Notes under the pieces: generated by a model | The model's input: only the letters and a program-made list of their open reading frames with translations | Databases searched by the model: none | What the model was told of the DNA's origin: nothing | NCBI RefSeq assembly: GCF_000227725.2 | Contig: NZ_MU255056.1 | Location: forward strand, 1,466,747 to 1,530,746 | Direction of reading: 5' to 3' | Origin: Thiorhodospira sibirica ATCC 700588 | GTDB taxonomy: Bacteria > Pseudomonadota > Gammaproteobacteria > Ectothiorhodospirales > Ectothiorhodospiraceae | Length of the DNA stretch: 64,000 nt | Program-made: the position numbers and the translations under genes | Part shown: in pieces, positions 1 through 64,000 of the stretch | Numbering within the stretch: the first letter of the stretch is position 1 | How the letters are laid out: every line of letters starts with the position of its first letter

Positions 1-213
1 CTTGATTTCATGCGGCTTGGGCAGATGGCTGCCGGATGCAGACGGGGCGTCTTGCATCTCTTCGCGGATGATGTCGTTACACAGCTCGACACATTCATCA
101 CAGATAAATACGGAAGGCCCGGCAATCAGTTTGCGCACCTCATGCTGGCTTTTTCCACAAAACGAACAGTACAGAAGCTTGCCGCTATCCGCGTTTCTTT
201 TGTTGTCGCTCAT
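1..213 (-). CDS. clpX: ClpX, N-terminal part (cut by window start)
   Basis: ATP-dependent unfoldase subunit of the ClpXP protease, which recognises and unfolds substrates for ClpP in the cytoplasm. Only the first 71 residues are inside the window. They form the N-terminal zinc-binding domain, with the four zinc cysteines in CSFC (near residue 16) and CDEC (near residue 38), followed by the start of the linker. The ATG at 213 is preceded on the minus strand by a purine-rich stretch. It lies downstream of clpP on the same strand, the usual tig-clpP-clpX order. The AAA+ domain is beyond the window. Identity is certain from the conserved zinc domain. Confidence 0.96.
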
Positions 214-242
214 CAGCAGACTCCTTCGGTCTTTTTTCGCAC

Positions 243-263
243 CTTGCCTTGTTTTTAGGCAAG
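243..263 (-). other. hairpin in the clpP-clpX spacer
   Basis: CTTGCC at 243-248 pairs with GGCAAG at 258-263 around a 9-base loop. It lies 30 bases before the clpX start in the clpP-clpX spacer (214-446). There is no T-run after it on the minus strand, so it is more likely an mRNA processing or stability element than a terminator. I see no gene in the rest of this spacer. Confidence 0.35.
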
Positions 264-446
264 ATGCAAGCACCTCGAATGCTTGGGTCTTAGGGATCGC
301 TTAACGCGGTAAGTGAATGCGCCATCGCCCCGGTCATGAACCACTGGGAGAGGCTGCTTTTCCTGCGGCGGCAGTGTGGCCTATGCGCAACGCCGAGTGC
401 AGGTTTCAACATGGGGTGCTTGCCAGGCTTATTCAAGGCTTAGGGC

Positions 447-1091
447 TTATTTTGATTTCTTCTCAGGCTCTGCCCGGCTGGTCAGAATCTGGTCAATCAG
501 GCCGTAATCCAGGGCATCTTGCGGACTCATAAAACGATCCCGATCGGTGTCGTTTTCAATGCGCTCAATGGATTGCCCGGAATGCTTTGCCAAAATTTCA
601 TTGAGCTGCGCCCGGATTTTTAAAATCTCGCGGGCATGGATGTCAATATCACTGGCCTGTCCCTGAAAACCGCCCAGCGGCTGATGAATCATGACGCGGG
701 AATGGGCCAGGCAATAGCGCTTGCCCTTGGCGCCGCCCGATAATAACACGGCGCCCATACTGGCCGCCTGACCGATGCACAGCGTGCTGACATCGGGCTT
801 GATGAATTGCATGGTGTCATAAATCGCCAGTCCGGCGGTGACGGCCCCACCGGGCGAATTGATGTAAAGCGAAATGTCTTTGTCCGGATTTTCTGATTCA
901 AGAAACAAAAGTTGTGCCACGATGAGATTGGCCATGTGGTCTTCTACCGGGCCTACCGCAAAGACCACACGCTCTTTGAGCAGGCGTGAGTAAATATCAT
1001 AGGCACGTTCGCCGCGAGCCGTTTGTTCTACGACCATCGGGACAAGGTTCAGTGCCTGGGTTGCTAATGCACCGTGGTGTGTTGAGGTCAT
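447..1091 (-). CDS. clpP: ATP-dependent Clp protease proteolytic subunit ClpP
   Basis: Serine protease that forms the tetradecameric barrel of ClpXP. The protein is 214 residues from the ATG at 1091, close to the E. coli length (207). The catalytic triad is visible: Ser111 in GQAASMG, His136 in MIHQPLGG and Asp185 in DRDRFMS. The reading frame is open back to 1313, but the ATG at 1091 has a GGAG ribosome binding site nearby and matches family N-termini, so the longer form is not used here. It sits between tig and clpX on one strand, as a protein quality-control unit. Confidence 0.97.
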
Positions 1092-1314
1092 GGGTTTTCT
1101 CCACAAGCGCCTGTCGGGTTTGACAGGAGTTAAGACTGCAATCGGATCAGGAAACGCGGCAAGGCAGGGCTGGCGTATTGCCGCCAGTGGGGATAGGGTT
1201 AAAAGACGGAGTGTTTTAGCCTTTGCCCATGCCGGGCCAACATCTTTAAGACGATGGGCAAACAGGCATCGCCTCAAAATCAGGGATGGCGTATGCCGCA
1301 ATAAGGCATACATA

Positions 1315-1354
1315 CCCTGCCACCCGGTGATGTGATATGACCGGGTCAGCAGGG
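1315..1354 (-). terminator. long hairpin after tig, possible attenuator
   Basis: CCCTGC (1315-1320) pairs with GCAGGG (1349-1354), and inside it CCCGGT (1323-1328) pairs with ACCGGG (1340-1345). The structure begins 11 bases after the tig stop codon. No T-run follows on the minus strand, so it could be a partial terminator, attenuator or RNase-processing site separating tig from clpPX. Confidence 0.45.
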
Positions 1355-1364
1355 CCGCATCAAC

Positions 1365-2687
1365 TCAGCGCATTTTTTCAATGACCTCATTGAAGGTGGT
1401 CGGCTCATCGACCACCTTGCAGTGCGTGAGCAACGTGTCTACAAAGATCCGCTTGGCCAGGCCTGCCTTGATATTTTCCAGGGTTTTTTGTTCATGACCG
1501 CTACGCACATGCTCAATAAAGCTTTGCGGGTCTTCGTATTCTTGCGCAAGCTTTTCCAGCTCCGCATCGACGGCCTCTTCCGTGACGGTGAGATCAAATT
1601 TTTCCGACAGTTTTTCACGAATCAGCTCATCTTTGAGTTGCTTGCGTGCCGTATCGGTAAACATTGACGCAGGCAGCCTATCTTCTCCCATGATCGCCTG
1701 CCCATCCAGTTTGAACATGCGCTGGAAATGCTTGAACATGCGCTCTGCTTCGTACTCAACCAATCCAGGCGGAACTTCAATCTCATGGGCATCACCCAAG
1801 GCCGCCTGCATCTGCTCATACATCAGCCGGTAGGACGCATCCTGTAAGGCCTTCTCCATGGTTTTACGCACCTCGGCGCGCAAGCCTTCTACAGTCTCAT
1901 CCTTGAGGTTGAGGCTTTGCAGGAATTCGGGATCATCCAGGGCAGGCAATTTGGCCTCTGCCACAGCGTGAATACTCACCCGGGCAAACAGCTTGCGCCC
2001 CGACAGATCTTCAAGCTCAAAATCATCCGGATAGTCGATGCTGATTTCCTGATCCGCGCCCACACTCAAACCGAGCAGCTGTTTTTCGATTTCGGGCATC
2101 CAGTCGCTATCGCCAACAACCAGCATGGCGTCTTTGTTTTGATGCGCATCATCCAGGGGCTGATGCTGTTCATCCAGCAGCTGAAAGCTGAGCCTGACCT
2201 GATCGCCGTTCTGGATCGGACGCGCCACATCAAGCCACTGGGCGCGCTGTTTTTGTACAGTGTGCAGGGTCTGCTCCACGTCGGCATCGGTGACGCCGAC
2301 CACCAGGCGCTTGACCTCAAGGGTGGACAGATCCGCCAGCTCAAACTCCGGCATCACCTCAAATTGAGCCGAATACTGCCAGGGTTGACCGGGGGTATAC
2401 TCCTGCAAATCCAGGGTTGGGCGGCTTACCGCCAGCAGCTCCTGTTGTAGCAGGGCATCCTGGAAAGACTGCTTGAGTAACTCGTCAAGCACATCGCTTA
2501 AAACCTCATGGCCGTGCATTCTTCTGGCCATATTCAGCGGCACTTTGCCCGGACGGAAGCCTTTGATTTGCAAAGTTTTGAGCATTTTTTTCAGGCGTTT
2601 TTCAACCTCCGCCTCGACATGATCCGTCGGGACCTGAACAGTCATGCGACGTTCCAGGTTGCTCAAGACTTCAACAGACACTTGCAT
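1365..2687 (-). CDS. tig: trigger factor
   Basis: Ribosome-bound chaperone and peptidyl-prolyl isomerase that meets nascent chains at the exit tunnel. The 440-residue length is typical. The N-terminal ribosome-binding domain carries the signature GFRPGKVP (near residue 43), followed by the FKBP-like domain (about 150-240) and the helical C-terminal arms. The ATG at 2687 is preceded by AGAGG at good spacing. It is the first gene of the tig-clpP-clpX group, with tRNA-Leu just upstream on the same strand. Confidence 0.96.
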   Translation of the reverse strand: MQVSVEVLSNLERRMTVQVPTDHVEAEVEKRLKKMLKTLQIKGFRPGKVPLNMARRMHGHEVLSDVLDELLKQSFQDALLQQELLAVSRPTLDLQEYTPGQPWQYSAQFEVMPEFELADLSTLEVKRLVVGVTDADVEQTLHTVQKQRAQWLDVARPIQNGDQVRLSFQLLDEQHQPLDDAHQNKDAMLVVGDSDWMPEIEKQLLGLSVGADQEISIDYPDDFELEDLSGRKLFARVSIHAVAEAKLPALDDPEFLQSLNLKDETVEGLRAEVRKTMEKALQDASYRLMYEQMQAALGDAHEIEVPPGLVEYEAERMFKHFQRMFKLDGQAIMGEDRLPASMFTDTARKQLKDELIREKLSEKFDLTVTEEAVDAELEKLAQEYEDPQSFIEHVRSGHEQKTLENIKAGLAKRIFVDTLLTHCKVVDEPTTFNEVIEKMR

Positions 2688-2822
2688 GGGGTAAAGACCT
2701 CTTTGGGGGCATGGGTTAGATAAACAGCGATGGCATCACCGACAGGGTATCGGGGAACAATGCAGCAGCGGATAAAAGCGTTAGATTTGTTTTCGCTGTA
2801 TGAAGACACACGACATGGGATC

Positions 2823-3258
<436 letters not shown>

Positions 3259-3528
3259 ATGTCATTGAGTAGTGAAGTCAAGGCGAGCGTGGTCGAAAAA
3301 TACCGTCGCGATCCCTCTGATACCGGTTCGCCGGAGGTTCAGGTGGCGCTGTTGTCAGCCCGTATTACGCATTTGATGGGGCATTTTGCCACCCATAAAA
3401 AGGACCATCATTCGCGTCGCGGACTGTTGAAGATGGTGAACCAGCGCCGTAAGTTACTGGATTATTTGAAGCGCATCGATCAGCAACGCTATCAGGATCT
3501 GATTGGTAGCCTTGGCCTGCGTCGTTAA
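3259..3528 (+). CDS. rpsO: 30S ribosomal protein S15
   Basis: Primary binder of the central domain of 16S rRNA. The protein is 89 residues, the standard length, with the family motifs GSPEVQVA (about 23-30), [16 protein letters not shown] (about 41-57) and the [10 protein letters not shown] region. The ATG at 3259 follows an AGGAG site. It is directly upstream of pnp, the widely conserved rpsO-pnp pair. Autoregulation through its leader is known for E. coli, but I cannot confirm the pseudoknot here. Confidence 0.97.
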
Positions 3529-3561
3529 GTTCACCGTTTTTGGCACCCATTTGGAGATAAC

Positions 3562-5655
3562 GTGGCAGCTATCAGTCATTCCTTTCAGTACGGACACCAT
3601 ACCGTCACCCTTGAAACCGGCGAAATTGCCCGTCAGGCAAGCGGTGCGGTGCTGGTCAATATGGCACAGACGGTGGTGTTGGTTACCGCCGTAGCCCGCC
3701 CTGAGACGGTTGCAGGACGCGACTTTTTCCCATTGACGGTCAATTATCAGGAGCGTACCTATGCCGCAGGGCGCATTCCCGGTGGCTTTTTCAAACGCGA
3801 AGGACGTCCGTCAGAAAAAGAAACGCTGACCTCGCGTCTGATTGATCGTCCGCTGCGTCCGCTGTTTCCGGAAGGGTTCACCAATGAAGTGCAGGTGATT
3901 GCTACCGTTGTCTCCATCAACCCGGAAGTGGACCCGGATATTCCGGCCATTCTGGGGGCATCAGCGGCGCTGGCGTTATCCGGTGTGCCCTTTATGGGCC
4001 CGATTAGTGCGGCCCGCGTGGGCTATAAAGACGGCGCCTATCTGTTAAATCCCAGTCAGACCGAGATCAAGGAGTCCTTGCTGGATCTGGTGGTGGCCGG
4101 GACGCAAAACGCCGTGATCATGGTGGAATCTGAAGCCCAGGAATTGTCTGAGGACGTGATGCTCGGGGCGGTGAATTACGGCCATGCGCAGATGCAGGTG
4201 GCGATTGAGGCCATCAACCATCTGGTCAGTCTGGCCGGCAAACCGCGCTGGGATTGGGTTGCACCGGAACATGATGCAGCCTTGATGGCCCGCATCGAAA
4301 GCCACTGCCTGGAGTCTTTGACGCAGGCTTACCAGATTGCCGAAAAGCAGGCCAGAACCCTGCGCATCAACACCTTGCGCGATGAACTGGTAGCCGCCAT
4401 TGCCAGCGGTGAAGAGGGTGCCCCCAGTGCGGATCTGGTAAAAGTGCTGTTTCATGACCTGGAAAAGCGCATCGTGCGTGCCCGCGTACTAGATGGCCTG
4501 CCGCGTATTGATGGCCGTGATACCCGCACCGTGCGCCCGATTACTGCCCGTGTCGGGGTGTTACCCCGCACGCATGGTTCAGCCCTGTTTACCCGTGGCG
4601 AAACCCAGGCTTTGGTGATTGCCACCCTGGGTACGGATCGTGATGCGCAACTGATTGACGCCATTGAAGGCGAGCGCAAGGAACGCTTCATGCTGCATTA
4701 CAATTTTCCGCCCTACTGCACCGGGGAAACCGGCATGGTGGGCACGCCCAAGCGCCGCGAAATCGGCCATGGGCGCCTGGCCAAACGCGGCATTCAAGCG
4801 GTCATGCCGCCGGAGACGGATTTTCCCTATGTGTTGCGGGTGGTTTCCGAGATCACCGAATCCAACGGTTCGAGCTCCATGGCCAGCGTGTGCGGAACCA
4901 GCATGGCGCTGATGGATGCCGGGGTGCCGCTCAAGGCGCCAGTGGCCGGGATTGCCATGGGGTTGATCAAGGAAGGTGAACGCTTTGCCGTGATCAGCGA
5001 TATCCTCGGTGATGAAGATCATCTGGGAGATATGGACTTCAAGGTTGCCGGTACCGTCAATGGGGTCACCGCCCTGCAGATGGACATCAAGATTGACGGC
5101 ATCACCGCCGAGATCATGCAGCAGGCCTTAGAGCAGGCTTTGGCCGGGCGGCTGCATATTCTGGAGCGCATGACGCAGGCCATTGATAGCCCACGGGCCG
5201 AGATGTCCAGCTATGCCCCGCGCTTTATCACCTTGCGCATCAATCCCGAAAAAATCCGCGATGTCATCGGTAAAGGTGGTGCCACCATCCGTGCGCTGAC
5301 AGAAGAAACCGGCGCAACCATTGATATTGACGACACCGGCATTATCAAGATCGCCTCGGTGGATAAAGAAGCCGGTGAAGAGGCCCGCCGCCGTATCGAA
5401 GAAATCACCGCTGATGTTGAAGTCGGTCGGGTGTATGAGGGGCGCGTGGTCAAGATCATGGACTTTGGCGCTTTTGTCAGCATCATGCCGGGTCGCGATG
5501 GGCTGGTGCATATCTCGCAGATCTCCGATGAGCGCGTCGCCAATGTGGCGGATCGTCTCAGCGAAGGTCAAAGTATCAAGGTCAAGGTGCTGGAAGTGGA
5601 CAAGCAAGGCCGCATCCGCTTGAGTATCAAGGCGGTTGAGGCCGACCAAGCCTAA
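3562..5655 (+). CDS. pnp: polyribonucleotide nucleotidyltransferase (PNPase)
   Basis: 3'-5' phosphorolytic exoribonuclease of RNA decay and, with RNase E, of the degradosome. The 697 residues contain two RNase PH domains (about 10-215 and 310-545) separated by the helical linker, a KH domain (about 553-612, with [17 protein letters not shown]) and a C-terminal S1 domain (about 622-690, with [20 protein letters not shown]). The start is GTG at 3562, with GGAG six bases upstream. It lies 33 bases after rpsO and is followed by a strong terminator at 5689-5720, so rpsO-pnp is a complete unit. Confidence 0.97.
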
Positions 5656-5688
5656 GATTTTTAGCGCTTTTTGATCTATTAGATGAAG

Positions 5689-5720
5689 ACGCCCGTGGCT
5701 TACCCCTCGGGCGTTCTTTT
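5689..5720 (+). terminator. rho-independent terminator of rpsO-pnp
   Basis: ACGCCCG (5689-5695) pairs perfectly with CGGGCGT (5708-5714) and is followed by TCTTTT. It lies 33 bases after the pnp stop. It also argues that the open frame reaching back from mgtE to 5683 is not coding and that mgtE starts at 5776. Confidence 0.9.
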
Positions 5721-5775
5721 GCCAGCAGGCTTGAGTTTCTTTCAAGCCATCTCCTCAGCAAACTGCAAACGCGCC

Positions 5776-7134
5776 ATGGAATATCAATACGAACAGCATC
5801 TGTTGACCATCCAGGATTATCTCGAACGCGGCCAGTGGGAGCGTTTGCACGATATGCTGGACTTGATGCGCATTCAGGACGTTGCGCATGTGCTGATGGA
5901 ACTGCCCGAAGAGCAGCTCGCCCAGGTGTTTGGTTCCTTGGCACGCGGGCGCAAGGTGGATGTCTTTGCCTACCTGGATGCCCCGTATCAATACCAGCTG
6001 TTGTTACAAACCCCGATTCAGGACGCCCGCCACATTCTCTCCGATCTGGGCCCTGACGATCTCACCGGCTTGCTTGAAGACCTGCCCAAAGACGAAGTGC
6101 GCAGGCTCTTGCGTCTGCTCCCCTTCCGGGCGATTCGCCGGGCACTGAATTTACTGGATTTTCCCCCCGACAGCGTCGGGCGCTTGATGACCCCGGAATG
6201 CGTCACCATTGAGGCCGAATGGACCATCACCGAGGCATTGGCCCATGTGCGCCTGCAAAGCGAGCAGGGCGAAACCGTCAATACCCTGTTTGTGATTGAT
6301 GCCGAACGTCGCCCCATCAGCGCCATTCCCTTGATGAGTTTGATCAAAGGCCGCGCCAATGATCCGGTGGAGCGCCTGATCGACGGGCCGTTGATCACCA
6401 TCAGCGCCTCCCAGGACCGCGAAGAGGCAGTGCAAAAGATCCAGCATTATGACCTGGAAGTGTTGCCGGTCACGGGTGAAGAGGGCGAGCTTTTGGGCAT
6501 TGTCACGGTCGATGATGTCCTGGATGTGGTTGAGGAAGAAACCACCGAGGACTTTCACAAACTGGGCAGCGTCGGTGCCCTGACCTTAAGCCTGCGGGAT
6601 GCCAGTCCTTGGCTTTTGTACCGCAAACGCATTGGCTGGCTGCTGGTGTTGGCGGTGGTGAATATTTTTGGGGGCGCGGCGATGGCGCAATTTGAAAACG
6701 TCATTGAAGCCATGATCGTGCTGGTGTTTTTCCTGCCCTTAGTGATTGCCAGTGGCGGTAATGCCGGGGCGCAGTCCTCCACGTTGATGGTGCGCGCCCT
6801 GGCCACTGGCGATGTGCAGGCCCGCGACTGGCTGATGCTCTGGGGCAAGGAGCTGGGGGTTTCAGCAGCCCTGGGTTTGACCATGGGACTGGCCGTGTCA
6901 GCCATTGGGTTTTGGCGCGGCGGCCCGGAGATTGCGCTGATTGTGGCCTTGGCGATGATACTGGTCGTCACGGTGGCCAGCCTGATGGGGATGCTTTTGC
7001 CCTTTGTGCTGACGCGCTTTAAGCTTGATCCGGCAACGGCCAGCGTACCGCTTGTGACTTCGGTGGCGGATATTGCCGGTATCCTGATTTATTTCTCGAT
7101 TGCCGTAAGCCTGCTCAATCTGAATGCGACTTGA
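5776..7134 (+). CDS. mgtE: magnesium transporter MgtE
   Basis: Mg2+-gated magnesium channel of the inner membrane. The 452 residues have the family layout: a cytoplasmic superhelical N domain (about 1-125), a CBS pair (about 135-255, the magnesium sensor) and five C-terminal membrane helices (from about 285). The pore-region signature SGGNAGAQSSTLMVRALATGD appears around residue 350, here split as SGGNAGAQSS plus the following TLMVRALATGD. I chose the ATG at 5776 because the longer frame would run through the pnp terminator. No strong ribosome binding site is seen. Confidence 0.93.
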   Translation: MEYQYEQHLLTIQDYLERGQWERLHDMLDLMRIQDVAHVLMELPEEQLAQVFGSLARGRKVDVFAYLDAPYQYQLLLQTPIQDARHILSDLGPDDLTGLLEDLPKDEVRRLLRLLPFRAIRRALNLLDFPPDSVGRLMTPECVTIEAEWTITEALAHVRLQSEQGETVNTLFVIDAERRPISAIPLMSLIKGRANDPVERLIDGPLITISASQDREEAVQKIQHYDLEVLPVTGEEGELLGIVTVDDVLDVVEEETTEDFHKLGSVGALTLSLRDASPWLLYRKRIGWLLVLAVVNIFGGAAMAQFENVIEAMIVLVFFLPLVIASGGNAGAQSSTLMVRALATGDVQARDWLMLWGKELGVSAALGLTMGLAVSAIGFWRGGPEIALIVALAMILVVTVASLMGMLLPFVLTRFKLDPATASVPLVTSVADIAGILIYFSIAVSLLNLNAT

Positions 7135-7169
7135 GCCTGGTATTAGCTGATTTATAAGGGGAATAATGG

Positions 7170-7733
7170 ATGCTGCATGCAACCTCATTGACCATCGGCT
7201 TTAATGAAACGGAGGATCGCATTGTTGCGGTGTGCCGTGATCCGCATGGCAGCGGTGTGATTTTACTCTTGACCCGCCGTCTGGTGCGCCGTTTACTGCC
7301 CGCCTTAACCGCCTTGCTGGAGCATTCCAGTCTGGCTGCGAGCAAAGCGCCGATTCATCTGCGCTCGGAGGTCATTTTGATGGAACATCAGGCCGCGCTG
7401 TTTGCCGGCAAGCCCACCGGCCAAAGCGCTGCCAGCACTGGCGATAGCGAAACGCCCGCGCCGCACGGTGTCTCTGACGCCCGCCCCAGCCCGGTCAATC
7501 TGCACAATACCCTGGTGGTGGTCAGCAAGATTGATGTCACCACCCACGAAACTCATTTTTCCCTTATTTTTCAAGACACCGACGGACCGCAATTGTCGAT
7601 GAACTTTGATCGCAGTGATTTACATCGCTGGGTTGATCTGCTGCTGCGCACCGCCAATACCGCCGACTGGGGCATTGACATCAAGGCCGACTGGGTCGCA
7701 CCACAACACAGCAGCAAATTATCCGTCAGCTAA
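7170..7733 (+). CDS. protein of unknown function (187 aa)
   Basis: I do not recognise this family. The start ATG at 7170 follows AAGGGGAAT at reasonable spacing, 35 bases after mgtE. The protein has no signal peptide or membrane helix. It seems to have two beta-rich modules: an N-terminal one (about 1-75) with FNETEDRIVAVCRDP and an arginine/leucine-rich helix RRLVRRLLPALTALL, and a C-terminal one (about 110-180) with THETHFSLIFQDTDGPQLSMNF and a HRWVDLLLR helix. A proline/alanine/serine-rich linker (about 78-108) joins them. Codon use matches its neighbours, so it is likely a real native gene. It is convergent with the permease at 7737. Confidence 0.75.
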   Translation: MLHATSLTIGFNETEDRIVAVCRDPHGSGVILLLTRRLVRRLLPALTALLEHSSLAASKAPIHLRSEVILMEHQAALFAGKPTGQSAASTGDSETPAPHGVSDARPSPVNLHNTLVVVSKIDVTTHETHFSLIFQDTDGPQLSMNFDRSDLHRWVDLLLRTANTADWGIDIKADWVAPQHSSKLSVS

Positions 7734-7736
7734 GCA

Positions 7737-10244
7737 TCATGCGCTCTGGCGCAGGGTATAAAGCGGCGGTTTAAGCAACACCGAGCGCGCACCCAGCCAC
7801 CCCGCAAAGCCCACGCCCAGCGCACCGCCCAGCGCACCGATCCACCAGATGTGTGGATTAAAGTAAAAGGGCAGATCAAAGATGTGCAGCGCCAGCACAT
7901 AGCCAATCGCCGAGGCGCCGGCGGCTCCCAAAAGCCCGGCCAGCGCCCCCATGACGGTAAATTCGGCCAGCAGCCCGGCCAGCACCTGCGTGCGACTGGC
8001 GCCCAGGGTACGCAATACCGCCGTTTCATGCTGACGCAGGCTGCGAGTGGCCTGAATGGCGGCATACAGCACCGTCAGTCCAGCAGCCAGCGTGAACAAA
8101 AAGACATACTCCACCGCCAGCGAGGCGCGATCAATGATGTCGCGCACCTGCTCCATAATGGCGCGGATATCGAGGATGGTAATGCTGGGAAACTGGCGCA
8201 CCGACTCGGTTAACAGCGCCGTACCACCGCCTTCACCATCACCATCCAAACGAAAGCTGGTAATGTAGGTGGCCGGATGCGTCTCCAGTAAGTGCGGTGG
8301 GGCAATCACAAAAAAATTGACGTTGAAGGAATCCCATTCCACCGTGCGCAAACTGGTGATGGGTGCCTCCACGGACTGACCGGCAATGTTAAATTGCAGC
8401 GTATCGCCCAATGCCAGATTCAGGGTTTGTGCCAGCCCTTCCTCCACAGAAAAACCGTGATGGCTGCGTTCATCGGACCACCAGCGCCCCGCAACAATCC
8501 GGTTATCGGCCTGTAATTCGTGGCTAAATGACAGATTGAACTCGCGGGCCACCAGACGCTCGGCGCGGGGTTCTTCAAACTGCGCGGGGATGACCTCCTT
8601 GCCATTGATATGTGTCAGACGGCCCCGCACCATTGGGTGATAGGTGGGCGCCTCAATGCCATAATCCACAAAGAGCGCCTGCAATGGCTGGACTTGCTCA
8701 GGCTGCACATTGATCATGAAATGATTGGGCGCCTCCGGGGAGAGATTGCTTTCCCAGGAAGAAAGCAAATCCACCCGCACCATCCCCAACAGCAGCAAGG
8801 CCATAATCCCCAGCCCAAACGCGGAGAGCTGCACCGCGCTCAGACTGCCCCGGCGGCTGAGATTGGCAATGCCAAAGCGCACAGTAATCCCACCCCGCGC
8901 CCGTATCGGGCGCAGCACAATCACCAACCCCCAGGCCAACAGCCACAACAACAGAACCGTAAAAAAGGCCCCGATTAACACCCATAAGGCCAGATAAGGA
9001 TCTGCCGCCTGCCACAACAACAGCCCGCCCAAGGTGATCACAGCCAGCCCTAAAACCAGCCACATTGCCGGGGGTGGCGCATCCAGCTCACGGCGCAACA
9101 CCCGCAGCGGCGGCACCTGCCCCAGGCGCAAAATCGCCGGCAAGGCAAAGCCCAGCGCCGTGACCAGGCCAATCGCCAACCCCGTGAGCACCGGCCACCA
9201 CGAAATCCCCGGCAACATCATGGTAAACCACTGGGTGAGTAAAATAACCAGAATCTTCTGCGCCAGATAGCCCAGCAACACGCCAAGCAGACTGGCCACC
9301 AGCGCCAGCCAGAAAATCCGGAACATAAAGGTGCGCAAGACCAAGGCCCGCGAGGCCCCCAAACAGCGCATCACCGCACTGGTATCAGATTGACGGTCAC
9401 TGTAATGACGGGCCGCCACGCCAATCGCCCCCCCCGCCAGCAACACCGCCACCAGGGCGGCCAGCCCTAAAAACTGCTCGGCGCGGGTAATCGCCTGACG
9501 CAGCGGTGGGCTGGCCTCACGCGCATCTTCCAGACGCTCATTGCTCGCCAGCAGTGGCTTGACCTCTTGGCGAAAGCGCTCAATATCGGTTTCATCGCCG
9601 GCGACCAGAAAACTGTGCCGCACCCGGCTGGCTGGCGTTATCAAACCGGTGGCGGGCAAATCCTCCCAATGCATCATTGCCCGTGGGGCCAACTGAAAAA
9701 ATTCCCCGCCGCGATCAGGCTCATAGGTCAACACCCGACTGACCATCAGCGCCGCCTCGCCGACCTGCAAATAATCCCCCCGACCAATGTCGAGCTGCTG
9801 CATCAAGCGCGCTTCAAGCCAGATCTCGCCCTGCTCAGGGATACGCTCAATCACCCGTTCCGGGCCAAACAGCACATCACTGACGCGCAGCTGCCCGCGC
9901 AAGGGATAGCTTGCGGTCACCGCCTTGATTTCGGCCAGTTGCGTGGTCTGATCAAACAACACAATGCTGGGAAAACTCACAAACTGCGCCTGTAACAAAT
10001 CCAGACGCGCCGCGACCATCTTGACCTCCTCGCTGACCTCCGTGCTGGAACGCAGCGCCAGATCGGCCCCCAATAACTCGCCGGCTTGCAGCGTCATCGC
10101 GCGCTGCACCCGATCTGTGAAAAAATTCACCGAACTGATCGCCGCCACGGCAATCACCAACGCGGCTGCCAGAATGCGCAACTCCCCGGCGCGCCATTCA
10201 CGTACCAGTGAGCGCAGCGCATAGCCAACATGAAGCTTAGTCAA
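7737..10244 (-). CDS. FtsX-family ABC transporter permease (YbbP-like)
   Basis: Large integral membrane permease of the MacB/FtsX type, 835 residues. It has an N-terminal membrane helix (about 22-45), a long periplasmic domain, three helices around 260-400, a short helix group near 400-450, a second periplasmic domain, and a C-terminal three-helix FtsX block (about 700-830). This is the YbbP architecture. The start is TTG at 10244: TAG and TGA codons lie immediately upstream in frame, and the next ATG would remove the first helix. It overlaps the end of apbE by 8 bases. YbbP normally partners an ATPase (YbbA), but none is adjacent here. Substrate unknown. Confidence 0.85.
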   Translation of the reverse strand: MTKLHVGYALRSLVREWRAGELRILAAALVIAVAAISSVNFFTDRVQRAMTLQAGELLGADLALRSSTEVSEEVKMVAARLDLLQAQFVSFPSIVLFDQTTQLAEIKAVTASYPLRGQLRVSDVLFGPERVIERIPEQGEIWLEARLMQQLDIGRGDYLQVGEAALMVSRVLTYEPDRGGEFFQLAPRAMMHWEDLPATGLITPASRVRHSFLVAGDETDIERFRQEVKPLLASNERLEDAREASPPLRQAITRAEQFLGLAALVAVLLAGGAIGVAARHYSDRQSDTSAVMRCLGASRALVLRTFMFRIFWLALVASLLGVLLGYLAQKILVILLTQWFTMMLPGISWWPVLTGLAIGLVTALGFALPAILRLGQVPPLRVLRRELDAPPPAMWLVLGLAVITLGGLLLWQAADPYLALWVLIGAFFTVLLLWLLAWGLVIVLRPIRARGGITVRFGIANLSRRGSLSAVQLSAFGLGIMALLLLGMVRVDLLSSWESNLSPEAPNHFMINVQPEQVQPLQALFVDYGIEAPTYHPMVRGRLTHINGKEVIPAQFEEPRAERLVAREFNLSFSHELQADNRIVAGRWWSDERSHHGFSVEEGLAQTLNLALGDTLQFNIAGQSVEAPITSLRTVEWDSFNVNFFVIAPPHLLETHPATYITSFRLDGDGEGGGTALLTESVRQFPSITILDIRAIMEQVRDIIDRASLAVEYVFLFTLAAGLTVLYAAIQATRSLRQHETAVLRTLGASRTQVLAGLLAEFTVMGALAGLLGAAGASAIGYVLALHIFDLPFYFNPHIWWIGALGGALGVGFAGWLGARSVLLKPPLYTLRQSA

Positions 10245-11265
10245 TGATCACTACCTTTGTGGGTTCGCGGAGAAAATGCAGGCGTTGAGCCATCGCCTGC
10301 GTGAGATAGATCACCTCATCTTTATCAATCAGCATCACCGCGTCAACCCCCATCGCCCGTGCCACCTCCGGCCACTGCGCTGGCCCGGCGATAAATAACG
10401 CCGTACTGGCAGCATCGGCCAGCGCGCCCTGGCGATGCAGCACCGTCACCGAGCGCAGAGAATCAGCCGGATAGCCCGTGCGCGGGTCTAGCAGATGATG
10501 ATAGCGTTGCCCCTGATATTCGTAAAAACGCTCATAATCCCCGGAGGTGAACACGCTCTCATCCCTGGCAATCTCCAGACCGGCAATCACCCCCTGTCCG
10601 CTGGGATGACGGATACCAATGCGCCAGGGACGCTGGCCGGGCTGACCGATAGCCCGCAAATCCCCACCGGCATTGACGATGGCATCGGCAATGCCCTCCG
10701 CCTGCAAGCGTTCAATAATCCGGTCAATCCCATAGCCCTTGATAAAGGCCCCTAAATCCAGCTGAATCGCGGGATTATCTGTGCGCACCTGCGTGGCCGT
10801 TAAATCCAGTTGCGCCATATTCGGCTGTTGCGCCAGCAGATGCACAATGGCCTCAGGTGCGGGCGGCGGCCCCTGCGGCTCATCCCCATGAAAGCCCCAC
10901 ATGGCAATCAAACGCCCCATCGCCGGATTAAACAGGCCCTGACTGTCCTGATAGAGCCGCTGCGCCTGCTGCAAGGGGGCATACATCTCCGCCCTCAGAG
11001 GCGCCGATTCACCACGCGCCAGCTGGGCATTGAGCGTTGCTAACGGCCCCGCTTCCCAGGCATGCCAGGTACGATGCAGCTCATCCAGCTCCTCGGCGAT
11101 CACCGCAAACGCCCGCTGTGCCTGCGCCCGATCCGCCGTATACACACTGGCATCCACCAGCGTCCCCAGGGTGAAAAAGCGGCTGTGATGAATCTGCGCC
11201 CGTTCGCACCCGGCCAGCAAACCCCCGAGCAACAGCACCAGCCCGATCCAGCCAAGCCCCCTCAT
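10237..11265 (-). CDS. apbE: FAD:protein FMN transferase ApbE (lipoprotein)
   Basis: Transfers FMN covalently to threonine of target flavoproteins such as Nqr/Rnf subunits, using FAD and Mg2+. The 342 residues start with a lipoprotein signal ending in the lipobox LLAGC (Cys20). The flavin-binding DLGAFIKGYGIDR and INAGGDLRAIG-like motif (NAGGDLRAIG) are in the middle, and the metal-binding HHLLDPRTGYPA is near residue 240. It overlaps gshB by an ATGA and the downstream permease by 8 bases, so the three genes are probably cotranscribed. No Nqr/Rnf target is in the window. Confidence 0.93.
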   Translation of the reverse strand: MRGLGWIGLVLLLGGLLAGCERAQIHHSRFFTLGTLVDASVYTADRAQAQRAFAVIAEELDELHRTWHAWEAGPLATLNAQLARGESAPLRAEMYAPLQQAQRLYQDSQGLFNPAMGRLIAMWGFHGDEPQGPPPAPEAIVHLLAQQPNMAQLDLTATQVRTDNPAIQLDLGAFIKGYGIDRIIERLQAEGIADAIVNAGGDLRAIGQPGQRPWRIGIRHPSGQGVIAGLEIARDESVFTSGDYERFYEYQGQRYHHLLDPRTGYPADSLRSVTVLHRQGALADAASTALFIAGPAQWPEVARAMGVDAVMLIDKDEVIYLTQAMAQRLHFLREPTKVVIID

Positions 11266-12242
11266 GCGCGCTGTGCCAGCTGACGCTCAATGGCGGCCAC
11301 CAACTGCCCGCCGATATCCAGACCATACAGCGCATCCAGCTCACGAATACAGGTCGGACTGGTCACATTGATCTCGGTGAGATACTCACCAATTATATCC
11401 AGACCGACAAACAACAAACCTCGCGCCCGCAATGACGGCCCAACCTCGGCACAAATCGCCCGATCACGGGCAGTCAACGCCACTCCCTCACCGCGTCCCC
11501 CGGCGGCCAGATTCGCCCGCCCCTCACCGGCTGCGGGAATGCGCGCCAAGGCATAAGGCACCGGTTCACCATCAATCAACAGAATACGCTTATCCCCCTG
11601 CACATACTCCGGCAAAAACCGCTGCGCCATCACCGTGCGCCGCCCATGCTGAGTCATCGTCTCCAGAATCACCCCGGTATTGGGGTCCCCCAGACTCACC
11701 CGAAAAATCGACGCCCCGCCCATCCCATCCAGCGGCTTGACAATCATCGTCTGCTGGATCGCCAGAAAATCGCGCAAGCGCTGCATATCCCGGCTCACCA
11801 GCGTAGGCGGACAACAGGCGGGAAACCACGCAGTAAACAACTTCTCATTGGCATCCCGCAAACTGGCCGGACGATTGACCACCAGCACCCCCGCCGCCTC
11901 CGCCAACTCCAGCAGATACGTGGTATACAAATACTCCATATCAAAGGGCGGATCCTTACGCATCAACAGCACATCAAGCTGCGCCAGCGGCGCCTTCTCC
12001 CCCGCCTCTAGCGTAAACCAGCAAACCGGATCGTCATACACCACAAGCGGCCGTAAATACCCCCACACCTGCCCATCCTCAAGCCATAGATCCTGCGGCT
12101 CCAGATAAAACAGCGCATGCCCCCGCGCCTGCGCCGCCAGCAAAATCGCCAGCGTGGAATCCTTCTTGAAGTGAATCTGCTGGATCGGATCCATCACCAC
12201 AGCAATACGACATTGAGCACTATGCATAGCTTTTAAAATCAT
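11262..12242 (-). CDS. gshB: glutathione synthetase
   Basis: ATP-grasp ligase that joins gamma-glutamylcysteine and glycine in glutathione synthesis. The 326 residues (E. coli 316) show the family N-terminus VVMDPIQQIHFKKDST, the glycine-rich ATP loop DGMGGASIFRV and the C-terminal signature INVTSPTCIRELD. Two starts are possible, 12242 and 12227, neither with a good ribosome binding site; the second fits the E. coli protein better. Its stop overlaps the apbE start (ATGA). Confidence 0.93.
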   Translation of the reverse strand: MILKAMHSAQCRIAVVMDPIQQIHFKKDSTLAILLAAQARGHALFYLEPQDLWLEDGQVWGYLRPLVVYDDPVCWFTLEAGEKAPLAQLDVLLMRKDPPFDMEYLYTTYLLELAEAAGVLVVNRPASLRDANEKLFTAWFPACCPPTLVSRDMQRLRDFLAIQQTMIVKPLDGMGGASIFRVSLGDPNTGVILETMTQHGRRTVMAQRFLPEYVQGDKRILLIDGEPVPYALARIPAAGEGRANLAAGGRGEGVALTARDRAICAEVGPSLRARGLLFVGLDIIGEYLTEINVTSPTCIRELDALYGLDIGGQLVAAIERQLAQRA

Positions 12243-12266
12243 CCGCGTACATGATCAAAATGGCAT

Positions 12267-12320
12267 TGGGAGCGCGGAGCCCCGCTCCGCAAGCATGTGA
12301 CGACATCTTCCAGATGCCGT
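12267..12320. repeat. two adjacent short palindromes (families 1 and 2)
   Basis: The speE-gshB spacer holds two hairpins. GCGGAGC-CCC-GCTCCGC (12274-12290), with TGGGAGC on its left, is a minus-orientation copy of the family 2 element seen at 21635 and 31658. ACGACATCT-TCC-AGATGCCGT (12300-12320) is a family 1 hairpin, like those at 26467 and 50735. Confidence 0.6.
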
Positions 12321-12360
12321 TGCCAAAAAGCGACGGCTGCCTGCCGCGACATCAGCACGC

Positions 12361-13209
12361 TTATTTAAGCTTGCTGCGCATGAATGCCGGGGCTTGCTGT
12401 GCCGCCTGGTGGATGGCAGCCGTGTAGTAGTGGGTAACAAAGCTGGGGGTAGCCGCTTCTTCGGCGCGCACAAACGCGATGTCGCCCGCCTTGCAGGCCA
12501 TGGTGGCGGTCCACCAGCCGGAGGGATAGGTGCATTGCGGGAAGTAGAGGGTTTGCGTGTTGGCAAAACCGGCGCGGCGCAGGCTGTCGTGCATCGGCTG
12601 GATAATGTGATCCGCATGGAGCAGCGGCGATTCGCTTTGCTGTACCAGCAGGCCCTGGGGCGCCAAGGCACGGACGCAATCCTGATAAAAGGCGGTGGAA
12701 AACAGCCCTTCTGCCGGGCCGACGGGGTCGGTACTGTCGATGATGATGATATCCAGCGAAGCAGCCGGCGCCTTTTTGACGTAGGCAATGCCATCATCAA
12801 ACAGCAGGCGGGCGCGGGGGTCATGGTTGGCATCACACAGCTGGGGAAAATACTGCTCGGCCAGGCGGGTGACGCGCTCATCAATATCCACCTGAGTGGC
12901 ATGACGCACGCAGCGGTGTTTAAGCACCTCGCGCAGGGTGCCGCAATCGCCGCCGCCGATGATCAACACCTGTTCCGGCTGGGGATGCGAAAACAGGACG
13001 GGATGAGACATCATCTCGTGATAGATGAAATTATCCCGATCCGTGAGCATGATGCAGCCATCAATGACCATCAGCTTGCCAAAGGCGACGGTATCGTAGA
13101 TTTCGATTTTTTGAAATTGCGTCTTTTCTTCATGCAATTTGGCCTTAATCCGCAAGGAAAAGGCGGTGTCTTGGTGAATTTCTGTAAACCACTGTGCATC
13201 AAGAGTCAT
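12361..13209 (-). CDS. speE: polyamine aminopropyltransferase (spermidine synthase)
   Basis: Transfers the aminopropyl group of decarboxylated S-adenosylmethionine to putrescine. The 282 residues show the nucleotide-binding GGGDCGTLREVLKH (near residue 85), the VDIDERV acidic strand and the catalytic region IIIDSTDPVGPAEGLF (near 155). The usual glycine after GGGD is cysteine here, as in some relatives. The ATG at 13209 gives the standard N-terminus. It stands alone, with no speD adjacent. Confidence 0.93.
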   Translation of the reverse strand: MTLDAQWFTEIHQDTAFSLRIKAKLHEEKTQFQKIEIYDTVAFGKLMVIDGCIMLTDRDNFIYHEMMSHPVLFSHPQPEQVLIIGGGDCGTLREVLKHRCVRHATQVDIDERVTRLAEQYFPQLCDANHDPRARLLFDDGIAYVKKAPAASLDIIIIDSTDPVGPAEGLFSTAFYQDCVRALAPQGLLVQQSESPLLHADHIIQPMHDSLRRAGFANTQTLYFPQCTYPSGWWTATMACKAGDIAFVRAEEAATPSFVTHYYTAAIHQAAQQAPAFMRSKLK

Positions 13210-13304
13210 AAATACATCGCTTCCAGGGTTGATAAAATCGCTATGAGGTGGCTGTGATGGTGGCGTTTAGCCGTTTTTTATGAAGCAGCGCGGCTTTTTG
13301 CCGC

Positions 13305-13357
13305 TCTGGTGAGCGGCGTTCCCCGCGTTGTGTCGTTCTGATGAACGGCGTTCCACG
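13305..13357. repeat. two 21-base direct repeats, 32-base period
   Basis: In the parB-speE spacer, the 21 bases from 13305 and the 21 bases from 13337 match at 18 positions. The shared core is CGGCGTTCC. A small hairpin GCGGC-TTTTT-GCCGC lies just before them. Function unknown. Confidence 0.5.
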
Positions 13358-13361
13358 GGCA

Positions 13362-14261
13362 TCAGCGCAGGTGATTGAGAATACCATCCAGCTCATCCAG
13401 GCTATGGTATTGAATCACCAGCTTGCCGCCGCCCTTTTTGGCATTGTGATTGATATTCACCGGAGCGCCAAGACGCTCGGATAACTCACTTTCCAGATGA
13501 CGGATATCGGTATCTTTTACCGGCGGGCTTTGCTTGGCGGATGGGGCGGCAGACGCTGTGTTGTGAGCTTGCACCAGGCGCTCAGTCTGGCGGACCGATA
13601 AGCCCTCCTCAGCCACCCGTTGCGCCAGCTGGATTTGCGCCTCTGGCGGCAAGGCCAGCAAGGCGCGGGCATGGCCCATTTCCAACCGTCCGGCATCCAG
13701 CAGCGCCTTGACTGGTTCGGCCAATTCCAGCAGACGCAGAAAATTAGTAACCCCTGCCCGCGAACGCCCTACCGCTTCGGCAACCGCTTGATGAGTCAAG
13801 CCAAACTCCTGAATCAGGCGGGCAAAGGCGTTAGCCTGTTCGAGGGGAGTTAAATCCTCTCGCTGGATGTTTTCAATCAAGGCGATGGCAGCGGCATCCT
13901 GGTCGGGAATGTCGCGCACAATGGCCGGGATTTCATGTAATCCGGCCAGTTGCGCCGCCCGCCAGCGACGTTCCCCGGCAATCAGCTCATAGTGACCGGC
14001 ATCGACCATGCGCAGCACCACCGGCTGAATCATGCCCTGGGCGCGGATCGACTCGGCCAATTCCTGCAACGCCGCCTCGTCGGGCTTGCGGCGCGGCTGA
14101 TATTGACCGCGTTGAATGCGCTCAATGGGAATCTGGCGCAGCTGCGCGTCCCCTGGGCTCATGGTCGCATCATCTGCGGGGGTGTCATCGCGTTGGCGGG
14201 CATGACTGGCGCTGCTGAGCAGTGCGCTTAGATTACGGCCAAGACCAGGTTTGATTGCCAT
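13362..14261 (-). CDS. parB: chromosome partitioning protein ParB
   Basis: CTPase and parS-binding protein that loads the segregation complex near the origin. The 299 residues contain the N-terminal ParB/Srx domain with ELIAGERRWRAAQLAG (near 98-113), the ENIQREDLTPLEQA box and the helix-turn-helix region around 150-180 (LTHQAVAEAVGRSRAGVTN), and a C-terminal dimerisation domain. It is downstream of parA, 59 bases away, on the same strand. I noticed no parS site in this window. Confidence 0.95.
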   Translation of the reverse strand: MAIKPGLGRNLSALLSSASHARQRDDTPADDATMSPGDAQLRQIPIERIQRGQYQPRRKPDEAALQELAESIRAQGMIQPVVLRMVDAGHYELIAGERRWRAAQLAGLHEIPAIVRDIPDQDAAAIALIENIQREDLTPLEQANAFARLIQEFGLTHQAVAEAVGRSRAGVTNFLRLLELAEPVKALLDAGRLEMGHARALLALPPEAQIQLAQRVAEEGLSVRQTERLVQAHNTASAAPSAKQSPPVKDTDIRHLESELSERLGAPVNINHNAKKGGGKLVIQYHSLDELDGILNHLR

Positions 14262-14320
14262 CGTTTTTCCAAGACATCAAGACGCTACAGATCAAGACAG
14301 CGCCATAAATGATCGGAGAT

Positions 14321-15151
14321 TTATGAGGGGCACAGGCTGCTTGCCTGCTCTGCAGATTCCGTAGCGGCCTTACGGCTTTTGTCACCCTGACGTTCCTGAT
14401 GCAGCATCTCTGCTGCCAAGGCCAGATAGGCCAGGGAGCCGCGCGAGCCTTTATCATAATGCAAAATCGGCAGACCGTGGCTGGGGGCTTCCGCCAAACG
14501 CACATTGCGCGGGATCACCGCCCGATACACCTGCTCGCCGAAATGATTTAACAACTGCTCGGAGACATCGCGTGAGAGGTTATTGCGCGGGTCATACATG
14601 GTGCGCAACAGACCTTCAATGCGTAGCTGCGGGTTGACCGATTCACGCACACTCTCAATGGTCTGCACCAGTGCCGACAAGCCTTCCAGGGCAAAATACT
14701 CGCACTGCATCGGAATGATCACCCCCTGGGCAGCAACCAAGGCATTGACCGTCAACATATTCAGCGACGGCGGGCAGTCGATCAACAGATAATCATACTG
14801 CTCCCGAACGGGGCGCAGCACATCCTGCAGCCGGTATTCACGCCGCAGCGCGCTGATCAACTGCACCTCGGCAGCGGTCAGGTCAGCATTTGCCGGCATC
14901 AGATGATAGCCCAGCTCCGGCAATGGCATAATCGTCTCACTGGCCAGCCGCTGCTTCATCAGCACATCATAGGTGGTTTTGCTCAGATCATGCTTATCGA
15001 CGCCGCTGCCCATGGTGGCATTGCCCTGGGGGTCCAGATCAAGCAATAACACGCGCTGATCAGCCGCCGCCAGAGTGGCCGCCAGATTCACACTGGTGGT
15101 GGTCTTGCCGACACCACCTTTTTGATTGGTTATGGCAATTATTCTACCCAT
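14321..15151 (-). CDS. parA: chromosome partitioning ATPase ParA (Soj)
   Basis: Deviant Walker-type ATPase that moves ParB-parS complexes. The 276 residues show the deviant Walker A motif KGGVGKTT with a second lysine (residues 10-17), the A' region LLDLDPQGNATMG and the Walker B DYLLIDCPPSLN. The ATG at 15151 matches the family N-terminus MGRIIAITNQKGG. It is the middle gene of rsmG-parA-parB, with a spacing of 11 bases from rsmG. Confidence 0.96.
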   Translation of the reverse strand: MGRIIAITNQKGGVGKTTTSVNLAATLAAADQRVLLLDLDPQGNATMGSGVDKHDLSKTTYDVLMKQRLASETIMPLPELGYHLMPANADLTAAEVQLISALRREYRLQDVLRPVREQYDYLLIDCPPSLNMLTVNALVAAQGVIIPMQCEYFALEGLSALVQTIESVRESVNPQLRIEGLLRTMYDPRNNLSRDVSEQLLNHFGEQVYRAVIPRNVRLAEAPSHGLPILHYDKGSRGSLAYLALAAEMLHQERQGDKSRKAATESAEQASSLCPS

Positions 15152-15162
15152 ACCGATTTCTT

Positions 15163-15810
15163 TTAAATCCTCTCAATGTGCAACAGATGTCTTTGGGCAT
15201 CCAGCGTAGGCACGTTCAGTGGCCATGTGCGGGTGATCTGCCAGCCCGGCGGCAGCATTGGCGGTGGTGTTGCCAGGCGCCCCAGCATGGCCAACACACG
15301 CCCCTCGGGGGCACACAGATGGCCTGCCAACTGTACATACTGTGCTGGATCCGCAAAGGCACGACTGATCACGCCATCAAAGGGCTGCGCCGGATGATAG
15401 GCCTCGACCCGCGCCTTGATGACATCCACCTGAGAACCCAGCCCCAGATGAATCACCGCCTGGCGCAAAAAGCGCACCTTCTTGCTGTTACTATCCAGCA
15501 GCGTTACCTCAAGCCCTGGGCAGGCAATGGCCAGCGGAATCCCCGGCAAGCCCGCGCCACTGCCGACATCCACTAAGCGCGTGGCCTGAATGTGTGGCAT
15601 CACCGCCAGGCTGTCAAGCAGATGCAGCGTGATCATCTCGTTTATATCACGCACCGCCGTCAGATTATAGACCTGATTCCAGCGATGCAGCAGCAGCAGG
15701 TAGCGACTCAAGGGCGCATGTAGCGAGGCAGGCAGATCCAAGGCCTGCAAACCCGAGGATAAACGGGCCGCCTGCACAGGGCTGAGGGCCGAGGGCGTAC
15801 TATCGCTCAT
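15163..15810 (-). CDS. rsmG: 16S rRNA m7G527 methyltransferase RsmG
   Basis: S-adenosylmethionine-dependent methyltransferase acting on G527 of 16S rRNA. The 215 residues include the SAM-binding VDVGSGAGLPGIPLAI (near 80-95) and the conserved NLTAVRD region near residue 50. It heads the rsmG-parA-parB cluster. In most Gammaproteobacteria mnmG precedes it near the origin; here transaldolase does. Confidence 0.95.
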   Translation of the reverse strand: MSDSTPSALSPVQAARLSSGLQALDLPASLHAPLSRYLLLLHRWNQVYNLTAVRDINEMITLHLLDSLAVMPHIQATRLVDVGSGAGLPGIPLAIACPGLEVTLLDSNSKKVRFLRQAVIHLGLGSQVDVIKARVEAYHPAQPFDGVISRAFADPAQYVQLAGHLCAPEGRVLAMLGRLATPPPMLPPGWQITRTWPLNVPTLDAQRHLLHIERI

Positions 15811-15846
15811 GCTGCCATCCCGGAACGCGGGGCGTGTGTCGCGGGC

Positions 15847-16968
15847 TCACGCCGCCAAGCGTTCGCGCTTAGCCTGCAAACCGGCCAGCAAATGCGCAAA
15901 GGCATCCGCAAAGGCCTGCACACCTTCCTCTTCCAAACGGGTGGTGATCGGCTCCAGCGCAATCCCCACCGCCGTCAGCTGCGCCAGTGCCTGCGCGGCG
16001 GCGTCCAGACCCTCGCCCAGCGTAGCGGCGGGCTGGCCATGATCCTTGAACGCCGCATAGGTTGCCGGAGGCACCGTGTTCACCGTATGCTCTCCGATCA
16101 AGGTCTCCACATACAACACATCCGAATAAGCGGGATTTTTGGTGCCGGTACTGGCCCACAGCAGGCGCTGAGGACGTGCCCCGGCCTGATTCAACGCGGC
16201 ATGACGTGCGCTATGATAGGTCGCCAGAAAGTGCGCATAAGCACACTTGGCATTGGCAATGGCGATCTTGCCGCGCAAGGCCTGCGCAGCGGCGCTATCC
16301 GTGCTGGCATCCAAGGCCTCATCAACAGCGCTATCCACCCGACTGACAAAGAAACTGGCAACCGAGGCAATGCGCGCAATCGGCAAGCCCTGGCGGCTAC
16401 GCGCCTCCAGACCGCGCAGATAGGCCTCCAGTACGGCCTGATAACGTGCCACCGAAAACAGCAAAGTCACGTTGACATTGATCCCCTGGGCGATGAGCTG
16501 CTCAATCGCCGGAATCCCCGCCACCGTCGCCGGAACCTTGATCATCAGATTCGGACGATCAACCCGCTGCCACAGCGCCACCGCCTCATCAATCGTGCCT
16601 TGGGTATCATGCGCCAGCGTGGGCGAGACCTCCAGACTCACATAACCATCTGCGCCATCCGTTGCCTGATACACCGGCAAAAAGGCCTCGGCGGCGCCTT
16701 GCACATCCGCCACCGCGAGTTCGTAAAACAACGCTGTGGGCGTGATGGCCGGATGCGCCCGAACCGCCTGCGCAATCGCTGCATCATATAAATCACTGCC
16801 GGTAATCGCCTTGTCAAAAATACTCGGATTGGATGTCAGCCCCCCAAGCCGATCCTCGGCAATCAAAGCCTGCAGCGCCCCGGACTCGACAAAATCCTTG
16901 CGGATATAGTCATACCAGATGCTCTGACCGAAATCGCGCAGCGCGCAAAGGGGGTTAGGGTGTGCCAT
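15847..16968 (-). CDS. tal: transaldolase
   Basis: Pentose phosphate enzyme that moves a dihydroxyacetone unit through a Schiff-base lysine. From the ATG at 16968 the protein has 373 residues, the longer bacterial form. The Schiff-base Lys144 lies in NLMIKVPAT, and the N-terminal family motif [13 protein letters not shown] is near residue 43. The frame is open to 17028, but the 16968 ATG has GAGG upstream and fits family N-termini ([20 protein letters not shown]). It lies 36 bases before rsmG on the same strand. Confidence 0.94.
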
Positions 16969-17048
16969 AGTGTCAATTACCTCGTGGTTTTTTCGCAATT
17001 GCACAATTATAGCGCGAACCCGCCCCAAATAGGCTTCATGAGCAGACG

Positions 17049-17102
17049 TGGCGGACGCATCCTGCGTTCGCTGGTTTTAAAGCGACACCTGGAAGGTGTC
17101 GC
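17049..17102. repeat. two family 1 palindromes in tandem
   Basis: GCGGACGCA-TCC-TGCGTTCGC (17051-17071, preceded by GTG) is nearly the same as the copy at 30640. GCGACACC-TGGAA-GGTGTCGC (17082-17102) is nearly the same as those at 25905 and 42795. Both are upstream of tal in a spacer without genes. Confidence 0.7.
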
Positions 17103-17114
17103 CACGACGCGGCA

Positions 17115-17228
17115 AAGACTCTCCCCCCTGTTAAGGGGGAGTCCCGCCGCAGGCGGGGAGGGGGTCAGAAGTCTCTTTTAACCACCCCGGCGCTACGCGC
17201 CACCCCTCCTTGAAAAGGAGGGGAGTTT
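17115..17228. repeat. approximately 110-base intergenic repeat, copy 1
   Basis: Starts with CTCTCCCCCCTG/TTAAGGGGGAG, then CGCCGCAGGCGGGGAGGGGG, a spacer, AACCACCCCG, and ends in CCCCTCCTTGAAAAGGAGGG. It is made of nested GC-rich inverted repeats and matches the element at 36390-36497 in the same order and orientation. It lies between the NnrU-family gene and tal. The final CCCTCC/GGAGGG hairpin followed by TTTTT may also terminate plus-strand transcripts. Confidence 0.75.
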
Positions 17229-17254
17229 TTGACAGGGCGCGCTCCTTGGGCGGG

Positions 17255-17851
17255 TTATTTGAGCAGGGGAATGCCAAACATCCAGCCGTGGAGCCAGAAG
17301 ATGAAGGCGGTATATACCAACAGCCCCAAAACGATGGCGATGAGGTCGTTGTATTTGGACGGGGGGGCGCCGTTGACCGGGGTTGCCGGGCGATATTTCA
17401 GGGAGATGCGGTCTGCCACGGCCCAGATGAGGAATGCGCCAAAGAGGATGACATCGGCCAGGTTGCCGTTAGACAGCAAGTGGGCAAAGGCCCAGATTTT
17501 GACGGCGGCCAACATCGGGTGCTTGGCGGCGGCCTGGATGCGTCCGGGCAGGTAGGCGGCAAAGAACAAAGGGAAAACCGGCAGCATCAAAAGCCAGGCG
17601 GAATGCATCAGCCACATTGGCGGGGTATACAAAAGCACCGGCTCTTGACGGGCCAGCCCATAGCCCCAGATGAGCAGGATAAAGCCGACCAAGGCTATCA
17701 GGGAATGCACCCCTTGAAAGGCTTTGTCACCGACCTTGGCGACCATCCGGGTGCGCCAACCGTAGGCAAGCATGGAAACCGAGTGACTGCCCAGAAAAAG
17801 GATTAAACCGATAATAAGAAGGATCACGAGATGATATGCTCCTGTAGTCAT
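17255..17851 (-). CDS. NnrU-family integral membrane protein
   Basis: Member of the NnrU family, whose founding gene is linked to nitrite/nitric oxide metabolism and which also contains carotenoid-type isomerase relatives. The 198 residues contain five to six hydrophobic helices and the hallmark stretch KHPMLAAVKIWAFAHLLSNG (near 110-129), followed by WAVADRISLKYR. The start is the ATG at 17851. There are no denitrification genes around it, so its role here is open. Confidence 0.85.
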   Translation of the reverse strand: MTTGAYHLVILLIIGLILFLGSHSVSMLAYGWRTRMVAKVGDKAFQGVHSLIALVGFILLIWGYGLARQEPVLLYTPPMWLMHSAWLLMLPVFPLFFAAYLPGRIQAAAKHPMLAAVKIWAFAHLLSNGNLADVILFGAFLIWAVADRISLKYRPATPVNGAPPSKYNDLIAIVLGLLVYTAFIFWLHGWMFGIPLLK

Positions 17852-17989
17852 CCAGCGCCTGCCAGCAGGCAGGGCATTGCATGAGTTGATGGTAAAACAC
17901 GCGCCTTATGTTGAGGATAGAAGCTGCCATTCAAAGGTGCAGCCAAGTCTATTGTATGTTAGCTGTTTGCGCTATCGCTACAACTGCAC

Positions 17990-19147
17990 TCAAGGTACGC
18001 GCTGGGCGCGACGTTGGTATAGGCCCATCATGAGCACACCCGCTGCGGCCAGCCCGGCGGCCATGAAATAAACGCTTTGGGCGCCGTGCGCCTCCCACAG
18101 ATACCCCGCCAGCAGGCTTCCCGTTGCGCCGCCCAGACCAAAGCCCAGCGAGGTGTACAGCGCCTGTCCGCGCCCTTGCAAGCGTCCGGGGAACAGTGCA
18201 TGAATCAGCGAAATGGCGGCCGCATGAAACAGCCCGTAGCTGGCCGCATGGAGCACCTGCACAAACAGCAGCACGGGGAAAATATCCGGCCACAGGGCCA
18301 GCAAGCCCCAGCGCAGACTGGTCAATATCAAGGCCAGCGCCAATAAACGCCCGGCACTGAAACGCACCAGCAAGCGGTGCGCCACCAAAAACACCGCCAC
18401 CTCGGCAAGCACCGCAAGCCCCCAGAGTTGACCAATCAGGCTGCGCGCATAGCCGTGCTGCTCCAGATAAAGGGTAAAAAAGGCATAGTAAGGGCCGTGG
18501 CTGGCCTGGATCAGAAAACACGCGCTCAGCAGGCTCAACACCCGAGGATCGCGCAATGTAGCGCGCAGCGAGGGGGCCGTGCTTGTTGGCGCCACCGCCG
18601 GGGCCTCGCGCACGCTCAGCGTGGTTAGCCACAAGGCACCCAGCAATAGCACCACCAGCCAGGGCAAGCGCGCGATATCCAGATATTCCAGAGCAGCGCC
18701 CAGCGCCATGACCGCCACGACAAAGCCCACCGACCCCCACAGGCGAATATGCGCATAGCGGTGCGTATGTTGCCCCAGGCTATTGAGGGTGGTGACCTCA
18801 AATTGTGGCAAGGCTGCGTTCCAAAAAAAGCTAAACAGCGCCATGACCACCGCCAGCCACCAATACCCCGAGTTTAGCAACACCCCACTAAAACACAGCA
18901 GGGCCAGCAAGGCCGCAATGCGAATCACCCGCATCCGCTGCCCCGTGTGATCGGCAATCCAGCCCCAGATATTGGGCGCAATGATTTTGGTCGCCAGCAC
19001 AATCGCCATCAACTCGCCGATTTGCGCAGGCGTCAAGCCCTGACCTTGAAGATACAATCCCCAGAAAGGGATGAAGGCACCGATGCTGGCGAAATAGAAA
19101 AAATAAAAGCTGGAGAGCTTCCAGTAAAATTGTGTCACAGTCACCAA
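17990..19147 (-). CDS. major facilitator superfamily transporter (HcaT/LacY-like group)
   Basis: Twelve-helix inner-membrane transporter, 385 residues, of the MFS_1-like group that includes E. coli HcaT and the nucleoside/sugar symporters. The N-terminus FYWKLSSFYFFYFASIGAFIPFWGLYL and the loop WGWIADHTGQRMRVI after helix 2 are typical. No ATG is near the N-terminus: the candidates are TTG at 19147, GTG at 19144 and GTG at 19138, none with a clear ribosome binding site. Substrate cannot be told from the sequence. Confidence 0.83.
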   Translation of the reverse strand: MVTVTQFYWKLSSFYFFYFASIGAFIPFWGLYLQGQGLTPAQIGELMAIVLATKIIAPNIWGWIADHTGQRMRVIRIAALLALLCFSGVLLNSGYWWLAVVMALFSFFWNAALPQFEVTTLNSLGQHTHRYAHIRLWGSVGFVVAVMALGAALEYLDIARLPWLVVLLLGALWLTTLSVREAPAVAPTSTAPSLRATLRDPRVLSLLSACFLIQASHGPYYAFFTLYLEQHGYARSLIGQLWGLAVLAEVAVFLVAHRLLVRFSAGRLLALALILTSLRWGLLALWPDIFPVLLFVQVLHAASYGLFHAAAISLIHALFPGRLQGRGQALYTSLGFGLGGATGSLLAGYLWEAHGAQSVYFMAAGLAAAGVLMMGLYQRRAQRVP

Positions 19148-19287
19148 TACACTAAGCCATCGTTCAAAACAGATAACGCGCTGATTTTTTCACTCTCCTT
19201 TGTCTATGCCCCTAAATGCGCAAAACTTCCCTCTTGATTGAGTTCAGATTTAGGCTCGCTGCCTCCGAAAATGATGCGTTAAACTCA

Positions 19288-19680
19288 TTACCAGCACGTC
19301 GCCGGGGTGCGGGTTTCGCCGCTGGCGTTGAGCGTTAGGACAATCCCGGTGCAACCGGTGTCATTGGCCTGAGATGTACCTGCTTTAGCATTGGCTGTTG
19401 CAGTGTAGCCGGTGGCGCTGGTATTGGTAATGGTTAGTGTGTAATAACCCTCTGGCGAGTTTTCACTCACGCCGATATTCACCAAGGTTCCATAACTAGC
19501 ATTATTCGCCCGCCATTTTTCCTGTTCCAACTGAATGCGCAGCAACGCCGTGTGGGCATCGGCGCGCTTGGACTTGCGCACATAATTGGCATAACTGGGA
19601 ATGGCAATGGCCGCGATAATGGCAATCACCGCCACTGCAATCATTAACTCAATCAGGGTAAAGCCTTTTTTGCTGCGCAT
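19288..19680 (-). CDS. pilE: type IV pilin, PilE-like
   Basis: Prepilin of 130 residues. The leader MRSKKG is cleaved before Phe by PilD; the mature part begins [22 protein letters not shown] with Glu5, the helix needed for assembly. Two C-terminal cysteines (about 108 and 129) can form the pilin D-region loop. The ATG at 19680 has AGGAG eight bases upstream; a GTG at 19683 is also possible. It is transcribed away from fimT-pilW-pilX-pilV. Short for a major pilin, so probably a minor pilin. Confidence 0.88.
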
Positions 19681-19756
19681 CACCGCATCTCCTCTATCAA
19701 TAAAAATCAGTATCGTTGGCCGTTTGCCACGGCTATTCCAACATAGTTTTAGACCG

Positions 19757-19807
19757 CATGACCGAACTTTCCGACGAACGGTCGTTATTTACCACTGAAC
19801 GGTCATG
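19757..19807. promoter_or_regulatory. repeated ACGGTC boxes between divergent pilus genes
   Basis: The pilE-fimT divergent spacer has CATGACCG (19757-19764) facing CGGTCATG (19800-19807), and a further GAACGGTCGT in between (from about 19776). The boxes share GAACGGTC and could be a regulator operator. I see no convincing sigma54 or sigma70 promoter. Confidence 0.3.
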
Positions 19808-19887
19808 TGCCACCGTTCCAAATCCCCAAAACAGGACTATACTTCATTTAAACCCACCATCCACCCATTAACCGAAGGATCGCGCTC

Positions 19888-20418
19888 ATGCACACGCTTA
19901 CCCGACAGACCGGCGTCACTTTGGTGGAGCTGATGATCACCATCACGGTGCTGGCCATTTTGGCCAGTATTGCCAGCCCGGCCATGAATATTATGGATAA
20001 CCGGCGCCTGACAGCGGCTTCTCAGTCCTTATATGAAAACCTGCAGCTGGCCCGCACCGAGGCAATTAAACAGTCCCGCGATATGTTTTTTGTAGTTGAT
20101 CCGGGTGATGGCAGCGGTTGGTGTATTGGCATCAGCGACACTACCGGATGTGATTGTCAGCAAACCGCAGTGGCAGAAGAAGACGCCTGCACCATCATTG
20201 CGGCGGTGGAAAGCGGCAACGCCACGCGCGTGTTGCGTCGTGTCAGTGGAAATGATTTCCGCAACATCACCCTGACCGCACCTGCCGCAGCGAGCGAAGT
20301 ACGCTTTAACTTTGTACGCGGTACTGCTGATCAAACGCTAACCCTCAGCGTACAAACGCCCAAAAATCAGCAACGCAGCGTCACTGTCAATCTGGCCGGG
20401 CGCATTGCCTTGAATTAG
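19888..20418 (+). CDS. fimT: GspH/FimT-family pseudopilin
   Basis: Minor pilin of 176 residues that helps start pilus assembly. The cleavage site is in RQTGVTLVELMITITVLAIL, with Gly-1 and Glu5 of the mature protein. The GspH/FimT domain follows (LYENLQLARTEAIKQSRDMFFVVDPGDG). The two CDC and C residues (about 89-100) resemble the FimT/FimU core. AAGGA precedes the ATG. It is the first gene of the fimT-pilW-(DUF4351)-pilX-pilV run. Confidence 0.88.
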   Translation: MHTLTRQTGVTLVELMITITVLAILASIASPAMNIMDNRRLTAASQSLYENLQLARTEAIKQSRDMFFVVDPGDGSGWCIGISDTTGCDCQQTAVAEEDACTIIAAVESGNATRVLRRVSGNDFRNITLTAPAAASEVRFNFVRGTADQTLTLSVQTPKNQQRSVTVNLAGRIALN

Positions 20419-20445
20419 CTCACCGTTTGCCTGGAGATCAATACC

Positions 20446-21276
20446 ATGCGCACCCTTTATTTACAGCGGCACAGCGCCTTCAAGCCCATCGCGCGCGCAC
20501 GCGGTTTCACCCTGGTTGAGCTGATGATCGGCTTGGTGATTGGGCTCATTGTTCTGGGAATTGTCGGCAGCATTTATATGAGCGTATTGGATGGTTCTGG
20601 CTATGCCCTGCGTTCGGCGCGTCTTAATCAGGAGGTGCGGGTGGCCATGAATTTTATGACCGACGACATCCGACGGGCGGGCTTTTGGAGCGAGGCACAG
20701 GCGGGCACACCAGAGAATCAATTACCTGTGAATCCCTTTACCCGCCGTGATGGGGCTGTGCGTGATGTTCATATCCTGAACAGTGGTAATTGCATCCTGT
20801 TTGCTTATGATGCCGATTTTGCGGGCGCGGGCGGGCAGGAGGTTTTTGGGTATCGTCTAAACGGAAATACCGTAGAAATGTTGATGGGGAATGCCAATCC
20901 TCCAACCAATAATTGTGCGCCGCAAAATGCCATCTGGACACCGCTGACAGACAAAACCGCTGTTGTGGTAACGGCGCTAAGCTTTGACACCGTCGGCTCA
21001 CGCTGCTTTAACACCACGCAAAATGTGGGGTGGACTGTCACGGCTGAAATCACTGAACCTGCCTGCTTGGCCGATGAGGCCGATGTGATCGTTGACGATC
21101 TTGATGGAGATGGAACGCCGGATGATTATGTAGAGCCCGATTCAGGCGATCTGATGGTAGAAAGCCGCCTGATCAATATTACCCTGGCGGGCAACCATGC
21201 CAACGATGCAAACCTTCGGGTTAACCTGCAAGAGACGGTCAAGATACGCAATAACCGCATCTTCCTTGTGCCGTGA
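20446..21276 (+). CDS. pilW: type IV pilus assembly protein PilW
   Basis: Minor pilin of 276 residues with prepilin leader ending ARARG|FTLVELMIGLVIGLIVLGIVG. The PilW-type C-terminal domain contains several cysteines and a short acidic stretch DDLDGDGTPDDYVEPDSGD near residue 220, which resembles a calcium-binding loop. The ATG at 20446 follows GGAGA. It lies 27 bases after fimT. PilW works with PilV, PilX and FimU in the tip complex. Confidence 0.87.
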   Translation: MRTLYLQRHSAFKPIARARGFTLVELMIGLVIGLIVLGIVGSIYMSVLDGSGYALRSARLNQEVRVAMNFMTDDIRRAGFWSEAQAGTPENQLPVNPFTRRDGAVRDVHILNSGNCILFAYDADFAGAGGQEVFGYRLNGNTVEMLMGNANPPTNNCAPQNAIWTPLTDKTAVVVTALSFDTVGSRCFNTTQNVGWTVTAEITEPACLADEADVIVDDLDGDGTPDDYVEPDSGDLMVESRLINITLAGNHANDANLRVNLQETVKIRNNRIFLVP

Positions 21277-21361
21277 GCCTCTATGAAAGCGGATTCGCGG
21301 GTTGTTCAGTCAATGCTACCCTCATGTAGATATTAACAAACAGCTACTGGAGGACAATACA

Positions 21362-21604
21362 GTGCCTTATGCAAGTGTACTGATCAAACACTGGGAATCC
21401 AAAGGCGAACGGCGTGGTAGACAGAAAGGTTTGCGAGAAGGTGAAAAAGCGCTGCTTAGACGCCAGTTATTATGCCGTTTTGGTGCCTTGCCTGAAGAAC
21501 TTGAACAACGCCTGGAGCAGGCTGAACCTGAAGAAATCGAATACTGGGCAGAACGTATTCTGGATGCGCCGGATTTAGCCGCTGTCTTTGCGGAAGCGGG
21601 TTAA
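21362..21604 (+). CDS. small DUF4351 protein, free-standing C-terminal domain of an Rpn-family protein
   Basis: An 80-residue protein that matches the C-terminal DUF4351 region of Rpn-family proteins: a charged helix with GERRGRQKGLREGEK, then LLRRQLLCRFGALPEELEQRL and a final ILDAPDLAAVF, as in the full-length protein at 30690-31628. The start is GTG at 21362 with a perfect GGAGG eight bases upstream. The frame is open back to 21302 and upstream residues look like a remnant of a longer Rpn protein, but the nuclease domain is missing. It sits between pilW and pilX, where no such gene is normally found. Family knowledge suggests such C-terminal forms can inhibit the Rpn nuclease; that role here is inference. 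Confidence 0.75.
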   Translation: MPYASVLIKHWESKGERRGRQKGLREGEKALLRRQLLCRFGALPEELEQRLEQAEPEEIEYWAERILDAPDLAAVFAEAG

Positions 21605-21634
21605 GTCGGCGTATCGGCAAGCAGTAAATAAACA

Positions 21635-21658
21635 GCCGAGTGCAACTCGGCGCTCCAT
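21635..21658 (+). repeat. family 2 palindrome
   Basis: GCCGAGT-GCA-ACTCGGC followed by GCTCCAT, 31 bases after the DUF4351 gene. The same arms and the same GCTCCAT tail occur at 31658-31681 beside the full Rpn gene, and a related copy in reverse at 12267-12290. Confidence 0.75.
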
Positions 21659-21687
21659 TGACACCACCCACCGCAGGAGTCCGTATC

Positions 21688-22961
21688 ATGCATAGACACC
21701 CTCCCCCGGTAGCGCTTCGGCCTGAAGGCAGGCCGTCAACGCGATACCGCCATACAAGCCGCCCCCGACCGTTGCCGCATCGCCAACGCGGCGCGATTGC
21801 CCTGTTTATGACCGTGATCATTCTGCTGGCGGTGACGCTCACGGTCATTTTCACCGCCCGTACTGCCTCGATGGAACAGCGCATGTCTGCCAATGAGGTA
21901 CGCGCCAAGCAAGCCGCCAATGCCGCGCAGGCGGGGTTGGAGCGGGCTGTGGCGTATGTGCAGGGCGGTGGCATTGATGTAAATCAATTATTTTTAGCCG
22001 ATTTGGATGCAAATGGAGCTGGAATGATCTATCGCGCACGCTTATGGGATCCTGATCCCAATGCTGCCCCGCCGCAATGCCCTGAAAATCCCGCAGCGAT
22101 GGGGACTAATAATCCAGACAGCACACGCAGCACCTTAATCTACTCCTGCGGTTGGAGTGACGATCTTTCCGCCCGAAAGGTTGCTATGATTCGCACAGAA
22201 GCAGGGCCATCTTTAGGATTTCCACCAACAAATCCTGTTATATCCAAAGGCTCAACATTGGTCAATGGTAATGCAAGGGTATTCAACCTGTTTAATAACC
22301 TAACTGTCTGGGCAGGCGGAGAATTAGATTTAAACGGAAATCCGGGTAATACCTTTGTTCGCGCTCCAGAATACCCTGTGCCTTCATTAGAGAATCTAAC
22401 CGACCTAGATCTATTACCAGGAAAACCTGCTAATTGTCAGGCCACCGGAAAGTACATTTGCACTTCAAATAAATCAGTGATAGGGCATGATATTATCGAT
22501 TATGATCTATCGCTTAGCTCATTATCTGGCCAAGATTTTTTCAGAAATTTTATGGGAATGAATCCGACAGATTATAAAAAAATGTTGCTACTATTATACA
22601 GACAGATACAACTATTAATCTAAGTAATGTCGCGGGACAGGTTGTATGGGTTGATGTTGCAGCAGGAAGCTATGCGGATCTCTCTGGCACGATAGGTTCA
22701 CGGGAGAATCCTGTGGTGTTGGTAATCAATGGAAATGCCCGCGCAACGGGGACAATGAATAAATTTTATGGAGTTCTTTTTATTACAGGAGATTTTAGAA
22801 GCGTTGGAAATCCAGAGTTTTATGGTTCATCAATTATTCAAGGGGAAATTGAGAAGGCAGCTGGAACTCCTTATTTCATCTACGATCCCGTCTCAGCTTC
22901 AAATGCGGGAAGCTTGGGACGCAGAAGTCCTGTTTCTGGTACTTGGCGTGACTGGTTATAG
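21688..22961 (+). pseudogene. pilX: pilX-like gene, frameshifted at a run of seven A
   Basis: Minor pilus assembly protein. The ATG at 21688 follows CAGGAG. The N-terminus is an arginine-rich leader ending HRQRG|AIALFMTVIILLAVTLTVIF, with the SMEQRMSANEVRAKQAANAAQAGLERA helix typical of PilX. A second domain with NGNARVFNLFNN and NGNARATGTMNKFYGVLF repeats (a DUF7305-like beta domain) follows. The frame stops at 22623, but the matching C-terminal half continues in another frame to 22961. The shift is at AAAAAAA (22576-22582): one extra A, or a -1 slip, would join the halves into one protein of about 424 residues. It may be phase-variable, programmed, a sequencing error, or truly broken. Confidence 0.78.
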
Positions 22962-22975
22962 AGAGGTAAATCATT

Positions 22976-24763
22976 ATGTACACATATTTAAAACAGCTTC
23001 GAGGTATAACCCTTATTGAGTCACTGATTGCCCTGGTGATTGTCTCCATTGGTCTACTTGCGGTTGCTCGCCTGCATGGCGATTTGATTGCGGGTAGCAG
23101 TCTATCGAAAGCTCGTACAGAAGCAGTGCAACTGGCAAATGCACAACTGGAGGAAATGCGAACCCGTGTTATGGAAGCGGATTGCACGGCATTGGCCAGT
23201 TTTCAGGGCGCCACAACAAGCATCACAGGCACCAATGCAGCAATGACACGGACAATAGCGCTCACGCATACCGCAAATCCCGACAGACTAGGTCTTGTGG
23301 TTTCAGTTGCCTGGACGGATGCAAAAAGTGATTCGCATACCGTTTCTGTACAATCCGAGGTGGTCTGTGATGACCCACTAGCTGCTGGTAGCGTAGCCAA
23401 AGGTGTTTTGCCGGGTGGCGGTATCATTGACTCTCCAACGGGTAGAGCAAGAATGGGAGAAGGAACAGTTGATCCAGAAACTCTTCGCGTCGAAGATCAA
23501 AATTTAGTGCCTTCAAATAGCGGAGATATACATGATGGAACATATACCTATATTGATGGGGATGAGGTAAAGCTCGTAGGAGAAGATGGTTATGTGATTA
23601 TGACTATGTATGGATCAACACCAGAAGAAGGCTTTAGCACCATCAATGGCCGAGTTTACTTTGATGATGACATGAAAGCAAAAGATGTTGATCCAGAAAA
23701 TATGCTCGTTATATCTTCAGACGCCTCTCATTGCACTCGAATATTTTCTGATGGTTCAGATTATGGTTCTGGACATACCGGGGGTAACGATTTTAAATAT
23801 ACATTATTTTCTGATGAAGGTTTTGATTACTTCATTTATCAGTGTTATGTCGGTGAAGGTTGGTATGGTAACATCGGTATTCATCGACTAGGCAGCGCCC
23901 CCGGAAGTGATCGCATCTGTGTAGGCCGCTCCGGCTCGACTGTTCCGGCTGAAGGTTCTGTCGTTGCTTGGGAAAACACTTTTCCTGCTTTGAGCACTCG
24001 TCGTCAATATCGCAGCTACGAAAAAATTGGTAGTGTATATAGAGCGGTGGGGATCGGTGTTGATCCTGCTTACGGTGACAATGGAAATGGTGACCGATAC
24101 GAAGCAGAACACTATGAAGACCATCATTTTCTTTTAGCTGAAATAAAAGGAAAAGCTGTTGATAAAAAATGCGAAGATCCTCTAGATGAAAAATCTGCAC
24201 TATTTGCAAGTAATTCAGGTAGGCATTTTTGCATGAATAAAGATGATCGACGTAAAAGTTTAGTTTGTGCTGACACGACTGAAATCAGCGAAGGTGGAAA
24301 GCCTATTTTAAGTATTAAAGGAAGGATAACGCTTGGCGGCAACCAGCATAATCCTTTGCTAGTTACTGAATTGAATATTGATGGAATTCCCTGCGCGGTT
24401 GGAAGCAGAGCAGTTGTCACGGGTAGCGTCAGATATGATTACATATGTGAATTATCTAATGTGGATGGCTATACAGCAGATAGCTGGGAAGGTAATTTAA
24501 GTATTAGCTACAGCGAAGCCGGCAAAATATGCCATATAGTCCCTAGCACCGCTTCAGGCTATCTCAAAGTTGGCAATCGCTTTGAAAATGGGCTTGATGG
24601 TGATTTAAAGAGCAGGATCAATTTCAGCGGATTACCTTTGGCTGATGTAGGTGGAGAGGCGGAGGAATCAGAAGAGGGCGCGTACCATGATGGATTTAAT
24701 TTTACGATTCATCAAAAAGGGTCTAACTGCCCTAACTGTGGCACAAATATTTGTACGCCATAA
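22976..24763 (+). CDS. PilV-like minor pilin with a very large C-terminal domain
   Basis: 595 residues, against about 150-200 for ordinary PilV. The N-terminus is a clear prepilin: LKQLRG|ITLIESLIALVIVSIGLLAVARLHGDLI, followed by the PilV helix LSKARTEAVQLANAQLEEMRTR. After about residue 150 comes a region of some 440 residues that I do not recognise: acidic, rich in Gly, Tyr, Asp and Cys, with no membrane segment, ending in a CPNCGTNICTP cysteine cluster. It could be a tip-exposed adhesin domain. The DNA here is more AT-rich than the neighbouring genes, suggesting acquisition. GAGAGG precedes the ATG. It ends the operon, with a terminator after it. Confidence 0.8.
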   Translation: MYTYLKQLRGITLIESLIALVIVSIGLLAVARLHGDLIAGSSLSKARTEAVQLANAQLEEMRTRVMEADCTALASFQGATTSITGTNAAMTRTIALTHTANPDRLGLVVSVAWTDAKSDSHTVSVQSEVVCDDPLAAGSVAKGVLPGGGIIDSPTGRARMGEGTVDPETLRVEDQNLVPSNSGDIHDGTYTYIDGDEVKLVGEDGYVIMTMYGSTPEEGFSTINGRVYFDDDMKAKDVDPENMLVISSDASHCTRIFSDGSDYGSGHTGGNDFKYTLFSDEGFDYFIYQCYVGEGWYGNIGIHRLGSAPGSDRICVGRSGSTVPAEGSVVAWENTFPALSTRRQYRSYEKIGSVYRAVGIGVDPAYGDNGNGDRYEAEHYEDHHFLLAEIKGKAVDKKCEDPLDEKSALFASNSGRHFCMNKDDRRKSLVCADTTEISEGGKPILSIKGRITLGGNQHNPLLVTELNIDGIPCAVGSRAVVTGSVRYDYICELSNVDGYTADSWEGNLSISYSEAGKICHIVPSTASGYLKVGNRFENGLDGDLKSRINFSGLPLADVGGEAEESEEGAYHDGFNFTIHQKGSNCPNCGTNICTP

Positions 24764-24807
24764 TCTTTAAATAGCTGCGATAGAAGAAGATTAAGTTAAA
24801 TTATTTT

Positions 24808-24847
24808 AAATGCGCCTTAATGGTTAGTCCATTGAGGCGCATTTTTT
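24808..24847 (+). terminator. rho-independent terminator of the pilus operon
   Basis: AAATGCGCCT (24808-24817) pairs with AGGCGCATTT (24835-24844), with AATGG/CCATT also pairing inside, and a run of T follows. It is 45 bases after the pilV-like stop. Nothing else is evident between it and the rfbA end at 25001. Confidence 0.9.
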
Positions 24848-25000
24848 AACGTCAGTATCCCATAATACCTCCAAAATCTTACCGTAAGACCAGCCTTCTC
24901 AAGATACACAATCAGATGAGTTCCTTAGACCAGCGGTATTTAAGGTAAGCCCTCCGGCATTACACCTGCATGATTCTGAAGTCAACAGCCGATCGTTTCC

Positions 25001-25942
25001 TCAGTAAATCGTTTCCTCAAGCATACGCAATAAATACTGGCCGTAAGGGCTTTTGCGTATGGGTTCGGCGAGCTGTTGCACTTGGGCTGCGTTGATAAAT
25101 CCCTGGCGGTAGGCGGTTTCCTCGGGACAGGCGATTTTCAGCCCCTGGCGGCGTTCGATGGTTTCAATAAAGCTGGAAGCCTCCAGCAGTGCATCATGGG
25201 TGCCGGTATCCAGCCAGGCCATGCCGCGCCCGAAAATCTCCACCTGTAATGTCCCCTGCGCTAAATAGTGGCGGTTGACATCGGTGATCTCCAGTTCACC
25301 CCGCGCTGAGGGGCGCACGGCTTTGGCAATCTCAATCACCGTGGGATCATAAAAATACAGGCCGGTGACCGCGTAGCGGGATTTGGGGCGCTGGGGTTTT
25401 TCTTCCAGATGAATGGCTTTGCGCTGGGCGTCAAATTCCACGACGCCATATCGCTGTGGATCGTTGACCGCATAGGCAAAGACGGTGGCGCCCTCGCGCT
25501 GTGCGCTGGCGGCCTGTAGTTGTTTGCGCAGGTCGTGTCCGTAAAAAAGATTGTCGCCCAGAATGAGGGTGACATGATCCTGCCCGATGAAGGATTCTCC
25601 CAGTAAAAACGCCTGCGCCAGCCCATCGGGCGAGGGCTGTTCGATATAAGACAGGGCAATGCCCCACTGGGAACCATCCCCCAGCAGGGCCTGAAAACGC
25701 GGCAAATCCTGGGGGGTGGAAATCAGCAAGATGTCTTGAATCCCTGCCAGCATGAGCGTGGACAGGGGGTAGTAGATCATCGGTTTGTCGTATACCGGCA
25801 GCAATTGTTTGGAAATCGCCTGTGTCACCGGATAGAGGCGGGTCCCTGAGCCACCGGCAAGGATGATGCCTTTGCGTCGGAGCGGGGGATGGGATGGGGT
25901 TGATGCGACACCTGGACGGTGCCGCCGCGATGAATGTATCAA
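25001..25942 (-). CDS. rfbA: glucose-1-phosphate thymidylyltransferase
   Basis: Makes dTDP-glucose, the first step to dTDP-rhamnose and other dTDP-sugars. The signature [15 protein letters not shown] is near residue 24, with [11 protein letters not shown] and the C-terminal family features, and the length is right for the enzyme. No ATG precedes the signature; the only available start is TTG at 25942, which adds about 23 unusual residues. Part of this extension (RRHRPGVAS) is encoded by a family 1 palindrome (25905-25925). rfbB, C and D are not in the window. Confidence 0.9.
25905..25925. repeat. family 1 palindrome inside the rfbA N-terminal coding region
   Basis: GCGACACC-TGGAC-GGTGCCGC. 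It is nearly identical to the hairpin at 17082-17102 and, reversed, to 42795-42815. Confidence 0.7.
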
Positions 25943-25963
25943 AATGCGTACCTGTGCGGGCGC

Positions 25964-26401
25964 TTAACGTAGGCCATTGTCTAACAGCGGGCCGGTGACT
26001 TCACCGCCGCGTTCATCCTGCAAAAACAGCACCGGCCCATCGCGGGCAGTACGCAGACCTAAGCGAATTTCACCGCGCACGTCATTGATGCCAAGGAAGG
26101 TGGAGTAGCGATCAGTGCGCCGTCCGATACGAATCTCGCTGTGTTCGTCGCGCAGCAGTAAGGTGGGCTCGTTGTCGATCATTCCCAAACGTCCGCGTAT
26201 GTTGCCGCGTTCATCGACCAAAACAAACTGCTGGGCGCGCACTTCATGCAGCGGGGGCTGATCCGCGCCGGGTGAGCTATAGCCCTGGGTCAACAGGCCC
26301 AGCGTGAGTATCAAAAGCAGTACGCTAAGCGTCCAGCGATGGCGCCGCTTGCTTGCTGCCAGTTCTTTTTCTAATTGGCTTAAACGCTGTTCAATGTTCA
26401 T
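25964..26401 (-). CDS. membrane-anchored protein of unknown function (145 aa)
   Basis: Not a family I can name. From the ATG at 26401 (GGAG nine bases upstream) the protein has a short N-terminal coiled coil (IEQRLSQLEKELAASKRR), one membrane helix (about 24-43) and a soluble part built of beta-like repeats: VDERGNIRGRLGMIDNEP, DEHSEIRIGRR, NDVRGEIRLGLRTARDGP and DERGGEV. The repeats share a D-x-x-G-E-I-R-x-G pattern. It sits between tamA and rfbA on the same strand; its periplasmic or cytoplasmic orientation is unclear, though an N-in, C-out anchor is likely. Confidence 0.78.
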   Translation of the reverse strand: MNIEQRLSQLEKELAASKRRHRWTLSVLLLILTLGLLTQGYSSPGADQPPLHEVRAQQFVLVDERGNIRGRLGMIDNEPTLLLRDEHSEIRIGRRTDRYSTFLGINDVRGEIRLGLRTARDGPVLFLQDERGGEVTGPLLDNGLR

Positions 26402-26466
26402 GAGTTTCTCCGCAAAAATCCCGCCAGCGGGTGTGGCTGGACGCTGGAACATAGCGCGAATTTAGA

Positions 26467-26487
26467 GCGGCATCAAGATGATGCTGC
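26467..26487. repeat. family 1 palindrome
   Basis: GCGGCATCA-AGA-TGATGCTGC in the 128-base tamA to 26401 spacer. It differs little from the copy at 50735-50757. Confidence 0.65.
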
Positions 26488-26529
26488 CCCGTTTGACCAC
26501 CTGAAACACCTGCCCGGCACGGCTCACGC

Positions 26530-28296
26530 TCAAAGATCAGCGCCCATACTGAGATGCAAACGGAAGTGGTCTGTGCTGTCGGTGGGATGGGCGATATCGA
26601 TGCGAATCGGGCCAATGGGCGAGCGCCAGCGGATGCCTGCACCGACGCCATAGCGGGCATCAAATTCGTCCAGGCGTTCAAAGGCATTGCCGCCATCGAC
26701 AAACACCGCTGCGCTGAAATCCTTCACCAGTGGGTATTCGTATTCCAGGCTACCGGCGAGGAGATGGCGGCCTCCGATGATACGCCCGTCTTTGTTGCTG
26801 GGCCCGAGGCTTTGATAGGCATAGCCGCGCACGCTGGTATCACCCCCGGCGAAAAAGCGCACCGAGCCGGGCAGTTCGCTGAATTCATCCACCCAGGTGG
26901 TGCCGGAATCCAGGCGGGCAATCACGCGCCCTGGGCCGAGCGGTTCGATCACTTTTGCCCGTCCCTGCCACTGTAAAAACGACACCGAGGAAACCACTTC
27001 TTCGCTGGCGCCGCGCACGCTGGTATTCACGCGCCAACCACGGGAGGGAAACACTGGATGATCGGAGCGGGTGCGTTGCAATCCCAGCACGGGCATGAGC
27101 AGATCGGTGCGCCGGGTAAGGCCGCCGATGGTGAAGTCTTCGCGCTCAAAGCTTAAGGCCTGGGTCTTGATCCAGCCAGAGGGATATTCACGCACATGCG
27201 CGGCGCCAAACTGCCATAAGTCACTTTTGCTGGTATCGGTATCCTCGGTTTTGAAGCGGGCGCTGAGATTGATGCGCTCACGGCGTGGATCGTCCATCGG
27301 AATCTCATAATTCAGACCCAGCGAGGAGCGCACCGGCGAGAGTTCCAGATCAGTTTCGTAGCGATGCCCGGCGCGGTTGGCGCGGCGATTTTCCAGCCCT
27401 AAACGCAGCCGAGGACCGGTATCGGTGGATGCCCCCACGCCGGCCAGATACACCCAGCGCGGGCGTGGGGTAAATTCCACCACCACGGGGATGACGCGGT
27501 TTTCTGCGCTCTGTGGATCAGCATTGACCCGCACCGTGTCAAAATAGCCGCTGTCCAATAAGCCTTGCTGCAAGGCGATGAGGTCGCGGCTGTCATAGGC
27601 ATCGCCCGGCTTGAAGGGGATAAATTTACCCGCCAGCTCAGGCCGTAGGCTGTCTTGCTGGAGTTCGATTTCGCCAAATTGATAGCGCGCGCCGGTGTCA
27701 AAGTGCAACACGATATCCGCCGTCAACGCCTGTCGATCTACCCGCAGACTTTGCTCGATAAAGCGGGCATCAAAATAGCCCCGCGTATTGGCAATGCGGG
27801 TCATGGCGGATTTCAGCGCCTCGTATTGATCATGACGCAAGACATCGCCGGTGCGCATCGGTAGATTGGCCAGCAGTTCGCGAAAGGGCGCCTCCTGTAC
27901 CCCGGCGCCAGTAATCTGCACCGTCTCACGCAGACTGCGAATCCGCACCGGCGGCCCCGGCTGAATGTGCAGATGCAGCGACCAGCATGTTTCCTCCGTG
28001 CGCCATTGAAGGTCGATCTCCGGCTGATAATGCCCCAGGGCACGCAAGGCATCGTGTACTTCATTATGAGCGCGACGCTGCGCCAGGCGGCTTTGCGTCT
28101 CCGTTAAGGTACAGCCCAGACGATCCAGGGACAGATAGGCGCGGATATTGGCCTCCTGTGCCTCGCTCACGCCCTCGATGGTGATCACTGGCGTAGGCTC
28201 TGCGGCCAGCAGGGTGCTTGCACCAAACACGCACAGCACAACAGATGCCCAAACCAGGGAGATTGTCCGGAATGCAGATTGGCAAGAAAAGCGCAT
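26530..28296 (-). CDS. tamA: outer membrane translocation and assembly module protein TamA
   Basis: Omp85-family outer membrane protein that works with TamB in envelope assembly and lipid transport. The 588 residues (E. coli TamA 577) have a signal peptide (cut near LLAAEP, residue 31), three POTRA domains (about 35-270) and a 16-strand beta barrel, with the Omp85 motif VRGYAYQSLGP in the L6 region (near 475) and the end RFFAGGDTSVRGY. The ATG at 28296 is chosen over the longer frame because it gives a proper signal peptide. tamB, usually the next gene, is not here. Confidence 0.9.
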   Translation of the reverse strand: MRFSCQSAFRTISLVWASVVLCVFGASTLLAAEPTPVITIEGVSEAQEANIRAYLSLDRLGCTLTETQSRLAQRRAHNEVHDALRALGHYQPEIDLQWRTEETCWSLHLHIQPGPPVRIRSLRETVQITGAGVQEAPFRELLANLPMRTGDVLRHDQYEALKSAMTRIANTRGYFDARFIEQSLRVDRQALTADIVLHFDTGARYQFGEIELQQDSLRPELAGKFIPFKPGDAYDSRDLIALQQGLLDSGYFDTVRVNADPQSAENRVIPVVVEFTPRPRWVYLAGVGASTDTGPRLRLGLENRRANRAGHRYETDLELSPVRSSLGLNYEIPMDDPRRERINLSARFKTEDTDTSKSDLWQFGAAHVREYPSGWIKTQALSFEREDFTIGGLTRRTDLLMPVLGLQRTRSDHPVFPSRGWRVNTSVRGASEEVVSSVSFLQWQGRAKVIEPLGPGRVIARLDSGTTWVDEFSELPGSVRFFAGGDTSVRGYAYQSLGPSNKDGRIIGGRHLLAGSLEYEYPLVKDFSAAVFVDGGNAFERLDEFDARYGVGAGIRWRSPIGPIRIDIAHPTDSTDHFRLHLSMGADL

Positions 28297-28332
28297 AGAA
28301 TCAAACCAGAACGCGAGGGCTGAGTGAATTGA

Positions 28333-28353
28333 GCGACGGCGAGACGCCGCCGC
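28333..28353. repeat. family 1 palindrome
   Basis: GCGACGGCG-AGA-CGCCGCCGC, one mismatch between arms, in the spacer between tyrA (stop 28373) and tamA. Confidence 0.55.
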
Positions 28354-28372
28354 TACGATTAAACACAATGGA

Positions 28373-29266
28373 TTATTCCGGGCCCATCTCTGGGGATGTG
28401 GCCACGATGTCGCAAAAGCGGTCACGCGCCACCTTGGCCCGCTGGAAACAGGCCAGCAACTGATGTCCATCTTCATTGCGCACCGCCTGCTTGATGGCGT
28501 GCAGATCGGCCTCGAAATGCGCCAAGGCCTGCAAGATGGCCTCTCGATTGGCCAGACAAATATCTCGCCACATCACCGGATCACTGGAAGCGATGCGGGT
28601 AAAATCACGAAAGCCGCCCGCCGCATAGCGAAAGATTTCCTCGCGTTCGCCCTGCTGCGCCAGGCTATCGACCAGGCCAAAGGCCAGCAGATGCGGCAAA
28701 TGACTGGTGGCCGCCAGAACCTCGTCGTGATGCGTCACCGTGGTTTCTTCCACCACCGCGCCGGTCAACTCCCACATCATGCGCACCCGCGCCAAGGCCT
28801 GCGGTGCCGTTTCGGGCAAGGGCGTGAGGATCACCCGCCGTTTTTCATACAGCGTGGCAAAAGCGGCTGTGGCGCCGCTTTTTTCGGTGCCGGCAATGGG
28901 ATGACCAGGGACAAACTGCGTCGGCAATGTCCCGAAGGCCGCCCGCACATCCTCAACCACGCTTCCCTTGGCGCTGCCCACATCGGTCAATACCGCATCC
29001 GCGGCCAAATGATCGCGAATCGCCACACAGACGCTGTGCATCGCCCCCAATGGCACGGCCAGCAAAACCATATCAGCGCCACGCACCGCCTGCGCCGGAT
29101 CCTGCTCATAGCGATCCAGAATCCCGCAGCTCAGCGCTTCTTCCAGATTGGCCCTGGAACGGCCACAGCCGACCACTTCGCCCACCTGTCCCGCACGTCG
29201 CAAGGCCAGCGCCAGTGAGCCGCCCATCAGGCCCACGCCAAAAATACATAAACGGTTAATCATCAT
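28373..29266 (-). CDS. tyrA: prephenate dehydrogenase family protein
   Basis: NAD(P)-dependent oxidative decarboxylase of prephenate or arogenate in tyrosine synthesis. The 297 residues have the Rossmann motif GVGLMGGSL (10-18) and the substrate-binding hallmark PGHPIAGTEKSG (near 130), then SHLPHLLA in the dimerisation domain. There is no chorismate mutase domain, so it is the monofunctional type. It follows hisC by 51 bases on the same strand, an aromatic/aminotransferase pairing that is common because HisC can transaminate aromatic keto acids. Confidence 0.92.
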   Translation of the reverse strand: MMINRLCIFGVGLMGGSLALALRRAGQVGEVVGCGRSRANLEEALSCGILDRYEQDPAQAVRGADMVLLAVPLGAMHSVCVAIRDHLAADAVLTDVGSAKGSVVEDVRAAFGTLPTQFVPGHPIAGTEKSGATAAFATLYEKRRVILTPLPETAPQALARVRMMWELTGAVVEETTVTHHDEVLAATSHLPHLLAFGLVDSLAQQGEREEIFRYAAGGFRDFTRIASSDPVMWRDICLANREAILQALAHFEADLHAIKQAVRNEDGHQLLACFQRAKVARDRFCDIVATSPEMGPE

Positions 29267-29317
29267 TATTTCATCTGCGTGAATCGTCCCAGCGCGCTGG
29301 CGGGGCGCGAGTGGCGT

Positions 29318-30445
29318 CTAGGCACGCGCCAACACGCGATCCAAAGCGTCAATAAATCGCTGGTTATCGTTTGAGGTTCCAATGGTAACACGCAAATGCT
29401 GCGGCATGCCGTAACCGCCAATCGGACGCACAATGACGCCCTCACGCAACAAGGCGTCATACACCGGCCCAGCCGGACGGCCGACATCAATACTGAGGAA
29501 ATTGCCCACCGAGGGAATAAACGCCAGCCCCCGCGCCTGACAGGCCTCGCTTAGCTGCAATAATCCCGCCTGATTAAGCTGCACGCTGGCGGCAACGTGG
29601 GCCTGATCATCCAGCGCCGCCACCGCTGCAAGCTGGGCCAGGGTGCTGGTATTGAAAGGCTGGCGCACCCGGTTGAGCACATCCGCCACCGCTGGATGCG
29701 ACAGCGCATAGCCGATGCGCAAACCGGCCAGCCCATAAATCTTGGAAAACGTACGGGTCACTAACAGATTGGGAAACGCCTCAAGCCACTCGCTGCAATC
29801 CGGATAATCAGCCTCCTGCACATATTCCTGATACGCCTCATCGACCACCACCAGCGTCTGCGGTGAGACTTCGCGCAAAAAGCTATACACTGCATCACGA
29901 GGCAGCCACGTCCCCGTAGGATTATTCGGATTGGCGATAAACACCACCCGCACCGTCTCATCCAGCAGCGCCCGCATGGCGTCCAGATCGTGACCATACG
30001 GCATGGTCGGATGATCCGCCGGATAGGCCTTGGCGACCTTGGCCGTTGCGCCGCAGGCTTGCGTCACCAACGGATACACCGCAAAGGCATGGGCCGCAAA
30101 CACCGCCGCCCGCCCTGGGCCAAGATACGCCCGCCCGATCAGCTCCAGCACATCATTGGAACCATTGCCCAGCGTGATACATTCCACCCCAAGCTGATGC
30201 TGCTGGGCCAACCGCGCCTTCAGCGCAAAGCCATTCCCGTCAGGATACAGCGCCAGGCCACTAAGCTGATCTTTAATGGCCTGCAAGGCCTTGGGGCTGG
30301 GGCCCAGCGGATTTTCATTTGAAGCCAGCTTGATACTGTGGGAAATACCCAGCTCGCGCTCCAACTCCTCAATTGGCTTACCCGGTTGATACGGGTGCAA
30401 ATCACGCACACCGTCAAGCGCCAAGGCCAAATAATCAATCGACAT
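29318..30445 (-). CDS. hisC: histidinol-phosphate aminotransferase
   Basis: PLP enzyme of histidine synthesis, possibly also acting on aromatic amino acids given the tyrA neighbour. The 375 residues have the Schiff-base Lys235 in RTFSKIYGLAGLRIGY, the NPNNPTGTW loop near 173 and SNENPLGPSP near 42. The ATG at 30445 is ten bases after GGAG; the ATG at 30454 would sit immediately against that site, so the shorter form is preferred. Confidence 0.93.
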   Translation of the reverse strand: MSIDYLALALDGVRDLHPYQPGKPIEELERELGISHSIKLASNENPLGPSPKALQAIKDQLSGLALYPDGNGFALKARLAQQHQLGVECITLGNGSNDVLELIGRAYLGPGRAAVFAAHAFAVYPLVTQACGATAKVAKAYPADHPTMPYGHDLDAMRALLDETVRVVFIANPNNPTGTWLPRDAVYSFLREVSPQTLVVVDEAYQEYVQEADYPDCSEWLEAFPNLLVTRTFSKIYGLAGLRIGYALSHPAVADVLNRVRQPFNTSTLAQLAAVAALDDQAHVAASVQLNQAGLLQLSEACQARGLAFIPSVGNFLSIDVGRPAGPVYDALLREGVIVRPIGGYGMPQHLRVTIGTSNDNQRFIDALDRVLARA

Positions 30446-30606
30446 ACTCACCATTCTCCAAAAAAATCAGGGGTTGCACCGCAGAGGCAGGAGGCATGCG
30501 CCTTACCTGTGAAAACAATCAGGTCATTTTGATCAATTTTACAGATGAATTGAATGTTTTTTTATTAGGCTTTGTAAATCAAAGAGTTAATTTTTGAACA
30601 CGCGTA

Positions 30607-30666
30607 TGAGCGCGCCGAGCCCCAGCTTGGCATAAAAACGTGGCGGATGCATCTTGCGTTCGCCAC
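30607..30666. repeat. family 2-like and family 1 palindromes downstream of the Rpn gene
   Basis: In the 244-base hisC-rpn spacer, GCCGAGC-CCCA-GCTTGGC (about 30615-30632) resembles family 2 in reverse, and GTGGCGGATGCA-TCT-TGCGTTCGCCAC (30640-30666) is a family 1 hairpin that matches 17049-17071 at 22 of 24 positions. Confidence 0.6.
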
Positions 30667-30689
30667 GGAGCGCTCCCATGAGCGGTTGA

Positions 30690-30998
30690 TCATGGCGTCT
30701 CGCGAAACACATCATCAAGTGTTTGTGCCTCGACGAATTGCTCACCCCAGCGTTCCAGCTGCTCAATACTGGCCCCGCGCAGCCGCGCTTGCGTCGCTTC
30801 ATCCAGCGTACCGAATCGCTTGTGTAATTGGCGTGTCAGCAGTGCACTCTCGCCTTCGATGCGTCCACGATCAATGCCCTGCTCAATGCCCTGCTCAATG
30901 CCCTGCTCAATGCCCTGCTCAATCCCCTGCTTCAAAAACCGTTGGGCAAAGCCGCTGACGGTGGTGGCATCGTTAGCATAGTGTTGTTGGTAAGTCAT
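30690..30998 (-). CDS. possible intragenic short form (RpnS-like) of the Rpn protein
   Basis: Inside the Rpn gene, in frame, an ATG at 30998 is preceded by GAGGA with seven bases of spacing. It would make a 102-residue protein starting MTYQQHYANDATTVSGFAQ and containing the IEQG repeats and DUF4351. In E. coli, published work describes such intragenic short forms as antitoxins against the Rpn nuclease. Here the signal is sequence only; no expression is known. The free-standing copy at 21362-21604 supports the idea. Confidence 0.55.
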   Translation of the reverse strand: MTYQQHYANDATTVSGFAQRFLKQGIEQGIEQGIEQGIEQGIDRGRIEGESALLTRQLHKRFGTLDEATQARLRGASIEQLERWGEQFVEAQTLDDVFRETP

Positions 30999-31628
30999 AC
31001 GTTCGTCCTCACTTAAATGAGCGTAGATGTCGATAAAGTCGAGGTATTTTAGCTGGCGGTCGCGGTCGGGTTCCAAGCTGAGCAGGCCACGCACCGCGTG
31101 CGCATAGACTTCGACCCGCTGTGACGGCGAATAGCGCATATTGGGCAGATTCAGCCGGGCAATGAGGTTGTCACTGGTATAGTGATCCTCGGCGCGTTGC
31201 CCACGAAAAGCATACGCGAGATAGCGAAACCAGAGATACTCGCCCGCATCACCGCTGAGGGTGAAGGGTTGTGGGCGTGCTTTACCCTGCAGAAAAATCA
31301 CCACGGGTACCAGTCGCTGGATGTTGAGCAACTCGCTGATGTCAACGCAGTAGTGAATCAGGCGGTGCACGGAAAAGCGCCGTGCCTGGGTGTCTTCCTC
31401 AAATAAAAACAGCAGTGCTTCGCGCCGCTGGTCGGGCCATTCCACCAGCAAGGGCGTGTCCAGTTCACGAAAACGCTCGCCAAGGCGTTCCTTGAGCTGT
31501 TCCTCACGCACCGGCAGGATGCGCACTGCGGGATCGCGCAGCCCCTCGGCCTCCTCGGGTGCGAACAGCTCAATGGCTTGTTGGGGATAGTCGAGGATCA
31601 GGTTTTTGAAGTTTTGATCGTGGCTCAT
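30690..31628 (-). CDS. Rpn-family recombination-promoting nuclease / putative transposase
   Basis: 312 residues of the Rpn (PD-(D/E)XK transposase-like) family, linked in E. coli to RecA-independent recombination and phage defence. The N-terminal nuclease domain (about 1-190) contains the expected acidic core (LLVEWPDQRREALLFLFEEDT near 60-80). The C-terminal DUF4351 region (about 255-312) has LLTRQLHKRFGTLDEATQARL and a final EAQTLDDVF. In between is a run of IEQG repeats. The ATG at 31628 gives MSHDQNFKNLILDYPQQAIELF, typical. A second internal start is likely (see 30690-30998). An IS-end remnant and a family 2 repeat lie just upstream. Confidence 0.88.
   Translation of the reverse strand: MSHDQNFKNLILDYPQQAIELFAPEEAEGLRDPAVRILPVREEQLKERLGERFRELDTPLLVEWPDQRREALLFLFEEDTQARRFSVHRLIHYCVDISELLNIQRLVPVVIFLQGKARPQPFTLSGDAGEYLWFRYLAYAFRGQRAEDHYTSDNLIARLNLPNMRYSPSQRVEVYAHAVRGLLSLEPDRDRQLKYLDFIDIYAHLSEDERMTYQQHYANDATTVSGFAQRFLKQGIEQGIEQGIEQGIEQGIDRGRIEGESALLTRQLHKRFGTLDEATQARLRGASIEQLERWGEQFVEAQTLDDVFRETP
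30872..30931 (-). repeat. 12-base tandem repeat (IEQG codons)
   Basis: Four perfect units of CAATGCCCTGCT from 30872 and a fifth that differs by one base. Each unit encodes IEQG. The repeat keeps the frame, so copy number could change without breaking the Rpn protein. Confidence 0.9.
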
Positions 31629-31636
31629 AGGGTGAT

Positions 31637-31681
31637 TTAGAACCTGTTCAAAGACCAGCCGAGTAAAACTCGGCGCTCCAT
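31637..31681 (+). mobile_element. solo IS left end plus family 2 palindrome
   Basis: TTAGAACCTGTTCAAAG at 31637-31653 is identical to the left end of the IS5-type fragment at 46232-46248, including the TTA. No transposase follows. The family 2 hairpin GCCGAGT-AAA-ACTCGGC-GCTCCAT comes right after (31658-31681). This is in the hrpA-rpn spacer. Confidence 0.65.
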
Positions 31682-31710
31682 AATGCCAGCGCTCCCGCCA
31701 CAGGCTACCT

Positions 31711-34700
31711 CTATGAGGGGGTTTCGTGTAGCTGTTGGGCGAGGCGTTTGACCGAGATTTTGGCGGTGGTGCCTAATTCCTGGGCAAACAGCGATACCCG
31801 CAGTTCTTCAAACAGCCAGCGCGGGTCGTGTGCCAGCACCTCTGCCGGGAGTGCCGGGTCGTATGGGCGACGCTGGGCAAGACGTGCTTTGCACTGTTCC
31901 CACAGCGGCAATAATTCCACGCGGATGCGCCGGTCTTTGTCGGGGGCCTGATCGACCCGCGCCAGGCGGCGTTCAATCGCCCGCAGGTAGCGCGGCAACT
32001 GGCTTAGCCACGACGCTGGGGTTTGCCAGATAAAGCCGGGATAGAGCAGATATTGCAGCTGATCTTCAATATCGGCACAGGCCTCAATCCACGACAAGGG
32101 CAGATTACCCCGGGTTTGTTTCAGGCGCGCCCGGTATTGATCGAGAATCTCGCCGACCAAGAGGGTCAATTCAGTTGCCGTGGCTACCAGTTGAGCACGC
32201 CCAATTTCTAATCTGTGGGCAAACTGTGCTGCATCGGTGGGCCAGGGATGCACCAGAAAACAGCGCTGGATGCTGGCCTTGAGCAGATCGTCTTTGAGGG
32301 CCTCGCAGCTGTCGATGGCGGTGTATTTCAGGCACAGATCTTCGATGCCGGGGAGCTGGCGTCGCAGATATTTGAGGGTATCGCCACACTGCAACATAAA
32401 CAGGCGTCCCAGGCCGTGCTGATGCAGAATGCGGGCACCCAGCGGGGTATCACACAGCACCAGATCGACACAATCCCCTTGATCCTGCAGCGCTGGATAG
32501 CCGCGCAGCGACATCCCATGCTGCACAAAATCCACAGATTCTGGCAGCGGGCCAAAATCCCACTGTGTCAGGCGGGTGCGCTCAAAGCCTTGGGGACGGG
32601 CGGCGGCGTGGGCCTGCTGGGCCACGGCCTGTAAATTTTGGCGCAGGGTAGCCAGATCGCGCTCTGCCGCAACGGTGTTGCCATCGGCGTCGAGGATGCG
32701 ATAACGCATTCGCAGATGCGCGTCCAGCAGCTCCACGCGCCAGGCATCCGGGGGAATCACCACCCCGGTGATCTGCTGCAAGGCACTGGCAAAGGGCGCC
32801 AATAATGGCCCTTCGCGGCTTTCCAGGCGCTCTAGCGCGGCGCGGGCAAAATCCGGGGCGGGGACAAAATGCCGCCGCAAGGCTTTGGGCAGGCTTTTAA
32901 TCAGGGCGGTGAGTTTTTCTTCCAGCAGGCCGGGGACCAGCCATTCGCCCAGCCAGTCTTCCACGGTGTTCAGCGCCGCAGCTGGCAGGGTCAGGGTCAC
33001 GCCATCGTCGGGCTGTCCGGGTTCAAAGCGATAGGTGAGCGGCAGGCGCAGGCCGTGGTGTTCCAGCCAGTCGGGGAACTGCTCCGGCCCCAGCAGCGCC
33101 GGGGATTGCTGCAACACCTGTTCACGGGTGAGCCGCAAGCACTGCGGCTGTTTGCGGCTAGCCTGGCGATACCAGTGTTCCAGACTGGGGCCATCGCAGA
33201 CCTGTGGCGGCAACTGTTGCGCATAAAAATCATAAATCACCTGTTCATCGGCCAGCCAGTCACGCCGCCGTCCCTTGGCTTCCAGGGCCTCAATCTCGGC
33301 AATCAATGCCTGATTATGCGCCAGAAAGGGCGCCCGGGTACGCAGTCGGGCATTGACCAGACCTTCACGGATAAACAGTTCACGCGCTGCCTGCGGATGG
33401 CTCTGGGCATAGTTGACGCGCTTTTTGGGGTTAATGATCAGACCATGCAGACTGACTTGCGCATAGGCCCCCACCCGCCCGCTACGTTCCTGAAAATGTG
33501 GCTCATAGAGATGTTCTTTGAGCAGGTGTGCGGTCACCTCCTCAACCCATTCAGGGGCAATGGCGGCACATTCACGCGCAAATACCCGCGTGGTTTCGGT
33601 GATCTCGGCGGCCAACACCCAGCGCGGTGGCTTGCGGGCCAGTGCCGAGGCCGGATGCAGCAAAAAGCGCCGCTGGCGGGTGCCCAGATAATCGCCTTTT
33701 TCCGTGCGCTGGCCAATGCTGCTGGGCAGTCCTGCCAATAAGGCGCGGTGCAGGCCCACGGTATTGATCTCAGCGGGCGGCGGCGCGGGTGACACTGAAG
33801 GCGGGCGGTGCTTGGCGGGCGTGGGCGCTGGCGTTGCAGACTGCGCCCCGGTGCGCGGCAATTCGCTCAGGGCGGCACGCAGTTGACCGTGTAATTCGTG
33901 CCATTCGCGCATCCGCAGATAGGAGAGAAAATGGGTCTTGCACCAGGCGCGTAATTGATTGCGCGACAGATGCCGGGCCTGCTCGTGATACTGATCCCAG
34001 AGATTGAGAATACCGAGAAAATCCGAGCGCGTATCACGAAAGATAGCATGCGCCTGATCGGCGGCCTGACGCGCTTGGGCGGGCCGTTCACGCGGGTCTT
34101 GCAGGGCTAGAAAACTGGCCACAATCAACACCTCCGGCAAAGCTCCCTCACGTTCAGCCGCCAGCAGCATGGCGCCCAATTGCGGGTCCAGCGGCAGGCG
34201 CGCCAGCTGTGCCCCCAGCGCGGTGATCTGGCTCTGGGCATCCACCGCCTTGAGTTCGGTCAATAGCTGGTAGCCGTCTTTGATCTGGCGGGTATCCGGT
34301 GGATCAATGAAAGGGAAATCCGCCGGATCGCCCAGCCCCAGACTCGCCATCTGCAAAATCACTGCCGCCAGATGGGTGCGCAGAATTTCCGGATCGGTGA
34401 AGGCCGGACGCGTGGCAAAATCCTCTTCGCTGTATAGCCGTATACAAATCCCCGGCCCCAGGCGGCCACAGCGGCCACTGCGCTGCTGGGCAGAGGCTTG
34501 CGAAATTGCCTCCAGCGACAGCCGCTGCAGGCGCGAACGCGGGCTGTAACGGGCAATCCGTGCCAGCCCGGTATCAATGACATAGCGAATCCCCGGCACC
34601 GTCAATGCGGTTTCCGCCACATTCGTGGCCAGAATGATGCGCCGTCCACGATGCGGCTGAAAGGCGCGCTGCTGCTCGGCGGCGGACAGACGTGCATACA

Positions 34701-35640
34701 GCGGCAAAATCTCGGTATGCTTGGGGTGATGCTGACGCAGGGCCTCGTTGGCCTCGCGAATCTCGCGCTCCCCTGGCAAAAAGATCAGGATATCTCCCGG
34801 CCCCTCACGCGCCAGCTCATCCACCGCGTCAGTGATCGCCGTGTACAGATCGCGCTCGCGTTCGTCCTCATCCTCCCCTGCCACCGGGCGGTAGCGAACC
34901 TCCACCGGATAGGTGCGCCCCGGCACGGTATACATCGGCGCCTTACCAAAATGGGCGGCAATGCGCTCAGGATCGAGCGTCGCTGAGGTGATAATCAGTT
35001 TTAAATCGGGGCGTTGCGGGAGAATATGGCGCAAATAACCCAGCAGAAAATCAATATTGAGACTGCGCTCATGCGCCTCATCAATGATCAAGGTATCGTA
35101 CTGGCGCAGCAGCGGATCGTGACGCAACTCCGCCAGCAAAATGCCATCGGTCATCAACTTGATATAACTTTGCGGGCGCGTCTGATCGGCAAAACGCACC
35201 TTAAAGCCCACGGCCTGACCCAAGGGGCTGCCCAGCTCCTCGGCAATGCGCATCGCCACCGTGCGGGCAGCAATGCGGCGCGGCTGGGTATGTCCAATCA
35301 GACCGCGTACCCCGCGTCCCGCCGCCAGACACAGCTGTGGCAATTGCGTGGTCTTACCAGAACCGGTTTCGCCACACACCACCAAAACCTGATGTTGCTG
35401 CAACAACGCCAGAATCTCAGCACGGTGCTGGTTCACCGGCAAATCCTGGGCAAAACGCGGCACCGGCACACCGGCCACCCGCTGCGCCACCTTGGCCATC
35501 GACTCAGCCACGGCCTGCTCCAGGGCATGTGCCAAACGATCTGCCGGTTTTGCCTGCGCCTGACGCTGTGATAAACGGCGCAGCCGGTTTTGTAACAAAG
35601 GCACATCCTGCGCCATACACTGTGCAAAAGAATCAATCAT
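31711..35640 (-). CDS. hrpA: ATP-dependent RNA helicase HrpA
   Basis: DEAH/RHA-family helicase of 1309 residues (E. coli 1300). Walker A GETGSGKTTQLPQ starts at residue 90, DEAH is at 187-190, then the SAT motif and the QRSGRCGRLGPGICIRLYS motif VI region near 395. Helicase-associated HA2 and OB-fold domains follow, then the long C-terminal HrpA-specific DUF3418. The ATG at 35640 lies three bases after the dnaQ stop, so they are probably cotranscribed. E. coli HrpA is linked to ribosome rescue and mRNA processing. Confidence 0.95.
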   Translation of the reverse strand: MIDSFAQCMAQDVPLLQNRLRRLSQRQAQAKPADRLAHALEQAVAESMAKVAQRVAGVPVPRFAQDLPVNQHRAEILALLQQHQVLVVCGETGSGKTTQLPQLCLAAGRGVRGLIGHTQPRRIAARTVAMRIAEELGSPLGQAVGFKVRFADQTRPQSYIKLMTDGILLAELRHDPLLRQYDTLIIDEAHERSLNIDFLLGYLRHILPQRPDLKLIITSATLDPERIAAHFGKAPMYTVPGRTYPVEVRYRPVAGEDEDERERDLYTAITDAVDELAREGPGDILIFLPGEREIREANEALRQHHPKHTEILPLYARLSAAEQQRAFQPHRGRRIILATNVAETALTVPGIRYVIDTGLARIARYSPRSRLQRLSLEAISQASAQQRSGRCGRLGPGICIRLYSEEDFATRPAFTDPEILRTHLAAVILQMASLGLGDPADFPFIDPPDTRQIKDGYQLLTELKAVDAQSQITALGAQLARLPLDPQLGAMLLAAEREGALPEVLIVASFLALQDPRERPAQARQAADQAHAIFRDTRSDFLGILNLWDQYHEQARHLSRNQLRAWCKTHFLSYLRMREWHELHGQLRAALSELPRTGAQSATPAPTPAKHRPPSVSPAPPPAEINTVGLHRALLAGLPSSIGQRTEKGDYLGTRQRRFLLHPASALARKPPRWVLAAEITETTRVFARECAAIAPEWVEEVTAHLLKEHLYEPHFQERSGRVGAYAQVSLHGLIINPKKRVNYAQSHPQAARELFIREGLVNARLRTRAPFLAHNQALIAEIEALEAKGRRRDWLADEQVIYDFYAQQLPPQVCDGPSLEHWYRQASRKQPQCLRLTREQVLQQSPALLGPEQFPDWLEHHGLRLPLTYRFEPGQPDDGVTLTLPAAALNTVEDWLGEWLVPGLLEEKLTALIKSLPKALRRHFVPAPDFARAALERLESREGPLLAPFASALQQITGVVIPPDAWRVELLDAHLRMRYRILDADGNTVAAERDLATLRQNLQAVAQQAHAAARPQGFERTRLTQWDFGPLPESVDFVQHGMSLRGYPALQDQGDCVDLVLCDTPLGARILHQHGLGRLFMLQCGDTLKYLRRQLPGIEDLCLKYTAIDSCEALKDDLLKASIQRCFLVHPWPTDAAQFAHRLEIGRAQLVATATELTLLVGEILDQYRARLKQTRGNLPLSWIEACADIEDQLQYLLYPGFIWQTPASWLSQLPRYLRAIERRLARVDQAPDKDRRIRVELLPLWEQCKARLAQRRPYDPALPAEVLAHDPRWLFEELRVSLFAQELGTTAKISVKRLAQQLHETPS

Positions 35641-35643
35641 GGG

Positions 35644-36366
35644 CTAAGCGTCGGCGCCTGGCCAGGGGCATGGGCTGCCGCTGCTTTTTCTCAGTTGCTG
35701 TAAAAACTGGGCGTGAGCGTGTTGTTCGGCGGCGCTGGCGCGCACGATTTTTAAGCTGGGGCGAGGGTCTGTCAGGCGGCGCTGCTGTGGTGCGGTGTCG
35801 GCGGCGCTGCTGCTGTCTTGTGCGCTGGCTAACAGCAAGGTGACCTGGCCACCGGTCATTGCCAGATAGACCTCGGCCAGGATGCGCGCATCCAGCAAGG
35901 CGCCGTGCAGTTCGCGGTTGGTGTTGTCTACGCCATAGCGTTTGCACAGGGCGTCCAGGCTGACGCGGGAGCCGGGATGCAGGCGCCTGGCCATGACCAA
36001 GGTGTCGGTGATGTGGCAGCGGCTGCCGAGTTTGCCGGGATGGGGGGTAAGCCGCGCCAGTTCCGCATCAATGAAGCCCACATCGAAGGGGGCGTTGTGG
36101 ATGATCAGTTCCGCCCCGCTGACAAAGGCGAGAAATTCATCGGCTATCTGGGCAAAGCGCGGTTTGTCGGCGAGAAATTCGTTGCTGATACCGTGGACGG
36201 CGCGGGCTTCTTCATCAATCTCGCGATCAGGTTGCAGGTAGTGATGGAAGTGCTGGCCAGTGAGACGCCGCTCAATCAGCTCCACCGCACCGATTTCGAT
36301 GATGCGGTGTCCCTGGGCGGGTTCAAGGCCGGTGGTTTCGGTATCGAGAATAATCTGGCGTTGCAT
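35644..36366 (-). CDS. dnaQ: DNA polymerase III epsilon subunit (proofreading exonuclease)
   Basis: 3'-5' exonuclease of the replicative polymerase. The 240 residues have the Exo I motif LDTETTGL (Asp8, Glu10), Exo II HNAPFDVGF (near 93) and Exo III with HGALLDARILAEVY (near 153). After the nuclease domain the C-terminal tail binds the alpha subunit. It directly precedes hrpA, and an approximately 110-base repeat lies upstream of its start. Confidence 0.95.
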   Translation of the reverse strand: MQRQIILDTETTGLEPAQGHRIIEIGAVELIERRLTGQHFHHYLQPDREIDEEARAVHGISNEFLADKPRFAQIADEFLAFVSGAELIIHNAPFDVGFIDAELARLTPHPGKLGSRCHITDTLVMARRLHPGSRVSLDALCKRYGVDNTNRELHGALLDARILAEVYLAMTGGQVTLLLASAQDSSSAADTAPQQRRLTDPRPSLKIVRASAAEQHAHAQFLQQLRKSSGSPCPWPGADA

Positions 36367-36389
36367 GACAGTCTCATTGGCGTGGGGAA

Positions 36390-36497
36390 AAACTCTCCCC
36401 CTGCCAAGGGGGAGTCTCGCCGCAGGCGGGGAGGGGGTCAGGTGTAAAAACTAACCACCCCGCCCTTCGGGTACCCCTCCTTGAAATAAGGAGGGGG
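36390..36497. repeat. approximately 110-base intergenic repeat, copy 2
   Basis: Same order of blocks as 17115-17228: CTCTCCCCCTGCCAAGGGGG, CGCCGCAGGCGGGGAGGGGG, AACCACCCCG, CCCCTCCTTGAAATAAGGAG. It fills the spacer between gltD and dnaQ. Neither copy encodes a protein. Confidence 0.78.
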
Positions 36498-36505
36498 GTG
36501 CTTGC

Positions 36506-37972
36506 TTATCTGGGCAAGTCAGAGCTGCCCATCAGCCAGCAGTCCACGGCCCGGGCACATTGGCGACCTTCGCGGATGGCCCAGACCACCAGCGATTGGC
36601 CGCGTCGCATATCACCGGCGGCGAAGATGCCTTGGCTGCTGGTGTGATAGGCGGTGTCGCCTTCGGTGGGGGCGGCGATGTTGCCGCGTCCGTCCAGCGC
36701 AAGCCCGGCCTGCTCCTGAAGTTGAGCCAGCATGCCTTCCTGCACCGGATGCACAAAGCCCATTGCCAGCAAGACCAGGTCGGCCTTGATCACGCCTTCG
36801 CTGCCGGGGATTTCGTGCATGGTAAAACGCCCTTGGGCATCTTTTTCCCAGCGCACCTTGATGTATTCCACCGCCTTGACCCGGCCATGGTCATCGCCCA
36901 CAAAGCGTTTGGTGGCGATATTCCACATCCGCGTGCAGCCTTCCTCCTGTGAACTGGAGGTGCGCATCCGGTTGGGCCAGTTGGGCCAGGTCAGGGCCTT
37001 GTTTTCCTTTTCCGGGGGTTGGTCGAGGATTTCAATCTGGGTGACAGAATGTGCCCCGTGGCGGTTGGAGGTGCCGATGCAGTCTGAGCCAGTGTCGCCA
37101 CCGCCGATTACCAAGACATCACGGCCCTCGGCGCTGATGAAGTCCTCATCGGGCACAAATACGCCTTGCACGCGCTTGCTGTTGCGGGCCAGAAAGTCCA
37201 TCGCAAAGTGAATGCCGCTGAGTTCGCGTCCCGCTGCGGGCAAGTCGCGGGGTTTTTCCGCCCCGCCAGCCAGTACCAGCGCATCGTAATCACGGCGCAG
37301 TTGCGCTACAGAGACATCGACCCCGACGTGGGTGTTGGTGTGAAACTCCACGCCTTCGGTGCGCATCTGGGACACGCGCCGATCAATCAACCTCTTGTCG
37401 AGTTTGAAATCGGGGATGCCATAGCGCAGCAGGCCGCCGACCTTATCGGCCTTTTCAAACACCGCGACATAATGCCCGGCGCGGGCCAGTTGCTGGGCAC
37501 AGGCCAGGCCCGCCGGACCAGAGCCGACCACGGCAATGCGTTTGCTGGTGCGCCGCTGGGCTACCTGTGGCTTGATCCAGCCCTCAGCCCAGGCGCGATC
37601 AATGATGGCGCATTCCAGGGTCTTGATGGTGACCGGGACATCATCAATGTTGAGGGTGCAGGCAGCCTCGCACGGTGCCGGACAAATGCGCCCGGTGAAC
37701 TCGGGGAAATTGTTGGTGGAGTGCAGGACTTCGATGGCCTGACGCCAGTCGTTGCGATAGACCAGATCATTGAAATCCGGGATGATATTGTTGATCGGAC
37801 AGCCCTGATGACAAAAGGGGATGCCGCAATCCATGCAGCGGGCGCCCTGTTGTTTGAGTTCATCGGCAGGCAGTGGCAGGACGAACTCCTGATAATGTAC
37901 CACGCGCTTGGCAACCGCATCATAGCGGCGGTCGCGGCGTTGATATTCCATAAATCCGGTTGGCTTACCCAT
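36506..37972 (-). CDS. gltD: glutamate synthase (NADPH) small subunit
   Basis: Feeds electrons from NADPH through FAD and iron-sulfur clusters to GltB. From the ATG at 37972 the protein has 488 residues. The N-terminal cluster ligands are [14 protein letters not shown] and CPAPCEAAC (near 45-110); then come the FAD motif [16 protein letters not shown] (near 153) and the NADPH motif [13 protein letters not shown] (near 285). The start overlaps the end of gltB by 8 bases, so the two are translated together. Confidence 0.95.
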
Positions 37973-40900
37973 AGACGGCAATCCCCTTGAGCGGCTTGTT
38001 AACATGTGGTGGGCGGCTTTGCTTGGCCTTGATCTGTTCCAGTGCATTGCGGTAATCCACCGGCATGATCTTGACAAAACGCGGCAGACTTTGCGCCCAG
38101 TTTTCGAGCAGATGGCGGGCCAGCGCCGAATCGGTGTAGTGCAGATGACGACGGATCAACAGCTGCAAGCGGGCGGCGTCATAGCGCGTGGCATCACCCA
38201 GAATCGCGGCCTCATCGACGCCTTCGCTGTCTTCAGCGGCGCTGATGGGCAACAGCTCAACCATCGCCTGGTTGCAGCGCTGGGAAAAATCCCCATCCTC
38301 GTCATAGACATAGGCAATACCGCCTGACATCCCGGCAGCAAAATTGCGCCCGGTTTGCCCCAGACACACTACGATACCGCCGGTCATGTATTCACAGCCA
38401 TGATCGCCCAGCCCCTCGACCACCGCATAGGCGCCGGAATTGCGCACCGCAAAGCGCTCACCGGCCACACCACGGAAATAGCATTCGCCATTGATGGCCC
38501 CATACAGCACGGTATTGCCGACGATGATATTGTCCTCAGCCCGGGCAATGGCGGCCTGTTTGGGCGGATAAATCACGATGCGCCCGCCGGATAAGCCTTT
38601 GCCCACATAGTCATTGGCCTCGCCTTCCAGTTCTACCGTGACCCCACGCGCCAGCCATGCCCCAAAGGACTGCCCGCCGATGCCTTGAGCCTTGATGTAG
38701 ATGGTGTCATCGGGCAAACCGGCATGACCATAGCGTTGCGCGACCCGTCCGGAGAGCATGGCGCCAACGGTGCGGTTGTAATTTTTCACGGTGGTGTTGA
38801 TGCGCACCGGTTCACCGCGTAGCAGCGCTGCTTCGGCCTGGGCGATCAGGGTATGATCCAGCGCATGTTCCAGCCCGTGCTGTTGCTGTTCGCAGTGATG
38901 AACGGCGACTTCGGCAGGCATCTGCGGTTTTTGCAAAAGTCTGGAGAAATCCAGCCCCTGGGCCTTCCAGTGCTCGATGGCACGGCGCATTTGCAGGCGA
39001 TCCGATTGACCGATCATCTCCTTGAAGGTGCGGAAACCCAGTTTCGCCATCAGCTGGCGCACCTCTTCGGCCACAAAGAAGAAGTAATTGATGACATGCT
39101 CCGGCTGACCGGTAAAGCGCTTGCGCAATTCCGGGTCCTGGGTGGCAACCCCAACCGGGCAGGTATTCAAGTGGCATTTGCGCATCATGATGCAGCCACT
39201 GACAATCAAGGGCGCGGTGGCAAAGCCAAATTCATCCGCGCCCAGCAGCGCCCCAATCACCACATCGCGCCCGGTGCGCAGACCTCCATCGGTTTGCACC
39301 ACAATGCGCCCGCGCAGGCGGTTGAGCACCAGCGTCTGATGGGTTTCGGCCAGACCGATTTCCCACGGACTGCCGGCATGTTTAATCGAGGTCAGCGGAC
39401 TGGCCCCGGTGCCGCCTTCATAGCCGGAAATGGTGACATGATCGGCATGCGCCTTAGACACTCCGGCAGCCACCGTACCCACGCCGATTTCAGACACCAG
39501 CTTGACGGAGATGCGCGCCTCGGGGTTGACGTTTTTCAGGTCATGAATCAGTTGCGCCAGGTCTTCAATGGAATAAATATCATGATGCGGCGGCGGCGAA
39601 ATCAGCCCCACGCCAGGGGTGGAATGACGCACCCGCGCAATTTGGGCATTGACCTTGTGACCGGGTAGTTGCCCGCCCTCGCCGGGCTTGGCCCCTTGGG
39701 CGATTTTGATCTGAATCTCATCGCCATTGACCAGATATTCCGTCGTCACCCCAAAGCGCCCGGAGGCTACCTGCTTGATCGCAGAACGCTCTGGATTGGC
39801 GCGTCCATCGGGCAGCGGGGTAAAGCGTTCGGGTTCTTCGCCACCCTCGCCGGTGTTGGATTTGCCGCCGAGTGCATTCATCGCTTTGGCCAGATTGGAA
39901 TGCGCCTCGTAGGAGATGGACCCAAAGGACATCGCCCCGGTGGCAAAGCGCTTGACAATCTCGCTGGCCGGTTCGACCTCTTCCAGCGGAATCGGCGTGG
40001 GGGCAAAATCAAAGTCCATCAGACCGCGCAAGGTCAGCAGGCGCTCGTTTTGCTCGTTGATCCGGTGCGCATATTCTTCATAGGTCTTGGCATCATTGGC
40101 GCGGGTGGCGTGCTGTAATTTGGCGATGGTATCCGGCGTCCAGACATGATCCTCGCCGCGAATGCGGAAGGCATAATCCCCGCCCACGTCCAGTTGACGC
40201 CGATAAATATGCTCGCCGCCATAGGCCTGGGTATGCAGACGCACCGCCTCACGCGCCACCTCAGACAGGCCAATGCCTTCGATGCGGCCATGTGTGCCGG
40301 TGAAATATTTTTCAATGAAGGTGCTATGCAACCCGACCGCATCGAAAATCTGCGCGCCGCAATAAGATTCCAGGGTGGAGATGCCCATTTTCGACATCAC
40401 CTTCAATAAGCCCTTGCCAATCGCCTTGATATAGCGCTTCTGCGCCTCCTCAAAGCTCAAAGACGCTCCCAGCGAGGGCAACAGGGACTCAATGGTATCA
40501 AAGGCCAGATAGGGGTTAATCGCCTCAGCCCCATAGCCTGACAGGGTGGCAAAATGATGTACTTCCAGGGCTGCGCCGGTTTCCACCACAATCCCTGAGC
40601 TGGTACGCAGCCCCCGGCGGATCAGGTGATGATGCACTGCCGCCGTGGCCAGCAGGGCCGGAATCGGGATGTGGTTATAGTTGGTGTTGCGATCCGAGAG
40701 AATCAGGATATTGTAGCCATCCAGCACCGCCTGCTCGGCTTGCTGACACAGCTGCGCCAGTGCCGCCTCCATGCCCTGCGCCCCTTCGCTGGCGGGATAG
40801 ACCATATCCAGGGTGCGCGTGCGGAAGGTCCCAGCGAGGCTGTATTCAATATGGCGGATGCGCTCCAGATCCTGATTGGTCAACACCGGCTGGGCGGTTT

Positions 40901-42581
40901 CCAGACGCCAGTGCTTGCCGGCATCGTGAATGCCCAACAGATTCGGACGCGGGCCAATGATGCACACCAGCGACATCACCAATTCCTCGCGGATGGGATC
41001 AATCGGTGGATTGGTGACCTGGGCAAAATTCTGTTTGAAATAGGTGGAGAGATGTTTGGAACGGCTGGAGAGTACGGATACCGGATTGTCAGCCCCCATC
41101 GAGCCAACCGCCTCGGCGCCATCGCGCACCATCGGCGTGAGCAGGAATTTCAGATCCTCCTGGGTATAGCCAAAGGCCTGCTGCATATCCAGCAAGGTGG
41201 CATCATCGGGTGACATCGGCCCCACGCTGGTGGGCAATTCTTCCAGACGGATCTGGGTTTTTTTCAGCCATTCGCCATAGGGCTTGGCCTGTGCAAGCTG
41301 GGTTTTGATCTCCTGATCATCAATGATGCGCCCCTGCTCCAGATCAATCAGCAGCATCTTGCCCGGTTGCAGGCGCCATTTCTTGATGATGCGCTCCTGG
41401 GCAATATCCAAAACGCCCATCTCCGAGGCCATCATCACGATGTCATCATTGGTCACCAGATAGCGCGCCGGCCGCAAGCCATTGCGATCCAGGGTGGCAC
41501 CGATCTGGCGGCCATCGGTAAAGGCCATCGCCGCCGGGCCATCCCACGGCTCCATCAGCGCCATGTGGTATTCATAAAAGGCCCGCCGCTGCTCATCCAT
41601 CAATACATTGCCAGACCAGGCCTCGGGAATCAGGATCATCATCGCATGGGCCAGCGAATAACCGCCCATCACCAGCAATTCCAGCGCATTATCAAAGCAG
41701 GCCGAATCCGACTGCCCCTCAGGAATCAGCGGCCAGATGGAATCCAGATCATCGCCCAACACCTCAGAGCGCATGGTATGTCGGCGTGCGGCCATCCAGT
41801 TCACATTACCGCGCAGGGTGTTGATCTCGCCGTTATGGCAGACCATACGAAATGGCTGCGCCAGGTCCCAGGTCGGAAAGGTATTGGTGGAAAAACGCTG
41901 ATGCACCAAAGCCAGGGCACTGGTGAAGCGCTCATCCTGCAAATCCAGATAATATTTGCCCACCTGATCTGCCAGCAGCATCCCCTTATAATTCACCGTG
42001 CGTGAAGACATTGAGCACACATAATAGGCGCTTTGTCCCAGCTCACGAATCGCATTATCCATGCGTTTCCTGATCACAAACAGCTTGCGTTCGAAACTGT
42101 CCTGGTCGGCACAATTTGCCCCACGCTCGATAAATACCTGACGCACCACCGGCTCGGAGGGCAACACACTCACCCCCAGGTCACGGTTATCCACCGGCAC
42201 ATCACGCCAGCCCAGCAGGCGTTGTCCGCCTTCGTCGATATAGCGGGCAATGGTCTGCTCCAATTGTGCCCGCAGCGCGCCATCTTGCGGCAAAAACACC
42301 ATGCCGATGCCATAATGCCCCACGGCTGGCAGGGTAAAATCCAGCACCGCCCGGAAAAAAGCGTCCGGAATCTGCACCAGAATGCCCGCACCATCACCCG
42401 CCTTCGGATCAGCACCCACTGCACCGCGATGCGCCAGACGCTCCAGAATTTCCAGACCCTGGGCGACAATGGCATGACTTTTTTGATTTTTGATATGGCA
42501 GATGAACCCAACGCCACAGGCGTCGTGTTCAAGCGCAGGGTCATAAAGTCCCTGCGCGGGGGGAAGGGCACGAAGGCTCAT
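37965..42581 (-). CDS. gltB: glutamate synthase (NADPH) large subunit
   Basis: Converts glutamine and 2-oxoglutarate to two glutamates. From the ATG at 42581 it has 1538 residues. Cys22 of [12 protein letters not shown] becomes the N-terminal nucleophile after propeptide removal; a glutaminase domain, central domain, FMN-binding synthase domain (with [16 protein letters not shown] and the [22 protein letters not shown] loop) and the C-terminal GXGXG beta helix follow. The frame is open to 42656, but that would add a signal-like stretch in a cytoplasmic enzyme. Confidence 0.95.
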
Positions 42582-42975
42582 GGAAGTTACTCTCGCGTGT
42601 AAAAAACATAAAAATATAAGGAAAACTAAAGATGAGTCCGGGTAGGATCGACACATTATAAACGCGAAAGCGCCTCACACGACACCCGCCCTGTAAATTG
42701 GCGGCGTTTTTTATCAAGCTACCGCGCCTGGAACGCCGCATCTGGGATCGCCGAGTACCCGCCTGGCACGCAGTGGCGTTGGCTATATAGCGTGGCGGCA
42801 CCTTCCCGGTGTCGCTTTTAATTGATGCAAGTTAGTAGAAGTTTATGCCATCTTTGCTATGCTTTACGGTATATGCCGGGCGGTGATGGTTACCATTGGC
42901 TGGTGTCCGGCGAGGTATGGTGGGCGCGTGTGCGCCTGCCATCGTGATTGACTTTATCCACGGAAGCAAAGACTC
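42582..42975. promoter_or_regulatory. divergent gltB/ccoN spacer
   Basis: 394 non-coding bases. A family 1 palindrome GCGGCACC-TTCCC-GGTGTCGC is at 42795-42815, matching 17082 and 25905 in reverse. Short GC-rich relatives lie just before it (42720-42780). Promoters for both genes must be here, but I find no convincing boxes or complete FNR/ANR site. Confidence 0.5.
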
Positions 42976-44388
42976 ATGCAGCAGACCTACAATTACAAGG
43001 TGGTGCGTCAGTTTGCCTTCATGACCCTGGTATGGGGCATTGTGGGCATGTTGGTCGGGGTGATCCTGGCCGCACAGCTGGTTTGGCCACAGCTGAATTT
43101 TGAGATTAGTTGGCTCAGCTATGGTCGGCTGCGCCCCTTGCATACCAATGCGGTGATCTTTGCCTTTGGGGGGTCGGCGCTATTTGCGGCCTCTTATTAC
43201 ATTGTGCAGCGCACCTGTCAGACGCGGCTGTTTAGTGATGGCCTGGCGGCCTTTACTTTCTGGGGCTGGCAGGTGGTGATTGTGCTGGCGGCGATTACCC
43301 TGCCGCTGGGGATGACCACCAGTAAGGAATATGCTGAGCTGGAATGGCCCATCGGGATTTTGATTGCCATTGTCTGGGTGGCCTATGCCATCGTGTTTTT
43401 CGGCACCATTGCCAAGCGGCGGGTGCGGCATATCTATGTCGCCAACTGGTTTTTCGGGGCCTTTATTGTGGTGATTGCGATTTTGCATATCGTCAACAAT
43501 ATGGCCATTCCGGTGAGTCTGTTTAAGTCCTATTCGATCTATCCGGGCACCATGGATGCGATGGTGCAGTGGTGGTATGGGCATAATGCGGTGGGCTTTT
43601 TCCTCACGGCGGCCTTTCTGGGCATGATGTATTACTTTGTGCCCAAACAGGCCGGGCGTCCGATTTATTCTTATCGTCTGTCGGTGGTGCATTTTTGGGC
43701 CTTGGTGTCTTTGTATATGTGGGCCGGGCCGCATCATCTGCATTACACCGCGCTGCCCGATTGGGTGCAGACGCTGGGGATGGTGTTTTCGCTGATGTTG
43801 TTGGCACCTTCCTGGGGGGGGATGATTAACGGCATCATGACCTTATCCGGGGCCTGGCATAAGCTGCGCACCGATCCGATTCTGCGTTTCTTGATTGTCT
43901 CGCTGTCGTTTTACGGGATGGCCACTTTTGAAGGGCCGATGATGTCGATCAAGACGGTCAATGCACTGTCGCACTATACCGAGTGGACCATCGGCCATGT
44001 CCACGGCGGGGCCTTGGGCTGGGTGGCAATGATCTCGATCGGTTCTTTGTATGCGCTGTTTCCGGCCTTGTTTGGCAAGGAGCGGATGTATTCCATCAAG
44101 GCCATTGAGTGGCATTTCTGGCTGTCTACCATCGGGGTGGTGCTGTATATCGTCTCGATGTGGATTGCCGGGGTCATGCAGGGGCTGATGTGGCGTTCGG
44201 TCAACGAAGACGGCACGCTGACCTACAGCTTTATGGAATCACTGGTGCAGATGTATCCTTATTATCTGGTGCGCTTTATCGGCGGTCTGTTGTTCCTGCT
44301 GGGCATGTTCATTATGGTGTGGAATGTCTGGAAGACCGTCGCCAACAGTACGCCGACGGTGCATCCTGTTCCGCAAACCGCGCATTGA
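42976..44388 (+). CDS. ccoN: cbb3-type cytochrome c oxidase subunit I
   Basis: Catalytic subunit with low-spin heme b and the heme b3-CuB oxygen-reducing centre in the inner membrane. The 470 residues contain twelve membrane helices. Conserved features include [20 protein letters not shown] (helix 2, heme b His), [23 protein letters not shown] (CuB region), [14 protein letters not shown], and [12 protein letters not shown] (heme ligands). The ATG at 42976 is shortly after GGAAGC. It leads ccoNOQP. Confidence 0.96.
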
Positions 44389-44398
44389 GGATTCTGCG

Positions 44399-45007
44399 AT
44401 GAGTCATGAAATCGTTGAGAAAAACCTGTTTTTGATGATCACGCTGATTGTGCTGGTGGTCAGCGTGGCGGGGCTGGTGCAGATTCTGCCGCTGTTTTTC
44501 CTTAAAAGCACCACCGAGCCGATTGCCGGGATGCAGCCCTACACCGCCTTGCAGCTGGAAGGGCGAGATGTATATATCCGCGAGGGCTGCGTGGGGTGTC
44601 ATTCGCAGATGGTGCGCCCCTTTCGGGCCGAGACGGAACGCTATGGGCATTATTCGTTAGCCGGGGAGTTTGTCTGGGATCATCCCTTCTTGTGGGGTTC
44701 CAAGCGCACCGGGCCGGATCTGGCGCGGGTGGGCGGACGTTACAGCGATGAGTGGCATCGTCTGCATCTGATTGATCCGCGCTCGGTGGTGCCCGAATCC
44801 AATATGCCGGCCTATCCGTGGCTGGAGCGACGGCTGATCAACGCTGAACTGACCCCGCGCAAATTGCGGGCCATGCGGCGGCTGGGCGTACCCTATACGG
44901 ATGCAGACATTGCCGCCAGCCGTGCGGCGGTGGACGGTAAAACCGAGATGGATGCCCTGATCGCCTATTTACAGGTGCTGGGCACCGCCATTTCTCATCA
45001 GAGGTAA
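44399..45007 (+). CDS. ccoO: cbb3-type cytochrome c oxidase subunit II (mono-heme)
   Basis: Membrane-anchored cytochrome c of the cbb3 oxidase; passes electrons to CcoN. The 202 residues have one N-terminal helix (about 11-34), the heme c motif CVGCH (64-68) followed by [15 protein letters not shown], and the axial Met in [14 protein letters not shown] precedes the ATG at 44399, ten bases after ccoN. Confidence 0.96.
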
Positions 45008-45013
45008 GCGGGC

Positions 45014-45199
45014 ATGGTCTATGGCTTGATTCACGGCATTATCACCCTGATGCTGATGCTGATTTTCGCGGGCATTGTGTGGTGGGCCTACAGCAAAAAA
45101 CAAAAGCCGCGCTTTGATGAGGCTGCCAATCTGCCCTTTGCCGATGAGCCGGTCCTCAAAAAACAGCCGCCGCAGCAAGGAGGAGATCATCATGACTGA
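45014..45199 (+). CDS. ccoQ: cbb3 oxidase subunit CcoQ
   Basis: Small membrane protein of 61 residues that stabilises CcoP in the complex. It has one helix (about 6-27) with FAGIVWWAYSKKQK after it, the family pattern. It is 6 bases after ccoO and overlaps ccoP by 8 bases. Confidence 0.92.
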   Translation: MVYGLIHGIITLMLMLIFAGIVWWAYSKKQKPRFDEAANLPFADEPVLKKQPPQQGGDHHD

Positions 45200-46097
45200 A
45201 CACGATATGAGCAGTTTCTGGCACGTTTGGGTCATTGGTTTGACCCTGCTAAATATCGCCGGGATGGTGTGGCTGCTGTGGTGGACCAGCAAGCGCCGTC
45301 CCGGTGAGGTGGCGCAAGGCGAGCAGACCGGTCATGTCTGGGATGGTGATTTATCCGAATATAACAATCCCCTGCCGCGCTGGTGGCTGTGGATGTTTTA
45401 TCTCACCATCGCCTTCTCTGTGATTTATCTGCTGCTGTATCCGGGGCTTGGGCGCTTTGCCGGGTTTCTCGGTTGGTCATCGGTGGGGCAATTTGAGCAG
45501 GAGATGGAACGTGCCGAGGCGCGTTTTGGCCCCATCTTTGCTGAATATGCCGCTCGCCCCATTCCCGAACTGGCGCAAGATCCCCAGGCTCGACTGACCG
45601 GGCAGCGGCTGTATCTGAATTATTGCGCGACCTGCCACGGCACAGATGCACGCGGTGCCCCCGGCTTTCCTGATCTGGCTGATGCCCACTGGCAATGGGG
45701 CGGCACCCCGGAGGCGATCAAGGCCAGCATTCTGGATGGACGCCAGGGCATTATGCCAGCCATGGGCCTGGCTCTGGGCGAGGCGGGTGTGGCACAGGTG
45801 GTGCATTATGTGCTGTCTTTATCAGAGCGTGCGGATGCCGATCCGAGTCTTGCTGAACAGGGCCAGCCCGTGTTTGCGATGATGTGTGCGGCCTGTCATG
45901 GTGCTAGTGGTGAAGGTATGAGTGCCATGGGCGCGCCCGACCTGACCCGCAACACCTGGCTGTATGGCGGCTCGGTGCGGGCCATAACACACACCATCAA
46001 CGAAGGCCGTCATGGCATCATGCCACCGTTTCGGGATTTTCTGGGCGAAGACCGGGTGCATGTGCTGGCAGCCTATCTCTACGGCCTTAATCAATGA
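45192..46097 (+). CDS. ccoP: cbb3-type cytochrome c oxidase subunit III (di-heme)
   Basis: Di-heme cytochrome c that receives electrons for the oxidase. From the ATG at 45192 (AGGAG upstream, overlapping ccoQ) it has 301 residues, with two N-terminal helices (about 9-31 and 64-84), heme motifs CATCH (145-149) and CAACH (232-236), and methionine ligands in the following GIMPA and GIMPP loops. It ends the operon. The assembly genes ccoGHIS do not follow; an IS cluster does. Confidence 0.95.
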   Translation: MTEHDMSSFWHVWVIGLTLLNIAGMVWLLWWTSKRRPGEVAQGEQTGHVWDGDLSEYNNPLPRWWLWMFYLTIAFSVIYLLLYPGLGRFAGFLGWSSVGQFEQEMERAEARFGPIFAEYAARPIPELAQDPQARLTGQRLYLNYCATCHGTDARGAPGFPDLADAHWQWGGTPEAIKASILDGRQGIMPAMGLALGEAGVAQVVHYVLSLSERADADPSLAEQGQPVFAMMCAACHGASGEGMSAMGAPDLTRNTWLYGGSVRAITHTINEGRHGIMPPFRDFLGEDRVHVLAAYLYGLNQ

Positions 46098-46152
46098 GCT
46101 TTCGCATAGCGCCTGATTTGAACACAAAAGTTAGCGAAAGTTAATAAACGTA

Positions 46153-46183
46153 GGCAGGGCTTAAAGTTACCAAACGCCCTGCC
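46153..46183 (+). terminator. hairpin after ccoP
   Basis: GGCAGGGC (46153-46160) pairs with GCCCTGCC (46176-46183); ATCAATCTTT follows. The T-run is weak, so termination is only likely. Confidence 0.5.
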
Positions 46184-46234
46184 GATCAATCTTTAAGACT
46201 TTACCAAGCATGTGCTATCTAGATAGCGTCGTTA

Positions 46235-46336
46235 GAACCTGTTCAAAGTCTTCTAAAAATAGCCGATAATAGCAAGATGAGACATACCTATCCGAGTGAC
46301 CTCCGTCGAGAGCCGTTCGAGCAGATTCGTGCCTTA
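46235..46336 (+). mobile_element. left end of an IS5-type element, with truncated transposase start
   Basis: GAACCTGTTCAAAG begins at 46235 and is preceded by TTA. From 46277 an ATG encodes MRHTYPSDLRREPFEQIRAL, the N-terminus of an IS5-family (DUF4096-type) transposase. Coding sense ends at the TTA at 46334-46336 where the next IS starts. An open frame runs on to 46402 but only by fusion with that IS. Confidence 0.75.
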
Positions 46337-47214
46337 GAAGCTGCTTGGAAACTACCGCTTCAAACCAAGCGGTTAGCCATCAGTCGAATCATTGCGAGAT
46401 AAATCCAGGCTTCGCTGCTCGACATCAAGCGCTCGTAGTCCTTGCTCAGACGGCGTGAGTGGTTCAGCCAGCCAAAGGTCCGCTCAACAACCCAGCGTCG
46501 CGGCAACAAAACAAACCCTCGGCGCTCCTTGGGACGCAAGACCCCCGTCAAGACGAAACGAAAGCGCTGGGCAACCCAGTCAACCAGGCGTCCACTGTAG
46601 CCGCCGTCAACCCAGATTTTGCGCAGCTTTTTGCAATGACCGGGGAGATGGCGCAGGAGTTGGCGCGCCCCATCACGGTCTTGCACGCTGGCGGCGGTGA
46701 CAACGACGGCCAGCACCAGCCCCAGGGTATCGACCAGAAGATGGCGTTTGCGGTCCTTGATCTTCTTGCCGGCGTCATAGCCGCGCTCACCAGGGATCGA
46801 CGCTTTGGCTGTCCAGACACCCGGCGCTTGGATGCTTGTGACGCCCGTGGCGTTGCTGTAGCCGAGCGCGTAGCCTGTCATGAAGACGCTGCCAGGTTCC
46901 ATCGCGCCGCCAGCGATTGAAGTCATAGTACACTGCCGACCAGGCAGGAAAGTCGTGCGGCAGCTGACGCCACTGGCAGCCCGTCTGCAGGACATAGAAG
47001 ATCGCATTGATGACTTGGCGCATGCTGAGCTTACGAGGGCGCCCGACCGGGGCGCTCGGCAACAGCGGCTTGATCGCCTTCCAGGCGCCCTCGCTGAGGT
47101 GACTCGGGTAGCGTTTTTTTGCGAATCTTCTTGCTGCATTTCTAGGGCATGTGGGCCACTTCCTAGAAAAAATCGTAGGTTAAGCCATTACGCGATTAAT
47201 TTCCAAACAGCCTC
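46337..47214 (-). mobile_element. IS5-family (IS1031-like) insertion sequence, 878 bases
   Basis: The ends are imperfect inverted repeats: GAAGCTGCTTGGAAACTA from 46337, and GAGGCTGTTTGGAAATTA reading inward from 47214 (15 of 18 match). TTA flanks both ends (46334-46336 and 47215-47217), the TNA-type target duplication of this subgroup. It carries one damaged transposase on the minus strand. Confidence 0.82.
46360..47139 (-). pseudogene. IS5-family transposase, frameshifted
   Basis: DDE transposase in two frames. The N-terminal part, [19 protein letters not shown] through [16 protein letters not shown] to LDSQSV, lies in one frame and stops at 46787; the C-terminal part, [18 protein letters not shown] through IWVDGGYSG to [12 protein letters not shown], lies in another and ends at 46360. 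The usual residues joining LDSQSV to [12 protein letters not shown] are missing, so some bases were deleted near 46808. A second frame change is at a run of seven A near 47115. Catalytic D, D and E are all present but in different frames. Confidence 0.8.
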
Positions 47215-47245
47215 TTAGGGAAGTCGTGGCGTATCAGTCTATTGA

Positions 47246-47262
47246 CTTGCTCATTAGCGCCC
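47246..47262. repeat. target duplication of the IS4-type element, left copy
   Basis: CTTGCTCATTAGCGCCC, identical to 48853-48869 at the other side of the element. Confidence 0.85.
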
Positions 47263-48852
47263 AGGGCTTTCAAGGTGACTTCTTCTCCCTTGCTGCCAGC
47301 AGGCGAGCGACAGAGACGTGCGGCTTGGTTCGATCGTGGGATCGCTGCGGTGCAGGTTTCTTCGGACCCCGCTTCGCCTTGTGGTAGCGGCTCAGTTTGG
47401 TCCGCTCGGCCTGCGCTAGGAGCCAGGCAGCGAAGTCCACAACGGCCAAGGTGTGGAAGACCGTCCAGTCCTCTGAATCGACAATCTCACAGAGGCTCTC
47501 TGCCGTATTGCTGATGTGTCTGGCCATGTAGTAGCCAGAAAGGTTGTCAGCCTCCTCGCCGTGCGCTACACGCAACGCCGCCTTGGCCACGGAGAGCACA
47601 TTGTAGGTAATGACTGCGCAGGCGAACGCGAAGAGTGCTGCCGGCGGATGGGCCAAGGTGTCGACCTCGCAGCGTAACGCCTTGGTTAAATGCAGGAAGG
47701 CGGTCTCAACGCACCAACGTTCGAGGTACAGGTCCGCCAGGTAGACGGCATCGGCGCTCTGCGCCGGGACGGTGGTGAAGAGGTCAATTCGATCATCACC
47801 GTCGCGCGTCGGCTCGTTCAAGCGGATCCGAATCCGCCGCAACCGGACTCTGCGACCCTCTTTGCCGGTCAACTCCACCCACTGCTCGGCCACCGATCCA
47901 GTCTCGGTTTGACCAATTTCTCTCATCGGCTCGAGGGGGTCGAAGCGTACCTGCTCGTGGGCACGGATCAAGAAATAACCACCTCGGTCGGCCACCCCCC
48001 GGAGAAAGCCATGGGTGCAGAAGTTGCGATCCGCCAACCACAGATCATCGGGCTCCACATCCGCTAGCCCCGCGCCTAGTAGTGCCCGCTCCTGCGTGTA
48101 GGCATCTTCGCAAGGATAGAGCGCAATGATCAGTTCCTTGGCCGGATCGAAGACGGCTAAAGTCTTGCCCGGCAGCGGGGCAGCCTTGTGGTGGCGAGTC
48201 TCTTTGAGCCGGTGCTCACGGGCGCCCAGACAGTTGCCGTCGAGTACTTTGACACGAAAGCCCGGTAGGAGCGGCTCACGGGCACCATCCAACTCATCGA
48301 TCAGCGCACTGGCCTGCTCGGCGCCGTAGGTCACCCACTGGGCCGACGTCTCTATGCTCAGTCCATTCAACTTGTTGTAGACTGAGGTCACTGAAACGGG
48401 GATCGACTCTTTGTCCGCTGGGTAGGCGGCATATATTGATGTCTGTTGCCGCAGCACCACTTTGGTCATCAGTCTAAAAAGACTAGAAAACAGCAAGTTG
48501 CGAGTATATTGCTGCTCTGAGTTGGCATCAAACCACGCATCAAGCTTGACCGGGTCAAGGCAGCGCTCGAATAGGGCGCGGATCATGACGGGGAACGCTC
48601 GGCGAAGCGGCGCAAAATCGGGGAGAGTTCGATCATGGGAAGCAGGCCCTCGTTGGCGGTCACATCGACATCCAGCCCTCTCTGCGGATGCGGCGGAGCT
48701 GCTGCATCTTCCGGTGTGACGATCTCAGTGGGCATGCGCGTCCTACGACATGCTGTAGCGCCAACCGCCATCATCCAGCATAGATCCTAACCCGGAAGCA
48801 CTGGTGCCTGCGAGTTGAACGTCTAGCTTTGATTTTATTTCACCTTGAAAGG
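47263..48852 (-). mobile_element. IS4-type insertion sequence, 1590 bases
   Basis: Inverted repeats CTTTCAAGGTGA lie at 47267-47278 and, reversed, 48840-48851. The 17-base direct repeat CTTGCTCATTAGCGCCC flanks it exactly, and joining the flanks restores the IS30 transposase frame. The transposase stop codon lies within the left inverted repeat. The target duplication is longer than the 8-13 bases usual for IS4 relatives. Confidence 0.85.
47270..48586 (-). CDS. IS4-family transposase, probably lacking its first residues
   Basis: 438-residue DDE transposase with the catalytic D in VKVLDGNCLG (near 115), the second D in LWLADRNF (near 195) and the E in YLERWCVETAFLHLTKAL (near 300), the Y-R-E-K signature region. 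The frame begins MIRALFERCLDP. Directly upstream, MIELSPILRRFAERSPS is encoded in a neighbouring frame and looks like the true N-terminus; one extra C in the CCCC near 48593 would join them. The element may therefore be inactive, or start internally. Confidence 0.82.
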   Translation of the reverse strand: MIRALFERCLDPVKLDAWFDANSEQQYTRNLLFSSLFRLMTKVVLRQQTSIYAAYPADKESIPVSVTSVYNKLNGLSIETSAQWVTYGAEQASALIDELDGAREPLLPGFRVKVLDGNCLGAREHRLKETRHHKAAPLPGKTLAVFDPAKELIIALYPCEDAYTQERALLGAGLADVEPDDLWLADRNFCTHGFLRGVADRGGYFLIRAHEQVRFDPLEPMREIGQTETGSVAEQWVELTGKEGRRVRLRRIRIRLNEPTRDGDDRIDLFTTVPAQSADAVYLADLYLERWCVETAFLHLTKALRCEVDTLAHPPAALFAFACAVITYNVLSVAKAALRVAHGEEADNLSGYYMARHISNTAESLCEIVDSEDWTVFHTLAVVDFAAWLLAQAERTKLSRYHKAKRGPKKPAPQRSHDRTKPHVSVARLLAAREKKSP

Positions 48853-48869
48853 CTTGCTCATTAGCGCCC
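48853..48869. repeat. target duplication of the IS4-type element, right copy
   Basis: CTTGCTCATTAGCGCCC, identical to 47246-47262. Confidence 0.85.
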
Positions 48870-49481
48870 CGCTGCCAAGGGGCATGGGGGTAGGCAAAGT
48901 AGACGTCCATCCCCTTGGGGCGACAGAAGTCGGCGTGCGCCGCTCTCTCGGTGCCATTGTCCCGGGTTGCCGTCTGGCAGAGACTCTCTGGCACCCCGCC
49001 AAAGAGGTGTTGTGCGGTCGTTGCAAAGGTACGGGCCTGCTTGTCAGGCAGGTGTCCGGCGATCATGAAACGGGTTTTGCGCGCGACAAAGGTGGCGATC
49101 CCACCCCGATTCTTCGCGCTGACCACCGAGTCGCCTTCCCAGTCGCCGACCCTGCTTCGCTTGGCGACGACTTCAGGGCGCTCCGTGATATCGACCCGCC
49201 CGGGGGAATGCGACTGTGGGGCGGTTACGGCTGTGTCGGCCTTGGCGGGTCTTATGGGCTCTCCATAGGCACTTGGCTTGGGTCGTCCCGCAGCCAGACG
49301 CTGGGCATGCTCTGCGTCGCCGCCGCCGGAGGCATTACGCGCCTATTCACGCGAAATGGTTGAGTGGTGCCGCCCGAGCGCTCGTCCCATGGCACGCGGC
49401 CCCTAATTAGCGCGATGCATATCAGCCATCACGCAACGGTGAGATTCGATAAGATGGCGGTAGGACATATCGAGATTCCTT

Positions 49482-49509
49482 CAGGATTTGTTTTGCAAAA
49501 CCCATCCTG
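49482..49509. other. 28-base palindrome upstream of the IS30 transposase
   Basis: CAGGAT-TT-GTTTTGCAAAAC-CC-ATCCTG. Apart from two mismatched pairs it is a perfect palindrome, 14 bases upstream of the IS30 transposase start. It may be the IS30 end or its operator. No gene is seen between it and the Rha remnant at 49603. Confidence 0.5.
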
Positions 49510-49602
49510 CCGGATTCCTCGGGATGTCCTCCTATCTCAGGTGGTGCACTTGGAACTTGAGCCCGCCATTCGCTGAACTGAGGTTATGGAGGTGGGCATG
49601 GG

Positions 49603-50720
49603 AAGCTGACCAACAAGCGGCATGCGGACGTCATGCGTGATATTCGGGTGATGCTGGCCCACATTGAAGAAACCACGCCGGATGCGTTTTCTCCAGAAAA
49701 ATTATCGAATAAACAACAGGGTGAAAATTTGCGTTCTGGCATTTCAGCGGTTCAGTATGGTACCAACAACGCCGGGCTTGCCGTTTTTGACATCCTCCCC
49801 GCCCTACCTGCCTGCGCCGCGTGCGTCGCGGCAGGCAGGAAGGACGGGGATTCCTAACCTCACGATCAGGATTTTCTGCTTCGCCGAGACCTGCCAAATG
49901 CCTCAAAGAGACACCGGACTTACAGTTTCTCCACAGACTAACCCCGCCAGCCCGGCGGTTAAAATATAGATAGCATCCATGTATAAAGAGAGCAAGCTAC
50001 CAAAGAGGAGGCGTCGGGAACAGGAGCACGCTTTGCGTGCTGCGCTATCCCTCCCCGGCCTTGCGGCCGGGGTTTCCCGCGCAAACTGATGAATACCACC
50101 TCGACAAAAACCACACCCTGACACTGCTCACTGGCTACGATGCCAAAGCCCGTTTCAAAGTCATCCAACGCTGGCAAGAACTCGAAGCCCAGCAGACAGC
50201 CACCGCCTCACCGCCATTTTCCCCACCCGCCACCGTCTTCTTCCCACCCAGCCCAGTGACACCCCTGATTGAGCGGGTTTGCGCCAAAGGCGAATTACTC
50301 AAAACCTCGGTACACATTCTCAAACCCTCCCAACCCAGCATCCTGCGAATGCTCCATGAACTTGGCGCCAGTGAAGGACTGGATACCGGCTTTCTCCCCG
50401 CCTACAGCGAAGAATCCGTGGTGCAATCCCTCACCGCCCTGCTCAAACAACACCACAGCCGCTACAGTGCCCGGGCGGTCAATCGGGTATTGCTTGATAT
50501 GGGGATACTGGAAGAACTCACCCGCCCCAGCCGCAGCGGCAGCAAGCGTTTTAAACATCTCACCGAAGCGGGTTTACGCTATGGACGCAACGAAACCAGC
50601 GCACAAAACCCGCGAGAAACCCAGCCGCTGTATTATGTGGAACACTTCCCGGAATTACTGGCGCGCATTGAGACGGCCTTAGGCCAGCGGCGTAATGGTC
50701 AATGCGGTGACGGCTTCTAG
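49603..50720 (+). pseudogene. Rha-like phage regulatory protein, interrupted
   Basis: Two pieces of one phage-type gene. The first, KLTNKRHADVMRDIRVMLAH (from 49603), matches the DNA-binding N-domain of Rha/antirepressor proteins; its own start is lost, as a stop lies just upstream. The second (about 50083-50720), from TDEYHLDKNHTLTLLTGYDAK through FKVIQRWQELEAQQ, is the continuation, followed by a C-terminal domain (about 140 residues) ending in FKHLTEAGLRYG and YYVEHFPELLARI. About 290 bases of IS200/IS605-like DNA separate them. It suggests a former prophage here. Confidence 0.6.
49792..50083. mobile_element. IS200/IS605-type remnant without transposase
   Basis: The left boundary is TTTTTGAC (target-like TTGAC) then ATCCTCCCCGCCC, with a long hairpin whose arms end in TCCCCG (49796-49801) and CGGGGA (49845-49850), then TTCCTAAC. 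The right side has AGCACGC-TTT-GCGTGCT (50025-50041) and CCCCGGCC-TTGC-GGCCGGGG (50053-50072) before TTTCCCGCGC. These subterminal hairpins are typical of IS200/IS605 elements. No tnpA or tnpB is present, so it is a decayed or MITE-like copy. Confidence 0.6.
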
Positions 50721-50734
50721 ACGTCACCAGCCGT

Positions 50735-50757
50735 GGCGGCATCAAAATGATGTCGCC
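50735..50757. repeat. family 1 palindrome
   Basis: GGCGGCATCA-AAA-TGATGTCGCC, between the convergent Rha remnant and the DUF2304 gene. Confidence 0.65.
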
Positions 50758-50762
50758 TTCTT

Positions 50763-51152
50763 TCAGTCTTCTTCCGGGTGTTCAGGTTTCTGCGCTGGGA
50801 CGGAGGGGGGTTGCTTTTGCGGCAGTTGGGCCTCAAGTATGGCCAGGCGCTGGGTCAGGCGGCGGATGCGTCGTTCCTGGCGCGAACGCTCCAGGTCCAT
50901 TGTCAGCATTTTAATCAGGATCAAGCCCATACCGATAAACACTGGCAAAATCGGCGGATAGGCAATGCCTAACAGGGCGGCAATATAATCCACCATGGAA
51001 GGCATGAGACTGATCAGAATCACTGCCACAGACACCAACAACCACCATACGGCAAAGGGGCCGTGCAGGTGATTGCGCCGTACCAGGTAGAAAATGGTCC
51101 CGGCGATCGCCAGTCCAATCAGTGCAGAGGTCCATTGATAGGAAATCATCAC
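50763..51152 (-). CDS. DUF2304 membrane protein
   Basis: 129 residues with three membrane helices (about 7-24, 34-52, 63-85) and a charged coiled tail (DLERSRQERRIRRLTQRLAILEAQL). This is the DUF2304 pattern, a family that regularly accompanies dolichyl-phosphate-mannose-synthase-like glycosyltransferases. Here it overlaps such a gene by an ATGA at 51149-51152. Function of the family is not known; a partner role for the glycosyltransferase is inferred. Confidence 0.85.
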   Translation of the reverse strand: MMISYQWTSALIGLAIAGTIFYLVRRNHLHGPFAVWWLLVSVAVILISLMPSMVDYIAALLGIAYPPILPVFIGMGLILIKMLTMDLERSRQERRIRRLTQRLAILEAQLPQKQPPSVPAQKPEHPEED

Positions 51153-51853
51153 GATGTTTTATCCCGCCGGTGTCGGCCAATATCGGCGATACATAATACG
51201 CTGCTTTCCAGCATGTATTTCAAGACCACCCACCACGAAGGAAATACCCGCGAGGCTCCTTTCAGGCGCGGCCACATGGTCACCGGGACTTCTTCAATCC
51301 GCAAGCGGCGACGGCGTAACAGCATCAATACCCCGACATCCTGATAATCAAGCAGGCTGGCTTCTTTTGAGGCCAGCAGTTGCATGGCCTTGTGGTTGTA
51401 GGCGCGAAAGCCTGAGGTCAGGTCTTCAATGGCCAGCCCGGTGAGCAGCTTAAAATATCGCCAGGCTAGACGTCGCAGCGGGCTAACCCGTGCGGGACAC
51501 GCACCGATCACGACATCAGCCTGCCCGGTAAGCATGGGCTTGAGTAAATTCGGCACAAAGGCAGGCTCATGTTGGCCGTCGGCATCCAGCGTGACCACAT
51601 ACGCACAGCCCTGCGCCAAGGCATAGCGGATGCCTGTCTGGGTCGCACCCCAGGCGCCGAGCTGAAGCGTGAGTGACAGCACGATAGCACCGGCCTCTCG
51701 CGCCACCGTAGCGGTGGCGTCCTGACTGCCATCATCGACCACGATGACCCGCTGACTTAGGCCACATGCGGCCCTGACCACCTCGGCCACGGCCTCTTGT
51801 TCATTGTAGGCGGGGATGATAATCGCCAGATCAGCGGGCAGTGATGACGGCAT
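51149..51853 (-). CDS. family 2 glycosyltransferase (dolichyl-phosphate mannosyltransferase-like)
   Basis: 234 residues with a GT-A fold: the N-terminal LAIIIPAYNEQEAVAEVV, the VVDDGSQDAT nucleotide-binding loop and the DxD-type TLDADGQHEP (near 95). There is no C-terminal membrane anchor of its own. The ATG at 51853 is preferred: it follows the upstream gene's stop by four bases, and longer frames overlap that gene. It likely moves a sugar to a polyprenyl phosphate or to a glycan at the inner membrane, together with the DUF2304 protein. Confidence 0.87.
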   Translation of the reverse strand: MPSSLPADLAIIIPAYNEQEAVAEVVRAACGLSQRVIVVDDGSQDATATVAREAGAIVLSLTLQLGAWGATQTGIRYALAQGCAYVVTLDADGQHEPAFVPNLLKPMLTGQADVVIGACPARVSPLRRLAWRYFKLLTGLAIEDLTSGFRAYNHKAMQLLASKEASLLDYQDVGVLMLLRRRRLRIEEVPVTMWPRLKGASRVFPSWWVVLKYMLESSVLCIADIGRHRRDKTS

Positions 51854-51857
51854 TGGC

Positions 51858-52994
51858 TCAGACGGCAAAACGCTGATAGACATGCAGGGTCTGTTGTGCG
51901 CACGCTGCCCAGCTAAACTGCCCGACACGGTTTTGGCCTGCCTGGATCAGATGGGCACGTAGAGCAGGATCATCAATGATTTGCTGCATTGCCTGCGCAA
52001 TGGCATCGACATCATACGGATCGACCAAACAGGCAGCATCCCCGGCCACCTCCGGCAGGGCGGTGGTGTTGGCGGTGATCACCGGTATCCCACTGGCAAA
52101 GCCTTCGAGAATGGTCAGACCAAAGCCTTCATAGAGTGAGGGATGCACCAAGGCTTGTGCCCCTTGATACAGGACCATGAGATCTGCACGCGGCACATAT
52201 TCCAGCCAGCGCACCGGCTCATGGCGGGCGGCCTGTTTGAGTGTGTCGATGAAGGCGCGCATGCACCAGCCGGGCTGGCCCACGATGATCAAGGGATGGC
52301 GGCGGCGGGCGGCTTGATCCAGACGGGCATGAGCCGCCAACAGGCGCTCAAGATTTTTGCGCGGCTGCAAGGTGCCCACAAACAGAAAATAGCCCGGCTG
52401 CAGATGGTAGCGGCTGAGGATGTGTTCGCGCTGGCGAGTGGGCAGCGGAGCAAATTCTTGCGCCTCAACGCCCAGCGGAATGACGGTGATGCGCTCCGGG
52501 GCGATGTCGGCATGGGTGATCAGATCGGCGCGACTGTGGGCTGAGATGGTGATGATGTGATCGGCCCAGTGCAAGACCTTGCGAAACAGCTGCGCTTTGA
52601 GACGGGCATGTTTGGCAAAGGCCCAGTGCGGATGCGTGATGGGAATGGTGTCCATCACGGTGGCAATCAGCGGCAGCCCACGCAGGCGCGGAATGTGATG
52701 ATCGGTGGCATGAACCAGATCAAAAGCGCGACACAAACGCCGGTTTCCCCAAAACGGCAGGCTACTGAGCACGGCGGGGAGTAGCCCCTGTGCATAGCGA
52801 TAGGGCAGCGTTAGGGGCTGTGGTGTGCCCGTTGGGGCAGGTTGCGCGGTGCGAAACTGCAATGGCTGAAAATCGAAGGGGGTGGACGGTTGCTGCAGGG
52901 CCTGCCAGAGTTTTTGGGTGTAAATGCCGATGCCGTCCAGATGCCCGCTGGCGGCACCCTGCGCCCAGGCGGTGACTCCAAAGGCCACTCTCAT
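51858..52994 (-). CDS. family 4 (GT-B) glycosyltransferase
   Basis: 378 residues from the ATG at 52994, which overlaps the rmd stop (ATGA). The GT-B fold has an N-terminal acceptor domain with GIGIYTQKLWQAL and the C-terminal donor domain with FVGTLQPRKNLERLLAAH (near 190) and the EX7E-type LVHPSLYEGFGLTILEGFASGIPVI. Given gmd and rmd next to it, the donor is probably GDP-rhamnose or GDP-mannose; that is inference. Confidence 0.9.
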   Translation of the reverse strand: MRVAFGVTAWAQGAASGHLDGIGIYTQKLWQALQQPSTPFDFQPLQFRTAQPAPTGTPQPLTLPYRYAQGLLPAVLSSLPFWGNRRLCRAFDLVHATDHHIPRLRGLPLIATVMDTIPITHPHWAFAKHARLKAQLFRKVLHWADHIITISAHSRADLITHADIAPERITVIPLGVEAQEFAPLPTRQREHILSRYHLQPGYFLFVGTLQPRKNLERLLAAHARLDQAARRRHPLIIVGQPGWCMRAFIDTLKQAARHEPVRWLEYVPRADLMVLYQGAQALVHPSLYEGFGLTILEGFASGIPVITANTTALPEVAGDAACLVDPYDVDAIAQAMQQIIDDPALRAHLIQAGQNRVGQFSWAACAQQTLHVYQRFAV

Positions 52995-53905
52995 GGAGCC
53001 GCCGATAGCCCTGTCTGATACATCCATTGCAGGGTTTCGCGCATGGAATACAGCGGACGCTTACCGAGCAGTTGCTGCCATTTTTGGGGATTGCCGCACA
53101 GTGTGCGTATCTCGTTATCGCGCACAAACTCAGGATTAACCTGCACCTCAATGGTATAGCCCGCAATGGCATTGAGCATGGCCAGAATCTCATCCAGAGA
53201 CACCGCCACACCAGAGCAGAGGTTGATGATTTCGCTGTGTACCGGGCTTGCTAACAGATCGGCATACAGCGCCACCACGTCGCGGATGTCGAGAAAGTCC
53301 CGGCGGATGTCGGTATTGCCCAGTTCAATCACCGGGCTACGACGCTGGTAATGGGCCACCAGCTTGGGAATCAGAAAACGCGGGTCCTGCCCTGGCCCGG
53401 TATAATTGAAGGGACGCGTAATGATCAGCGGCAGGCGTTTAAACCAGCTCATCACCAGGTGTTCCATCGCCAGCTTGCTGATGGCGTAGTGATTAATCGG
53501 GCTGGGGCAACAGTCCTCATCAATAGGATCCATGCCGGGGTTGCCATAGACATTGGCGCTGCTGGCAATCACTATTTTTTTAGGCGTATAAGGCAAGGCC
53601 ACCAGGGCATCCAGCAGATACGACGTGCCCAGCAGATTGACCTGATAAAAGGCCTCAAGCTGCTGGTGTGCCACAAAGGAGATGGCGGCCAGATGGATGA
53701 CATAATCAGGCTGCGTCTCGGCCAGGGCCTGCGCCAGGGTCTGCGGCTGGCAGATATCGCAGACGATTTCCTCGCCGTCGAGGTGACTGCCAGTGGTATG
53801 GCGGTTGAGCGCAATGGTGGTCATACCCCGCGCCTGCAGGGCGGCGATGAGATGCTGGCCGGTGAAGCCACCGGCACCGGTGATCAAAACCCGTGGCGCT
53901 GGCAT
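52991..53905 (-). CDS. rmd: GDP-4-dehydro-6-deoxy-D-mannose reductase
   Basis: Short-chain dehydrogenase that reduces the Gmd product to GDP-D-rhamnose. The 304 residues show GAGGFTG (10-16), a Ser in ASSANVYG, the YAISK catalytic pair (near 139) and the RPFNYTGPGQDPRF loop typical of Rmd. A GDP-fucose synthase would be longer and have its epimerase residues, which I do not see, so D-rhamnose is favoured over L-fucose. It follows gmd by 12 bases. Confidence 0.85.
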   Translation of the reverse strand: MPAPRVLITGAGGFTGQHLIAALQARGMTTIALNRHTTGSHLDGEEIVCDICQPQTLAQALAETQPDYVIHLAAISFVAHQQLEAFYQVNLLGTSYLLDALVALPYTPKKIVIASSANVYGNPGMDPIDEDCCPSPINHYAISKLAMEHLVMSWFKRLPLIITRPFNYTGPGQDPRFLIPKLVAHYQRRSPVIELGNTDIRRDFLDIRDVVALYADLLASPVHSEIINLCSGVAVSLDEILAMLNAIAGYTIEVQVNPEFVRDNEIRTLCGNPQKWQQLLGKRPLYSMRETLQWMYQTGLSAAP

Positions 53906-53917
53906 CTATCGCTCTCT

Positions 53918-54979
<1,062 letters not shown>

Positions 54980-55393
54980 TTAGCGGTGATATTCGCCCGA
55001 GCGCTCGGGCTGATGCACCACTTCCTCAATGCGCACGCGCAAGAGCCCACCGCCGGGTTTTGGCCAGTCAATCTCACAGCCTTCCGACAAGCCCAGCAAG
55101 GCACTGCCCACCGGTGCCAGAATTGAAATTTTCTCGCCGCTGCCATCAAGGTCTTTGGGATAGACCAGAGTCAGGCAGAATTCTTCCTGCGAGGCATCCA
55201 CCTTAAAGCGCACCTTGGAGTTCATCGTCACCACATTAGGCGGCATCAAGCGCGGCTCAACCACCTCAGCACGATACAGCTCAGCGGCCAGAGCCTCCAT
55301 TCCAGGGACACTGTGCGCCGGCAAGGATTCGAGCAGGTTTTCCAAGCGCTCCAGATCCATGGATGAAATAATAATCTTGGGTTTATCCGACAC
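54980..55393 (-). CDS. rnk: regulator of nucleoside diphosphate kinase (GreA-like)
   Basis: RNA-polymerase-binding protein of the Rnk/GreA group. From GTG at 55393 it has 137 residues (E. coli 136) starting VSDKPKIIISSMDLERLENLL, then MPPNVVTMNSKVRF and LTLVYPKD, and the C-terminal FKBP-like part APVGSALLGLSEG. A longer open frame exists but would extend it beyond the family N-terminus. It is followed by gmd on the same strand with no clear terminator in between. Confidence 0.88.
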   Translation of the reverse strand: MSDKPKIIISSMDLERLENLLESLPAHSVPGMEALAAELYRAEVVEPRLMPPNVVTMNSKVRFKVDASQEEFCLTLVYPKDLDGSGEKISILAPVGSALLGLSEGCEIDWPKPGGGLLRVRIEEVVHQPERSGEYHR

Positions 55394-55469
55394 GGGCGGT
55401 ACTCGCAAACAGCGCAGAAAATGCGGGAAATGGCTTGGAACCCAATGGGTTACAGCAGCCCTAAAATGC

Positions 55470-55496
55470 AAAAAGGGGATGCCTAAACATTCCCCC
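55470..55496 (-). terminator. rho-independent terminator after rplQ
   Basis: On the minus strand GGGGAATG pairs with CATCCCC (bulged A) and TTTTT follows. It ends the alpha operon, 40 bases past the rplQ stop. A shorter palindrome AGCACACGGTGTGCT (55521-55535) at the stop codon has no T-run. Confidence 0.75.
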
Positions 55497-55534
55497 TATT
55501 GCACGTTTAATTTGGCGATGAGCACACGGTGTGC

Positions 55535-55906
55535 TTAATCATTGCTATCTGGACGATCCACCAGTTCGACATAAGCCATCGGGGCATTGTCACCGGGGCG
55601 GAATCCGGCCTTGAGAATGCGCATATAACCACCGGGGCGGCTTTGATAACGTGGCGCAAGCTCAGTAAATAATTTGCCAACGACTTCCTTATCACGCAGA
55701 CGGGCAAAGGCCAAACGGCGCTTGTGCACATCATCCTGCTTGGCTAAAGTAATCAGCGGCTCGGCAACGCGACGCAGTTCTTTGGCCTTCGGTAAGGTGG
55801 TACGGATGGCCTCATGACGGAACAAAGACACAGCCAGGCTTTGCAGTGTAGCCTTACGGTGTGCACTGTTACGGCTAAGCTGGCGGCCACTATTACGATG
55901 ACGCAT
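55535..55906 (-). CDS. rplQ: 50S ribosomal protein L17
   Basis: Bridges domains of 23S rRNA near the exit tunnel. 123 residues with the family start [25 protein letters not shown] precedes the ATG. It is the last gene of the alpha operon, 75 bases after rpoA, and is followed by a terminator. Confidence 0.97.
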
Positions 55907-55981
55907 GGGGGCAGATCCTTAAAAATAAAGTGTTTCAGTCGGCGACAAAGACCGGGCCTATCAGCACAACAAACCGCGTGC

Positions 55982-56986
55982 TCAGGAGCTGGTCTTTTTC
56001 TCGTGTTCCTTCAATCCTGGGGGTGGCCAGTTTTCCAGACGCATCCCCATCGACAGTCCGTGTGAGGCGAGCACATCCTTGATTTCAGTCAAGGACTTTT
56101 TACCCAGATTGGGCGTTTTCAGAAGCTCAACTTCGGTGCGCTGAATCAAATCACCGATGTAGTAAATATTTTCTGCCTTGAGGCAATTCGCAGAGCGCAC
56201 CGTCAGTTCCAGATCATCCACAGGACGCAACAAAATCGGATCAATATCCGTCTGTCGGCTTTCATGTGTAATCACTTCGTGACCCTGCAACTCCACAAAG
56301 GCGCTGAGCTGTGATTGCAGGACTCCGGCCGCCTCACGAATGGCATCTTCAGGATTGATGGTCCCGTTGGTTTCCAGCTCAATCACCAGACGATCCATGT
56401 CGGTGCGCTGCTCAAAGCGGGCACTTTCAACCCGATAGGCCACCCGACGAATCGGACTGAAGCTGGCATCCAGCATCAGGCGACCAATCAACTGGTCTTC
56501 TGTCTCAGCAAAGCGACGGGTACTCACCGGCTGATAGCCACGGCCTTTGACGACCTTGAGGCTCATATTCAGCTCGCCGCTTTTGGTCAGATGCGCGATC
56601 ACATGCTGCGGATTGATCACCTCAACATCATGATCCAGCGTAATATCTCCGGCAGTGACCACCCCTGGGCCTTTTTTGCGCAGGCTGAGATTGGCTTCTT
56701 CACGGGTGTGCATACGCATGGCGATGCCTTTGAGATTCAACAGGATGTCAACGACATCCTCCTGTACCCCCTCGACGGTCGTGTACTCATGTAACACGCC
56801 TTCGATTTGCGCCTCCACGATTGCACATCCGGGAATGGATGAGATCAGAATGCGGCGCAAGGCATTACCCAGAGTATGCCCAAAGCCGCGATCCAAAGGC
56901 TCAAGGATGACCCGAGACACCATCGGACCGATGCTTTGCACCTCAACATGGCGAGGTTTAAGCAATGGGTTAACTTTAGTCTGCAT
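55982..56986 (-). CDS. rpoA: RNA polymerase alpha subunit
   Basis: Assembles the core enzyme and contacts promoter DNA and activators. 334 residues: N-terminal dimerisation domain with [21 protein letters not shown] (near 27-47), the linker, and the C-terminal domain with the [14 protein letters not shown] and [18 protein letters not shown]-type (here GLSMG) DNA-binding residues. 18 bases after rpsD. Confidence 0.98.
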
Positions 56987-57004
56987 TAAAGCACTCGCAG
57001 GCGG

Positions 57005-57625
57005 TTACTTGGAGTAAAGCTCCACCACCAAGGATTCATTGATATCAGATGGCAAATCGCTGCGTTCAGGCATATTTTTGAACGTGCCTTCCATCTTCTT
57101 GGCGTCAACCTCGACCCAATCAGGGAAGCCATACTGCTCGGCCAATGACAGTGCATCCTGAATGCGTACCTGTTTTTTGGCCTTTTCACGGATGCTGATG
57201 ACATCTGCAGAACGCACCTGGAAGGAAGGAATATTGACCACCTTGCCATTGACTAAAATCGCTTTATGACCGACCAGCTGACGCGCTTCTGAGCGGGTCA
57301 CACCAAAGCCCATGCGATAAACCACGTTATCCAGGCGCGATTCCAGCAATTTGAGCAGGTTTTCACCGGTTGAGCCTTTCTGCCGCGAGGCTTCCTGATA
57401 ATAGTTGCGGAACTGGCGCTCCAGTACACCATAAATACGGCGCAGCTTTTGCTTTTCACGCAACTGTACCCCATAGTCCGACAGACGACCACGGCGGTCA
57501 CCATGCTGGCCGGGGGCCTTGTCAAGCTTGCACTTGGTATCCAGCGAACGGGCACGACTCTTCAAACTGAGGTCGGTGCCTTCGCGACGGCTTAATTTAC
57601 ACTTAGGTCCAATATAACGTGCCAT
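57005..57625 (-). CDS. rpsD: 30S ribosomal protein S4
   Basis: Primary assembly protein binding the 5' domain of 16S rRNA and, in E. coli, the repressor of the alpha operon. 206 residues with [19 protein letters not shown], the S4 domain (about 96-160, with [20 protein letters not shown]). Cysteines 9 and 32 remain of the zinc ligands seen in C+ forms; the full set is absent. Confidence 0.98.
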
Positions 57626-57643
57626 GTCAATCTACGCTCCCGA

Positions 57644-58033
57644 CTAGACACGCCGCTTTTTAGGCGGACGGCAACCGTTGTGAGGAATCGGGGTAATATC
57701 ACTGATGTTGGTGATTTTGTAACCGATGTTATTCAATGCGCGCACAGCAGATTCACGCCCCGGCCCAGGACCCTTGACAAGCACTTCCAGGTTCTTCAAG
57801 CCGTATTCCTGCGCGGCGGTGCCAGCACGCTCTGCCGCCACCTGTGCAGCAAATGGCGTGCTTTTGCGGGAACCGCGAAAACCGGAGCCACCAGACGTGG
57901 CCCAGGAAAGGGTGTTCCCTTGACGATCAGTAATCGTCACGATGGTGTTATTAAACGAGGCAAAGATATGCGCAACACCATCAGATACGCTTTTTTTAAC
58001 CTTTTTGCGGGTACGGGTAGGGGCCTGTGCCAT
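57644..58033 (-). CDS. rpsK: 30S ribosomal protein S11
   Basis: Platform protein of the small subunit. 129 residues with [19 protein letters not shown] (near 23-41) and the C-terminal [20 protein letters not shown], which carries the asparagine converted to isoaspartate in E. coli. 26 bases after rpsM. Confidence 0.98.
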
Positions 58034-58059
58034 GCATGATTCCTGTAAAACGAAATGAT

Positions 58060-58416
58060 TTACTTACGAATGGGGCGACGCGGCCCCTTGCGGGTGCGCG
58101 CATTGGTGCGAGTGCGTTGCCCGTTAAGTGGCAAGCCACGACGATGACGCAAGCCACGATAGCAACCCAGATCCATCAAGCGCTTGATATTCATTGCAAC
58201 TTCACGACGCAGATCGCCTTCAACCGCAAAACGGCCAACCTCGGCGCGAACCTTTTCAATTTCCTCATCCGAAAGGTCACGGATTTTTCGTTCGGGTGTG
58301 ACACCCGCCGCAGCACAAATCGTTTGCGCCCGGGTCGGCCCGATGCCATAAATCGCCTGCAGTGCAATGACCGCATGCTTATGGTCGGGAATATTGATGC
58401 CTGCAACACGAGCCAT
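58060..58416 (-). CDS. rpsM: 30S ribosomal protein S13
   Basis: Head protein that contacts the P-site tRNA and bridges to L5. 118 residues starting [20 protein letters not shown], with [20 protein letters not shown] near the basic tail. First gene of the alpha operon proper, 146 bases after rpmJ with a hairpin in between. Confidence 0.98.
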
Positions 58417-58498
58417 GCAGCTTTCTCCAAAAACCGGCGGAAAAGCCAGTAATTATATCTAAGGTGTGCGATTAAAGCAAACCTGCAACAACAAAGCA

Positions 58499-58543
58499 CA
58501 CTGCCAGACCGCTAAGCATGTGTTCCAAGCCAGCCTGACAGTG
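58499..58543 (-). promoter_or_regulatory. stem-loop in the rpmJ-rpsM spacer
   Basis: CACTGCCAG (58499-58507) faces CTGACAGTG (58535-58543), with one G-U pair. It lies where the alpha operon leader would be. In E. coli S4 binds an rpsM leader pseudoknot; whether this is the equivalent cannot be told. Confidence 0.4.
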
Positions 58544-58562
58544 CGCGATGGATGCGCAGCGG

Positions 58563-58676
58563 TTAACCCTGACGCTGTTTGTGACGTGGATCGCTGCAAA
58601 TAACACGAACCACACCATGACGCCGAATGACTTTGCAATTGCGGCAGATTCTTTTTACAGAAGCGCGAACTTTCAT
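58563..58676 (-). CDS. rpmJ: 50S ribosomal protein L36
   Basis: Smallest large-subunit protein, 37 residues. It is the zinc-binding C+ form: Cys11, Cys14, Cys27 and His32 are all present in [20 protein letters not shown] and the following [13 protein letters not shown] at 58676, 29 bases after secY, the usual place at the end of the spc operon. Confidence 0.96.
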
Positions 58677-58705
58677 TTTTGTACATCCCTCAAAAAAAAC
58701 CAGCC

Positions 58706-60061
58706 TCAACGACGCGGCAGACCGGATTTACCATAATTTTTCAGATTGGCCTTGCGCATCAAGCCATCGTATTGATGCGTCATCAGGTGCGCCTGTAACT
58801 GCGCCATGAAATCCATGACCACAATGACGATAATCAGCAGCGAAGTGCCCCCGAAATAAAACGGCACACTCCAATATAAAATCAAAAATTCCGGCATCAA
58901 GCACACGGCCGTGATGTAAATCGCACCCACCGCTGTCAGTCGGGTCATTACGCCATCAATGTAGCGTTCGGTCTGCACCCCCGGACGAATGCCGGGAATA
59001 AACGCACCGGATTTTTTCAGATTATCTGCCGTCTCTCGCGAATTAAATACCAAGGCGGTATAAAAAAAGCAAAAGAAGATAATCGCTGCGGCATAGGCCA
59101 TGACATACAAGGGCTGACCGGGTGCCAGAGTCATGGATAAATCACGCAGCCAGCTCATGCCCTCGGCCTGACCAAACCACTGCCCCAGCGTTGCCGGAAA
59201 CAGAATGATACTGGAGGCAAAAATCGGCGGAATGACCCCGGCCATATTCAGCTTCAAGGGCAAATGACTGCTTTGTCCACCATAGACCTTGCGTCCTACC
59301 TGACGCTTGGCATAATTGACGGTAATGCGCCGCTGCCCTCGCTCGACAAAGACCACAAAGGCCGTTACCGCAAAAGCCATCGCCAGCAGAATGATCACAA
59401 AGGCAGGCGAGAGCTCGCCGGTGCGCGCCAATTCCAGCGTACCGCCAATCGCTGCAGGCAATCCCGCCACAATACCAGCAAAGATAATGATCGAGATGCC
59501 GTTGCCGATACCGCGTTCCGTAATCTGTTCACCCAGCCACATCAAAAACATGGTGCCGGTAACCAGGGTCACGACAGTGGTGAAGATAAACCCAAAGCCT
59601 GGGTTGATCGCCATGCTCATGCCGCCGATCTGCTGGCCGTTTAACGCAATGCCGATACCGATACTCTGAAACAATGCCAGCACCACGGTACCGTAGCGCG
59701 TGTATTGAGTAATCTTGCGACGTCCCGCTTCGCCTTCTTTTTTCAGCTGCTCCAGGCGCGGAACCACTGCGGTCAGCAGCTGCATGATAATCGCCGCCGA
59801 GATATAAGGCATGATCCCCAGCGCGAAGATACTCAAACGCTCCAGCGCCCCTCCTGAAAACATGTTAAACATGTCCAGGATGGTGCCAGAGTGCTGATCA
59901 AAAAACTGCGATACCGCAATGGGGTTAATGCCCGGCACCGGAATAAAGGTACCGATGCGATACACGACCAGCGCCAAAATGACAAATAACAGACGCTGAC
60001 GCAGTTCGGTGATCTTGCCAATCCCGCCGAGGGAACCCGCCGCTGATCTAGGCATGGCCAC
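58706..60061 (-). CDS. secY: preprotein translocase subunit SecY
   Basis: Channel subunit of the SecYEG translocon in the inner membrane. 451 residues with ten membrane helices; the N-terminus [29 protein letters not shown] and the TM2a plug region ([30 protein letters not shown]) are standard. The frame starts at GTG 60061, about 11 bases after GAGGAC; an ATG at 60055 is the alternative. It lies seven bases after rplO. Confidence 0.97.
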
Positions 60062-60067
60062 GGTCGA

Positions 60068-60499
60068 TTAGTCCTCGATTGTACCGCCTGCGGCCAGAAT
60101 CGCTTCGCGAGCGCCCTTGGTCACAGCCAGCCCTTTAAGGGTAACGGCTTTATCCAGTTTACCCGAGGCAATCACTTTTACCTGCTTGGCCTTGGCGGAA
60201 ACCAGATTGGCCGCCTTCAGCGACAGCAGATCAATCACGCCATCAAGCTTGCCCAGTTCGTGCAAACGCAATTCTGCTGTTTCACCGATCTTGGGTGAAT
60301 TGAAGCCAAATTTTGGCAGACGACGCTGCAAAGGCATCTGACCGCCTTCAAAACCAACTTTGTGGAAACCGCCGGCCCGGGATTTTTGCCCCTTATGGCC
60401 ACGACCACAGGTTTTGCCCAAGCCAGAACCGATACCACGACCGACGCGCCGGGCTTCTTTACGACTGCCCGGAGCGGGACTGAGTGTATTTAAGCGCAT
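60068..60499 (-). CDS. rplO: 50S ribosomal protein L15
   Basis: Late assembly protein binding 23S rRNA. 143 residues starting [20 protein letters not shown], with the glycine-rich [20 protein letters not shown]. The frame is open to 60514, but the 60499 ATG matches the family start and has GGAGG just upstream. It begins one base after the rpmD stop. Confidence 0.97.
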
Positions 60500-60500
60500 A

Positions 60501-60689
60501 TCAGGCCTCCTCAACCTTGAGCAGATAAGACACGCGGTTCATCATGCCGCGATTTTCCGGGGTGTCTTTAACGATCACCGGATTGTGAATACGGCGAATG
60601 CCTAAGCCCCGCACACAGGCTTGATGCGACTTCAGGCGACCATGAATACTGCGTACCATGGTAACCTTTAAGGATTTTGCCTCTGACAT
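60501..60689 (-). CDS. rpmD: 50S ribosomal protein L30
   Basis: 62-residue large-subunit protein with [26 protein letters not shown] and [17 protein letters not shown]. It lies six bases after rpsE, in the canonical spc order. Confidence 0.95.
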
Positions 60690-60695
60690 CAGTCT

Positions 60696-61199
60696 TTACC
60701 CCACGATTTCGTCAATCGATTTACCGCGCTTGGCGGCAATCATTTTCGGATCATGTATGGCAGACAGGCCGTTAAGCGTCGCTTGTACCACGTTGATGGG
60801 ATTACGCGAACCAATGCACTTTGCCAATACGTTGCGCACCCCTGCCACTTCCAGCACCGCCCGCATCGCGCCACCGGCAATGATCCCGGTACCTTCCGAG
60901 GCCGGCTGCATAAACACCTTGGCAGCGCCATGACGGGCCGTGACCTGGTATTGCAGGGTGCCATCTTTGAGCGGCACTTCACGCATACTTTTACGCGCAG
61001 CCTCCATCGCCTTCTGGATGGCCAGCGGCACTTCACGCGCCTTGCCATAACCAAAGCCGACTTTGCCATTGCCATCACCCACGACGGTCAGCGCAGCAAA
61101 GCGAAACTGGCGCCCACCTTTGACCACCTTGGCGACGCGATTCACTGTAATCAATTTTTCTTGCAGACCGTCTGATTCGTTCGTATCCGTCTTAGCCAT
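60696..61199 (-). CDS. rpsE: 30S ribosomal protein S5
   Basis: Decoding-accuracy protein of 167 residues. The N-terminal double-stranded RNA-binding domain has [22 protein letters not shown] (near 22-43) and [16 protein letters not shown]; the C-terminal domain has [19 protein letters not shown]. 15 bases after rplR. Confidence 0.98.
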
Positions 61200-61214
61200 G
61201 TATCACCTTAACCT

Positions 61215-61568
61215 TTAGAATTCCAGGCCGCCTTCACGGGCAGCATCAGCCAAGGCCTTGACACGGCCATGGTACTTAAAGCCGGAACGATCAAAGGCTA
61301 CCTGCTTAATGCCTTTAGCCAAGGCCCGCTCAGCAATCAACCGACCCACAGAAACGGCGGCGGCAACATTGCCAGTTCCCTTAAGATCCTGCTTGACCAC
61401 GGTTTCTACCGTAGAGGCGCAAGCCAGGACCTCAGAACCGGATGGGCCGAGCACCTGGGCATAAATGTGGCGTGGCGTGCGATGCACCGACAAACGGTAG
61501 GCACCCAGCTCACGAATTTTGTAACGCGTTTTTTTAGCGCGACGCAGGCGCTCGTTTCTCTTATCCAT
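61215..61568 (-). CDS. rplR: 50S ribosomal protein L18
   Basis: 5S rRNA-binding protein, 117 residues, with [17 protein letters not shown] and [24 protein letters not shown] at the C-terminus. Ten bases after rplF. Confidence 0.98.
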
Positions 61569-61578
61569 TGCGCATCAC

Positions 61579-62112
61579 CTATTTCTTTTTGGCTTCCTTG
61601 CGAACAATCTTTTCATTCGCATATTTCACACCCTTGCCTTTGTAGGGCTCAGGCGGACGGAAAGCGCGAATCTCAGCAGCAACCTGGCCGACTTTTTGTT
61701 TGTCAATGCCACGCACCCAGATCTCGGTCTGGCTCGGAGTTTCAATCGAGATGCCTTCAGGCACGGCATATTCCACCGGATGGGAAAAACCAAGACTCAG
61801 ATTGAGCTTGCTGCCCTGCGCCTGGGCACGATAACCCACGCCCACCAGCTCCAGCTTGCGCTCAAAGCCTTTGCTGACACCTGTGACCATATTGCTCAAC
61901 AAGGCGCGCATCGTACCAGCAATGGCGTATTTACTCAGATCACCGCCCTTAGGAGAAACCTGTAAGGTGGCATCTTCCTGGGAAAGCTCAACATCCTGAT
62001 GCAGGGATTGCTCAATCTGCCCCTTGGGGCCTTTGACCACAATCATCGCATCATTGACGCTGACATTAACTCCGGCAGGGAGCTTAATGGGACTTTTTGC
62101 TACTCGGGACAT
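61579..62112 (-). CDS. rplF: 50S ribosomal protein L6
   Basis: Binds 23S rRNA near the factor-binding site. 177 residues, the same as E. coli, from the ATG at 62112 with AAGGGGA upstream; the frame is open further but not coding. Signature [16 protein letters not shown] near the C-terminus. Confidence 0.98.
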
Positions 62113-62125
62113 GGTTATAATCCCC

Positions 62126-62521
62126 TTAAGCCACAATACATAACACTTCGCCACCTTGACCCAAAGCACGCGCTGCGCGATCACTCATCACGCCTTTGGA
62201 GGTGGAAACAATCGCAATCCCCAAGCCGCCGATCACTTTGGGCAACTCGTTTTTGCTGCGATAAATGCGAAGACCCGGACGACTCACCCGCTTGATGGTC
62301 TCAATCACGGGCTGGCCTTGAAAATACTTCAATTCCACCGACAGTACAGGCTTTTTGTCCTGGGTCACGATGGAATAATCAGCGATATAGCCTTCTTCTT
62401 TTAACACCTTGACAATCGCTTCCTTTTGCCGGGATGCCGGCATGGAAACCTTGATTTTATTGGCCCGCTGGCCATTCCGAATACGGGTTAAAAGATCTGC
62501 AACAGGATCCGTCATGCTCAT
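62126..62521 (-). CDS. rpsH: 30S ribosomal protein S8
   Basis: Primary 16S rRNA binder and, in E. coli, the repressor of the spc operon. 131 residues starting [18 protein letters not shown], with the C-terminal signature [20 protein letters not shown]. 13 bases before rplF. Confidence 0.98.
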
Positions 62522-62531
62522 TGTCTTAGCC

Positions 62532-62837
62532 CTACCAACTCGCCTTTACCAAACCAGGAATATCGCCGCGCATCGCTGCTTCACGCAGCTTGTTACGGCC
62601 CAGGCCGAACTTGCGGTAATAGCCGTGCGGACGCCCTGTAATGCCGCAGCGATTGCGCTGGCGCACCGGACTGGAATCACGGGGCAGCCTTTGCAACTTC
62701 ATGACCGCGTCCATCCGCTGTTCAGGGGATGAGTTGGGACTGATAATCTGCGCTTTAAGCTCAGAGCGCCGGGCGGTATATTTCGCCACAAGCTGGGCGC
62801 GCTTTTCTTCGCGCTTGAGCATGGAAACCTTGGCCAT
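62532..62837 (-). CDS. rpsN: 30S ribosomal protein S14
   Basis: Head protein, 101 residues, the long zinc-free form: [20 protein letters not shown], with [21 protein letters not shown] and no CxxC pairs. The ATG at 62837 matches family length; the longer frame to 63029 is a shadow of rplE. Confidence 0.97.
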
Positions 62838-62853
62838 ATCCTGAAAAACCTCT

Positions 62854-63393
62854 TTAGTTTCTAAACGGAAAACCAAAGGACTCCAATAGGGCCTTGGCTT
62901 CTGCATCCGTCTTTGCCGTGGTGGTGATGGTGATATCCATTCCACGCAGGGCATCGATCTTGTCGTAATCGACTTCGGGAAAAATGATCTGCTCCCGAAT
63001 ACCGACACTATAATTGCCACGACCATCAAAGGCCTTGGGGCTTAAACCGCGAAAGTCGCGGATGCGTGGAAAAGCCACGCTGATCATACGATCAAGAAAT
63101 TCATACATCCGATCACTGCGCAGGGTCACCTTGCAGCCAATCGGATAGCCATCACGGATCTTGAAAGCCGCAACGGATTTACGCGCCTTGGTGACGACCG
63201 GTTTTTGGCCGGAAATCGCCGCCATGTCGGAGACCGCATGATCAATGATTTTTTTGTCACCGATAGCCTCACCCAAGCCCATGTTCAGGGTGATCTTGGT
63301 GATTTTTGGCACCTGCATGACATTGCCGTAGTTAAAGCGCTCCATCAGCTGCTTTACGGCAGTTTCACGATAAAATTCCTTCAGCCTTGCCAT
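62854..63393 (-). CDS. rplE: 50S ribosomal protein L5
   Basis: 5S rRNA-binding protein that bridges to S13. 179 residues starting [17 protein letters not shown], with [16 protein letters not shown] (near 33-48) and the C-terminal [19 protein letters not shown]. 14 bases after rplX. Confidence 0.98.
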
Positions 63394-63407
63394 TGTTCTT
63401 ACCTACC

Positions 63408-63722
63408 TCAAGACGCGTCAACGACTTCGTTATTGGACTTGAAAAAACGCACCTTGCGGCCATCTTCCAGCGTCCTGAAGCCGACCCGATCACCTTTGCC
63501 GGTTACGGGGTTAAACAGCATCACATTGGAGATATGCAAAGGCATCTCTTTGTTAATGATGCCACCTGCCTGATTGGCAGAAGGCTTGCGGTGCTTTTTC
63601 ACCATGTTGATGTTTTGCACCACCAAACGATCATCCGTCAGCACACTCACGACCGTGCCACGGCGACCCTTATCTTTACCTGCGATAACCACTACGTCAT
63701 CGCCTCGTCGTATCCTGCGCAT
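63408..63722 (-). CDS. rplX: 50S ribosomal protein L24
   Basis: Assembly initiator near the exit tunnel. 104 residues with the KOW motif region [21 protein letters not shown] (residues 7-27, here [13 protein letters not shown] at its core) and [17 protein letters not shown]. 17 bases after rplN. Confidence 0.97.
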
Positions 63723-63739
63723 CGCCTTTACCTCAAAAC

Positions 63740-64000
63740 TTACAGCACTTCAGGTGCTAATGAGATGATTTTCATGAATTTTTCGCTACGCAGTTCACGG
63801 GTTACCGGGCCAAAAATACGGGTACCAATCGGTTGTAGCTGATTATTAAGCAACACAGCTGCGTTGCGATCAAAACGAATGACAGAGCCATCCGGGCGGC
63901 GCACGCCTTTGCAGGTACGCACCACCACGGCGTTATAGACTTCGCCTTTTTTAACCTTGCCCCGAGGAATTGCATCCTTGACGCTGACTTTAATGATGTC
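63740..64000 (-). CDS. rplN: 50S ribosomal protein L14, C-terminal part (cut by window end)
   Basis: Binds 23S rRNA and bridges to 16S rRNA. The visible part reads [20 protein letters not shown], then [20 protein letters not shown], and ends [18 protein letters not shown]. The N-terminal third is beyond position 64000. Start of the spc operon in the usual order. Confidence 0.97.

Follow-up and report, generated by a model that had tools for sequence, protein, structure and literature searches.

In the 64,000-nucleotide stretch of the Thiorhodospira sibirica ATCC 700588 genome that was analysed (the window), a short open reading frame resembling the tail of an Rpn (recombination-promoting nuclease) toxin-antitoxin gene lies between two minor-pilin genes. 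This raises the question whether the frame is a working antitoxin, a part of the pilus, a dead fragment, or the remainder of an Rpn gene in which the antitoxin part is still complete. Experiments have shown that internal starts produce the short protein RpnS, both in E. coli and with a C. difficile gene (PMC10327210). RpnS is an antitoxin and can also be a separate gene, e.g. ypaA. An RpnS inhibits no RpnL except the one that its own sequence encodes; one added four-residue repeat abolishes the inhibition, and the specificity depends on the number of repeats (PMC10327210). The locus contains the following features:

20446-21276, + strand: pilW-like minor pilin gene, the upstream neighbour
21277-21663, + strand: putative inserted segment (Rpn tail and REP) of about 387 bp, with putative edges
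21279-21296, + strand: out-of-frame Rpn debris LYESGF (shuffle test), the first surviving Rpn sequence right behind the pilW stop codon
21349-21353, + strand: Shine-Dalgarno sequence GGAGG, 8 bases 5' of GTG 21362, where related rpn genes have their conserved internal-start signal
21362-21604, + strand: stand-alone RpnS-like cistron (the stub), 80 aa, GTG start, aligning end to end with the RpnS parts of related Rpn genes
21422-21577, + strand: DUF4351 (PF14261) match, residues 21-72 of the 80-aa product (E 2.4e-8, 34.3 bits)
21635-21656, + strand: REP-like palindrome GCCGAGTGCAACTCGGCGCTCC
21690-22958, + strand: pilX-like gene with a PilX_N match, split by a frameshift; the first part ends at 22623 and the rest continues in another frame to 22958

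The open frame of the stub spans 21287-21604, with a first TTG at 21302, the GTG at 21362 and a stop codon ending at 21604. An earlier note on this DNA had described an 80-residue frame from GTG 21362 with GGAGG eight bases upstream, and these coordinates were confirmed. GGAGG is found 5-10 bases upstream of only 36 of the 6798 ATG, GTG and TTG codons in the window (0.5%). The DUF4351 match exceeds the Pfam cut-off of 25 bits, which indicates homology to the Rpn C-terminal domain, and in the alignment the C terminus of the stub falls at the usual end of the family members. Glycine-spaced four-residue repeats (SKGE RRGR QKGL REGE) start some 12 residues downstream of GTG 21362, within the range of 8-20 residues given for RpnS in PMC10327210. 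Searches of NCBIfam and PADLOC gave no match for the stub, and a consensus scan showed no promoter immediately upstream of it.

No nuclease domain lies in frame with the stub. The hexapeptide LYESGF corresponds to a conserved motif of related Rpn proteins, LYERGY/F, which is found there 44 residues ahead of the internal start; the score of LYESGF was equalled by 2 of 3000 shuffles and at one other place in the window. The distance from this motif to the GTG is 83 bases in the stub locus versus about 132 in the relatives, showing that bases were lost and the frame was changed. As LYESGF is out of frame with the stub and bases have been lost, the nuclease part is gone and read-through into the stub is impossible. 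The loss of the nuclease domain proposed in the earlier note thus holds, the upstream remnant being this short out-of-frame motif, and the stub corresponds to the RpnS-like C-terminal end of an Rpn gene that has lost its nuclease, with the GTG at the conserved internal start of the family.

By similarity to L027, the one same-subfamily relative found in the T. sibirica genome, 72 Rpn genes were gathered and reduced to 45 non-redundant genes at 75% identity, and the homologous codon was inspected. It was ATG in 39 genes, GTG in 4 and another codon in 2 (ATG or GTG in 43 of 45), counts that are not independent of phylogeny since the genomes were chosen by homology. Where valine was present at this codon, it was encoded by GTG in 4 of 4 genes. 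The mean Shine-Dalgarno score at the internal start was 5.09, versus 2.54 when synonymous codons were permuted within each gene (sd of the mean 0.31, maximum 3.51). A score of 5 was reached at 89% of the internal-start sites versus 5% of other in-frame ATGs, and GAG made up 72% of the Glu codons at the site versus 43% elsewhere. The Shine-Dalgarno sequence at the RpnS start is conserved beyond the amino-acid requirement. Two further Rpn subfamilies (8 and 4 genes) had the same start pattern with a weaker Shine-Dalgarno excess. The GTG and GGAGG of the stub thus appear to have been taken over from an RpnS start inside an Rpn gene.

Among Rpn remnants in other genomes, the start is retained in some and lost in others, so that the retained start is not by itself proof of selection here. 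The idea that Rpn debris always retains the RpnS start was rejected on the basis of three loci in which it is lost (L011, L135 and L204). Such DUF4351-only debris without a start fits a reading of the stub as a dead pseudogene fragment, its frame being open merely because the event was recent or the stretch is short. Also in line with this reading, the stub is lineage-specific, the adjoining pilX is frameshifted, GC3 is low (0.38 versus 0.58-0.61 in pilW and fimT), and the linker deviates at positions that hardly vary in the family (E8 to I, R9 to K), although these substitutions may equally mark a decayed copy or an unsampled subfamily. Together with the absence of the stub from this operon in 14 relatives, the linker changes and the low GC3 leave the retention after loss of the nuclease, as proposed in the earlier note, only a possibility as far as selection is concerned. 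Against it stand the 80-codon frame, start and Shine-Dalgarno sequence, all intact, and the C terminus at the family end. We consider a dead fragment rather unlikely.

An AlphaFold2 model of the 80-aa product predicted helices at residues 4-40 (long), 45-53, 56-68 and 72-75, with a mean pLDDT of 78 and values below 60 for the first 20 residues. This helix layout is in line with the description of RpnAS and with a three-helix fold that has a long first helix, but among solved structures no match of weight was found by fold or by sequence; the top VIA-align hit (Z 5.2) was a helical stretch of BiP.

The gap between pilW and pilX measures 413 bp here versus roughly 0-80 bp in 14 relatives, none of which has a DUF4351 gene between the two. 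The remaining spacer before pilX is similar to that of the relative L082, which places the right edge of the insert at about 21663. TGA flanks the insert on both sides, as a 3-bp repeat or by chance. No second copy of the inserted DNA was found in the genome; only the REP matched. The palindrome GCCGAGTGCAACTCGGCGCTCC has 124 genome copies with at most one mismatch, and the reversed pattern has 0. Among the genomes searched no congener had the same operon, and a contig scan gave Thioalkalivibrio and one Chromatiales MAG. As far as visible, the insert between pilW and pilX appears to be confined to this lineage. The neighbouring pilX is one frame of about 400-450 aa in relatives; here the PilX of six relatives each match in two frames, with the shift near an A7 run (about 22566-22574). 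A genuine break, slippage, or a homopolymer or sequencing error may account for this split.

From its position and strand, it is plausible that the stub is part of the pilus transcript. Recruitment of the product as a component of the pilus would be suggested by the same two facts, its strand being shared with the minor-pilin genes on either side. However, the stub is absent from the operon in the 14 relatives, no pilin family match for the 80-aa product was found in Pfam, and the adjoining pilX is broken; a pilus function is hardly credible.

Two observations concern the wider surroundings of DUF4351 genes. In three relatives (L077, L078 and L082), DUF4351 genes are also found about 0.7-7 kb from the pilV end of the pilin operon. 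Furthermore, REP palindromes lie in, or at most about 31 bp from, 4 of the 10 DUF4351 loci of this genome (REP positions 31658-31679 and 21635-21656 in the window; L001 and L006). A random 1-kb segment fell within 100 bp of a REP in 1.7% of placements. The comparison is rough, because REPs occur preferentially between genes and the ends of some genes are approximate.

If the stub is translated, a target would be needed for it to act as an antitoxin. The candidate named in the earlier note lies in the same window:

30690-31628, - strand: full-length DUF4351 Rpn-like gene, not the cognate of the stub by the published specificity rules

The C terminus of this protein is indeed related to the stub (44% identity over 66 residues, E 6e-13). 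Its description as a full Rpn depends on the DUF4351 tail, length and layout, as Pfam has no family matching the N-terminal part and the entire protein gives only a weak match to the Rpn model NCBIfam TIGR01784 (E 0.079). The stub has four glycine-spaced repeats versus seven in the 30690-31628 protein; the two thus agree neither in sequence, as a cognate pair would, nor in repeat number. Since published RpnS proteins block their own RpnL only, the identity is 44% and the repeats are fewer, the proposed inhibition of the 30690 Rpn in trans is unlikely. As a separate observation, the 30690-31628 gene and a second Rpn-like gene (L005) are near-identical and differ by one linker repeat (IEQG), the type of variation that is said to set RpnS specificity (PMC10327210).

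No DUF4351 gene found in the genome is closer to the stub than about 44%. Only one further Rpn from the subfamily of the stub turned up in the genome, namely L027 (contig C4, about 1197865-1198950, minus strand), a member of the MPY subfamily. Its nuclease half is interrupted by an in-frame stop, and both its internal RpnS start and its tail are intact. Viral contigs and phages yielded no near relatives of the stub, and a plasmid search yielded distant DUF4351 tails only. The lack of a close DUF4351 gene and the broken nuclease half of L027 make a target in this genome unlikely, and for this reason a possibly translated relic is preferred.

These data also bear on a functional orphan antitoxin, i.e. 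an 80-aa protein that neutralises an Rpn in trans, either the 30690 protein or one borne on a plasmid or phage. The RpnS unit is complete and has a strong ribosome binding site, and E. coli YpaA, listed as a pseudogene in the E. coli record, is made as stand-alone RpnES (PMC10327210). Against this, the narrow specificity of RpnS and the lack of any closer partner in the genome's remaining DUF4351 genes render such a function improbable. A more specific version, in which the host keeps the orphan RpnS and makes it together with the type IV pilus minor pilins, thereby disarming Rpn nucleases on incoming DNA, is speculative and very improbable.

We regard the locus as a truncated Rpn gene whose complete RpnS cistron is probably idle: a relic, perhaps still expressed, that would have no target here. 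In the course of events that we propose, the parent was an Rpn toxin-antitoxin gene that was later truncated. A piece with the Rpn 3' end and a REP palindrome would have been placed between pilW and pilX, and the nuclease-coding part would have been lost, leaving the nested RpnS whole with its Shine-Dalgarno sequence, start codon, helical repeat linker and DUF4351. Translation would yield a protein of 80 residues, helical for the most part, which may pair through its long first helix and would be able to block only the RpnL of its origin. No matching RpnL was found in the genome, and the stub is thus most likely idle.

Stand-alone RpnS genes have already been published (E. coli ypaA; PMC10327210), and the stub adds another. 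It clearly illustrates, in a bacterium other than E. coli, how an Rpn gene can lose its toxin half while its antitoxin cistron stays complete. Across many genomes, DUF4351-type Rpn genes conserve their internal RpnS start at the nucleotide level; this broadens what PMC10327210 found for E. coli and C. difficile and supplies predicted RpnS start sites. A profile of the collected DUF4351 tails scored 33 bits with YpaA and 25 bits with RpnE, and barely matched RpnAS (4 bits).

E. coli YpaA, the stand-alone RpnES, is like the stub an RpnS that lacks a nuclease part and has a start and ribosome binding site of its own, derived from an rpn internal start. However, YpaA lies directly behind its parent rpnE, whereas the stub has no adjacent parent, is situated inside a pilin operon and is known from sequence alone. 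The DUF4351 proteins of other species that PMC10327210 lists as products of separate rpnS genes (Dataset S1) would, like the stub, come from DUF4351-only genes, in a different context. With the RpnS proteins made from within rpn genes (RpnAS, PDB 7TH0; PMC10327210) the stub shares a start just before the four-residue repeat helix, a length of about 50-100 residues and a helical fold, which is predicted in the case of the stub. RpnAS sits within its RpnL gene, whereas the RpnL that once surrounded the stub has been lost.

Follow-up and report, generated by a model that had tools for sequence, protein, structure and literature searches.

A long pilX-like gene is divided between two reading frames

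A long PilX-like minor pilin gene of Thiorhodospira sibirica ATCC 700588 is divided between two reading frames that meet at a run of seven adenines (A7), and on balance we favour a recent single-base slippage in this run as the event that turned the modular pilin gene off in this strain. The gene lies in a 64,000 nucleotide stretch of contig NZ_MU255056.1 (positions 1,466,747 to 1,530,746), hereafter the window, to which coordinates refer unless another stretch of the same genome is named.

The upstream frame (21688..22623, + strand) encodes 311 aa of a long PilX-like minor pilin, putatively a modular tip protein. It runs from ATG 21688, preceded approximately 8 bases upstream by AGGAG, to TAA 22621-22623, with GTG 21640 an alternative start for ORF callers. 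The final 13 residues of its product, past Lys298, lie outside the frame of the family. The downstream frame (22578..22961, + strand, 126 aa counted from 22581) encodes the C-terminal part of the PilX protein, comprising predicted beta-solenoid coils and a WRDW end. A TAA at 22575-22577 closes it on its 5′ side; from 22578 it is open as far as TAG 22959-22961, 14 bases ahead of the pilV ATG at 22976. No earlier stop interrupts either of the frames used, and each part carries a single copy of NGNAR. The downstream frame is offset by -1 from the upstream frame, and therefore the frame change is confined to 22578-22620. The A7 run occupies 22576-22582 (+ strand) and is read as AAA AAA A(TG) in the upstream register. 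The coordinates given in the first-pass annotation, from which this work started, are all correct.

In 49-nt stretches of first-order random sequence, a run of at least seven is expected at a rate of 2.7% with the local composition and 1.2% with that of the window, whilst the rate observed in the window's AT-rich stretches was 7.7%. With a background of 1-8%, the coincidence of A7 with the crossover is suggestive and not overwhelming.

Homology joins the two frames at the A-run

Comparison with intact relatives confirmed that the 5′ and 3′ frames are one gene, joined at the A-run. Against a profile of 11 rows, the closest 11 of 15 intact relatives, the 5′ part scored 324.5 bits and the 3′ part 155.9 bits, whilst the joined reading with its crossover at the A-run reached 497.4 bits. 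Shifting the crossover toward the stop made the score drop nearly stepwise, to 484.1 bits once the zone's opposite limit was reached, and the junction aligns without a gap (YKK/NVAT in the window, YRDNVVT and YRENVAA in relatives). The proposals that the protein continues past the stop in another frame, that the second NGNAR stretch belongs to the same protein and that A7 is the joining point are thus all upheld: both halves match the same family, one NGNAR stands on each side and the profile score peaks with the crossover at the run.

Pairwise comparisons agree. The 5′ part matches the 5′ parts of nine intact relatives at 42-53% identity (E ≤6.3e-54) and the 3′ part matches 11 places in intact relatives at 41-53% identity (E ≤8.3e-23), with an hhalign probability of 99.9% for the 3′ part against a family profile in which it is itself included. 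Among 58 genomes, matches to the 5′ part occurred in 27 and matches to the 3′ part in 15, the genome of T. sibirica included. Within that genome the 3′ part is single copy, and searches with the 5′ and 3′ parts recovered no second intact copy; the only other match to the 5′ part was the distant canonical pilX.

It could be argued that the C-terminal half is a separate protein with its own start, and a GTG at 22713 does lie in the 3′ frame. However, this is the first start in that frame and conserved residues would be lost by using it; moreover, the half on its own is found nowhere in the order but in the window. An independent C-terminal protein was rejected, as the 3′ frame runs for 44 codons before any start codon appears, and we regard two separate proteins as highly improbable.

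The break is seen in one genome and neither half is decayed

All 15 of the places outside this genome that were recovered with the 3′ part are single CDSs of 400-463 aa in which both parts are present. The question of whether the second half is decayed in relatives, raised in the first-pass annotation, can thus be answered: it is intact there, within the same frame as the first half. Across 47 genomes of the order, a profile of the 3′ part identified 24 places in 21 genomes, and the open frame around the match measured at least 401 aa in 23 of the 24 places and 127 aa in the window. At the aligned site (39 nt) the longest A-run in the 15 relatives examined was 4, and none of the 15 had an A7 tract or a two-frame layout. 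The genus is represented by one genome in the compared set. A contig scan returned 14 loci, including Thioalkalivibrio, Methylonatrum and Solemya symbionts, none of which was named as the window's own species.

The window keeps 32 of the 35 columns of the 5′ part, and 20 of the 21 columns of the 3′ part, that are invariant in 11 relatives; mean identity to relatives is 0.44 for the 5′ part and 0.48 for the 3′ part, and the neighbouring pilW and pilV have open reading frames. An old, decayed pseudogene was excluded on the retention of conserved residues. The absence of decay leaves a very recent or revertible break, a leaky or efficient bypass, or a base-calling error.

A PilX head on a predicted beta-solenoid

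The 5′ part contains a PilX_N domain (residues 34-85, E 9.3e-11, 42 bits against the Pfam cutoff of 25.5), and for the long PilX genes the family libraries yielded PilX_N and nothing else. We modelled an intact relative from Thioalkalivibrio sp. AKL19 with a 15-row alignment (mean pLDDT 80.9, pTM 0.62). Residues 154-375 of this model match ice-binding beta-solenoids, namely 7BWY (Z 13.2, rmsd 3.2, 166 aligned) and FfIBP 4NU2 (Z 12.1, rmsd 3.2, 166 aligned). The whole model matches the pilin ComZ (PDB 6QVI) with Z 10.4 and rmsd 12.6 over 253 aligned residues, the large rmsd suggesting a different orientation of the domains. A PDB sequence search found no match to ComZ, nor to any pilin, at E up to 1.

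By extension from this relative, the window protein would also fold as a solenoid. The break falls at residue 279 of the 399 in the model, at the end of helices 255-280 and ahead of strands 297-371, where the model is predicted best. Most likely, the two NGNAR stretches are coils of one solenoid flanking the break, and the truncated product most likely lacks the second half of this solenoid. The gene is not a canonical PilX; it would encode a large modular minor pilin with a PilX-type head and a beta-solenoid, resembling ComZ.

ComZ of Thermus thermophilus is the closest parallel among characterised pilins that we can offer. Its authors argue for a position at the pilus tip and for DNA binding, and name FfIBP 4NU2 as the closest fold to the ComZ solenoid (PMC6561018). 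ComZ and, by prediction for the relative, the window family share a type IV pilin head carrying a beta-solenoid of the ice-binding type. The window family differs from ComZ in its PilX_N head, in a solenoid of approximately 220 residues as opposed to approximately 380, and in its location in a fimT-pilW-pilX-pilV operon; the window gene is moreover out of frame. That the solenoid binds DNA would be a guess, as a common fold does not show a common function. We found no paper on solenoid PilX proteins in the literature searched at title and abstract level.

The gene belongs to a second, modular minor-pilin operon

The broken gene lies in an operon of otherwise intact minor pilins. A fimT/GspH-like gene (19888..20418, + strand; GspH E 1.1e-11) is followed by a pilW-like gene (20446..21276, + strand; N_methyl E 6.5e-7, PRK10557 E 1.7e-14, below cutoff), which holds the same position in relatives, and pilX is succeeded by a long pilV-like gene of 595 aa (22976..24763, + strand; TIGR02523 E 6.3e-10, below cutoff). 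ORFs at the pilV place in two relatives measure 566 and 422 aa. A PilE/ComP-like pilin gene (19288..19683, - strand; ComP_DUS E 1.7e-23) is divergent from this set. The same arrangement, fimT-pilW-pilX-pilV with a divergent pilin on the opposite strand, is present in Thioalkalivibrio ALJ21, the STE_6 MAG and Methylonatrum, and no pilY1 was seen in the stretches fetched for these three.

In those three relatives pilX directly follows or overlaps pilW and a DUF4351-type gene is absent. In the window, a 411-bp gap (21277..21687, + strand) separates pilW from pilX and contains a partial DUF4351 ORF (21302-21604, E 4.1e-8), which shares 44% identity over 66 aa with the C-terminus of a DUF4351 gene at 30693-31772 (- strand). 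GC content is 39-52% across 22000-24900, the 3′ half of pilX together with pilV, against a window mean of 57%. The low GC and the stretch with the partial DUF4351 ORF suggest rearrangement or acquisition of this part of the operon. A short repeat of 22-26 bases was also observed at 21633-21658 and 31656-31681, and at 18223-18244 of stretch L070.

A complete and intact canonical operon, fimT-pilV-pilW-pilX-pilY1, exists elsewhere in the same genome (stretch L075, 7801-14217); its genes were named from order, size and the look of their sequences, pilX alone having been matched by search. The canonical PilX of this genome resembles the window gene in having a PilX-type head, and the window's 5′ part matches it at E 2.7e-5; it differs in being 178 aa long and in preceding a pilY1-like gene, whereas the window operon is without pilY1. 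The window operon is a second, modular set. The earlier description of the broken gene as the pilus tip calls for amendment, since the canonical tip operon with pilY1 is the intact one elsewhere. A further PilX-like ORF of 518 aa was noted in the same genome (G000:C4:451264-451449, L102), with a weak match to the 3′ profile (E 6.5e-4).

Broken genes elsewhere in the assembly

The genome contains 853 A/T runs of at least seven. We surveyed the window and 20 further stretches, 464 kb in all or approximately 15% of the genome. Of 116 A/T runs of 7-8 in this sample, 49 are inside unbroken coding sequence, whereas at 5 the frame or the gene changes. Four of the five look like ordinary gene boundaries, and the fifth is in an IS5-type transposase in two frames. 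A Viterbi survey of the sample gave 94 same-strand frame switches, 9 of which lack a plausible start. In a control drawing 60 ORFs, 11 of them unusable, it recognised 48 of 49 artificial shifts; it does, however, model the AT-rich pilX region as non-coding and misses pilX, and may miss similar AT-rich breaks. A Pfam check of six of the nine switches without a start, with those in L068, L074 and L080 outside it, returned one split IS5-type transposase, one split glycosyltransferase (by weak matches), three pairs of different genes and one undecided case. Broken genes in this assembly seem few, and the survey does not support the idea of a generally poor assembly.

The IS5-type transposases (DUF4096 + DDE) are in two frames at both L061 7553-8537 and window 46363-47187 (- strand). 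In the L061 copy the change of frame coincides with an A7, and the element may use a slip site. Beside the two copies is a 105-bp repeat of 98% identity in opposite orientation (L061 approximately 7703-7807; window approximately 46230-46340). The glycosyltransferase-like gene (L066 18142-18998) extends over several frames, contains a C8 run at 18781-18788 and has Pfam matches below the curated cut-offs.

What caused the break

The cause of the break is likely an ordinary one. Of the three options offered in the first-pass annotation, namely phase variation, programmed slippage and a broken gene, the last fits best. A slipped-strand indel at A7 in this lineage would have put the gene out of frame by -1. 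Its main product would be the truncated protein of 311 aa, which retains the pilin helix and the first solenoid strands but lacks the C-terminal 30% of the full-length protein, corresponding to the second half of the solenoid. As the change lies in a homopolymer it could in principle revert, and a small fraction of ribosomes or RNA polymerases may still cross A7. With an entire canonical minor-pilin operon, pilY1 included, located elsewhere, the strain could probably tolerate the loss. The main rival is that the run was miscalled by one during sequencing or assembly, the gene being intact in the organism. Such a miscall would give exactly the same picture, and the lack of decay suits it no less than it suits a very recent mutation. 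The neighbouring genes are open, the window is the sole broken place among 24, and for singleton frame breaks with intact homologues PMC3711429 expects sequencing errors rather than indels. However, at least 49 A/T runs of 7-8 were read without a frame break in the 464-kb sample, and a survey sensitive to nearly all of its test shifts returned few other candidate breaks. We consider a sequencing error less likely, albeit a contender to be taken seriously, and continue to favour mutation by slippage.

Readings in which the run serves a function fare less well. Selected phase variation, with slippage toggling the modular tip pilin within a population, would suit a surface appendage gene with a homopolymer at its break and no decay; 7 nt is the minimum length of poly-A/T screened in PMC3711429, and a homopolymer switches pilC of the pathogenic Neisseria (PMC5953494), like the window gene a pilus-associated gene with a homopolymer in its reading frame. 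However, the pilC tract as given there is 9-20 G and common to strains, whereas A7 is found in one genome, is of ordinary length in that genome and is missing from all 15 relatives examined. It is also shorter than the cut-offs of G 9 and T 11 used in that source to count tracts in Neisseria as phase-variable, and with one genome of the genus no length variants are visible. The literature searched by titles and abstract openings contained no description of pilX being switched at a poly-A tract. The claim of phase variation thus gained no positive support, and we deem it quite improbable. To much the same extent we doubt that the break is a leaky or programmed site where a ribosomal -1 slip or transcriptional slippage would yield both a short and a full protein. 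In its favour, T_AAA_AAA and AAA_AAA_A are two of the A-rich heptamers given in PMC3711429 as consensus sites of frame transition in bacteria, and a seven-A cassette is reported there to give 10% frameshifting in E. coli; transcriptional insertions grow exponentially with run length (PMC5574713), and the L061 transposase of the same genome is split in two frames at an A7. The magnesium chelatase genes described in PMC3711429 likewise join two frames by -1 at a poly-A site, although they form a cluster of 23 genes from six genera whilst the window gene is a singleton. Against such recoding, the run or the two frames occur in 0/15 relatives, on which grounds a conserved programmed frameshift was rejected, and no downstream RNA structure was found in a folding test against 200 shuffles, pseudoknots lying outside its scope (z -0.13, 85 of 200 shuffles folding as well). 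Furthermore, the register is T AAA AAA A, itself of a kind listed in PMC3711429, and not A AAA AAA, the IS5 split carries the opposite offset (+1), ribosome sliding was weak in a cell-free system even at A9-A10, below eleven A's (PMC4363877), and many genomes show selection against slippage-prone runs from nine A/T (PMC1088944). A low leak at A7 is possible, whilst a programmed site, as the first-pass annotation had also entertained, is unlikely. Lastly, a broader version would hold that a ComZ-like solenoid tip pilin of Ectothiorhodospiraceae is kept under slippage control at A7, at replication, transcription or translation. Slips would then set the amount of full-length receptor, and the population of this free-living bacterium would be mixed with respect to adhesion or DNA uptake. 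The pilin would perhaps serve a second type IV pilus as its receptor for DNA or surfaces. We judge this reading improbable.

Implications

If the frameshift is real, a strain that has kept a complete canonical tip operon would have lost, or would be switching, a modular protein of the pilus tip. More consequential than the frameshift may be the family itself: solenoid pilins with a PilX head, encoded in an operon lacking pilY1 and present at 11 other places in the order (E 8e-44 or better). Its closest pilin by fold is the proposed DNA receptor of Thermus, which offers a testable guess as to what the long PilX proteins may do.
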